This document shows, piece by piece, positions 1 to 46,445 of a DNA stretch of 46,445 bases. How positions within the stretch are numbered: the stretch's first letter is position 1; each line of letters starts with the position of its first letter. The notes beneath the pieces were generated by a model, which saw only the letters and a program-made list of their open reading frames with translations, was not told where the DNA came from and did not search any database. The position numbers and the translations under genes were made by a program. Source of the stretch: Gammaproteobacteria bacterium (GTDB taxonomy: Bacteria; Pseudomonadota; Gammaproteobacteria; Thiohalomonadales; Thiohalomonadaceae). The stretch covers positions 1 to 46,445 of the forward strand of contig JADGBN010000010.1 of assembly GCA_015231435.1 (NCBI GenBank), given 5' to 3'.

Positions 1-127
1 CGCAGGTGAGCTGGAGCCAAAACCAGTCAGGAACCCTTTCGTGGCTGCGCGAAGCGAGCCGTTCACTGGTCGAGGCGATTAAAGACGTTAAACATCTACG
101 CAAAAACTTTACCATCTATGCCCACTC
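1..127. repeat. Exact 127-bp duplicate of 7671-7797 at the contig edge; probable assembly-graph k-mer overlap
   Basis: Direct comparison: identical from cgcaggtgag to cccactc, diverging at 128 (g) versus 7798 (c). It is an internal piece of the Na/Pi cotransporter CDS. Confidence 0.93.
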
Positions 128-2587
128 GACACCCTCGACCATCACATTCGCCGGCCCGTCCTGAATGAGCAGATTCATCCGATTAATCACCGCATCGAAG
201 AAGGTATCATAGTGACGCAGCAGCATTTCGCTGTTGAGGTACTCCCACTCGGTCACAAAGAGCATGCCGCGCTCATCGAGTATATGAATATGGGCGAGAT
301 TACCGCGCACCAGATAAAAGAACTGAATCACCCCGGAACGATGGTTACTGTAAATAAGCGGCAGCGGTGATTCGAGCAGGGCGAACTCATCAAAAGTGAC
401 GCGGTTGTAAAAATAGCGCGACTGCGAGAGAAACTTGCTCAGTTCACCCTCATTAGCAAACTGCTCCGAAGAGATAATCCCCTGGTTAAGGGTGATCGCA
501 AAAATGGTCGTGCCGACACAGAGAATATAGTGACGGTGAAGCTGGCCCTTGCCATCAAAGAAGCAGGCGATCATATTTTCGAAGAGTTTGTGCAAGCGAA
601 AGGGGATCGAGGTACCCTGACGAATCCCCAACGAGAAAAAATCAGGTACCTGCGGAACTATCAGCGGATCACTGACGTACCATTTGAAAAACTGGACAAT
701 ACCATCGACCACACCACGGTTGCCGATATGACTACTAACCATCACCTCATTCCAGCTATTGACCGCGACCAGATCAAGGCGCTCTAGCACTGAAATGCGC
801 TTATATCCCAAACTTAACGGATCACTGAAACGCCCGGTCGCACCATGCTGATGCGGATTGAACCCCCCGGTAACCGCCGCACCGACATTAATAAAGAAAT
901 CGCTTTGGCGCACCACCGCAGCCGAAGCAAAGTCCTCGGTAGAGGACTTAACCTGTACGCCCTCAGGAAAGCTTTTATAAAAACGATCCACGAGTTTACT
1001 AATGGTACTGTTCACCACCTCAGGATTTTTGGTAAAGACAGCAATGGCACTGGTGCGATCAATCACCCCGTTGAAATAGCCCCAGGCGATAATCTCAATA
1101 AGACTGCGCGCCTGTTTTATCGCCCCGCTACCACTTGCTGACTTAACGTCAACATAGCCTGTAAAAAGCTGCCAGACCGGCCGCTCACTCAAATCACGCG
1201 ACTCATGAATAGAGAGCGATTTCATGTGCAGATTGCTCTGGCTGCCACGGCTAACTATCTCGACCTTGCCCGCCTTGCGCTCGTAGGCTGCGTAGAGTTT
1301 GCGCCCCAAAATCATGAGATCATCATCGGTAATGCGATTGGACTCACTAAAGACACGCACCGCCGTTTTTAACGCACGGTAGCTTAATGCCAGGGCATCA
1401 AATATATTCTGGCGCTCTTCAGAAACCAGCGTGATAGTCCAGCTGCCACGACTATCGAGTTTGACAATTTGTGGCATTGCCCAACCCCATCCGGCAATAA
1501 TGTCGTTAAAGCGCTCACGCCGCCACTGCTGCCGCCGCCCGACATCCTCCTTGCTCATCGGCAGATTCAGTTTGAGGTAGAAGGCGCGATAAAGTAATTC
1601 AAGACGCGACGTATCACGATTATGTTTTAGATAGCGTTCAAGCTTTTCGAGAAGATTAAGGTAGGGATCAAGCTTCTCTAAATTGGTTTCACCTAAATAG
1701 ACCTGCTCCTTAAACTGCTGACTAAGCAGCCTGACCTGCGGATATTCACTCACATAAGTTTCGATTAACAGTAGTTTAATCATCGACTTATAAGGGGACT
1801 CAATCGCCTTGGCAAGCTGCCATACCGCCGCCCCAAAATACTCGCCCGAGGGGATGTCCTCAAGATTGCCAAAATCGATTAGGTCACGGTAAAAAATAAA
1901 GCGCTTTAACTCAAACTCTTTCAGTGACTGCGTATGTCCCTGATTGGGCGGTACAGCCCACCAGGAGGGCACCCGCCCTGCCAGCAGCAGACCCGTGCGA
2001 TAGAACTCATCCAGCAGCAGCGCATGTTGCGCCGTGCCGCTACTCTCACTGCTGAGCGCATTGACGGTACCAAGACGAAAAGCATCGGCATTCATCAGAA
2101 AAAAATGGAGCTCCAGCCCCATCTTCTCCCCCCACTGCTCCAGCGCCAGCGCTTTGCGTGACAGCTTCTCAATTTGCAGCGGATCTAACGAAGGGTGATA
2201 ACAGAGCCAAAAATCAAAATCGCTCTGCTCATTAAAAGCGATACTTCCAGCGCTACCCATGACATAGAGCGCCTGAATCTCATTGCGACTTACTTTCTGA
2301 TATTGCAGGCTCTTGGCTTGACGCTTAACCAAATTCAGCAGCTCTTTATTTGGTTCGTAGCACTCGATACCACAGGGGGTATCCTTGGAGACGTAACCCG
2401 GCAGCATTGGATGGTTGATACAGAAATAGAGAGGAAGAAGCTGAATAAGCTCCGCTTGCGACGGGGTGATTGAGTCATAGGTGCGCTGTAGCCGCGCATC
2501 GTTAATCAGACGAAAACGGTCAATCGCCGATTTGGGATCGAGATAGGGTGGTGGCCCTTCAGTAGTTGGCGATTCGGAACTCATCAA
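116..2587 (-). CDS. cyaA: Class I adenylate cyclase; C-terminus not reliable (last codons and stop lie in the duplicated 127-mer)
   Basis: 823 aa with class I cyclase features (LYVMGSAGSIAFNEQSDFDFWLCYHP, GLELHFFLMNADAFR). Final EWA-stop is encoded inside the 1-127 duplicate. Confidence 0.9.
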   Translation of the reverse strand: MMSSESPTTEGPPPYLDPKSAIDRFRLINDARLQRTYDSITPSQAELIQLLPLYFCINHPMLPGYVSKDTPCGIECYEPNKELLNLVKRQAKSLQYQKVSRNEIQALYVMGSAGSIAFNEQSDFDFWLCYHPSLDPLQIEKLSRKALALEQWGEKMGLELHFFLMNADAFRLGTVNALSSESSGTAQHALLLDEFYRTGLLLAGRVPSWWAVPPNQGHTQSLKEFELKRFIFYRDLIDFGNLEDIPSGEYFGAAVWQLAKAIESPYKSMIKLLLIETYVSEYPQVRLLSQQFKEQVYLGETNLEKLDPYLNLLEKLERYLKHNRDTSRLELLYRAFYLKLNLPMSKEDVGRRQQWRRERFNDIIAGWGWAMPQIVKLDSRGSWTITLVSEERQNIFDALALSYRALKTAVRVFSESNRITDDDLMILGRKLYAAYERKAGKVEIVSRGSQSNLHMKSLSIHESRDLSERPVWQLFTGYVDVKSASGSGAIKQARSLIEIIAWGYFNGVIDRTSAIAVFTKNPEVVNSTISKLVDRFYKSFPEGVQVKSSTEDFASAAVVRQSDFFINVGAAVTGGFNPHQHGATGRFSDPLSLGYKRISVLERLDLVAVNSWNEVMVSSHIGNRGVVDGIVQFFKWYVSDPLIVPQVPDFFSLGIRQGTSIPFRLHKLFENMIACFFDGKGQLHRHYILCVGTTIFAITLNQGIISSEQFANEGELSKFLSQSRYFYNRVTFDEFALLESPLPLIYSNHRSGVIQFFYLVRGNLAHIHILDERGMLFVTEWEYLNSEMLLRHYDTFFDAVINRMNLLIQDGPANVMVEGVEWA

Positions 2588-2601
2588 TCACAACGTCCGG
2601 C

Positions 2602-3027
2602 CTAACACTGCTCCCACGGCAGCCCGACAAAACGCCAACCCCCCAGCGTACTGCGCTGATGGTTGGCATCACGCTCACCCTCAAAGCCATCCAGTACATT
2701 ATAAACTTCACTAAAGCCCGCCTCGAGAAGCAGTTGCCCCGCCTCCAGCGAGCGCTTGCCACTGCGACAGATTAAGATCACCGGGGCAGCAGCGTTACCA
2801 AAGTTATCACTGGCACCGCCCAACATCAATTCTCGCACCTGACGGACAAAATCGGGGTTAACGACCCAGTCCGGTTCATCAATCCAGGCAAGATGAATCG
2901 CCCCTTTGGGGTGACCGACAAAGAGGAACTCCATGCTGGAACGCACATCCACCAGCACCGCTCGCGGGTTGCTACTTAGCAGCGCAAAGGCCGCTTCAGG
3001 GGTTAGGTTTTTCACGGTAGGCATCAT
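2602..3027 (-). CDS. Rhodanese-like domain protein
   Basis: AVLVDVRSSMEFLFVGHPKGAIHL...VILICRSGKRSLEAGQLLLEAGFSEVYNVLDGFEG. Confidence 0.9.
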   Translation of the reverse strand: MMPTVKNLTPEAAFALLSSNPRAVLVDVRSSMEFLFVGHPKGAIHLAWIDEPDWVVNPDFVRQVRELMLGGASDNFGNAAAPVILICRSGKRSLEAGQLLLEAGFSEVYNVLDGFEGERDANHQRSTLGGWRFVGLPWEQC

Positions 3028-3086
3028 GGTCTCTATTAAACCACTGTTGCGCCATGATTACAGCCATTTTGTGACCCATTTTGCGC

Positions 3087-3214
3087 TATACCCTTTCTAC
3101 TTGAAATTGCAGGGTCGTTGTCTGCAGTCGCTCACCCCAATCACATAGTTAATCTATGCTCATGGGGATTCGCGACTTTGCCGCCTACCTGCATTTCCAA
3201 GTAGTTTGGGTATA
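3087..3214. repeat. ERIC-like imperfect palindrome, copy 1 (128 bp)
   Basis: TATACCCTTTCTACTTGAAATTGCAGG...CCTGCATTTCCAAGTAGTTTGGGTATA inverted ends; core CGCTCACCCCAATCAC / CTCATGGGGATTCGCG resembles the classic ERIC core. Confidence 0.85.
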
Positions 3215-3225
3215 CAATAACCGCC

Positions 3226-3978
3226 ATGAGTCGCCAAAACATGAACCCCTCCCAGCGAATCCCCCCCAAGGCGATTATGCGCCCTGTCGGGCGTGCCATT
3301 GTCGATTTCCAGATGATTCAGGAGGATGACGCAGTTCTCCTTGGACTCTCGGGGGGTAAAGACTCGCTCACCCTACTGCATATTCTCCACCATCTGCAAA
3401 GTTATGCGCCGGTGCGTTTTCGCTTGGCGGCGATCACCGTTGACCCGCAGATCCCGGGCTTTGATCCAAGTCCACTCAAGGCCTATCTTAACGACCTTGG
3501 TATCCCCTACTTCTACCGTGAGCAGGCGATTGCCAGCGACGCCGAAAAGCACGCCGATGAGCCCAGCTTCTCCTTTTGCGCCTTTTGTGCCCGCATGAAA
3601 CGCGGCATTATCTATACCACCGCTCGCAAAGAGGGGTACAACGTTATTGCCCTAGCACAGCATCTGGACGATCTAGCAGAGAGTTTTCTCATGTCCAGTT
3701 TCTATCGCGGCCAGTTGCGCACCATGCGTGCCCACTACACCAATGATCGCGGCGATTTGCGCATTATTCGCCCCTTGGTCTATATGCGCGAGCGCCAAAG
3801 CAGTGCTTTTGCTCAGAGCGCTCAACTACCGGTGATACCTGATAACTGCCCCGCCTGCTTTCGCAAGCCAACCGAACGTCAGCACTTTAAAGATCTACTG
3901 GCCAGTGAAGAGCGGCGCCATCCGGGGCTGTTTAAGAGCCTGCTGGCCACCATGAAGCCCCTGCTCGCGGGGCCATAA
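3226..3978 (+). CDS. ttcA: TtcA-family PP-loop tRNA 2-thiocytidine biosynthesis protein
   Basis: SGGKDS PP-loop, CAFCARMKRGIIY, ALAQHLDDLAESFLMS; late NCPAC cysteines. Confidence 0.75.
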   Translation: MSRQNMNPSQRIPPKAIMRPVGRAIVDFQMIQEDDAVLLGLSGGKDSLTLLHILHHLQSYAPVRFRLAAITVDPQIPGFDPSPLKAYLNDLGIPYFYREQAIASDAEKHADEPSFSFCAFCARMKRGIIYTTARKEGYNVIALAQHLDDLAESFLMSSFYRGQLRTMRAHYTNDRGDLRIIRPLVYMRERQSSAFAQSAQLPVIPDNCPACFRKPTERQHFKDLLASEERRHPGLFKSLLATMKPLLAGP

Positions 3979-3982
3979 CGCC

Positions 3983-4852
3983 ATGTATCACCGCCTCTAC
4001 CCACTGCTTGCCCGCACCCCCTTACCCCTTTGTCACGCCCTTGGCTATCTGCTGGGCAGCCTGACAGCCCTCATACCGAACACGGTTCAACGCATCACCG
4101 CGATTAACATCAGACGCTGTTTTCCCGAACTCCACCACGCGGCGCAACAGCGCCTGATTCGCCAGAGTCTGATTGAGGATGGAAAAACCCTCTGCGAACT
4201 CCCCCTGCTGCTCTCGTGTCACGCTGATAAATTTAGCGAATTAATTCACAGCGTCAGCGGTGAAGAGAGCCTGAAGAGCGCCATCGCCGCCGAGCAGGGG
4301 GTGATTATTATCGCCCCACACCTTGGTGCCTGGGAGATCATCGGCCTCTATTGTGCAAAAAACTATGGTATTACCTCACTCTACCGTCCACCACGCCAAG
4401 CAGAACTCGAAATACCGATTAAAAAAGGGCGCGAACGTTTTGGCGCCGAACTCGTGCCGACCACCCCACAGGGGGTGCGCGCTCTCTACAAAGCGCTCTC
4501 CAGCCATAAGATGATTGGTATTCTTCCCGACCAGGATCCGCGCGAGGCAGATGGCTACTTCGCCCCCTTCTTTGGTCACGCCGCCAATACCATGACCCTG
4601 CTAACACGACTGCAACAGAAGAGCAGCGCCCAACCGATTCTTGCCTACGCCGAACGTCTAGGTTGGGGGAGAGGTTTTCATATTCACCTGCAGACGGCAG
4701 AGGAGATCACCCCCGACCTTGATACCCTCAGCTCGATCACTGCGCTCAACCGCGCTATCGAAGCGCTGGTGCGCCGCTGCCCCGCCCAGTATCAGTGGGG
4801 TTACCGCCGCTTTCGTACCCGCCCGGCGGGAGAGCCCGCGTTTTATAGCTAA
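3983..4852 (+). CDS. LpxL/HtrB-like lipid A biosynthesis (lysophospholipid) acyltransferase
   Basis: APHLGAWEIIGLY, SLYRPPRQAELE, ILPDQDPREADGYFAPFFG, QWGYRRFRTRP. Confidence 0.85.
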   Translation: MYHRLYPLLARTPLPLCHALGYLLGSLTALIPNTVQRITAINIRRCFPELHHAAQQRLIRQSLIEDGKTLCELPLLLSCHADKFSELIHSVSGEESLKSAIAAEQGVIIIAPHLGAWEIIGLYCAKNYGITSLYRPPRQAELEIPIKKGRERFGAELVPTTPQGVRALYKALSSHKMIGILPDQDPREADGYFAPFFGHAANTMTLLTRLQQKSSAQPILAYAERLGWGRGFHIHLQTAEEITPDLDTLSSITALNRAIEALVRRCPAQYQWGYRRFRTRPAGEPAFYS

Positions 4853-4900
4853 ACGATTTGCAAAGGCGCCTACCCGCATTGCCAATGATTGGCTATTGAT

Positions 4901-5863
4901 TTACGCTGCCAATAACTGCCGCATCACCTGCAAACTCTGCGCCCCATACCCCCCCGACACCCCATGCTCCTCAAACATCAAGTGGTGATTAAGCAGATGG
5001 TAGAGGTTATACAGCCGCTTGCGCTGTTGATAACCCGGCGCTAATGGCCATGCCTGTTGGTAGGCCTGATAAAACTGCGGGGGAAAACCACCAAAAAGCT
5101 CACTCATAGCGAGATCTGCTTCCCTGTCACCGTAATAGCAGGCCGGATCAAAAATAACCGCCGCGCCATCACTTGCAGGCGCCATAAAAGCAACATTTCC
5201 TGACCAGAGATCGCCGTGCAGCAGGGAGGGTTGGGGCTGATGCCCCGCCAAGAGTTGCGGTAACCGCTGCAGCAGCTGCGCCCCCTGCTGCGCCAAAGCG
5301 CTCCCCGTTAACTGGCGCAGCTGCGGCAACAAACGCTCTTCGCGCCAAAAATCAGACCAATTCTGATGCCAGCGGTTCGCTTGCGGCGATGATCCGATGG
5401 TGTTGTCACCATGCCAGCCAAAGCGGTCACTGGTGATGCGGTGCAGCGCCACTAACGCCTGCGCCAGACGGAGATAATCCCCCTGTGACGTTAAATCTAG
5501 CCACTCCATAACCAGATAGGCACGCCCGCCCAAACGACCAACGGTGATCGGTAACGGCAGACGCAGCTGCGGACACACTGCCAATGCCCGTAACCCCGCC
5601 AGCTCGGCACGCAGCATCGCGAGCCGCTCGGCACGATTCAGCTTAACAAAAAAATGACGCACCCCGTCGCTTAAGCGATAACTCTGGTTAATTGAGCCGC
5701 CAGCGACGCTGCGCACGCTCAGCTCTACCGGGTTGACCGCAAAAGGGCTGGCAGTCGCCTCACCAATCACCTCTGCAATGGCTTGCCAAAACTGTTGATC
5801 GTCCACTTTTACTCTCCAGCTTAATCCGCGTTCACAACTTAACTTATCACTTACACACAGCAC
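4901..5863 (-). CDS. Fructosamine kinase family protein
   Basis: SVAGGSINQSYRL, HFFVKLN, LLHGDLWSGNVAF, DPACYYGDREADLAMSELFGGFP. Confidence 0.9.
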   Translation of the reverse strand: MLCVSDKLSCERGLSWRVKVDDQQFWQAIAEVIGEATASPFAVNPVELSVRSVAGGSINQSYRLSDGVRHFFVKLNRAERLAMLRAELAGLRALAVCPQLRLPLPITVGRLGGRAYLVMEWLDLTSQGDYLRLAQALVALHRITSDRFGWHGDNTIGSSPQANRWHQNWSDFWREERLLPQLRQLTGSALAQQGAQLLQRLPQLLAGHQPQPSLLHGDLWSGNVAFMAPASDGAAVIFDPACYYGDREADLAMSELFGGFPPQFYQAYQQAWPLAPGYQQRKRLYNLYHLLNHHLMFEEHGVSGGYGAQSLQVMRQLLAA

Positions 5864-6030
5864 ATCAGAGAGTTAGCGCCAAATCACCCAAGTTAGTCAG
5901 CACTCTGTTGCTGGCACCGAGAAAACAGATGTAAGAGACTGATTTTAAATAAGTTACCAGATATGTTCAAAATTTGGCCAATCTAACTCAAACCCTTGCA
6001 GGGTGCCAGTTAATAGCACTTACTCACCCA

Positions 6031-6065
6031 CTATCCACAAAGTTATCCACAGCTTCTGTGGGTAA
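6031..6065. promoter_or_regulatory. Cluster of three DnaA-box-like 9-mers
   Basis: CTATCCACA 6031-6039, TTATCCACA 6043-6051, TGTGGGTAA 6057-6065 (reverse complement TTACCCACA). Confidence 0.45.
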
Positions 6066-6078
6066 CTCTATCTCTTAT

Positions 6079-6094
6079 TGTGAGATCAATCACT
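6079..6094. promoter_or_regulatory. CRP-like palindromic site
   Basis: TGTGA-gatcaa-TCACT, one mismatch to TGTGA-N6-TCACA, upstream of the Na/Pi transporter. Confidence 0.4.
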
Positions 6095-6234
6095 TATCAG
6101 GTCAATCGCACCCGAGGCGCGGATCACCTGACTTAAATCAAATCCATCAATGTTTAACGCTTGCCCTCTCTATGAATGAAGCATAAAATCGGTGTGACAA
6201 AAATATGATAAAAATATTACCGTCGATTAACTAC

Positions 6235-6325
6235 GTAACCGTTCAGACGCCTTGCTTTTTTACCCTCACCCCAACCCTCTCCCGAGGGGAGAGGGGGCAA
6301 AAGTGGTGGGGGTCTGAACGGTTAC
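6235..6325 (+). mobile_element. 91-bp MITE-like element, copy 1
   Basis: GTAACCGTTCAGAC...GTCTGAACGGTTAC inverted ends; perfect 8-bp direct repeat TTAACTAC at 6227-6234 and 6326-6333. Confidence 0.9.
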
Positions 6326-6370
6326 TTAACTACTTCGTTCTGTTTAACCCTAGCAAGCAAGGGATTCGCC

Positions 6371-8191
6371 ATGTCATACCGTAAACTATTTCTTATAGCC
6401 ATTCTCTCAGTACTTGGTTACGGCTTCTGGGTTAGCCCCGATTTTAAGATGATCGCTGCGGGAGTCGCTATCTTTCTTGCCGGTATGCTCTCGTTAGAAG
6501 AGGGGTTTCGCGCCTTTACCGGCGGCATGCTGGAGCAGATGCTGCAACGCACCACCGACAAGATGTGGAAGAGCCTCACCTTTGGCATCATCTCCACCAC
6601 CATTATGCAGTCGAGTTCACTGGTATCGGTCATTACCATCTCCTTTCTCAGTGCCGGCCTAATTGGCTTGGGAGCAGGTATTGGCATCATCTTTGGCGCC
6701 AATATCGGCACCACCACCGGCGCTTGGTTAATCGCAGGCTTTGGTCTTAAGGTCGATATTGCCGCCTACGCCATGCCGATGCTGGTTTTTGGTGTCATTC
6801 TTGTTTTTCAAAGCGCCAAATCACTTAAAGGCATCGGCTCTATTCTTATCGGCCTCGGTTTTCTCTTTCTCGGCATTCACTACATGAAAGATGGCTTTGA
6901 TGCCTTCCGCGATACCCTTGACCTTGCCGCCTATGCGATGACAGGTTTTTGGGGGCTGATTGTCTTTACCCTGTTTGGTATGGCGGCAACGGTCATTATG
7001 CAATCAAGCCACGCCACCCTGGTACTCATTATTACGGCACTCGGGGCAGGGCAGATCACCTATGAGAATGCCTTGGCACTGGCGATTGGCGCCAATATCG
7101 GCACAACCATTACCGCAATTATTGGCGCCATGAGTGCCAACGAACAGGGCAAACGCCTTGCCGCCGCGCACCTTATCTTTAACGTGGTCACCGGCATAAT
7201 CGCCATCACCTTTATCGGCCAGTTCCGCGATGCCGTGGACTTTACCAGTGCCGCCGTCGGCATTGCCGACAATGATTACACCCTCAAGCTTGCGGTCTTT
7301 CACACCATCTTCAATCTGGTCGGAGTGATGGTCATGCTCCCCTTCACTGATCAGCTGCAAAAATTTCTGGTTGCTACCTTTAAGCGTCCAGAGATCGCCA
7401 CCAGCAAACCACGCTATCTTAACAACGCCTCGGCCGAGTTTCCCGATGCGGCGGTTAGTGCACTGCGTCAGGAGTGCGGCCACCTCTATGAGAATGGTCG
7501 CGATCTAATTATGCGCAGCCTGCTGTTAAAACCCGCTGACCTTCAACCCGACGCCACCCTCTCGGCCATTAGTCAGCGTAAAAGCCCCGGTGAGGACTTC
7601 GACTTTGATACGCTCTATCAGCAGCAGATTAAAGATCTCTACAGTGCTATTATTGAATTTATCTCCAAAGCGCAGGTGAGCTGGAGCCAAAACCAGTCAG
7701 GAACCCTTTCGTGGCTGCGCGAAGCGAGCCGTTCACTGGTCGAGGCGATTAAAGACGTTAAACATCTACGCAAAAACTTTACCATCTATGCCCACTCCAA
7801 CAACGCCCATATTCGTCAGGAGTACATGGCGATTCGTGAGCAGATCGCATCTGTTTTACAGGAGATGGAAGAGATCCGTAGCAATGAGGATGATGATCTG
7901 GGTATTCTTGCCCTCGATCAGTTACGGGTTCAGATTGACGAGGCGGATGATCACCTCAATCAACAAATTGACACCCTGATTCGAGAAGGTAAAATATCCC
8001 CACAAATGGGTACTTCACTGATGAACGATACCAGTTATGCTCATGATATTGCCACCAAGCTGATAGCGGTCGGCAGTTCACTCTTTCGTGCCCCCGACCC
8101 GGGCATTACCAGCGTTGAGTATGCCCTGTCACTGGATGATGATGAACGTCACGCGCTTTCAGAAAAGCCGGAAAAAAATAGAGATCAATAG
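6371..8191 (+). CDS. Na/Pi cotransporter family protein with C-terminal PhoU-like domain
   Basis: 606 aa; duplicated GANIGTT repeats and QSSS/QSSH motifs (IMQSSSLVSVITIS, IMQSSHATLVLI). Confidence 0.93.
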   Translation: MSYRKLFLIAILSVLGYGFWVSPDFKMIAAGVAIFLAGMLSLEEGFRAFTGGMLEQMLQRTTDKMWKSLTFGIISTTIMQSSSLVSVITISFLSAGLIGLGAGIGIIFGANIGTTTGAWLIAGFGLKVDIAAYAMPMLVFGVILVFQSAKSLKGIGSILIGLGFLFLGIHYMKDGFDAFRDTLDLAAYAMTGFWGLIVFTLFGMAATVIMQSSHATLVLIITALGAGQITYENALALAIGANIGTTITAIIGAMSANEQGKRLAAAHLIFNVVTGIIAITFIGQFRDAVDFTSAAVGIADNDYTLKLAVFHTIFNLVGVMVMLPFTDQLQKFLVATFKRPEIATSKPRYLNNASAEFPDAAVSALRQECGHLYENGRDLIMRSLLLKPADLQPDATLSAISQRKSPGEDFDFDTLYQQQIKDLYSAIIEFISKAQVSWSQNQSGTLSWLREASRSLVEAIKDVKHLRKNFTIYAHSNNAHIRQEYMAIREQIASVLQEMEEIRSNEDDDLGILALDQLRVQIDEADDHLNQQIDTLIREGKISPQMGTSLMNDTSYAHDIATKLIAVGSSLFRAPDPGITSVEYALSLDDDERHALSEKPEKNRDQ

Positions 8192-8232
8192 TTCGCTGCT
8201 TGACCTTTCGTTAATAACCTAGGAGAAAGACC

Positions 8233-8472
8233 GTGGCAAAAATTGTGATGAGTGAGATTGTCCAAAGCGTGATCGGTAAGAAGAGCATCGACTGCAGCAA
8301 ACGCTCCTGCATAAAATCAGTGCTAAAGAAGCTGCGCAAGCGTGAGCACGATCTCAAAGATGAGCTAAAGGATGAGAAGAGTGATAAACGGGTAAAAAAG
8401 CTTAGCCGTGATATTAAGGTACTTCATGCCCAACGTCATAAAGGACTTAAAGTTCTGAAATCGCTCGACTAA
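8233..8472 (+). CDS. Small highly charged hypothetical protein
   Basis: 79 aa, Lys/Asp/Glu-rich predicted helix; spaced after the Na/Pi gene with AGGAG upstream. Confidence 0.6.
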   Translation: MAKIVMSEIVQSVIGKKSIDCSKRSCIKSVLKKLRKREHDLKDELKDEKSDKRVKKLSRDIKVLHAQRHKGLKVLKSLD

Positions 8473-9784
8473 CAAACGACTCATCCGGCTTGGATGCCAG
8501 TCGCGTCACCAGCAACTGATCAATTTTATAGTGGTCAATATCGACCACCTCAAATTTGTAGCCTGCATGGGTTACCGAATCGGTTCGTTTAGGAACCTTG
8601 CGCAACATATACATCATGAAACCAGCAATGGTTTCATATTGATCATCATCAGGAAAACGCTCAATTTCGAGAATCCGCTGCAGGTCGCCAATCACGGTTA
8701 ACCCCTCGACCAACCAAGAGTTCTCATCGCGCTGAATAATCTGCTCTTCATCAATCGCTACATGGTCATCCCCGAGAAGTGCCAGGGTAATATCGTTTAG
8801 GGTAATCAGACCGACCACCAGTGCGTACTCATTAATAATGAGGGCAAAGCTTTCTCGCGCGGCTTTAAACTGCGCCATAATTTCCGCAAGGGAGAGACTC
8901 TCGGGAAGAATTAAGGCGTTACGCAACAGACCATCGCCATCCTCACGCAACACAATCGCCTTTCCCTGCAACAGGTGGCAGAGAATATCCTGCGCATCGA
9001 CATAGCCTATCACCTGATCAATCGCCCCCATACAGACCGGATATTTGGCATGGGGATTACCAATAATTTTCGTTCGGATACTCTCCTCACTCTCACCCCG
9101 CTCAATCCAGACAATCGACTCCCGCGTCGTCATGCTTGAGGGGGCGTTACGCTCCTCCAGCTCAAAAATATTTTCAATTAAACGTCGCTCATGCGCGGCC
9201 ACCTCGCCGGTCAGAGCACCCGCGTTGGTCATCGCGATAATATCAGCGGCAGTAATGTCATTAATCTGGGTCTGGGGGAAACCCAACAGGCGAATCACCT
9301 GATTGGCAATGCCGTTTAAGAGAAAGATCAGGGGTCGAAAAATCAGTATCGTCCAGCGAATCGGGCGAATGACGCGCAGCGCAAGACGCTCTGAAATTAC
9401 CATAGCGATCCGCTTGGGGATCAGATCTGCCAAGAGAATGAAGGCGACGGTCACCCCCGCAAAAGAGCTTAACGAGGCGAGGCTGGCGGCACGCTCATCA
9501 TCCAGCCATTGACCATAAAAAAGGGTAAGCGAGGGGGTATAGACACTTTCACCGATCACCCCGGCAAAAATCGCCACCACATTCAGGGCGATTTGCACGG
9601 TGGTAAAAAAATGGCCCGGCTGCGCCAGCAGTTCGAGTACCATCCCTGCCCGCGGATCGCCTTCATCGCGCAACTGCACCAACCTAATTTTACGACTGGC
9701 AGCAAGCGATATCTCCGCGCTGGAGAAGAAGGCGCTAATAAAAATTAACATAAAAATCAAAACCGTACTTGTCAATAAATCCAT
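8447..9784 (-). CDS. HlyC/CorC (CNNM, DUF21-CBS) family transporter
   Basis: SAFFSSAEISLAASRKIRL N-terminus, CBS pair, CorC C-terminal domain (ETIAGFMMYMLRKVPKRTD). Confidence 0.92.
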   Translation of the reverse strand: MDLLTSTVLIFMLIFISAFFSSAEISLAASRKIRLVQLRDEGDPRAGMVLELLAQPGHFFTTVQIALNVVAIFAGVIGESVYTPSLTLFYGQWLDDERAASLASLSSFAGVTVAFILLADLIPKRIAMVISERLALRVIRPIRWTILIFRPLIFLLNGIANQVIRLLGFPQTQINDITAADIIAMTNAGALTGEVAAHERRLIENIFELEERNAPSSMTTRESIVWIERGESEESIRTKIIGNPHAKYPVCMGAIDQVIGYVDAQDILCHLLQGKAIVLREDGDGLLRNALILPESLSLAEIMAQFKAARESFALIINEYALVVGLITLNDITLALLGDDHVAIDEEQIIQRDENSWLVEGLTVIGDLQRILEIERFPDDDQYETIAGFMMYMLRKVPKRTDSVTHAGYKFEVVDIDHYKIDQLLVTRLASKPDESFVSRAISEL

Positions 9785-9806
9785 GTTCAGGGTATCCGCA
9801 GTGAGC

Positions 9807-9899
9807 CCAATGCCATTAAGATAAGGGTGTCCACTGCCCGCTTACCGGGTCTCGGCAAGCGGGTGGTGGAGATCCTCAGGCTTAACTTAATGGCATTGA
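9807..9899. mobile_element. ~93-bp MITE-like element, different family
   Basis: CAATGCCATTAAGATAAG (9808-9825) versus reverse complement of right end CAATGCCATTAAGTTAAG; flanked by CAGTGAGC(C) at 9799 and 9900; internal CCCGCTT...AAGCGGG hairpin. Confidence 0.75.
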
Positions 9900-10036
9900 C
9901 AGTGAGCCAGATAAGTTACACGCCATGGGTACAGTATAACCATTTTTTTTATAGGTCGATAAGTAATCTGAATAGGTAGATTTATTAGCCTTTGCTAATA
10001 TCACCAATATCCTACTAAACAGAGCGTTGAAAAAAT

Positions 10037-11011
10037 TTGATGACCTACCGTGATACAACCTTTTTTCTCGGCTCAGCCGTATTAATTCTGCAGTTAGGGG
10101 CGACCATTCATTTTGAGAACGGCTTGACGCCACTCAACTTTGATGCCGACAGCAGTCGCCTCTTCGCGCAGCGCATCACAAATGAGACCGACCCAACCGA
10201 TTCAACTCACAGTTTTGACTGGCAGAAAAAGGCGCACCAACCGATCACCGGACTCACCCTCTACCCTGAACCCGCTGCAGAGAGTGATGCGGATCGCGCT
10301 GATGATCGTGAGGCTATCGTGAGCCGCAAAGAGTTCTTTTTCAAAAAAATATCCCCGTTGGTGCACCGCGTAAACAGCTCCTTAACCGCTGACCGCAGTC
10401 GTCTGCTGCGTCTAATTACCGCGCTTGAGCAGGATGAGATACTGCAAAAAAGGGATCAGCGCTGGCTGGCCACCCTTGCTGAAAACTATCGCGTTAGCAA
10501 AGATCCCCTCACCAGCATTGATGCCCGCGATGAACTCCTCTCCCGCGTTGATATTATCCCTGTCGATTTAGCCCTGGCGCAGGCAGCACTGGAGTCCGCC
10601 TGGGGCAAGTCACGCTTTGTGCTTGAGGGCAATAACCTTTTTGGTGTGATTGCCAACGACCCTGCTCAAGGTATCGGGCAGCAAAAACGCTCCGGCGAAG
10701 AGCGCCAGTATTTCCGTAAATTCAGCTCGTTACAGGACTCTATTGCCAACTACATCCTGTTGCTCAATAGCCACCCTGCCTACGAGCCGCTACGCCAGAT
10801 TCGTCAGGAGCTGCGTGCCAACTATCAACCGCTTAACGGCGAACAACTGGCAGAGGGGTTAATTAAATACTCCATAAAAGGTCAGGACTATATTAATCAA
10901 GTGCAACAGATGATTAGCTATAACCGCCTTGATCGCTTCCGCTACACACCGCACCACGCTATCGCCAATAACCAGCGTAGCAAGCCGGGTGATCCGGCCT
11001 CTGACGCCTAA
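10037..11011 (+). CDS. Bax-like glucosaminidase-domain protein
   Basis: LALAQAALESAWGKSRFVLEGNNLFGV...FSSLQDSIANYILLLNSHPAYEPLR. Confidence 0.85.
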   Translation: MMTYRDTTFFLGSAVLILQLGATIHFENGLTPLNFDADSSRLFAQRITNETDPTDSTHSFDWQKKAHQPITGLTLYPEPAAESDADRADDREAIVSRKEFFFKKISPLVHRVNSSLTADRSRLLRLITALEQDEILQKRDQRWLATLAENYRVSKDPLTSIDARDELLSRVDIIPVDLALAQAALESAWGKSRFVLEGNNLFGVIANDPAQGIGQQKRSGEERQYFRKFSSLQDSIANYILLLNSHPAYEPLRQIRQELRANYQPLNGEQLAEGLIKYSIKGQDYINQVQQMISYNRLDRFRYTPHHAIANNQRSKPGDPASDA

Positions 11012-11179
11012 ACATCTGTCGTCACCATTTTCTTAACGGTGTCAATTACCTGCTTACGTGGAACTGCACGCATATCGCGAATACGATAATGCACCCGAAA
11101 ATTGAATCGGTGTGTCGTGGTGCAAGCGACGAACCACCAATAATTGGTGCACCATCAGAGCGATTGGAAGATTGCTGTT

Positions 11180-11335
11180 ATGTGGCAAGATCCGATCGTT
11201 GAGGAGAGACGCAAACTACGCGACTCTTACGCTGCGGAACACCTGCAGGACATCAAGGCAATTTTTAGGGATACACACGACGTCAGCAGTTCACTACCCG
11301 TCAAGTGGTTTCGTTGCCAGCGCGCAAGCCTATAC
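11180..11335 (+). pseudogene. Remnant of a small DPIVEE-type hypothetical protein, frameshifted and abutted by an ERIC-like element
   Basis: MWQDPIVEERRKLRDSYAAEHLQDIKAIFRD in one frame; C-terminal VVSLPARKP in another; ERIC-like repeat begins at 11331. Confidence 0.55.
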
Positions 11336-11480
11336 CCTTTCTACTTGAAATTGCAGGGTCGTTGCACCAAAGGCCAAGCTGCGCACGCTGCAGTCGCTCA
11401 CCCCAATCACTTAGGTTGTCTAAGCTCATGGGGATTCGCGACTTTGCCGCCTACCTGCATTTCCAAGTAGTTTGGGTATA
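11331..11480. repeat. ERIC-like imperfect palindrome, copy 2 (150 bp)
   Basis: Same 27-nt ends as copy 1; contains an extra ~22 nt (CACCAAAGGCCAAGCTGCGCACG) relative to copy 1. Confidence 0.85.
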
Positions 11481-11626
11481 CACAGTGGCCGCCTTCTGCC
11501 TAACAAAAAAATCGAGCATGCTAATGAATGGGTGGTGCCGTCCTTTTACGGATGCCCATCGGTTCAAAGGCATGGCTTGATCATCTGGGAATAAGTAGTG
11601 AGATAATTAGTGTATTTAATAAACTG

Positions 11627-12355
11627 TCATCGCGATTTCGCTGTAATTTCGAGTCTGCGCTCAATATAGAATGAATAACCGTACTCTCCTTCCGCTAGCG
11701 CTATATGTTTTGAGCCTGTACATTTGCATAAATATTCAATCTCGTTGACAGAGCCCGGTTCTATCGTAACGATTTCTAGTATTTCCCCCACGGCTAAGCG
11801 ACGCAGTGAGCGGGCAGTATGCACTAACGGAAGCGGACACCCCATGCGTCTAGCATCAAGAGAATCTGCTATCTGCGGGTGTTTTGGCGCGTTGGGTAAC
11901 GCTCTGCCAAAGCTGTGATTTTCCAATTTTGCTGATGTCATTTTATTAAACGCAAGCTGTGCAGCATCCATTGTTGAGATTACCCAACTTGGCGCGGGTG
12001 TATTGCCATAGATATTGCACATGGAGGTAAGATATTTGGGATCAAACACACGAATTAATGTTGGTTCTGTTAATGAGTCAGCGAATGCGATCCCACAGTA
12101 GTCACGCGGATGTGATTGTCGAAGGTAGTCTTTAAGTGCTGTTAAAGCAGAGCTGATGTCACCACTGGTATTGACATCATTGCGCCGATTATAACCAGCG
12201 GTAGAGGCATCATTATTATGAAAATACCATTGGATATTATCCGAATGCTGTATGGCATACCAAATCTGATCAAGCGTATCCCAGTCAATGATACCGGCAA
12301 GCGTATCTGGCATTAACTCGATAGATTGAGTTGAGGTGGCGTTGTTTTTTAACAT
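11627..12355 (-). CDS. Protein with C-terminal TusA-like domain and unrecognised N-terminal domain
   Basis: C-terminus SLDARRMGCPLPLVHTARSLRRLAVGEILEIVTIEPGSVNEIEYLCKCTGSKHI matches the TusA CPxP pattern; ~165 aa N-terminus not recognised. Confidence 0.75.
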   Translation of the reverse strand: MLKNNATSTQSIELMPDTLAGIIDWDTLDQIWYAIQHSDNIQWYFHNNDASTAGYNRRNDVNTSGDISSALTALKDYLRQSHPRDYCGIAFADSLTEPTLIRVFDPKYLTSMCNIYGNTPAPSWVISTMDAAQLAFNKMTSAKLENHSFGRALPNAPKHPQIADSLDARRMGCPLPLVHTARSLRRLAVGEILEIVTIEPGSVNEIEYLCKCTGSKHIALAEGEYGYSFYIERRLEITAKSR

Positions 12356-12557
12356 CGTGCAACTCCTTACGATTACGGATCAAAAAATGGGTTACTAACG
12401 GTAATGAATAGCATGGAATTGCTCGTCATCTGGAAGCCTCTCTTGTCTGTAAGCCGAAGCGGCTTGTGCCAAGGAGTTCTATCCTATATTATCTTCTAAT
12501 AATTGATAATACATCGTTTTATTAATATAGTATCTCTGGTTTATTGAGAATAGATTT

Positions 12558-13505
12558 ATGTTAGTCGAGAGCATTTCCGACTTGATGGTGTTTACCCGTG
12601 CGGTAAAGGAGGGCAGCCTCAGCGCGGCGGGACGTGAACTCGGCATCTCGCTTGCCGTTGCGAGCAAGCGGCTGCAACGCCTAGAAGAACAGCTTGGCGT
12701 ACGCCTGCTCAACCGTTCCACGCGCCAGCTCAGCCTGACCAATGAGGGGACAGAGTACTACCACTACTGCGTACGCATCCTCGCTGAACTGGAAGAAGGC
12801 GAGGAGATGGTGACACGGGGCAACAAGGAACCCAAGGGCAACCTTAAAGTTACTGTACCCGCAGCCTTTGGACGCTTGCATATCGCGCCGCTGGTGCCAG
12901 AGTTTCTAAAGCGTTACCCAGCCATCAGGCTTACCCTGCATCTCACAGACACTCTTGTGGATATCATCGACCAAGGTTACGATCTTGCAGTGCGTATCGG
13001 TGAATTGAAAGATTCGAGCCTCGTTGCCAAGTCAATTGGCCGGGATCGCAGAGTAGTCGTCGCCACACCCTCTTACCTAGCGAGTTACGGTTCACCCCGT
13101 TCACCGCTGGATCTGAGCACGCACAATGCCCTGCTGTTTGCCAGCACGGACCATTGGAGTTTCACCGGCCCGAACGGAGAGGATGTCAGCGTCAAAGTCA
13201 GTGGGAATCTGGATACCAACAATTGCGATGCCCTGCGTGAGGCGATCTACGCTGACCTAGGGCTGGCACTGCGCCCAATGTGGGATGTTTGGCAAGATCT
13301 GCATAGTGGCAAATTGATCCGACTGCTGCCCGACTATACGCCACCTGCCTATCCAATTAATGCGGTGTATCCAAGTCGGCGCCTAATGCCAAAGAAGACC
13401 AGGATATTCATCGATCACCTGCTAAAGCGATTTGGCCCTATCCCCTATTGGGATGATCTGGCTGGCCAAGCGCCATCCGATATCACATTGCCGATTCAAC
13501 CCTGA
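12558..13505 (+). CDS. LysR family transcriptional regulator
   Basis: N-terminal HTH FTRAVKEGSLSAAGRELGISLAVASKRLQRLEEQLGVRLLNRSTRQLSLT plus effector domain. Confidence 0.95.
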   Translation: MLVESISDLMVFTRAVKEGSLSAAGRELGISLAVASKRLQRLEEQLGVRLLNRSTRQLSLTNEGTEYYHYCVRILAELEEGEEMVTRGNKEPKGNLKVTVPAAFGRLHIAPLVPEFLKRYPAIRLTLHLTDTLVDIIDQGYDLAVRIGELKDSSLVAKSIGRDRRVVVATPSYLASYGSPRSPLDLSTHNALLFASTDHWSFTGPNGEDVSVKVSGNLDTNNCDALREAIYADLGLALRPMWDVWQDLHSGKLIRLLPDYTPPAYPINAVYPSRRLMPKKTRIFIDHLLKRFGPIPYWDDLAGQAPSDITLPIQP

Positions 13506-13632
13506 AATGCATAAATATTTTTTAAGGAATCTTTCCGTACAAAATCTCATAAAAATCAACAGAGTCAGGCTTATGGGACCCAAATTGGCACAGGAAATAA
13601 AAGAACAATATATTCTGAATTACTTGAAAACT

Positions 13633-13903
13633 TTAGTCTTGACAATCAACCAAAACAGCGTCACCTGCATTAAAGCTAAAGGTTAATCGCCAGTTACCGT
13701 TCACTTTAACCGACCAGTGGTTACGCAACGATCCTTCAAAGGGTACAAATCCAGCCAAGGATATTCATATCATCAACCTGATTCGCTTGATTCAGCTGTG
13801 CTAACTGCCGACTCAGTTTGGCGGCATGCTTAGCCTGAATTCCCGCAGTGACACCTAATTGAAAAAATTGTTGTAATCCTTTGCGACGAAAATTCTTTAT
13901 CAT
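13633..13903 (-). pseudogene. higB: Frameshifted HigB-like (RelE superfamily) toxin gene
   Basis: MIKNFRRKGLQQFFQLGVTAGIQAKHAAKLSRQLAQLNQANQVDDMNIL then, one base shifted, AGFVPFEGSLRNHWSVKVNGNWRLTFSFNAGDAVLVDCQD-stop. Confidence 0.8.
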
Positions 13904-13961
13904 TCCAATAGTTTAGTCTGTAGCGTGATGCTATACAATCTCAAGCATCAAAGATATCAGA

Positions 13962-13996
13962 CTCGATTGTTCTGGAAGAATACAAGAACAATCGAG
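13962..13996. repeat. Perfect 12-bp inverted repeat (hairpin)
   Basis: CTCGATTGTTCT-ggaagaataca-AGAACAATCGAG. Confidence 0.7.
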
Positions 13997-14052
13997 ACCC
14001 CTTCGTAGGCAAAACTGCTTGGGAGTTTTCCGTTTCATGCTAAAATGAGACC

Positions 14053-15468
14053 ATGTTTAACTGGATATCCTCAAAAATTAAAAGTACGCGCGCAGCCGTC
14101 CCCGACACGCCCCCATCCACGGTTAACGTTATGACTTCAGAACCCCCTGAATCGACTACTGCCCCGACGATTATTCCGCGCAATCAACACCCCATCTCCC
14201 GAAAAAATATTAGCGATAACGCACTTAAGGTGCTCTATCGCCTCCATAAGGCGGGTTATTCCGCCTATTTGGTGGGGGGGGCGGTGCGCGATCTGCTGCT
14301 TGACCGCCACCCGAAAGATTTTGATATCACCACGGATGCCAGTCCTGAAGAGGTTAAAAAGCTTTTTGGTAACTGCCGTCTGATTGGTCGCCGTTTTCGC
14401 CTCGCCCATGTGATTTATGGCCGTGATGTCATTGAGGTTGCCACCTTTCGCGGCGCCCATGATGAGGAGGATCAGCAGACCTCTGAACATGGCATGCTGC
14501 TGCGAGATAATGTCTATGGCACGCTGGCGGAGGATGCTTGGCGGCGCGACTTTCGCGTCAATGCCCTCTACTACAACATTGCCGACTTCTCGCTGGTGGA
14601 CTATACCGGCGGACTTGCCGACATTCACAGCAAAGAACTCAATGTCATTGGCGATCCGCGTGAGCGCTTTATGCATGATCCGGTACGGATGCTGCGTGCT
14701 GTCCGTTTTGCCGCCAAACTGGGCTTTACCATTGACCGTCACAGTGAAGAGGCGATCACCTCACAGGGCCATCTCTTAAAGGCGATTGCCCCGGCACGTC
14801 TTTATGATGAGGGGTTAAAACTCTTTCTCAGCGGCAATGGACTGCGCAGTTTCGAACTGTTACGGCACTACGGTCTCTTTGGCACGCTCTACCCCGAGGT
14901 GGATGCCCTGCTGAATCAGCCGGAGAGCGACAACCACCGCACCCTAATTGAAAACGCCTTTCGCAATAGCGATGCCCGCATCGCTGCCGATAAACCGGTC
15001 ACCCCCGCTTTTCTTCACGCCGCACTGCTCTGGGGCGTGGTACAACAGCAACTCCATAGCGAGCAGGGTCGCTATAACTCCCCTGTTGAAGCCCTGGAAC
15101 AGATTGGCGAACAGGTTGCAGGACGCCAACAGCGCTACACCTCCACCCCGCGCCGTTTTGTCTTTCAGGCACGGGAGATCTGGACAATGCAACAGCGCCT
15201 GCTACGCCAGCAACAGCGTTCCGCCATCCCGTTACTGCAGAACAAGCGCTTTCGTGCCGCCTATGACTTCCTGCTGCTGCGCGCCGAAAGTGGTGAACCC
15301 CTGCAACCCCTCGCTGACTGGTGGACCGCACTGCAAAGCGCCGATCCCACAGCACAACAGCAACTCTTTGCCAATCCCGCTGATAACCGCACCCCGCGTA
15401 GCCGTGGCCCGCGACGCCGCAAACGTAAACCTGCTGCAGTCACAGCTCCCGCAGACCCCTCAGATTAA
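14053..15468 (+). CDS. pcnB: Poly(A) polymerase I
   Basis: AYLVGGAVRDLLLDRHPKDFDITTDASPEEVKKLFGNCRLIGRRFRLAHV nucleotidyltransferase core; basic C-terminal tail. Confidence 0.93.
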   Translation: MFNWISSKIKSTRAAVPDTPPSTVNVMTSEPPESTTAPTIIPRNQHPISRKNISDNALKVLYRLHKAGYSAYLVGGAVRDLLLDRHPKDFDITTDASPEEVKKLFGNCRLIGRRFRLAHVIYGRDVIEVATFRGAHDEEDQQTSEHGMLLRDNVYGTLAEDAWRRDFRVNALYYNIADFSLVDYTGGLADIHSKELNVIGDPRERFMHDPVRMLRAVRFAAKLGFTIDRHSEEAITSQGHLLKAIAPARLYDEGLKLFLSGNGLRSFELLRHYGLFGTLYPEVDALLNQPESDNHRTLIENAFRNSDARIAADKPVTPAFLHAALLWGVVQQQLHSEQGRYNSPVEALEQIGEQVAGRQQRYTSTPRRFVFQAREIWTMQQRLLRQQQRSAIPLLQNKRFRAAYDFLLLRAESGEPLQPLADWWTALQSADPTAQQQLFANPADNRTPRSRGPRRRKRKPAAVTAPADPSD

Positions 15469-15470
15469 AT

Positions 15471-16022
15471 GTGGTCGGCAATGACGCCATCTTTATCGCC
15501 CTTGGCAGCAATCTTGCCGGCCCGCTGGGGCAACCCGCAACCCAAATTGAATTAGCGATTGCCGCTGTTGCGCGGCTCCTAGGCTGTACACTCACCGCAC
15601 GTTCGCAGCTCTACCGCTCCGCAGCGCTGCATCTCCCTTTACACAAGCGCAGTGAGCAACCCGACTATATTAATGCGGTGATTGCGGTTGAGAGCACCTT
15701 AAGCCCGCCTCTGCTGCTCGCCCAGCTGCAGGGCATCGAAGCCGCCTTTGCACGGCAACGCGGCCCGCAGCGCTGGAGTGCCCGCACTCTCGATTTAGAT
15801 CTGCTCAGTTATGCGCAGGAGCAGTACCAAAGCGACTACCTCACCTTGCCGCACCCCGAAATGAGCCAGCGATCATTTGTGCTTCTGCCGCTTTTCGAAA
15901 TTGCCCCCGACTACCGTCTGAGTAACGGTCTGAGCGTTCGTCAACAACTTAAGCTGCTACCGCCAAGCCGCTGCGAAATCATCACTGGCCAACACGCTGC
16001 ACAGTTAAATCGGCAGGTTTGA
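15471..16022 (+). CDS. folK: 2-amino-4-hydroxy-6-hydroxymethyldihydropteridine pyrophosphokinase (GTG start)
   Basis: ALGSNL, QRGPQRWSARTLDLDLLSY, LPHPEMSQRSFVLLPLFEIAPD. Confidence 0.93.
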   Translation: MVGNDAIFIALGSNLAGPLGQPATQIELAIAAVARLLGCTLTARSQLYRSAALHLPLHKRSEQPDYINAVIAVESTLSPPLLLAQLQGIEAAFARQRGPQRWSARTLDLDLLSYAQEQYQSDYLTLPHPEMSQRSFVLLPLFEIAPDYRLSNGLSVRQQLKLLPPSRCEIITGQHAAQLNRQV

Positions 16023-17403
16023 TAGCTGACCGCTCACCTGCCAGCAGCCAGAAAAGTAGCGCCAATAGTAACAGTCCCGCTTGCGCCAACAGGAAGGCAG
16101 GAAAACTCGCCCCTAACAGCGGCACCAACAGCGCCGCCGTTAACGCCGCCATTACCGTTTGGGTCGAGCCTTGCAACGCCGCAGCTACACCACGATTGGC
16201 GGGCAGACAGTCAAAAGCCAACAGGGTAAAAGCCGGCAGCGCCAACGCAACACCCGCCGCATAGATCACCAGCGGAATCACCAGCGATAACAACGAAAGC
16301 GGTAGCAGCCACCCCTGTAGCAGATTGCTTACTAAGGCGATAATCATCAGCAGTAGCGCCTGCCGCGCAGTTTGCAACGCACTCTGACGTCGTGCCAACG
16401 CACCTGACAGTAAAGAGCCCGCCATTAACCCCCCGACCATCGGCACAAACTGCAGGGCAAAATCACGGCTGCTTAAACCGAGAATATCGACCAGCAGGGT
16501 CGGCGAGCCCACAATGAAGAGAAAGAGCCCGCTAAAGGCGCAGGCGATACTGAGAATAATCGCGACAAAACGACGATGGGTAAAGGTAGTACGATAGGTC
16601 GCCAGCACCCGACGCAACTGTAACGACTGACGCTGATCAAGCGCTAAGGTTTCGCGTAAAAAGAGCGAGCAGAGAAGTAGCGTCACGCTGCCATAGGCCA
16701 AGAGAAACCAGAAGATCGCCTGCCAGCTAAACTGCTGGTTTAACCAGCCCCCAAGGATCGGCGCTACCGCTGGGGCCACGGCAAAAAGTAACATAATATG
16801 GGATAGGGTGCGCTGGGCTTCCGCCGGCGAATAGGCATCACGAATCATCGCCCGTCCCGCCACCAAACCACCTCCCGCAGCGACCCCCTGTAACAGACGT
16901 CCCAACTGGAACAGCCCGATAGTCGGGGCGCTGGCACAGACAACCGAAGCGATCATATAGATGATTAGTGAGCCGATGATAATCGGTAGTCGCCCGTAGT
17001 GATCCGAGAGGGGGCCCCAAAAGAGAGTTGAGAGCGCAAAAGCGGCAAGATAGAAGGCGATACTCTGCGATAGTACCGCACGCGAAACGTCGTACTCTGC
17101 CTCGATGGCGGCAAAAGCGGGCAGATAGGTGTCAATGGTAAAGGGGCCGATCATCGACAGCAGCGCCACCGTGAGGGTCATCGGCAGCGCAGTGCCACGC
17201 ACCCGTTGTAAAAACAGGCGCAAGTTAACGCTTGTCCCAGCTTTTAAAACGCGCCTTGCAGTAGGTGAGAAGTTCATCGTAATCACGAAAATAGAGTTCG
17301 AAGCCCTCCTCTGCAGAGGCGTCATATTCACACCACTCGTTACTATGTTCCCGACAGATCTGCGGGCGATGCGGGTAGATGCCGCAGCGACCCTTTGCAT
17401 CAA
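15982..17403 (-). CDS. MFS multidrug transporter, Bcr/CflA family (true start probably near 17190-17230)
   Basis: FTIDTYLPAFAAIEAEYDVSRAVLSQSIAFYLAAFALSTLFWGPLSDHYGRLP. The N-terminal ~60 aa of the ORF overlap the next CDS and look spurious. Confidence 0.85.
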   Translation of the reverse strand: MMQRVAAASTRIARRSVGNIVTSGVNMTPLQRRASNSIFVITMNFSPTARRVLKAGTSVNLRLFLQRVRGTALPMTLTVALLSMIGPFTIDTYLPAFAAIEAEYDVSRAVLSQSIAFYLAAFALSTLFWGPLSDHYGRLPIIIGSLIIYMIASVVCASAPTIGLFQLGRLLQGVAAGGGLVAGRAMIRDAYSPAEAQRTLSHIMLLFAVAPAVAPILGGWLNQQFSWQAIFWFLLAYGSVTLLLCSLFLRETLALDQRQSLQLRRVLATYRTTFTHRRFVAIILSIACAFSGLFLFIVGSPTLLVDILGLSSRDFALQFVPMVGGLMAGSLLSGALARRQSALQTARQALLLMIIALVSNLLQGWLLPLSLLSLVIPLVIYAAGVALALPAFTLLAFDCLPANRGVAAALQGSTQTVMAALTAALLVPLLGASFPAFLLAQAGLLLLALLFWLLAGERSAIKPADLTVQRVGQ

Positions 17404-17674
17404 GATGCTGGCACGATGTGTTAATTAACATAAACCAGCCATCCTCATCCTTGTAGATCTCAATTAACTCATGGGAGATCTGCCAGAGCAGATGATCAAA
17501 GCTGGCGCGTGAACGGGGCGTATCAATCTGATGTGTCACATACCGACAGCAACGCGCCCCCTGACAGAGGCTGCACTTAATCTCGGCATCGACGCAGGCA
17601 TTCGCATTATCACTCATACTATTATCCGCATGGCGACGGCAACTCATTAAAAAAAATGCAGGATACCACGTCAT
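17225..17674 (-). CDS. YkgJ-family cysteine cluster protein
   Basis: CSLCQGARCCRYV...CQHLDAKGRCGIYPHRPQICREHS. Confidence 0.88.
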   Translation of the reverse strand: MTWYPAFFLMSCRRHADNSMSDNANACVDAEIKCSLCQGARCCRYVTHQIDTPRSRASFDHLLWQISHELIEIYKDEDGWFMLINTSCQHLDAKGRCGIYPHRPQICREHSNEWCEYDASAEEGFELYFRDYDELLTYCKARFKSWDKR

Positions 17675-17706
17675 GAGCGATGCAATGAACTACAATTGTT
17701 TACGTT

Positions 17707-18342
17707 ATGACCATCGTCCCCCAGCGCCACACTGCGACCATCCTGCTTGCTCCCCTTCTCCTGATCACCCTTTGGCTCTCGGGATGCAGCGTCAATCCCC
17801 CGAAAAATGTCGATAATGCCTGCGCCATCTTTAACGAAAAGAGGGATTGGTATCGCTACTCCTATCAGGTCGAGGAGAAGTACGGCGTTGCCATTCCCCT
17901 ACAACTTGCCTTTATTCGTCAGGAGTCGGGGTTTCTCTATAACGCCCGCCCACCCCGGCAGTGGCTGCTGGGCTTTATTCCCTGGTTTCGCCCCTCCAGC
18001 GCCTATGGCTACGCCCAGATTAAAGATGAGACCTGGGACTGGTATCGGAGTAAAACCAGCCGTTACGGCGATGATCGCGACCACTACGGTGATGCAGTTA
18101 ACTTTATCGGCTGGTATGTGGATGTCGCCCACCGCAACCTAAAACTTGCCAAGGATGATGTCTACAACCACTATCTCGCCTATCACGAGGGGATGGGCGG
18201 CTATAAACAGCAGAGCTATCGCAAAAAACCGTGGCTGGAAAAGGTCGCAAAAAAGGTGAAAACCCAGTCCGATCGCTACCGCGAACAGCTGCTGGGGTGC
18301 GAAGATAAACTGGATAAATCGCTGCGCTGGTGGCCCTTTTAA
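17707..18342 (+). CDS. Lytic transglycosylase (SLT-like) lipoprotein
   Basis: Lipobox LSGC; IRQESGFLYNARPP, SAYGYAQIKDETWDWY. Confidence 0.85.
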   Translation: MTIVPQRHTATILLAPLLLITLWLSGCSVNPPKNVDNACAIFNEKRDWYRYSYQVEEKYGVAIPLQLAFIRQESGFLYNARPPRQWLLGFIPWFRPSSAYGYAQIKDETWDWYRSKTSRYGDDRDHYGDAVNFIGWYVDVAHRNLKLAKDDVYNHYLAYHEGMGGYKQQSYRKKPWLEKVAKKVKTQSDRYREQLLGCEDKLDKSLRWWPF

Positions 18343-18395
18343 GCCGCTAGCTTAACCATTCATTACCTGACAAACTTTACCAACAAGAGAAGCAG

Positions 18396-19262
18396 ATGAG
18401 CTACCAACAACGTATTGCTGCGTGCAATGGCTGGAACCGCGAGAATTTTATCCCCTGGCTTATCAAGCAACAGATTGTCGGCTGGGTAAAACACCCCTTT
18501 GCAGCGGCACTCGCCCCCTTTGCCACTATTTTTCACGCTCATGCAGATCGCCTTGAGCTCAATCCAGCACTCGACAATTTTGCCCGCCGCACCTCTGCGC
18601 TGGCTGAGGTGACCGCACAGCTCGCCGCCGACGGGTGGTTTGCCCTGCAGGATGAGCCCTTTGCGGTCAAAAACAGCTTTACCGATGCACCACTCATGAC
18701 ATTGGATCGCGCCGCCGCCACCCATTTTGGGATTCGTGCCTGGGGGCAACACCTGAATGGCTACCTGCGCCAAAAAGATCACTACCAACTCTGGATCGCC
18801 CGACGCGCCAAAGATCGCTACCACTTCCCCGATATGCTTGACAATATGGTCGCCGGTGGGCTGCCCTACGGCATTTCGCTGGAGGAGAATATCGCAAAGG
18901 AGTGTTTTGAAGAGGCCGCCATCCCGGCTGATTTGGCTGCCCGTGCCCGTATTTGCGGCGCGGTTACCTATATTAAAGAGACCGCCCGTGGCCTGAAAAT
19001 TGACACCATGTTCTGCTATGATCTGGAGCTACCAACCACCTTCACCCCGATCTGCACCGATGGCGAAGTGGACTCATTTACCCTAATGAGTGCTGGCGAT
19101 GTCGCCACCATTGTGCATGACAGCGAGCAGTTCAAACCTAACTGCAATTTAGTGATTATCGACTTTCTCATCCGCCACGGCCTGCTCACCCCCGCAGAAC
19201 CCGGTTACAGCGAACTGCTAACGGCCCTGCATCCCAGCCTGACGCTATCGGGAACAACCTAA
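18396..19262 (+). CDS. NUDIX hydrolase with DUF4743-like N-terminal domain
   Basis: NUDIX box AGGLPYGISLEENIAKECFEEAAIP; long N-terminal extension. Confidence 0.88.
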   Translation: MSYQQRIAACNGWNRENFIPWLIKQQIVGWVKHPFAAALAPFATIFHAHADRLELNPALDNFARRTSALAEVTAQLAADGWFALQDEPFAVKNSFTDAPLMTLDRAAATHFGIRAWGQHLNGYLRQKDHYQLWIARRAKDRYHFPDMLDNMVAGGLPYGISLEENIAKECFEEAAIPADLAARARICGAVTYIKETARGLKIDTMFCYDLELPTTFTPICTDGEVDSFTLMSAGDVATIVHDSEQFKPNCNLVIIDFLIRHGLLTPAEPGYSELLTALHPSLTLSGTT

Positions 19263-19275
19263 AGTCAGAACAATT

Positions 19276-20241
19276 TCACAGCCATTTTTTTAATTTAAAG
19301 TAGAGAAACGGGCCGCCTGCCGCTAGCAACATGACCGCCAGTGCCGCCGGATAGCCCCACGGTTGACTGAGTTCGGGCATAAATTGAAAATTCATGCCGT
19401 AAATGGCGGCGATAAATGTCGGGGGGAGGAAGATTAACGCGGTTACCGAGAAGATCTTCATAATGCGGTTTTGTTCCATCACAATAAAACCCTGCGTGGC
19501 GTTAAGAAGAAAGTCAGCCTTCTCGGACAAAAAATCGTTATGCGGCATAATCGTCTGAATATCTGCCAGCAGCTCGTTGGCCACTTTACGTAACCGCTTA
19601 TTAACCATCGGCTGGCGCATAATAAAACGGATATCCCGCTGTCCATCCATCAGACAGAGACGCACTTTACCGACCAGGTCTTCCTGTGCGGCAAGACCAT
19701 CAATGGCCTCATCCAAATCACTCTGCTTGCGACCCAACACGCGGTTACTTATCGCCTCTAATTCGCGATAGGACTGCTCCATCTCATCCGCCAGCCCATC
19801 CACCTTAATCTCCAACAGGGCAAAAAAGATCGACAGCGTGTCACTAAAGAGATCGACCAGTTTACGGTTTCGAATATGGAGTAGACGAAAATGGGGCAGC
19901 TCTACCAAACTAATGGTGATTAAGCCATTTTGGTTATACAAAAACGAGACGTTAAAATTGTTCGGTTCGCCCTCGGGACGATAGAAAAAGAGACAGTTCG
20001 ACTGAAATCCCTGCTCGAATACCAGATGATGTGAACTCGCCTCCAGCTCCTCAATCTCCTCAACATCGGGCAGTGGCTCGCTACAGAGTGCCTGAACCTG
20101 CTGCAGCTCCGCCGGCGTTGGATCAACCATCTCAAACCAGTGGTTATCCATTGTCGTTACCATCGCATCAGGCGGTAGTAAAATTAACCTGCCCTCCTCC
20201 AGACGGAAGATATCTAGCATCACCACACTCCTTGCACACAA
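19276..20241 (-). CDS. corA: CorA family Mg/Co transporter
   Basis: C-terminal PPTFIAAIYGMNFQFMPEL (GMN motif) and two TM helices. Confidence 0.9.
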   Translation of the reverse strand: MCARSVVMLDIFRLEEGRLILLPPDAMVTTMDNHWFEMVDPTPAELQQVQALCSEPLPDVEEIEELEASSHHLVFEQGFQSNCLFFYRPEGEPNNFNVSFLYNQNGLITISLVELPHFRLLHIRNRKLVDLFSDTLSIFFALLEIKVDGLADEMEQSYRELEAISNRVLGRKQSDLDEAIDGLAAQEDLVGKVRLCLMDGQRDIRFIMRQPMVNKRLRKVANELLADIQTIMPHNDFLSEKADFLLNATQGFIVMEQNRIMKIFSVTALIFLPPTFIAAIYGMNFQFMPELSQPWGYPAALAVMLLAAGGPFLYFKLKKWL

Positions 20242-20394
20242 TAGACCGAAATAGCAACAAACTTTCCTCGACCATTGTACGCGCTACCATGCAAGGTACC
20301 AAACGCTGCGACTCTACTTGTGAAAAACTATGCTTGGAGCCACTCCCCCCAATAGCGTAAAATTGTCTCTCTTTGTACTTATTAAGGATGCTGC

Positions 20395-21477
20395 GTGACC
20401 CAACGTACACCGCTCTATAACGCCCACGTCGCATTAGGGGCACGAATGGTCGATTTTGCCGGCTGGGAGATGCCGCTGCACTACGGCTCACAAATTGAAG
20501 AGCACCATGCGGTCAGAGGGGGCGCGGGGGTATTTGATATCTCCCATATGGGCGTCATCGACCTGCATGGCAATCGCAGTCGTGATCTGCTGCGCTATCT
20601 TCTTGCCAATGATGTTGCCCGCCTCGACACCACTCCGGGACGCGCCCTCTACAGCTGTATGCTCAACGAACGTGGCGGTGTGGTGGATGATCTCATTGTC
20701 AGCTACATGAGCCCGATCTGGTATCGTCTGGTGGTGAATGCTGCCACCTTCGACAAGGATTTCAACTGGATTAGTCGCCACGCCAGCTCCTTTGCCGTTG
20801 ACCTCGAATCTCAGGAAGATCTGGCGATGATCGCCGTTCAGGGGCCGCAGGCACGCCAACAGGTGCATCAACTGGGCAATGCCTATCTTACCCTTGGCCA
20901 ATCGCTGGGTAAGTTTTATGCCGCCACCAAGGGGGATGTTTTTATCTCGCGCACCGGCTACACCGGTGAGGATGGTTACGAAATTATCCTCCCCGCCGAT
21001 GATCTTGAAAGCATTTGGCAACAGCTTCTTGATAATGGCGTTAAACCCTGCGGACTCGGTGCCCGTGACACCCTGCGCCTCGAAGCCGGAATGAGTCTTT
21101 ACGGACAAGATATTGATGATAACCACACACCGCTGGAGAGTGGTCTTGCCTGGACAGTGGCGCTGCAGCCCGCCTCACGCCAGTTCATCGGACGCAGCGC
21201 CCTGCAACAACAGCTCGATGCCGGGTTAAAATGGCAACTGGCGGGGCTGCGGCTTGAGGGTCGGGGTGTGATGCGCAGCGGTCTACAAGTGACCTTGCCT
21301 GATCAGCAACAGGGGGTGATCACCAGTGGTGGTTTCTCCCCGACCCGCCAACAGAGTATCGCGATGGCGCGCCTGCCACTGGGTGACTACCAAACAGCCA
21401 TGGTAACGCTGCGCCAGCAACAGCTACCCGCCACCGTTATGAAACTCCCCTTTGTCCGGCATGGTCAGCCGCTGTAA
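20395..21477 (+). CDS. gcvT: Glycine cleavage system aminomethyltransferase T (GTG start)
   Basis: TPLYNAHVALGARMVDFAGWEMPLHYGSQIEEHHAVR, ISRTGYTGEDGYEI. Confidence 0.96.
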   Translation: MTQRTPLYNAHVALGARMVDFAGWEMPLHYGSQIEEHHAVRGGAGVFDISHMGVIDLHGNRSRDLLRYLLANDVARLDTTPGRALYSCMLNERGGVVDDLIVSYMSPIWYRLVVNAATFDKDFNWISRHASSFAVDLESQEDLAMIAVQGPQARQQVHQLGNAYLTLGQSLGKFYAATKGDVFISRTGYTGEDGYEIILPADDLESIWQQLLDNGVKPCGLGARDTLRLEAGMSLYGQDIDDNHTPLESGLAWTVALQPASRQFIGRSALQQQLDAGLKWQLAGLRLEGRGVMRSGLQVTLPDQQQGVITSGGFSPTRQQSIAMARLPLGDYQTAMVTLRQQQLPATVMKLPFVRHGQPL

Positions 21478-21532
21478 CCGTATGCACCGTGCGACACCCG
21501 CTATTTTTACCCTATTAACATAAGGAACCGTC

Positions 21533-21925
21533 ATGAGTGAGATCCCCGCAGAGTTAAAATATAGCCCATCCCATGAGTGGATACGCGTAGAACCAGATGG
21601 CACCATTTGCGTCGGCATTACCCACCACGCACAGGATCTGCTGGGCGATATGGTTTTTATCGAACTCCCGGAGGTGGGACGCCAACTTAGCCACGGTGAA
21701 GAGTGTGCGGTGATTGAGTCGGTTAAGGCTGCCTCGGATATCTATGCCCCTCTGGCCGGCACGATTACCGCCGTGAATAATAGCGTTGAGGCCGCTCCGG
21801 AACTGCTAAACCAGCAGCCCTATGGGGATGGCTGGATCCTAAAAATGCAGCCTGACGCGGCGACAGATCTGCATAAACTGCTTGATGCCGCAGGCTACAG
21901 CGCGCTCGTTGCCAGCGAAGCGTAG
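21533..21925 (+). CDS. gcvH: Glycine cleavage system H protein
   Basis: [30 protein letters not shown], lipoyl site ESVKAASD. Confidence 0.97.
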
Positions 21926-21931
21926 TAAGCC

Positions 21932-23371
21932 ATGCCCTTTATTCCCCATAGCGAAGCCGAGGTCGCCGCCATGTTGCAGGCGATTGGCGTTCAGTCACTT
22001 GATGATCTCTTTGACGAAATCCCCGCCCACCTACAACAGAGCGAAATTAATAGCGGCGGCGCCTTAGCCGAGGGGATGAGCGAGATGGAGGTCGCAGCAC
22101 TGATGCAGCAGCGTGCCGCCGCCGATGGCCAACCCTGCTGCTTTATCGGTGCCGGTGCTTACGACCACCATATTCCCGCCGCCGTGTGGGAGCTTGCCGG
22201 GCGTGGTGAACTCTACTCCGCCTACACCCCCTATCAGGCGGAGGCGAGCCAGGGGGTACTGCAGATCACCTACGAATTTCAGAGTATGATCACCCGTCTG
22301 CTGGCGATGGAGGTGAGTAACGCCTCCCTCTACGATGGCGCTACCGCCCTTGCCGAAGCGCTGCTCATGGCAGTGCGTGCCAACCGTCACAGTAAATCCA
22401 AGCGTATTCTTATCCCGCGCAGTCTCAATCCACGCTGGCGTCAGGTCGTTCACACCATTGTCCACCATCAGGGGATTGAACTGGTTGAGGTCGGCTTTAA
22501 CCTAGCGTCAGGGCAAACCGACATCACCGCGCTGGAGGCCTATCGTGGTGAGGATTTTGCCGCCCTAGTGATTGTCCAACCCAACTATTTCGGTACGCTT
22601 GAACCCGTGGATGAGCTGGTTAACTGGGCACATCAACAGCAACAGCTCGCTGTTGCGGTGGTCAATCCAACCACCCTTGCACTACTCACCTCGCCCGGCA
22701 AGTGGGGAGCGCAGGGAGCAGATATTGCTGTGGGAGAGGGGCAGCCGCTGGGTATTCCCCTCTCTTCCGGTGGCCCCTATCTTGGTTTTATGGGGTGTCG
22801 GCAAACGCTGGTGCGACAGATGCCCGGGCGAATTGTCGGACGTACCGTCGACAGCGAAGGCAAACCCGGCTTCACCCTCACCCTGCAGGCCCGCGAACAG
22901 CATATTCGTCGCTCCAAGGCGACCTCCAACATCTGTACCAATCAAGGGCTGATGGCCATGGCGGTCACCTTCTACCTCGCCCTAATGGGTACCGAGGGGT
23001 TAACCCGCACCGCACAACGCTGTTATCGCAATACCCACCATCTAGTCAATCGCCTGACAGCCATTGAGGGGGTCACGCGCCGCTTTAACGGCCCCTATTT
23101 TCATGAAGCGGCGCTGACGCTGCCACTGGCCAGTGACGGAGTCCTCACCGCTCTTGCCGCCCAAGATCTGTTAGGGGGATATGATTTAACAGCGGATTAT
23201 CCGGAACTGGGTGACGCCCTGCTAGTTTGTGCTACCGAGAAACGCAGCGACAGCGATATTGAGCGCTACTTTACCCATCTCGAACGAATTCTCGGTCGCC
23301 GTCAGAGGCAGCCACCCTGTCAGAAGAAAATACCGGCCAATGCCGCCGAGTTAGGCTTTAACGCCCGCTAA
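21932..23371 (+). CDS. gcvPA: Glycine dehydrogenase (decarboxylating) subunit 1
   Basis: [38 protein letters not shown]...[10 protein letters not shown]; subunit-1 length only. Confidence 0.95.
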
Positions 23372-23376
23372 ACTCA

Positions 23377-23401
23377 CACAACACAACACAACACAACACA
23401 A
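23377..23401. repeat. Tandem pentanucleotide (CACAA)5
   Basis: Five consecutive cacaa units just after the gcvPA stop. Confidence 0.9.
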
Positions 23402-23414
23402 GACCAGACAAACA

Positions 23415-24830
23415 TCAGGAGCCGGGGGCGGAGACCACCCGGTCACGACCCCACTCTTTCGCCATATATAACCCCTGATCAACACGGCTAATCAGATCAT
23501 CAAAACGCTCCCCCACCTGCCACCTTGCAACCCCGATGCTGGTGGTAAGGGAGATATCCTCACCCCCCGCGACTGCCACCCGCTCCTGATGACAGCGATC
23601 ACGAATCCGCTCTGCCACCGCTGTCGCCTGCACCAAATCGTACCCGGGCAAAATAGCTAAAAACTCCTCACCGCCATAACGTCCATAAAACAGCTTATCA
23701 CCCAGCTCCTGGCGCAGGATTCGGGCAAAAAGACGCAGAACCTGATCCCCCATTAGGTGACCAAACTCATCATTTATTCTTTTAAACTTGTCAAGGTCAA
23801 AGAGCAAAACGGCGAGTGGCTGGTGCGATCTCGCAGCATCATTAATTTCACGGTTCATCCAGCGCACCAATACCCGACGATTCACCAGCGCCGTCAGCGG
23901 ATCGAGTGTCGCCTCCCGATAGAGGCGCATTAGCATATGCAGCTGCGACAGCTCTACCCAGATAGCGATACCCACCAGCAAGCCCAGCAGCCACAACTCG
24001 CCAAATATCTCCAACGTAAAGAGATTGCCGATAAACAGGTGAAAGAGAACCTGTGGCAGACCACAGAGCAGCGCAAAAAAGAGCGCCTCCAGCAACGTCA
24101 ACGGAAAAATCGCCAACAGACCGACCATCAGATAGGGGAGAAAGTTATAACCGACGATAAAGCCGCTACTATGGGAATCAGCAAGTAGCAGCTGCGAAGC
24201 GACATAAAAAATCCCGGGGACAAGAAAAAAGAGGACAAGACGCAGATAGACCTGTCGCATCCGCAGCCGCACCGGCAGCCAGACCACCTGCAGCAAAAAT
24301 AACAGGCCAAAAAGAAGACGCATAATCAGCAGAGGGATAAAATACTCCGGTGACAACATCAGATAGTCAATCGGAATCCACAACAGGGCAATCACCGCAA
24401 AGATGAAGGAGATTAAGCGAATACGAACAAAGATATACTCTGCACGGGTACCGCAGAAGTCGGTAGAGTGCTCCTTGCAACTAACCAAGTCGAGGAACAT
24501 CGAATGTTGTAACCAGGACAACAGCGGATGATTCAGAGAGAGAATGCGGTTACCCATGGACATAGAGAGATACCTAATATTTTTGCGGTCAACGTGCCGA
24601 CGAAAGAATACAACATTGTATCCCAAACAAAATAGAGAGAAAGCCCTGTTGACGCCACCACCCCTTTGCCTTTGTAATGGCAACCTTCCACCATTGCCCA
24701 GTAAGGAGCCTATCACATGAGCCAATATGCCGTCATCTTTGCAGGTGATATTATCCCGGGAGCGCAACTTGAAAAGGTAAAACAGGGGGTTGCCGCTCTG
24801 TTTAAAACGGATTCTGGAAAAGTTGAACAC
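23415..24830 (-). CDS. Membrane GGDEF diguanylate cyclase (true start probably 24557 or 24563)
   Basis: DPLTALVNRRVLVRWM, LFDLDKFKRINDEFGHLMGDQVLR, YGRYGGEEFLAILPG; several N-terminal TM segments. Confidence 0.92.
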   Translation of the reverse strand: MFNFSRIRFKQSGNPLFYLFKLRSRDNITCKDDGILAHVIGSLLGNGGRLPLQRQRGGGVNRAFSLFCLGYNVVFFRRHVDRKNIRYLSMSMGNRILSLNHPLLSWLQHSMFLDLVSCKEHSTDFCGTRAEYIFVRIRLISFIFAVIALLWIPIDYLMLSPEYFIPLLIMRLLFGLLFLLQVVWLPVRLRMRQVYLRLVLFFLVPGIFYVASQLLLADSHSSGFIVGYNFLPYLMVGLLAIFPLTLLEALFFALLCGLPQVLFHLFIGNLFTLEIFGELWLLGLLVGIAIWVELSQLHMLMRLYREATLDPLTALVNRRVLVRWMNREINDAARSHQPLAVLLFDLDKFKRINDEFGHLMGDQVLRLFARILRQELGDKLFYGRYGGEEFLAILPGYDLVQATAVAERIRDRCHQERVAVAGGEDISLTTSIGVARWQVGERFDDLISRVDQGLYMAKEWGRDRVVSAPGS

Positions 24831-25334
24831 CTCTTTAGCGGCGAAGAGATCGTCCTTAAACGTGGCCTAGAGAGTGCTGTTGCCGAAAAATATCTCGCCG
24901 CCCTAGAGCGTGTCGGTGCCAAAGCCAGCATTAGGGATGAGAGCCAGCCAGCCACCCCAGAACCCGATCTGGAACCAGCTCAAGAGCCCGACCTAGCGCC
25001 CGATCCAGCACCAGCAGCTGCCGCACCCGTTGCCCCGATGACCAGCAGCGAACTTCCCGATGGTGACAACCCCTACAGCGATGAGCAGGATAACACGGAT
25101 AACGCGGCACGCTCTGTCGTCCTCAATGCCCCCGGCGACCTTGGCGCCTTGGCCCATGCCAAGGTTGAGACAGGTTGGGATAAAATTGTCGATCTGCCAC
25201 CGCCACCTCCACCAAAGTTCAATTTTGAAGGGCTCTCACTAGCCGCAGAGGGCGATACCCTAGTCGAGTCAAAAGAGACCCCTCCCCTCATTATTGACAC
25301 CAGTCACCTCACTGCCAGTAAAGCAAAAGAGTAG
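24717..25334 (+). CDS. Conserved-looking hypothetical protein with acidic/proline-rich C-terminal half
   Basis: 205 aa: compact N-terminal domain MSQYAVIFAGDIIPGAQLEKVKQGVAALFKTD..., then PEPDLEPAQEPD and PPPPPPK tracts. Confidence 0.7.
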   Translation: MSQYAVIFAGDIIPGAQLEKVKQGVAALFKTDSGKVEHLFSGEEIVLKRGLESAVAEKYLAALERVGAKASIRDESQPATPEPDLEPAQEPDLAPDPAPAAAAPVAPMTSSELPDGDNPYSDEQDNTDNAARSVVLNAPGDLGALAHAKVETGWDKIVDLPPPPPPKFNFEGLSLAAEGDTLVESKETPPLIIDTSHLTASKAKE

Positions 25335-25349
25335 CAACCGCCAATTTTT

Positions 25350-26954
25350 ATGTCGCAATTTCAGCAACTTCTGCAAGCCTTTATTGCCAGCGATAAAACC
25401 TCGCTGTTAATTAATGGAAAAATCGGCCTCGAAAAGGAGGGGTTACGGGTCGCCAGTGATGGCAAAATCGCGCAAACCCCCCACCCTGCCCCCTTCGGTG
25501 CCGCCCTAACCAACCCAGAAATCACGACCGACTACGCTGAAGCGCTTCTTGAGTTAATTACCCCGCCCTGTGCTAGCGCAACAGAGGCGCTTGACTACCT
25601 TGAAGATCTGCACCGTTTTGTTCACCTTAACCTGAGCGATGAGCTGTTATGGAATAACAGTATGCCCTGTATCGTGGAGAGTGAAGAGCAGATCGCGATT
25701 GCCCGTTATGGCCACTCCCACGCCGGAATGATGAAACATATCTATCGGCGTGGCTTAGGTTACCGCTACGGTCGCACCATGCAGGTGATTGCCGGTATTC
25801 ATGTCAACCACTCCTTTTCGCCACAGTTTTGGCAAACCCTGCAAACCGTTGAAGCCGATCCCCAAAGTCTGCCCACCTTTATCGCCGAACGCAGCTTTGG
25901 CATGCTGCGCAACCTGCAGCGTATCGGCTGGATTATCCCCTACCTTTTCGGCAGCTCGCCGGCGATTAGCAAATCCTTTTTAGGCGGGGCAAAAACCACC
26001 CTTGAGGCTTTTGATCAGCTCACCTACTACGGCACTTTTGCCGCCTCACTGCGCATGGGCGATATTGGCTACCAAAATAATCAGGGGAACGAAATTGGTG
26101 TCAAGGCGTGCTACGACAATCTTGAAGAGTATGTCGATACGCTAACCTACGCGACAGAGACCAGCTACCCGGGGTATCGTAAAATTGGCGTTAAAGTCGA
26201 TGGTGAATACCGTCAGCTCAACGACTCCATTTTACAAATTGAGAACGAGTACTACAGCACCGTGCGCCCTAAACAGCTGGCAAAGCGCAATGAAAAACCG
26301 CTCCACGCCCTAATGCGTCGCGGCCTCGCCTATATTGAGTTACGCTCGCTCGATATTAACCCCTTCGCCCCGGCGGGAGTGACCCTGCAACAGCTTAACT
26401 TTATTGAGATGCTGTTTATCTATACCCTGCTGGCAGAGAGCCCCGCCATCTCCCCCTGGGAGCGCGTTGAAATTGATCGCAACGAAATGGAGGCAGCCCA
26501 TCATGGTCGTCGCCACAACCTGCAGCTGCGCCGTGATGGGGAGACGGTTATCGCCCGTCAATGGTGTCATGAGGTCGTCGAGCAACTACAGCAGATTGCC
26601 ACTGCGCTTGATAATCACCTTGGCGGCCACGCCTACGCAGAGGCACTGGAGATGCCGCGTCAGGTGATCCACGACCCGGGTAACAGCCTTGCAGAGCGCA
26701 TTATTCGTGAAATGCGCTGCAATAGTGAAGGGTTCTTTGAATTTGCCGAACGCACGTCGTTAAGTGCCAAACGCCAGCTGCTGAGCACCCCCCTTAGCAG
26801 CGAGCGTAACGCTGCATTTCTCGCCACTGCCCGCCACTCCATCACGCAACAGGCGGCATTAGAGGCTGGCGACAGCGGTAGTTTTGACGACTATCTCGAC
26901 AACTACCTGCATCAGACCATAGGAAACACCCCGAGTGAATATCAACTGGGCTAA
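25350..26954 (+). CDS. gshA: Glutamate-cysteine ligase
   Basis: GLEKEGLRV, TNPEITTDYAEALLELITPP, YIELRSLDINPFAPAGV. Confidence 0.95.
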   Translation: MSQFQQLLQAFIASDKTSLLINGKIGLEKEGLRVASDGKIAQTPHPAPFGAALTNPEITTDYAEALLELITPPCASATEALDYLEDLHRFVHLNLSDELLWNNSMPCIVESEEQIAIARYGHSHAGMMKHIYRRGLGYRYGRTMQVIAGIHVNHSFSPQFWQTLQTVEADPQSLPTFIAERSFGMLRNLQRIGWIIPYLFGSSPAISKSFLGGAKTTLEAFDQLTYYGTFAASLRMGDIGYQNNQGNEIGVKACYDNLEEYVDTLTYATETSYPGYRKIGVKVDGEYRQLNDSILQIENEYYSTVRPKQLAKRNEKPLHALMRRGLAYIELRSLDINPFAPAGVTLQQLNFIEMLFIYTLLAESPAISPWERVEIDRNEMEAAHHGRRHNLQLRRDGETVIARQWCHEVVEQLQQIATALDNHLGGHAYAEALEMPRQVIHDPGNSLAERIIREMRCNSEGFFEFAERTSLSAKRQLLSTPLSSERNAAFLATARHSITQQAALEAGDSGSFDDYLDNYLHQTIGNTPSEYQLG

Positions 26955-27705
26955 CAGCGATGCCGCCATCTGGCGTCCGCAACAGCAGCGGCTGCGGGCT
27001 GTCATCCGTACCGATCCGATTCAACTTGACTCCCTGCTGGGGATCGAACGCCAAAAAACGTTGCTGCAACAAAATACCGAAGCATTTTTGCATCATGCGC
27101 CGAGCAATAACGCCCTGCTTTGGGGGGCGCGCGGCTGCGGTAAATCATCGCTCATTAAAGCACTCCTTAACCACTACCGTCATCTTGGTCTGCGCGTCAT
27201 TCAGGTTGAGACCCAGGATCTGGTACAACTACCGGAGATTGTCGATACCATTGAACGCGAACCCTACCACTTCATCATCTACGCCGATGATCTCTCCTTT
27301 GAACGCGGTGATGGCGGCTACCGTGCCCTGAAAAGCGTGCTTGAGGGATCCATTGAAGTTCCGCCTGAACATGTTCGCGTCTATGCCACCTCAAACCGCC
27401 GCCATCTGCTGCCCGAACAGATGGCAGATAATCGCGACTCGCAACTGGTTAACGGCGAAATTCACCATAACGACACCATTGAAGAGCGCATTAGCCTCTC
27501 GGATCGCTTTGGTCTCTCCCTCTCTTTCTACCCGCTGGATCAACCCACCTATCTTGAGATCATTGATAGTTTGTTTAATGACTATCAGGGAGATCGCAGT
27601 GAACTGCACCGCCTTGCCCTGCGCTTTACCCTAGAGCGAGGCAATAAGAGCGGACGCACCGCAAGAAATTTCTACAACAGTCTGAACGCGCAACCGCGCC
27701 ATTAA
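26935..27705 (+). CDS. DUF815 family ATPase
   Basis: Walker A GARGCGKSS; YADDLSFERGDGGYRALKSVLEGS, SNRRHLLPE; overlaps gshA by 20 nt. Confidence 0.88.
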   Translation: MNINWANSDAAIWRPQQQRLRAVIRTDPIQLDSLLGIERQKTLLQQNTEAFLHHAPSNNALLWGARGCGKSSLIKALLNHYRHLGLRVIQVETQDLVQLPEIVDTIEREPYHFIIYADDLSFERGDGGYRALKSVLEGSIEVPPEHVRVYATSNRRHLLPEQMADNRDSQLVNGEIHHNDTIEERISLSDRFGLSLSFYPLDQPTYLEIIDSLFNDYQGDRSELHRLALRFTLERGNKSGRTARNFYNSLNAQPRH

Positions 27706-27800
27706 GTTCAGCAGAGGTTTCTCGCACGCTTATCGCCTTTGCCTCTTGATTAATGTCATTTAACCTTTATCCTTGCAGCCTAACTTTATAACATCGGAGA

Positions 27801-28049
27801 TTGACCATGAGCGACGAAGCCGTCATTGCGCAAAAGAGCCCCTGTGCTGTTGAAGTCACAGAGGGACAAACTTACTACTACTGTAGCTGTGGTCGTAGCC
27901 AAAAACAGCCCTTCTGCGATGGTTCTCACCGTGGCACCGACTTTACCCCGCAACCCTTTACCGCAGAAAAGAGCGAAACCCTCTATCTCTGCGGCTGCAA
28001 ACAGACTGCCAACCCCCCTTTCTGTGACGGTAGCCATAAAAATCTATAA
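27801..28049 (+). CDS. Two-domain CDGSH iron-sulfur protein
   Basis: CSCGRSQKQPFCDGSH and CGCKQTANPPFCDGSH. Confidence 0.93.
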   Translation: MTMSDEAVIAQKSPCAVEVTEGQTYYYCSCGRSQKQPFCDGSHRGTDFTPQPFTAEKSETLYLCGCKQTANPPFCDGSHKNL

Positions 28050-28128
28050 AAGCTAGTTCCAATCCTCTCACCGCAAAAGCAGTCATGGTGGACACTTCGC
28101 CTCGCTAACGGTTAGAATTGCCTGACTT

Positions 28129-28188
28129 GTACCCAAGCCACTTGGAAATGCAGCCAACAGTGCTGCAGTTTCAGGTGGGCAGGGTAAC
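28129..28188. repeat. Core-less ERIC-end-like inverted repeat
   Basis: GTACCCAAGCCACTTGGAAATGCAGC and reverse complement of the right arm GTTACCCTGCCCACCTGAAACTGCAGC, separated by only a few nt; ends resemble the ERIC-like termini. Confidence 0.5.
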
Positions 28189-28192
28189 TTAA

Positions 28193-28219
28193 CGGGGATC
28201 GCCTAAAGGGGCATCCCCG
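28193..28219. terminator. GC-rich hairpin in the carA leader, possible terminator/attenuator
   Basis: CGGGGATCGCC-TAAAG-GGGCATCCCCG followed by CTTTC. Confidence 0.45.
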
Positions 28220-28255
28220 CTTTCATATCAGACAGTTTATTCGGGAGAAAAAGCG

Positions 28256-29386
28256 TTGAGGCACAAGGCCCTGTTAGCCCTTGCAGATGGCACCCTCTTT
28301 CACGGCGAGGCAATTGGTGCCCTTGGTGAGACAGTGGGTGAAGTGGTTTTTAATACCGCCATGACAGGCTATCAGGAGATCTTAAGCGACCCCTCCTATG
28401 CACGACAAATTGTCACCCTCACCTACCCCCATATTGGCAATACCGGCACCAATCCTGAAGATGATGAGTCCCGCGATCTCTTTGCCGCAGGTTTGGTGAT
28501 TCGCGACCTTCCCCTGCTCGCCAGCAGTTGGCGCAACCGCGAACCCCTGCAAGCGTATCTTGAACGCCACCATACCGTTGCCATCGCCGGCATCGATACC
28601 CGCCAGCTAACCCGTCTGCTGCGGGAAAAAGGGGCACAAAATGGCGCAATTTTTGCCAGTGCCTCCGCTATTGATAGTGAGGCAGCCGTCGCCGCTGCCC
28701 GCAGCTTTCCCGGCCTTAAAGGGATGGATCTGGCCAAAGAGGTCACCGTAGCGTCACCCTACCGCTGGCGTGAAGGGTGCTGGTCGCTTGAACATGGCAT
28801 TATCCAGCGCCCTGACAGCGAACTTCCCCTGCATGTCGTTGCCTACGACTATGGCGTTAAGCGCAATATTCTGCGTATGCTCGTTGAGCGCGGCTGCCGC
28901 CTGACGGTGGTGCCGGCACAAACCCCGGCGACAGCGGTAATGGCACTAAAACCTGATGGGGTTTTTCTCTCCAACGGCCCAGGCGACCCGCAGCCCTGTG
29001 ACTACGCCATTAGAGCGATTGGCGAACTCTGTCAGGCAGCGGTTCCCCTCTTTGGCATCTGTCTTGGACATCAACTGTTAGCCCTCGCCAGTGGCGCGCG
29101 TACCGTAAAGATGAAATTTGGCCACCATGGCGCCAACCATCCGGTTCAGGATCTCAGCAGCAGGGCGGTGATGATTACCTCGCAAAACCACGGCTTTGCG
29201 GTTGAGGAGAGCAGCTTGCCTGCACACCTCAAAGCGACCCACCGCTCCCTCTTTGATGGTTCACTGCAGGGGATTGCCCGCACCGATATACCCGCCTTCA
29301 GCTTTCAGGGGCACCCCGAAGCGAGTCCCGGGCCGCATGATGTTGCCCCGCTATTTGACCATTTTATCCGCCTGATGCAGCCCTAA
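28256..29386 (+). CDS. carA: Carbamoyl-phosphate synthase small subunit (TTG start)
   Basis: [29 protein letters not shown], glutaminase [13 protein letters not shown]. Confidence 0.97.
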
Positions 29387-29399
29387 CCGGAAGAGAACG

Positions 29400-32300
29400 A
29401 TGCCCAAACGCGAAGATATACAATCGATTCTAATCATTGGTGCCGGCCCGATTGTCATTGGTCAGGCGTGCGAGTTCGACTACTCCGGTGCTCAGGCGTG
29501 CAAGGCGCTGAAGGAGGAGGGGCTGCGCGTCATCCTAGTCAACTCCAACCCCGCGACGATTATGACCGATCCTGAAATGGCGGATGCCACCTACATCGAA
29601 CCGATTAACTGGCAAACCGTCGCAAAAATTATTGAGTGTGAACGCCCCGATGCCCTGCTCCCCACCATGGGGGGGCAAACAGCGCTAAACTGTGCCCTCG
29701 ATCTGGCGCGTGAAGGGGTGCTCTCCCGCTTTAATGTCGAGATGATTGGCGCCACCCGTGATGCCATTGATAAGGCAGAAGATCGCGATCGTTTTCGCAA
29801 GGCGATGCAGAAGATCGGCCTTGATATGCCCCAAGCGGCAGTCGCCCACTCCCTTGAGGAGGCCTTTCAGGTACAGGCACGCATTGGCTTTCCCACAGTC
29901 ATTCGCCCCTCCTTTACCATGGGCGGCTCGGGCGGCGGTATCGCCTTCAACCGCCAGGAATTTATCGAAATTTGCGAGCGCGGACTGGATCTCTCACCGA
30001 CCAGCGAACTCTTAATTGAAGAGTCCATTCTCGGCTGGAAAGAGTTTGAGATGGAGGTGGTGCGCGACCGCAAGGACAACTGCATCATCATCTGCTCAAT
30101 CGAGAACTTCGACCCCATGGGGGTACACACCGGCGACTCGATTACCGTAGCACCGGCGCAAACCCTAACCGACCGCGAATACCAGATTATGCGTAACGCC
30201 TCGCTTGCGGTACTGGGGGAGATTGGCGTCGATACCGGGGGGTCAAACGTACAGTTTGCGATTAATCCGGAAAATGGTCGGATGATCATTATCGAAATGA
30301 ATCCCCGGGTGTCGCGCTCCTCGGCGCTCGCCTCCAAAGCGACCGGCTTTCCAATCGCCAAGGTTGCCGCCAAGTTGGCCATCGGCTATACCCTTGACGA
30401 GCTGCTAAATGATATCACCGGCGGCGCGACGCCCGCCTCCTTTGAACCGTCAATAGATTACGTCGTTACCAAAATTCCGCGTTTCACCTTCGAGAAGTTC
30501 CCCAAGGCTGACCCCGGTCTAACGACCCAGATGAAGTCAGTTGGCGAGGTGATGGCGATTGGTCGCAATTTCCAGGAGTCGCTGCAAAAGGCACTGCGGG
30601 GGCTGGAGATCGGCGTCGATGGCTTTAACGAGCAGCCGCCGCTCGCCGATGATCAAGCCCTGAAAAACCGCCTGCGCCGCCCAACCGCCGAGCGTATTTT
30701 TTACGTTGCCGATGCCTTTCGCAAAGGTCTTGCAGTGCAGGAGGTGCACGACTTAAGCCGCATCGACCCATGGTTTCTCGTCCAAATCGAAGAGATCGTC
30801 CACCTCGAAGCGGCACTTATTCGTGAGGGGCGAGGGAGCCTTAACCGTGACCACCTCTTTCGCCTCAAACAGAAGGGGTTCTCCGACCGTCGCCTTGCCC
30901 GCCTGATTAACTGCAGCGAAGAGGAGATGCGCCAGTTGCGTCATCAACTCGCGGTACGCCCCGTCTATAAACGTGTCGATACCTGCGCCGCAGAGTTTGC
31001 GACGGCCACCGCCTATCTCTACTCCACCTATGATCAAGAGTGCGAAGCCGCACCGACAGAGCGCAATAAAATCATCGTCTTGGGAGGCGGGCCCAACCGT
31101 ATCGGGCAAGGCATTGAGTTTGACTACTGCTGCGTTCACGCCGCTATGGCGATGCGCGAAGATGGCTACGAAACCATTATGATTAACTGCAACCCCGAAA
31201 CCGTCTCCACCGACTACGACAGCTCCGATCGTCTCTACTTTGAGCCCCTCACCCTTGAGGATGTGCTTGAGGTGATTGATCTGGAGCAGCCACGCGGCGT
31301 GATTGTCCAGTATGGCGGCCAGACGCCCCTTAAGCTGGCACGCGCCCTCGCTGCCGCTGGCGCACCGATTATCGGTACCTCTCCCGATGCCATTGACGAG
31401 GCGGAGGATCGCGAACGCTTCCAGCAGATGATCCATAAACTCGGACTGCTGCAACCCCCTAACCGCACCGCCCGTAGTGAAGAGACCGCGCTTAAACTCG
31501 CCGAAGAGATTGGCTTCCCGCTGGTCGTGCGTCCCTCCTATGTGCTGGGGGGACGCGCTATGGAGATTGTCTTTAACCAAGAGGAGCTGCAACGCTATAT
31601 GCGCGAAGCGGTCTCCGTCTCTAATGACTCACCGGTACTGCTGGATCACTTTTTGGATGATGCCATTGAGGTCGATGTCGATATTATTTGCGATGGCGAA
31701 TCGATTCTGATTGGCGGGGTGATGGAACATATTGAACAGGCCGGCGTTCACTCGGGTGATTCCGCCTGCTCACTGCCACCCTATACGCTTAACCCGAAGC
31801 AGCAGCAACAGCTGCGCCAGCAGGTTGAACAGATGGCACTGGCACTCGGGGTTATCGGCCTGATGAACACCCAGTTTGCGATTAAGGGGGATGATATTTA
31901 CGTTCTTGAGGTCAATCCCCGTGCCTCGCGCACCGTCCCCTACGTCTCCAAGGCAACCGGCGTCGCTCTTGCCAAGATTGCTGCCCGCTGCATGGTGGGA
32001 AAGAGCTTGGCAGAACAGGGGATCACCCAAGAGATCATCCCGCCCTACTTCTCCGTTAAAGAGGCAGTCTTCCCCTTTATCAAGTTCCCTGGTGTTGATC
32101 CCATTCTCGGGCCAGAGATGAAATCAACCGGTGAGGTGATGGGGGTCGGTCGCAGTTTTAGCGAGGCCTACGCCAAGGCACAGGAGGCCACAGGGGTGGT
32201 GCTGCCACGCAGCGGACGCGCCTTTATCAGTGTCCGCGACAGCGATAAGGAGGTTGCCGTTGAAGTCGCCAGTGCCCTGCATCAGTTGGGCTTTGAGATC

Positions 32301-32618
32301 ACCGCCACCGCAGGCACCGCAGCGGTTATCCAGCGTGCCGGAATTAACTGTCGCCGCATTAACAAGGTCAATGAAGACCGTCCCAACATCATTGATATGA
32401 TTAAAAATGATGAGTTTTCCTTTATTGTCAACACCACCGAGGAGCGACAGGCCGTTGCCGACTCTTTCCTGATTCGCCGCGAGGCTTTACAACATAAAGT
32501 GACCTACTCCACCACGGTGACCGGTGCCTTGGCGATGGTCAGCGCCATTGGCTGTCAAAGTGAAAGGCGTGTCACCAGTCTACAATCTTTACATAGCGAG
32601 TTAACCAGTCATGGATAA
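29400..32618 (+). CDS. carB: Carbamoyl-phosphate synthase large subunit
   Basis: 1072 aa; [37 protein letters not shown]; duplicated ATP-grasp domains. Confidence 0.98.
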
Positions 32619-33087
32619 AATCCCGATGACCCTTCACGGGGCAGAGATGTTACGTCTCGAACTTGCCGAGCTTAAACAGGTGAAACGTCCTGCAGTCATT
32701 AAGGCAATTTCCGAGGCACGTGAACATGGCGATCTGAAAGAGAATGCCGAGTACCACGCGGCCCGGGAGCAGCAGAGTTTTATCGAGGGTCGGATTCAGG
32801 ATATTGAGTCAAAGCTCGCCATCGTCCAGGTGATTGATCCAACCACCCTCGCCGTCGGCGACAAAATTGTCTTTGGTGCAACGGTCACCCTCTACGACAC
32901 CAATAAAGATGAAGAGCTGGTCTATCAAATTGTCGGTGATGAGGAGGCGGATATTAAAGAGGGGAAGATCTCCATCAGCTCCCCCTTTGCCCGCGCCCTC
33001 ATTGGCAAAAGAGTTGATGATCTGGCTGAAGTCAAAGCACCCGGTGGGGTGCGTGAACTTGAAATTGTTAAGGTTGCGTATATCTAG
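32611..33087 (+). CDS. greA: Transcription elongation factor GreA
   Basis: 158 aa; [33 protein letters not shown]. Confidence 0.97.
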
Positions 33088-33434
33088 GGGGTTAGCGACA
33101 ACCGTGGCGGCTCCGCCGGACGATAGAGCAGCGCAACGTGTCCAACCCGCTGCACCAGCACTGCGTCTAGCGCTGTACAAATCGCGCTAATCATCGCATC
33201 GCGATCACTGCGCTCTTCGGCGTTCACCCGCACCTTTAACAACTCATGGTGTGCCAGTGAACTTTCGATTTCAGCCATAACCGTCTCACTAAGGCCGCTG
33301 TTACCAATGATCACCACGACCTTGCGCTGATGTCCCAAACCACGCAGATGACGCAGTTGCTTCTCTGTTAATTTCAAACGACTCTCCTTAATAAAATAGA
33401 TCGGCACAATACCCAGCGACGACTTAAAAGACAA
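33084..33434 (-). CDS. yhbY: YhbY-like CRM-domain RNA-binding protein
   Basis: [49 protein letters not shown]; divergent from rlmE. Confidence 0.92.
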
Positions 33435-33435
33435 T

Positions 33436-34065
33436 ATGGCACGCAGTAAAACTAGTCAAAAATGGTTAAAAGAGCATTTCGATGATCGCTACGTCAGCCT
33501 CGCCCAGCAGCAGGGCTATCGCTCGCGTGCCTGTTATAAACTCATTGAAATCAGTGACCAGACCCGCCTGCTGCAACCGGGCATGACCGTCGTCGATCTC
33601 GGTGCCGCCCCGGGAGGGTGGTCGCAGGTTGCCGCCGAACGGGTGATTACCCGCAAAGGGGCAGGACGGGTAGTTGCCCTTGATATTTTAGCAATGGATG
33701 CGATCCCCGATGTTGAAATCCTCTGCGGCGACTTTCGTCAGGAGGAGGTGATGCAACAACTCCTCATGCAAATCAATAATCAGGCAGTCGATCTTGTCTT
33801 ATCCGATATGGCGCCCAATAGTAGTGGAGTACGCAGCGTCGATCAGCCGCGTGCCATGTACCTTGCCGAGTTAGCCCTTGATCTCTGCCGTCAGGTGCTA
33901 AAACCCGATGGCGACTTTCTCGTCAAACTTTTTCAGGGAGAGGGTTTTGACACTTTTCTTAAGGCGTGTCGTGCAACTTTTCGCCAGGTCAGCAGTCGTA
34001 AGCCCGATGCCTCCCGCGACCGCTCGCGGGAGATCTACCTCTTGGCACGCGGTTTTCGTGAATAG
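33436..34065 (+). CDS. rlmE: 23S rRNA 2'-O-ribose methyltransferase
   Basis: [42 protein letters not shown]. Confidence 0.96.
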
Positions 34066-34211
34066 ACCCGTCATCCTTGAAAATGCTGGTTCGTTGCACC
34101 AAAGGCAGGCTGCGCACGCCGCAGTCGCTCACCCCAATCACATAGTTAATCTATGCTCATGGGGATTCGCGACTTTGCCGCCTTCCATCATTTCCAATGA
34201 TTTTGGGTATA
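34063..34211. repeat. ERIC-like imperfect palindrome, copy 3; left end overlaps rlmE stop
   Basis: TAGACCCGTCATCCTTGAAAATGCTGG...CATCATTTCCAATGATTTTGGGTATA with the same core as copies 1 and 2. Confidence 0.82.
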
Positions 34212-34365
34212 GACCGGCTGTTGTCGGCGGCGGATTCAGCCGCAGTAAACGCTCTCCCCAACCATATTATCAGACGATTGTTGCTTTACCCCTGAAGAAG
34301 CTGAGGTACAATAACCCATCAGCTATCGACCAACCCCCATTTACTTTAAATAGGAAGAGACCAGC

Positions 34366-36294
34366 TTGAACGATATAGCCAAAAATATTCTGCTCTGGGT
34401 CGTTATCGCCATCGTCCTGATGTCGGTTTTTAACAACTTCGGAACCCCCCAATCGCCGGGCCATCTTCTCGAATACTCCCAGTTTATTGAGGATGTACGC
34501 CAGGGTCGCGTTAAGCGGGTAATTATTGAAGGCCGCAATATTCATGGCTATTTTGAAGATAATCAACGATTTAGCACCTATAGCCCGGATGACCCCGGTC
34601 TGATGGGCGACCTGCTCAATAATGGCGTCATTGTCGATGCCAAACCACCGGAACAGCAGGGGCTGCTAACACAAATCTTTATCTCCTGGTTCCCCATGCT
34701 GCTGTTAATCGGCGTCTGGATCTTCTTTATGCGCCAGATGCAGGGCGGTGGTGCGGGTGGCCGCGGTGCGATGTCCTTTGGTAAATCGCGGGCAAGAATG
34801 CTCGGTGAAGATCAGGTCAAGATCACCTTTAAGGATGTCGCCGGTGTCGAAGAGGCCAAAGAGGAGGTGGGTGAGCTGGTGCAGTTTCTCAGTGACCCGG
34901 GCAAATTCCAGAAGCTCGGCGGTAATATTCCCCGTGGCGTGCTCATGGTCGGCTCCCCGGGAACCGGTAAAACCCTGCTTGCCAAGGCGATTGCCGGAGA
35001 AGCCAAGGTCCCTTTCTTCACCATCTCGGGCTCTGACTTTGTTGAGATGTTTGTCGGTGTCGGCGCCTCGCGGGTACGCGATATGTTTGAACAGGCGAAG
35101 AAACACGCCCCCTGTATTATCTTTATCGACGAGATTGATGCCGTCGGTCGCCATCGCGGTGCTGGTCTTGGCGGTGGTCACGATGAGCGTGAGCAGACCC
35201 TGAACCAGCTACTGGTCCAAATGGACGGCTTTGAAGGGAACGAAGGGGTGATTGTCATTGCCGCTACCAACCGTCCCGATGTGCTCGACCCGGCGCTGTT
35301 GCGTCCTGGTCGTTTTGACCGTCAGGTGGTGGTACCCCTGCCCGATCTGCGTGGTCGTGAGCAGATCCTCAAGGTTCATATGCGTAAAGTCCCCTTGGGC
35401 AAAGATGTCAATCCAACGGTGATCGCTCGTGGTACCCCCGGTTTTTCCGGTGCTGATTTAGCCAATCTGGTCAATGAAGCGGCGCTCTTTGCTGCCCGCT
35501 GTGATGACAAAGTGGTGGTCATGGAGCACTTTGAGTACGCTAAAGACAAAATCATGATGGGCGCCGAGCGCCGCTCGATGGTGATGTCCGATGCCGAGAA
35601 GGAGCTGACTGCCTATCATGAGGCTGGCCATACCATTGTCGGCCATCTGGTTCCAGCCCATGATCCGGTTCATAAAGTGACGATTATTCCGCGTGGCCGT
35701 GCCCTCGGACTCACCCTTTTTCTGCCAGAGGAGGATCGTTACAGCTACAGTAAACAGCGCCTCGAGAGTCAAATCTCAACCCTCTTTGGTGGACGTATTG
35801 CAGAAGAGTTAATCTTTGGCAGCGATCAGGTGACCACCGGCGCCTCTAATGACATTCAGCGGGCGACGGATCTGGCGCGCAAAATGGTCACCAAGTGGGG
35901 ACTCTCACAAAAACTCGGCCCGCTAACCTACGAAGAGGATGATGGCGAAGTGTTCCTCGGGCGCAGTGTGACCCAGCACAAAAATGTCTCCGATGAGACC
36001 GCCCATATTATTGATGGCGAGATCCGCAGCATGATTGAAAACAACTTTAACCGTGCCAAAACCATTCTTCTTGATAATAAAGATAAGCTGGAGATTATGG
36101 CAAGGGCACTAATTAAATACGAAACCCTTGATATTAAACAAATTAACGAAATTATGGCCGGGCATCCGCCAACCCCTCCTGAGGATTGGGATGAGTCCGA
36201 CCCGACCTCCGGCACGCCGCATCGCCATCGTAGCGATAAAAGTAGCGGTGAAGAGCCCAATGCATCTGTCGGTGGTACTGCCAACCAGCACTAG
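34366..36294 (+). CDS. ftsH: ATP-dependent zinc metalloprotease FtsH (TTG start)
   Basis: [40 protein letters not shown] zinc motif. Confidence 0.98.
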
Positions 36295-36320
36295 CCGTTT
36301 TCTTTGGTTGGTGCAGAACC

Positions 36321-37199
36321 ATGAGTCAACATCCCCTGATATTGAACTGTGGCGGACGTCAGCTTAATCTGACGACGCCACAGGTGATGGGGATTATTAA
36401 CGTCACTCCGGACTCCTTCTCCGATGGCGGTCAATATCAGCAACTGGAGAGTGCGCGTCGCCATGCTGCGGCAATGGCAGAAGCGGGCGCCGCAATGATT
36501 GATATTGGTGGCGAATCGACCCGTCCAGGCGCTGCCGCAGTATCACTTCAGGAGGAGCTTGATCGCACCCTACCGGTCATTGAGGCAATACACGCCAGTT
36601 GTGATCTGCCGATCTCCATTGATAGCAGCAAACCTGCCGTGATGCGTGCCGCTGCCCAGGCTGGCGCAGGATTTATCAATGATATTAATGCCCTGCAGGC
36701 TGAGGGTGCCCTGACGACTGCGGCGCAACTGCAACTACCCGTCTGTCTGATGCACAAACAAGGGACGCCGCACACCATGCAGCAGGGCCCTCACTATGAC
36801 AATGTCGTTAGCGAAGTGCAGCAGTTTCTCGCTGCGCGTCTGCAAGCCGCCCTAGATGCAGGCCTTTTGCGGCAACAAATACTCCTTGACCCCGGCTTTG
36901 GCTTTGGCAAAAGCGTTAAACACAACCTCACCCTAATGCAGCAGCTGGCTACCTTAAATGAGTTAGGTCAGCCGCTACTCATCGGCATTTCGCGTAAATC
37001 GATGCTTGGCGCGGTTCTTGACCGCCCCGTCAACGAACGTCTCTACGGCGCCATCACCCTAACCACCTGGGCGCTACTGCAGGGCGCAAAGCTCATTCGC
37101 AGCCATGATGTGGCCGCTACGGTTGATTGTCTAAAAATGCTGCGCGCCCTGCAAGAGAACCGCTGCGACACGGTCATCGCAACCACCCCATCATCGTAA
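36321..37199 (+). CDS. folP: Dihydropteroate synthase; stop codon lies within the inserted MITE-like element
   Basis: QVMGIINVTPDSFSDGGQY, DIGGESTRPGA, LDPGFGFGKSVKHN. Confidence 0.96.
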   Translation: MSQHPLILNCGGRQLNLTTPQVMGIINVTPDSFSDGGQYQQLESARRHAAAMAEAGAAMIDIGGESTRPGAAAVSLQEELDRTLPVIEAIHASCDLPISIDSSKPAVMRAAAQAGAGFINDINALQAEGALTTAAQLQLPVCLMHKQGTPHTMQQGPHYDNVVSEVQQFLAARLQAALDAGLLRQQILLDPGFGFGKSVKHNLTLMQQLATLNELGQPLLIGISRKSMLGAVLDRPVNERLYGAITLTTWALLQGAKLIRSHDVAATVDCLKMLRALQENRCDTVIATTPSS

Positions 37200-37286
37200 C
37201 CATTCAGACGCCCTGCTTTTTTACCCTCACCCCAACCCTCTCCCGAGGGGAGAGGGGGCAAAAGTGGTGGGGTTCTGAACGGTTAC
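37196..37286 (+). mobile_element. 91-bp MITE-like element, copy 2
   Basis: About 97% identical to copy 1; perfect 8-bp direct repeat CCATCATC at 37188-37195 and 37287-37294. Confidence 0.92.
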
Positions 37287-37319
37287 CCATCATCCACCTA
37301 ACAACAAAGAGTTATTCCC

Positions 37320-38660
37320 ATGGAGCGAAAATATTTTGGTACTGACGGCATTCGCGGTCAGGTGGGCGAGTTTCCAATTCTTCCTGACTTCGTTCTCAAG
37401 CTAGGCTGGGCCGCCGGTAAGGTACTCTCCAGTGGCCGAGGCGGTAAGGTGCTAATCGGTAAAGATACCCGCATCTCCGGCTATATGTTTGAATCAGCCC
37501 TTGAGGCGGGACTCTCTGCGGCGGGAAAAGATACCCTGCTGCTGGGGCCGATGCCAACTCCGGCGATTGCCTACCTCACCCGTACCCTGCGCGCTGATGC
37601 CGGCATTGTCATTAGTGCCTCCCACAACCCCTATGAAGATAACGGTATTAAGTTCTTCTCCGCCGACGGTTTGAAACTCCCCGATGCCGTTGAACTAGAG
37701 ATTGAGGCAACGCTTGAGCTGCCGATGACCATGGTGCCCTCACGTCACCTTGGTAAGGCAACGCGGGTAAAGGATGCTGCTGGACGTTATGTTGAGTTTT
37801 GTAAAAGTACCTTCCCCAGAGGAATGGATCTGAAGGGCGTTAAAATTGTCGTTGACTGCGCCAATGGTGCCACCTATCAGGTTGCGATTGATGTCTTTAG
37901 CGAACTGGGTGCCGAAGTCATTGCCATCGGCAATCAACCCAACGGGCTAAACATTAACGTCAACTGCGGTTCAACCCATCCCGAGGCGTTGCAACAGCGG
38001 GTACTGAAGGAACAGGCCGACCTCGGCATCGCCCTGGATGGCGATGGTGACCGTCTGATTATGGTCGATCACCAGGGCAATTTGGTAGATGGCGATGAAA
38101 TTCTCTATATTATCGCCAACTATCAGCATTCACAGAGCCGCATTGCAGGCGTCGTCGGCACCCTAATGAGTAATCTTGGACTGGAGCAGGCGCTGGCGCG
38201 TCAGGGGATTGCCCTCTATCGTGCCAATGTGGGTGATCGCTATGTCATCGCCGCGATGCTTGAACGTAACTGGCTGCTGGGCGGAGAGTCCTCTGGCCAT
38301 ATTATTGCACTTAACCATATCACCACCGGCGATGGCATTATTGCCGCCCTGCAGGTTCTTGCAGCGATGATTAGCAGTGGCAACTCCCTGCAAACACTTC
38401 GCAGCGGCATGGAGAAGCTGCCGCAGGTAATGATTAATGTCGCGATTTCTGGCGCTCGGCAGATGAGCCAACACCCCGAGTTACAACAGGCGGTCACTCA
38501 TGAAGAGGGGCGACTGCAGCAGCGCGGCCGGATACTGCTGCGCCCCTCTGGAACCGAACCGCTGCTGCGGGTGATGGTCGAGGGGGAGGATGCCGCCGAG
38601 ATTCACGCCACCGCAGAACGGCTGGCTGAATTAGTACGGCTGCTGGGCAAGCCGCTTTAA
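37320..38660 (+). CDS. glmM: Phosphoglucosamine mutase
   Basis: [41 protein letters not shown]. Confidence 0.97.
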
Positions 38661-39151
38661 CGCCTGCTAATAAAAAACCACTGCGGCGACGGGCGGTCAC
38701 GGGTGAGCGGTTGCTGGTGCAGAAAATTATAGGGGCGCGGTAACTGCCGACACCAAGCATGAACTGCGTCACACTCCTCATCCCCGCCCGGGTGTCCCGG
38801 ATAGGCGATAATGGAGATAACCCCGTTGGCTGCCAGCAGCTGCAAACTTTGGTTTAAGGCGCGAAGGGTGGTAGCGACTCGGGTAATGAGCGCTTTATCA
38901 CCGCCAGGAAGATAACCCAAATTAAAGACCACTGCAGCAACCTGCCGCAGATGGTGCGGTGCCACAACACGCAAAAGTTCGCTATGACATTGCTGCACCA
39001 ACGTCACCCGATCGGCAAAGGGCAGCAGGCGCTGGCGACTGCTGGCAATCGCCTGCGGACTAATATCAAAGCCGTAGAGGTGGCCGTGAGGGGCAATGGC
39101 CGATGCGAGAAAATACGCATCGTGACCATTGCCAAGGGTAGCATCAACCAC
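38657..39151 (-). CDS. Class I SAM-dependent methyltransferase, YtqB/rRNA methylase-like
   Basis: [38 protein letters not shown]; homologous-looking sequence extends upstream of the called GTG. Confidence 0.78.
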
Positions 39152-39224
39152 AACCCCACCTGGGCGCAGATACAGCGCCAGCTGTTGTTGTGCCTGTTGG
39201 GTAAGCGGTATCGTAGATTAGATA

Positions 39225-39665
39225 CTAAGTGCCCGCTTTAATCGCGGTAAAGGTGGCAGTAATGGTAGCATCCGTTGATTTTTTCACAGTGCAAGTCGCA
39301 TCCTGTCCATTCGAACCAGTGATTGCCGCTGCGGTAATCGTATAGTTATCCATTCCCGTTACCAAACCGGCGACATCATCGCAATTATCGACCGCCGCAC
39401 AAACCCCTGTCGTTACCGTATGCCCCTTCACCGCGCAACCAGAGAAGTTAATCGATGCCGCTGAACCCAGGGCACCGGCAATCCCCTTCACCGCAGCCGC
39501 ATCGGCATCGCTACTTAAATCAACAAACTTGGGCAACGCCGTCGCGGCAAGAATACCGAGAATGACGATGACCATAATTAGCTCAATTAATGTAAAACCA
39601 CCTTGTAATGCTACCTTGTTATGCACCGCTCTCTCCTTATAATTAATAGGGTTATTTTCAAACAA
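39225..39665 (-). CDS. Type IV / MSHA-like prepilin (likely start GTG near 39627)
   Basis: VALQGGFTLIELIMVIVILGILAATALPKFVDLSSDA prepilin cleavage and hydrophobic helix. Confidence 0.93.
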   Translation of the reverse strand: MFENNPINYKERAVHNKVALQGGFTLIELIMVIVILGILAATALPKFVDLSSDADAAAVKGIAGALGSAASINFSGCAVKGHTVTTGVCAAVDNCDDVAGLVTGMDNYTITAAAITGSNGQDATCTVKKSTDATITATFTAIKAGT

Positions 39666-39727
39666 CGATTATCTACCAGATAGACTCCATTTTACAAAAT
39701 TTTTTTACCAGCAACCCCTGCACACTC

Positions 39728-40273
39728 TTAACGATAGTTACCGCGCAGCTCAATCGTCGTAAACTGATCTAAAAGCGGATCATAAAGACCATCCCCATCA
39801 ATATCCTGATAGGCAAAATAGATATAGAAGCGCAGCAGCGGTTCACTGTTAAACAGTGCAGGGAACGCCTCCTCTTCGCCAATACGGTAGATAAGCTCGC
39901 CACGGTCACGATCAAAATACCAGCTGCGTGGCGGAAGATCCGCAAGGGAAGGAGAGCTTAACTCACCCAAATAGGTCGGTGGCAGGTTGGTCATTAAGCT
40001 AAAGGGATTACTGCCGCCGAGTTGATTCAGCGTCTCAATACGACCACTGGCGATACGCGCCATCACCGTTGTTGCCAGCGCACTCTGCATTGAGCCGAAG
40101 CTCCAGCTAACATGACTGCGCTCCGCCTCGATGCGCAGATCCCATATCCGATCAAGCGCGATATAGACAAACAGGGTAAAGAGCAGCGCCAAGAGAATAA
40201 ACTCATGGCTGCGTTTTACCGGTTTGCTGTTCTCCTGTGCCATTATTGCGACGCCATTGAGGTCATCTCCCAC
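39728..40273 (-). CDS. Pilus-cluster hypothetical protein (MshF-like by context)
   Basis: Single N-terminal TM helix (EFILLALLFTLFVYIALDRIW) between pilin and GspF-like genes. Confidence 0.6.
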   Translation of the reverse strand: MGDDLNGVAIMAQENSKPVKRSHEFILLALLFTLFVYIALDRIWDLRIEAERSHVSWSFGSMQSALATTVMARIASGRIETLNQLGGSNPFSLMTNLPPTYLGELSSPSLADLPPRSWYFDRDRGELIYRIGEEEAFPALFNSEPLLRFYIYFAYQDIDGDGLYDPLLDQFTTIELRGNYR

Positions 40274-41472
40274 ATCGGCAAAAAGATACCTAGGGCAAGA
40301 ATGAGCACTAACGCACCGACCGAAACAATGAGAATCGGCTCTATCGCCGAAGTGAGATTTTTAACCTCATAATTGACTTCACGCTCATAAAAGTTGGCAA
40401 CCTCATCGAGCATATCATCCACGGCACCGGTCTCCTCGCCCACCGAGAGCATCTGAATCACCAGTGGCGTAAAGAGTCCGGTGGCGGTGGCGGTACGGGT
40501 GACACTATCGCCACGCTCAATGCCGTTGCGCATCGAGGTGACCTTCGCCTGAACATAACTGTTGTCAACTGCTTGCGAAACCACCGCAAGGGTATGAATT
40601 AGCGGCACCCCGGCGCGGCTCGCCATCGCAAAGGAGCGGGCAAAACGCGACAGTGTCGCGCGCAGAATAATGCTCCCCACCAGTGGCAGGGTGAGCTTTT
40701 TGCCATCCCAACGGTAACGCCCCTCCTCGGTATTAATGTAGTAGCGCACCCAAAAAAAGGCGACGACGATAACCACGACAATATAGTGCCAATAGGCGAC
40801 AAAAAAGTCGGAGGAGGCAATCAGCGCCTGAGTTTGCCAGGGCAGATTCATCTTCATCGAGTTAAAGACCCCAGCAAAGGCGGGAATAACGAAAATATTG
40901 GTAATGCCGATGGCGATCGCAATGGCGATAATGACAAAACTGGGGTAACGCAACGCCGAGGTGATCTGCTCTTTTATCTGGCGCTCCTGTTCAAGATACT
41001 CCGCCAGTTGCAAAAACGACTCATCGAGCTTACCGGTATGCTCCCCCACCTGCACCATACTAATCATTAAATTGGTAAATATATTGCGGTGTTGCGCCAT
41101 ACAGCTGGCAAGATCGCGGCCCGCCTCCAGATCACGGCGAATGGTGCGCAGCACCTTAACCAGATACTCATTTTGCGTTGTCTCCGCCAAACCCACCAAA
41201 CCACGAATGAGCGGCACGCCAGCTTTGCTCAGGGTGTACATCTGGCGACAAAAAAGAATCAGATCATCGAGTGTTGGCGGCGATTGTCGCAGCCTGTCGA
41301 GAAAAGCGGTCAGCGGATTAACCGTCGCTGCGGCTTCCGCAGGTTTAATCTCAATCGGCGTACTGCCACTTTGCAACAGCTGACTCGCCACGGCGTCGAT
41401 CGATTTAGCCTCCATCTCACCATTTATCGCCTCGCCGCTACGGTTGCGGGCGCGATAACTGAAACGGCTCAT
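40243..41472 (-). CDS. Type II secretion/type IV pilus GspF-family inner membrane protein (MshG-like)
   Basis: FCRQMYTLSKAGVPLIRGLVGL, MVQVGEHTGKLDESF, SVGEETGAVDDMLDEVANFYEREV. Confidence 0.92.
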   Translation of the reverse strand: MSRFSYRARNRSGEAINGEMEAKSIDAVASQLLQSGSTPIEIKPAEAAATVNPLTAFLDRLRQSPPTLDDLILFCRQMYTLSKAGVPLIRGLVGLAETTQNEYLVKVLRTIRRDLEAGRDLASCMAQHRNIFTNLMISMVQVGEHTGKLDESFLQLAEYLEQERQIKEQITSALRYPSFVIIAIAIAIGITNIFVIPAFAGVFNSMKMNLPWQTQALIASSDFFVAYWHYIVVVIVVAFFWVRYYINTEEGRYRWDGKKLTLPLVGSIILRATLSRFARSFAMASRAGVPLIHTLAVVSQAVDNSYVQAKVTSMRNGIERGDSVTRTATATGLFTPLVIQMLSVGEETGAVDDMLDEVANFYEREVNYEVKNLTSAIEPILIVSVGALVLILALGIFLPMWEMTSMASQ

Positions 41473-43250
41473 GGGATCTCTACCTCATCAAGGGTAAAAT
41501 CGAGCTGCTCCTCGCTGCTCTCGGGAGGTAGCTCAACCACCATATCGGGATCAACCTCCTCACCGGAGATGCGAATCGCCTCCTCAATGGTGGTCAACCC
41601 CTGCATCGCATAGGCAACCGCATTTTTCCCCAATGAGACAAAGTTTTTACTTCTGCGCGCCGCATGGGCAAAGGCGGCGGTATCATCAAGGCGCAGGGCA
41701 TCCCCCATTGCCAGATCAAGTTCAAGCAGTTCAAAAACCCCAATCCGCCCTTTATAGCCGGTGTTGTTACAGCTATGACAGCCACGCCCGCGCTTAAAAC
41801 GGTGCTTCTCCGCCTCGGGGCCGTAAATACCGCGCAGCCAGATCCGCTCATTGAGCGCCAGCTCGACATCAACGTGACAATCGGTGCAGATGCGCCGCAC
41901 CAGCCGCTGCGCAATAATCGCCTCCAGTGAGGTGGCGACCATATAACCTGGAATACCCATATCAATGAGGCGCACGGCGGTGCTAATCGAATCATTCGTA
42001 TGCAGCGTTGAGAGCACCAGGTGACCGGTAATCGCCGCCCGCAGGCCAATCTCTGCCGTCTCCTGATCGCGCATCTCACCAATTAGCACTACATCCGGAT
42101 CTTGACGCAGCGCGGTGCGTAATACGCTGGCAAAGGTGAGACCAATTTGCGCGTGTACCTGCACCTGATTAATACGTGACAGACGGTACTCAACCGGATC
42201 TTCCACCGTAATAATTTTACGGCTGGCGATATTTAGTTCATTCAGCGCCCCGTAGAGGGTGGTTGTTTTACCGCTACCGGTAGGGCCAGTGACCAGCACC
42301 ATGCCGTGCGGCTTATGAATAAAATGGCGAAAACGCTCAAGAATTTTTGCCGGCATGCCGACACGCTCAAGATTGAGGTTGCCACCACTCTGGTCAAGCA
42401 GACGCATCACCACCGACTCGCCATACTGCAGCGGCATGGTCGAGACCCGCACATCGATACTGCGATCTTTCACCCGCACATTAAAGCGCCCATCCTGGGG
42501 CAGCCGCTTTTCCGAGATATTAAGCCCCGACATCAATTTAAGCCGTGACACCAGCGCCGTGCCGATGCGCTTCTCCTTCATCACCTGCTCCTGCAACATG
42601 CCATCAATGCGCTGGCGAATGCGCAGCACATGCTCATCCGGTTCGATATGAATATCCGAGGCTCCCACCTGAACCGCATCATCAAAAATACTCTGCAACA
42701 GCTTAACCACCGGTGCCTCAACATTTTCACTGCTGTTAAGCATCTCGGTGAGGTCAATATCACTAGCGGAAAGCTCCTGATTCAGCTCAACTGCCAGCGA
42801 ACTAATCTGCTCTGTTTTACGATAGCCCCGATCCAGCACCTCAAGCAGATCGTTCTCCCGGACAATCGCCACCTGCAGGGCCATTCTGACGGTTTTACTA
42901 ATCTCGTCGTAGGCAAAAATATCGGTCGGATCCGCCATGCCCACCGTCAGTTCGCCGGCATTCTCGGAGAGCGCCAGCGCCCGATAGCGCCGCGCCATGG
43001 TCTCCGGCAGCTTACGCACAATCTCATCGTTAAACTGAAAGTGCTTTAGATCAATGACCGCAATTTTTAGCTGACTGGCAAGAAAGGCGAGAAGCTCATC
43101 CTCGGTAATGTAATCGAGATCGATCATCGTGCGACCAAGCTTCTTCCCTGACTTCTTCTGTGAAGCCAGCGCCGCCATTAACTGCTTTTCGGTAATATGT
43201 CTATTTTCGACGAGCAGATCGCCAAGACGAATTTTTTGACCAGGCTTCAT
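41469..43250 (-). CDS. GspE/PilB-family ATPase with N-terminal MshEN domain (MshE-like)
   Basis: Walker A GPTGSGKTTTLY; C4 zinc motif CTDC...CHSC; RLGDLLVENRHITEKQLMAALASQ and KLGRTMIDLDYITEDELLAFLASQ. Confidence 0.93.
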   Translation of the reverse strand: MKPGQKIRLGDLLVENRHITEKQLMAALASQKKSGKKLGRTMIDLDYITEDELLAFLASQLKIAVIDLKHFQFNDEIVRKLPETMARRYRALALSENAGELTVGMADPTDIFAYDEISKTVRMALQVAIVRENDLLEVLDRGYRKTEQISSLAVELNQELSASDIDLTEMLNSSENVEAPVVKLLQSIFDDAVQVGASDIHIEPDEHVLRIRQRIDGMLQEQVMKEKRIGTALVSRLKLMSGLNISEKRLPQDGRFNVRVKDRSIDVRVSTMPLQYGESVVMRLLDQSGGNLNLERVGMPAKILERFRHFIHKPHGMVLVTGPTGSGKTTTLYGALNELNIASRKIITVEDPVEYRLSRINQVQVHAQIGLTFASVLRTALRQDPDVVLIGEMRDQETAEIGLRAAITGHLVLSTLHTNDSISTAVRLIDMGIPGYMVATSLEAIIAQRLVRRICTDCHVDVELALNERIWLRGIYGPEAEKHRFKRGRGCHSCNNTGYKGRIGVFELLELDLAMGDALRLDDTAAFAHAARRSKNFVSLGKNAVAYAMQGLTTIEEAIRISGEEVDPDMVVELPPESSEEQLDFTLDEVEIP

Positions 43251-43256
43251 AATCGG

Positions 43257-44315
43257 CTACTTGGCAACAGGCGGGCAACAAGAAGCGGTAGGAGAGTTCA
43301 GTGTCAGGCTACCGGTCAGTTCACTAATGGATTGCAGCTGATGCCGCTGCAGATAGTCGGCAATTCCCTGATTAATCTTCGGACAGATAAGCGGATCATA
43401 AAATAGCGCCGTACCGACCCCCACCGCCGTCGCCCCGGCAATGAGAAACTCGATGGCATCACTGGCAGAGGTTACCCCGCCCTGCCCAATAATCGGAATA
43501 AGATGCGGACGGCAGACCTGCTAGACCTGATGCGTTTTTAGCAGCGCCACCGGCTTAATCGCTGGTCCCGACAGCCCCCCCTGATTATTACCGAGCACCG
43601 GAGTACGCTTTTCAATGTCAATTGCCATCCCCATCAGAGTATTAATCACTGCAAACGCATCACTTCCCGCCTCAATGCAGCGGCGCGCATTCGCAGCAAT
43701 ATCGGTCTGATTGGGGGAGAGTTTAGTAATGAGCGGCTTGCGGGTGACCGCCCGCACCGCTGCCACGACCCGTGCCGACATCTCTGGATCATTGCCAAAA
43801 GCCGCGCCGCCCTCCTTCACATTCGGACAGGAGATATTAATCTCCAGCGCATCAATCGGAGAGTTATCAAAAATACGCGCCACCTCAACATACTCCTCGA
43901 GGGTCGAACCCGAGAGGTTGGCAATAAAGCGCGTCTCACTAAAATCAAGCTGCGGCAAGATTTTGTCCACCACATAGCGTGCGCCGGGATTCTGCAGGCC
44001 AATGGCATTTAGCATCCCCTGCGGAGTTTCATAAACACGGTGCGGCGGATTCCCCAAACGCGGCTCCAGCGTCGTCCCCTTCAAGCAGATAGCGCCGACA
44101 TCACGGTTAGAAAACCCCTTAATTCGGGTGTACTCCTCGGCAAAACCGACACAGCCTGAGAGCAGCACCAGAGGTGAGCTTAACGAAATACCACAGAGAT
44201 CTACCGCAAGTGCGGCAACGGCACTCGGCTGAGGTTGCTGATTCATATTGATCCTTGCCATCACAGTCAGAACAGGGCTAAATGCTACACTATCTGCACG
44301 ACAATTGAGAGCCAC
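43257..44315 (-). pseudogene. pyrD: Dihydroorotate dehydrogenase (class 1B) interrupted by an in-frame TAG at 43521-43523
   Basis: Upstream ORF to [15 protein letters not shown], stop, then the same frame continues [43 protein letters not shown] to stop at 43257. Confidence 0.85.
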
Positions 44316-44861
44316 TTTTCTACTTCAGGTTACTATCTTCGTATGTCCGACATCACCCACACATCCGCCGCAGCGACAAAAAGCGCTCCTCCACTGATGC
44401 TGGATGTGGTGCTCTACGAACCGGAGATCCCACCCAACACCGGTAACATTATCCGCCTCTGTGCCAATAGCGGTGCTCGACTGCATCTGATTGAACCCTT
44501 GGGTTTTGCCTTTGACGATAAAAAAATGCGCCGTGCCGGACTCGACTACCACGAATTTGCCTCGGTGCAGTGCCACCCTAATCTTGCCGACTATCTTGCC
44601 AAAATAGCGCCGCCGCGCCTCTTCGCCTTGACCACCCGCGGCGAGCGCCTCTACAGTGACGTGACGTTTAACGAAAATGACGCGCTACTCTTTGGCCCGG
44701 AAACCCGGGGGCTGCCGCTACCGCTGTTACAGAGCCTGCCCCCCTCACACCTGCTGACCCTGCCAATGGTCGCCGGCAGCCGCAGCCTAAATCTTGCCAA
44801 CGCCGTCGCTATCACCGTTTATGAGGCGTGGCGACAGCTGATTTCAACTAATCTCAATTAA
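44235..44861 (+). CDS. trmL: tRNA (cytidine(34)-2'-O)-methyltransferase (likely start 44343)
   Basis: [58 protein letters not shown]. Confidence 0.94.
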
Positions 44862-44949
44862 TCCCCACTGGCCTCGGAAAATAGGTAGTAGCGTTTGACA
44901 CCCTGCTGTTTTTAGTCGAAGATTAACACAGTGTAGTGGTTCCCCGACA

Positions 44950-45040
44950 GTAACCGTTCAGTCCCCCACCACTTTTGCCCCCTCTCCCCTCGGGAGAGGG
45001 TTGGGGTGAGGGTAAAAAAGCAGGGCGTCTGAACAGTTAC
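44950..45040 (-). mobile_element. 91-bp MITE-like element, copy 3 (inverted)
   Basis: Reverse complement closely matches copies 1 and 2; flanks CCCCGACA (44942-44949) and CCCCGATA (45041-45048), 7/8 identical. Confidence 0.88.
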
Positions 45041-45061
45041 CCCCGATAGCGAGGTAAGGCG

Positions 45062-45526
45062 ATGTGGTGGTTTGGACACAAAGAGGCTGATGAAGCTGTA
45101 ACACTCTATCTCGGAGAGCTGAAAATGACGACGGGAGCAGAGACGGTTTTACGCTGCCTTAATCACTATGCCGAGATTACAGAGGTAGAGATCGTCGAAA
45201 AAGCGTATAAAAATGGCGACTATGCCCGTTACGCGCTAATAAAACTCCCCTCCATGAAAAAAGCTAAAAAGTGTATTGCGTTATTGAAAAAAGGTAGTTT
45301 GACAAATAGCATCCAGGAGCCACGCCCCTACCACTTTCGCTGCTACAATAATGAAAACCGCGCACGCGCAGCCGCTTTTGCCGGCAACGAAGTACGTCGT
45401 GGTGACAGACGGCGGCAGGAGATGGTTCAAGAGAGTAATCCCCTTGAGCTAAAGTCAGATGCCGAAATTGATGTTAAGCAGATGAAAACCCGTGCCTATA
45501 GAAACCTCGCCAACAAAGGACTTTAG
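45062..45526 (+). CDS. Hypothetical protein
   Basis: 154 aa ORF directly downstream of MITE copy 3; MWWFGHKEADEAVTLYLGELKMTTGAETVLRCLNHY. Confidence 0.65.
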   Translation: MWWFGHKEADEAVTLYLGELKMTTGAETVLRCLNHYAEITEVEIVEKAYKNGDYARYALIKLPSMKKAKKCIALLKKGSLTNSIQEPRPYHFRCYNNENRARAAAFAGNEVRRGDRRRQEMVQESNPLELKSDAEIDVKQMKTRAYRNLANKGL

Positions 45527-45555
45527 AGCCTTTATCTAAGGAGAAGGAGAGATTT

Positions 45556-46020
45556 ATGTCTGAAAAAGAGAAGAGCAGCTCCGTAAAAACGATTAAAGTG
45601 GTTGGTAACAGCGATGCCGTCTCCTCGCTGCTTAAGCTGCTGCTCAGTCTGGTAATGGTTTTTGTCACCTACAACAGCTTTAGCAACTTTCATGCTATTC
45701 ATCTGCTGAAACAGATTGACCTTGGCGATATGCTGCACTGGGCCTATCTGCTCATTTTCATCGGTGGCTGGCTGCTGGTGCTGGTCGGTGTCTATAAAAA
45801 TCTGCAAAAAATTGGTGTCGCCGCACTTATTATTATTAGCGTTCTGATAATCGGCGGACTGATTCAGCGCGACGCGATTAGCCCCGAGGATACCGATATG
45901 CTGGTTAACCTCGGGGAGCTGGCCACGGCGCTCATTATCTATATTGGTCTCTCTTGGCCGGAGATCCGCCGCAAACTCTTTGGCGTGCGCACCATTGATG
46001 ATGATGATGGCGAACCCTAA
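45556..46020 (+). CDS. Hypothetical membrane protein
   Basis: 154 aa with several predicted TM segments (LLKLLLSLVMVFVTY, WAYLLIFIGGWLLVLVGVY, IGVAALIIISVLIIGGLI); AAGGAGAAGGAG upstream. Confidence 0.7.
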   Translation: MSEKEKSSSVKTIKVVGNSDAVSSLLKLLLSLVMVFVTYNSFSNFHAIHLLKQIDLGDMLHWAYLLIFIGGWLLVLVGVYKNLQKIGVAALIIISVLIIGGLIQRDAISPEDTDMLVNLGELATALIIYIGLSWPEIRRKLFGVRTIDDDDGEP

Positions 46021-46143
46021 ACAACGCTGTTTTTTGCGATAAAATAAAAAGTAGACAACGCTTAAAAAGAGGCCGATAATTGGCCGCAGGATGATGATTA
46101 CCTCTCTGAATCCTTAGTATGTTTTTTGCAGTTACCTAAGTTT

Positions 46144-46176
46144 AAAAGCCGCTCGGTTCGCCTAGCGGCTTTTTTT
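46144..46176. terminator. Rho-independent terminator (bidirectional)
   Basis: AAAAGCCGCT-cggttcgcct-AGCGGCTTTTTTT. Confidence 0.85.
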
Positions 46177-46232
46177 ATGTTTCACTATATGAAGTTCAGG
46201 CAACCGCGCCTTGCAAAAAGCAGACGCCACCC

Positions 46233-46266
46233 AAAAAAAAACCCGCCACCTTTATGCGGTAGCGGG
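46233..46266 (-). terminator. Rho-independent terminator on the minus strand
   Basis: Minus strand CCCGCTACC-gcataaa-GGTGGCGGGTTTTTTTTT. Confidence 0.85.
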
Positions 46267-46445
46267 CTCAATCAGAGAGGAAGATGAAAAAAATGAACCC
46301 GGGCCATTGCACCCGGAAACAGTCACACGAATCGCCAGAGCTCACCGAATATATCGGGTGACATATCCGTAGTCGTGCGTTTCGGCACCTATTGTCAGGT
46401 CAGGGTGATCTCACAACAGGCCACCCTATGACCCCAGTAAAGCCC
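46267..46445 (-). ncRNA. Candidate structured non-coding region upstream of the minus-strand terminator (class unknown)
   Basis: No ORF in the provided track; several hairpins (AGGGTG...CACCCT, GTCACCCGATATATTCGGTGA, CCGGG...CCCGG) followed by a strong terminator; runs off the contig end. Confidence 0.35.

Follow-up and report, generated by a model that had tools for sequence, protein, structure and literature searches.

The window analysed here, a stretch of 46,445 nucleotides from contig JADGBN010000010.1, contains three short repeats, raising the question of what these repeats are and what has moved them. An earlier note on this DNA had described three 91-bp copies, and a sequence check found each of them at exactly the coordinates and on the strand that the note gave (Table 1). 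The 8-bp direct repeats that it reported on both sides of each copy are also present, with the pair at copy 3 being imperfect. The inverted ends, which it wrote as GTAAC...GTTAC, do exist but were quoted too short, as the real terminal inverted repeats extend over ~17–18 bp (GTAAMCGTTCAGACNCC).

Table 1. Positions of the 91-bp repeats and their parts in the window
Feature	Position	Strand	Remarks
MITE copy 1	6235..6325	+	91 bp, upstream of ORF 6371-8191
Left 8-bp target duplication, copy 1	6227..6234	.	TTAACTAC
Right 8-bp target duplication, copy 1	6326..6333	.	TTAACTAC
Left terminal inverted repeat, copy 1	6235..6251	+	GTAACCGTTCAGACGCC, IS66-like end
Right terminal inverted repeat, copy 1	6309..6325	-	GTAACCGTTCAGACCCC, read on the minus strand
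Inner hairpin repeat, copy 1	6263..6293	+	CCCTCACCCCAACCCTCTCCC + GAGGGGAGAGGG
MITE copy 2	37196..37286	+	91 bp, shortly ahead of the native stop codon in the folP-like gene
Left 8-bp target duplication, copy 2	37188..37195	.	CCATCATC
Right 8-bp target duplication, copy 2	37287..37294	.	CCATCATC
MITE copy 3	44950..45040	-	91 bp
8-bp target duplication, copy 3	44942..44949	.	CCCCGACA
8-bp target duplication, copy 3	45041..45048	.	CCCCGATA, 7/8 versus CCCCGACA

The repeats form a MITE family

A sequence search of the source genome (2.87 Mb in 223 contigs, 94% complete) revealed about 40 copies of the family, a number that may be a slight undercount. The elements are typically 86–93 bp long, which leaves no space for a transposase gene. 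In the 36 complete copies, the two 8-bp flanks agree at 8/8 positions in 23 copies and at 7/8 in 9, with the remaining four showing matches of 5 (two copies) and 3 (two copies). In the mispaired control, in which the left and right flanks were taken from different copies, 1 of 1260 pairings reached 7. The contrast between 32 of 36 copies and 1 of 1260 mispaired flanks indicated that the 8-bp duplication is a property of the whole family, in agreement with what the earlier note had expected of a genome-wide check. With no coding gene, inverted ends of 17 bp, a fixed 8-bp duplication, dispersed copies, and empty sites, the 91-bp repeats are a true MITE family; the family is a new one of a kind already known. 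One variant of 120 bp (L039:101-220) carries an internal duplication of ~30 bp near its right end, with flanks matching at 7/8.

Empty sites and the effect on a folP-like gene

Copy 2 is located in the interval between two genes that we take, from recognition of their sequences, to be folP and glmM. The folP-like gene spans 36321-37199, and the insertion point lies 4 bases before its native stop codon. Comparison of the occupied gene, which ends in ...TTPSS*, with the rejoined empty site, which reads ...TTPSST*, revealed that the TAA now ending the gene comes from the GTAA end of the element itself and that the protein is one residue shorter. Nine relatives have this gene pair side by side, the matched parts of the two genes being separated by only tens of bases that contain no element, which provides the empty orthologous site that the earlier note had suggested seeking. 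The gene downstream of copy 1 is retained in the same-genus genome (contig 22, from 9201 onwards), where no MITE match was found near it. The DNA flanking copy 3 is not conserved on both sides in the relatives. Several other MITE copies are also positioned within a few bases of the ends of open reading frames.

Age of the activity

The earlier note took the copies to be near-identical and their activity to be recent. Near-identity is found within the window, where the copies are 97–100% identical to copy 1, but it does not extend to the family: among the 36 source-genome copies, the smallest pairwise divergence is 1.1%, the median is 7.7%, and identical pairs number 0. In addition, one mismatch is present in 9 of the 32 matching duplications. 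The lack of identical copies, together with these mismatched duplications, suggested that the activity in the source genome was not very recent or occurred in several waves, so that recent activity was an overstatement for this genome. It does fit two relatives, the same-genus genome and G009, a genome of the same family available as one closed contig of 4.07 Mb, which carries homologous MITEs (up to 81% identical) with 8-bp duplications. Identical pairs are common in both, with 21 of 36 pairs among nine MITE copies in the former and 21 of 55 pairs among eleven in the latter, indicating recent bursts in these relatives. Duplications matching at 7–8 of 8 positions flank 16 of the 20 copies examined in the two genomes, 9 of 11 in G009.

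IS66 elements with matching ends

Published IS66 elements have ends starting with GTAAGCGTCCGG.../GTAACCGTCCGGGCA (PMC12888890) and generate 8-bp repeats (PMC3281130). The MITE has GTAA ends that match those of a transposase-bearing element, and it has the 8-bp duplication. A partner transposase in the same genome, which is expected of an active family and not required of a MITE, was not found: the IS66 transposase profile PF03050 gave no match in the source assembly, and the same-genus genome (72% complete) yielded no convincing IS66 transposase. One IS66 match in contig 242 of G001 was rejected (E 6.5e-6, no matching ends); from its look, we assume it to be a fragment of an IS6/IS240-type transposase. 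A pattern search of G000 and G001 for paired ends ~1.7 kb apart revealed no intact partner among the places listed. The partner element is not resident in the source or same-genus assemblies.

Analysis of G009 revealed many IS66 (PF03050) matches, and two of these loci begin with GTAACCGTTCAGTCCCCCCC. The IS66 element at 2240864-2244501 has the ends GTAACCGTTCAGTCCCC/GTAACCGTTCAGATACCC, also given as GTAACCGTTCAGTCCCCC and inverted GTAACCGTTCAGATACCCCC, and a perfect duplication, TACGAAAC, on both sides; judged from the split open frames, its transposase gene is broken by an IS3-like insertion. A second G009 copy (L101:952-2212, 672951 on) has lost its right part and is followed by a different ORF. 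Intact TnpC-only IS66 elements of 1676–1677 bp (1.68 kb), with the ends GTAACTATTCAGACCCCC and a single gene of ~527 aa (PF03050), are present in G266, another genome of the class, and this single-gene organisation presumably resembles that of the ISBst12 group. The 1676-bp element has the ends GTAACTATTCAGACCCCCTG/GTAACTATTCAGACCCC and the duplication TAATTGTT (8/8), and two further G266 elements have the ends GTAATCGTTTAGCCCCCC and likewise duplications of 8/8. A Methylococcaceae MAG holds a similar IS66 element with an 8/8 duplication. The contig scan for relatives of the G009 transposase reached two.

Comparison of the IS66 ends with the MITE end consensus showed agreement at 12–17 of 18 positions overall and at 15–17 of 18 for the G009 and G266 elements, with the resemblance confined to the outer 15–18 bp. 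The first 12 end bases are common to the window MITE and the IS66 TnpC elements of the MITE-bearing relative, and within G009, position 12 distinguishes the ends of the MITE from those of the IS66 element (GTAACCGTTCACTC versus GTAACCGTTCAGTC). An unrelated G009 IS66 element, with the ends GTAACCTTACGCC, matches the consensus at only 10/18, indicating that the likeness is not general to GTAA ends.

Probable mobilisation in trans

These comparisons of sequence make it probable, at roughly 0.87, that the repeats are a non-autonomous ~91-bp MITE family mobilised in trans by a single-gene IS66-family transposase. A TnpC-only, ISBst12-like IS66 transposase would be supplied in trans, would recognise the GTAAMCGTTCAGAC-CCC terminal repeats, and, by acting on the MITE ends, would insert the element and leave an 8-bp staggered target duplication. 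The source genome may have lost the partner element, or its fragmented assembly may lack it; the inner hairpin may be cargo captured between two IS66-type ends. The movement in trans by an IS66-family transposase that the earlier note proposed is supported as the best explanation, although not proven. The transposases with matching ends for which it had proposed a search do occur in the MITE-bearing same-family genome and in one further member of the class, but none is detectable in the source or same-genus assemblies.

We consider it unlikely that another family making 8-bp duplications, for example of the IS1595, ISL3, IS256, or ISAs1 type, moves the MITE and that the likeness to IS66 is convergent. 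Such a mover would agree with the lack of an IS66 transposase in the source genome and with an end match limited to the outermost bases, but it would leave as coincidence the 12 end bases shared with IS66 TnpC elements that occur in a MITE-bearing relative and make 8-bp duplications, and the low score of the different IS66 element argues against a generic likeness.

The window family shares features with known elements. TnpC-only, ISBst12-like IS66 elements have the same GTAA-type repeats, with an extended match of GTAAYYRTTCAGACCCC, the same 8-bp duplication, and, in full-length relatives, a PF03050 transposase; the window element differs from them in being gene-less and 91 bp long, and its hairpin repeat was not noticed in the full-length IS66 elements inspected. 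Bacterial MITEs in general, among them MITEAba12 (PMC6382973) and the Cardinium MITE (PMC9769881) as far as their abstracts describe them, are likewise short and non-coding, carry terminal inverted repeats and target duplications, occur in tens of copies, and move in trans; the window family is set apart by its IS66-type ends and 8-bp duplications. No IS66-linked MITE with a named partner was found in the literature searched. What the present analysis contributes is an IS66-type MITE family that is well documented, has a likely class of full-length partners in relatives, and has empty sites.

The inner hairpin as a separate repeat

The window contains the inner 21-mer three times, whereas 100 shuffles gave an expectation of 0. 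In relatives other than G000, G001, and G009, the matches listed are confined essentially to the inner part of the element (mostly positions 29-62); the inspected loci lack GTAAC ends, and several hold the hairpin in inverted pairs. Among 185 genomes of the class, 25 contain the exact 21-mer and 0 contain the reversed control pattern. This occurrence without MITE ends and across 25 of 185 genomes marks the hairpin as a broader repeat; to judge from its distribution, it is a class-wide repeat in its own right, which the MITE carries between its IS66-type ends. It resembles REP/BIME repeats in being a dispersed palindrome found in inverted pairs and in being a target of IS110-family elements, which also insert into REP/BIME, and it differs from them in being carried between transposable ends. 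A literature search for the hairpin sequence returned no relevant paper and one unrelated paper with a variant string.

The hairpin bears on a further reading, in which the whole repeat would be a conserved regulatory or RNA structure, such as a terminator or a REP-like element, held by selection rather than mobile DNA. This is very improbable. The fold is indeed very stable (z -5.4 and -6.1), but as a result of the inverted ends, and the presence of the inner hairpin in many genomes without MITE ends is countered by the target duplications that flank almost all copies and by an empty orthologous folP-glmM site, which shows that the repeat is not fixed across genera. In addition, scanning the window for Rfam families and tRNAs gave no match.

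An IS110-family element inside the hairpin

The pattern search also revealed a unit of 1256 bp on contig 55 (L060:1008-2263) that has MITE ends on both sides and encodes a 320-aa IS110-family transposase (PF01548, PF02371) in an intact gene. The outer 49 and 45 bases of this unit are the two halves of a MITE, 97.8–100% identical to a MITE copy, indicating that the IS110 element lies inside the MITE hairpin. Contig 79 (L063:1550-1659) ends 110 bp into a junction identical to that of contig 55, and in contig 82 (L072:1-135) the same IS110 end adjoins the opposite arm of the hairpin. Each of the three junctions follows GGGAGAG, in one arm or the other, and from these junctions, an IS110-family element has apparently inserted into the MITE hairpin at least three times. 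No 8-bp duplication flanks the contig 55 unit, which suggests later recombination.

IS110 elements move by site-specific recombination, which does not yield terminal repeats with 8-bp duplications. The contig 55 unit was rejected as an autonomous parent through which IS110 would move the MITE, the least credible of the readings, since the intact IS110 gene is surrounded by both MITE ends but these ends belong to an ordinary, pre-existing MITE rather than to IS110, the same IS110 end meets the MITE hairpin in two other contigs, once in the other arm, and G001 and G009 carry MITEs without a relative of this IS110 element (E<=1e-20). The IS110 element has invaded the MITE and is not what mobilises it.

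A class-wide hairpin repeat can thus ride in a transposon and subsequently become the insertion site of an IS110-family element, and the pairing of MITE hairpin and IS110 offers a natural system for studying target choice by guide-RNA recombinases. We tentatively raise the possibility that the hairpin with GGGAGAG is a hotspot of insertion that is widespread, being both a passenger of miniature elements and a programmed target of IS110; if so, the spread of the MITE would create new landing sites for IS110.

A second dispersed repeat of ~150 bp is present in the window at 34063-34213 (+), beginning GACCCGTCATCCTTGAAAATGCTGGTTCGTTGCACC...; the source genome contains over 12 other copies of it at 92–99% identity. 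Sequence similar to this repeat starts directly beside the IS110/MITE unit of contig 55.
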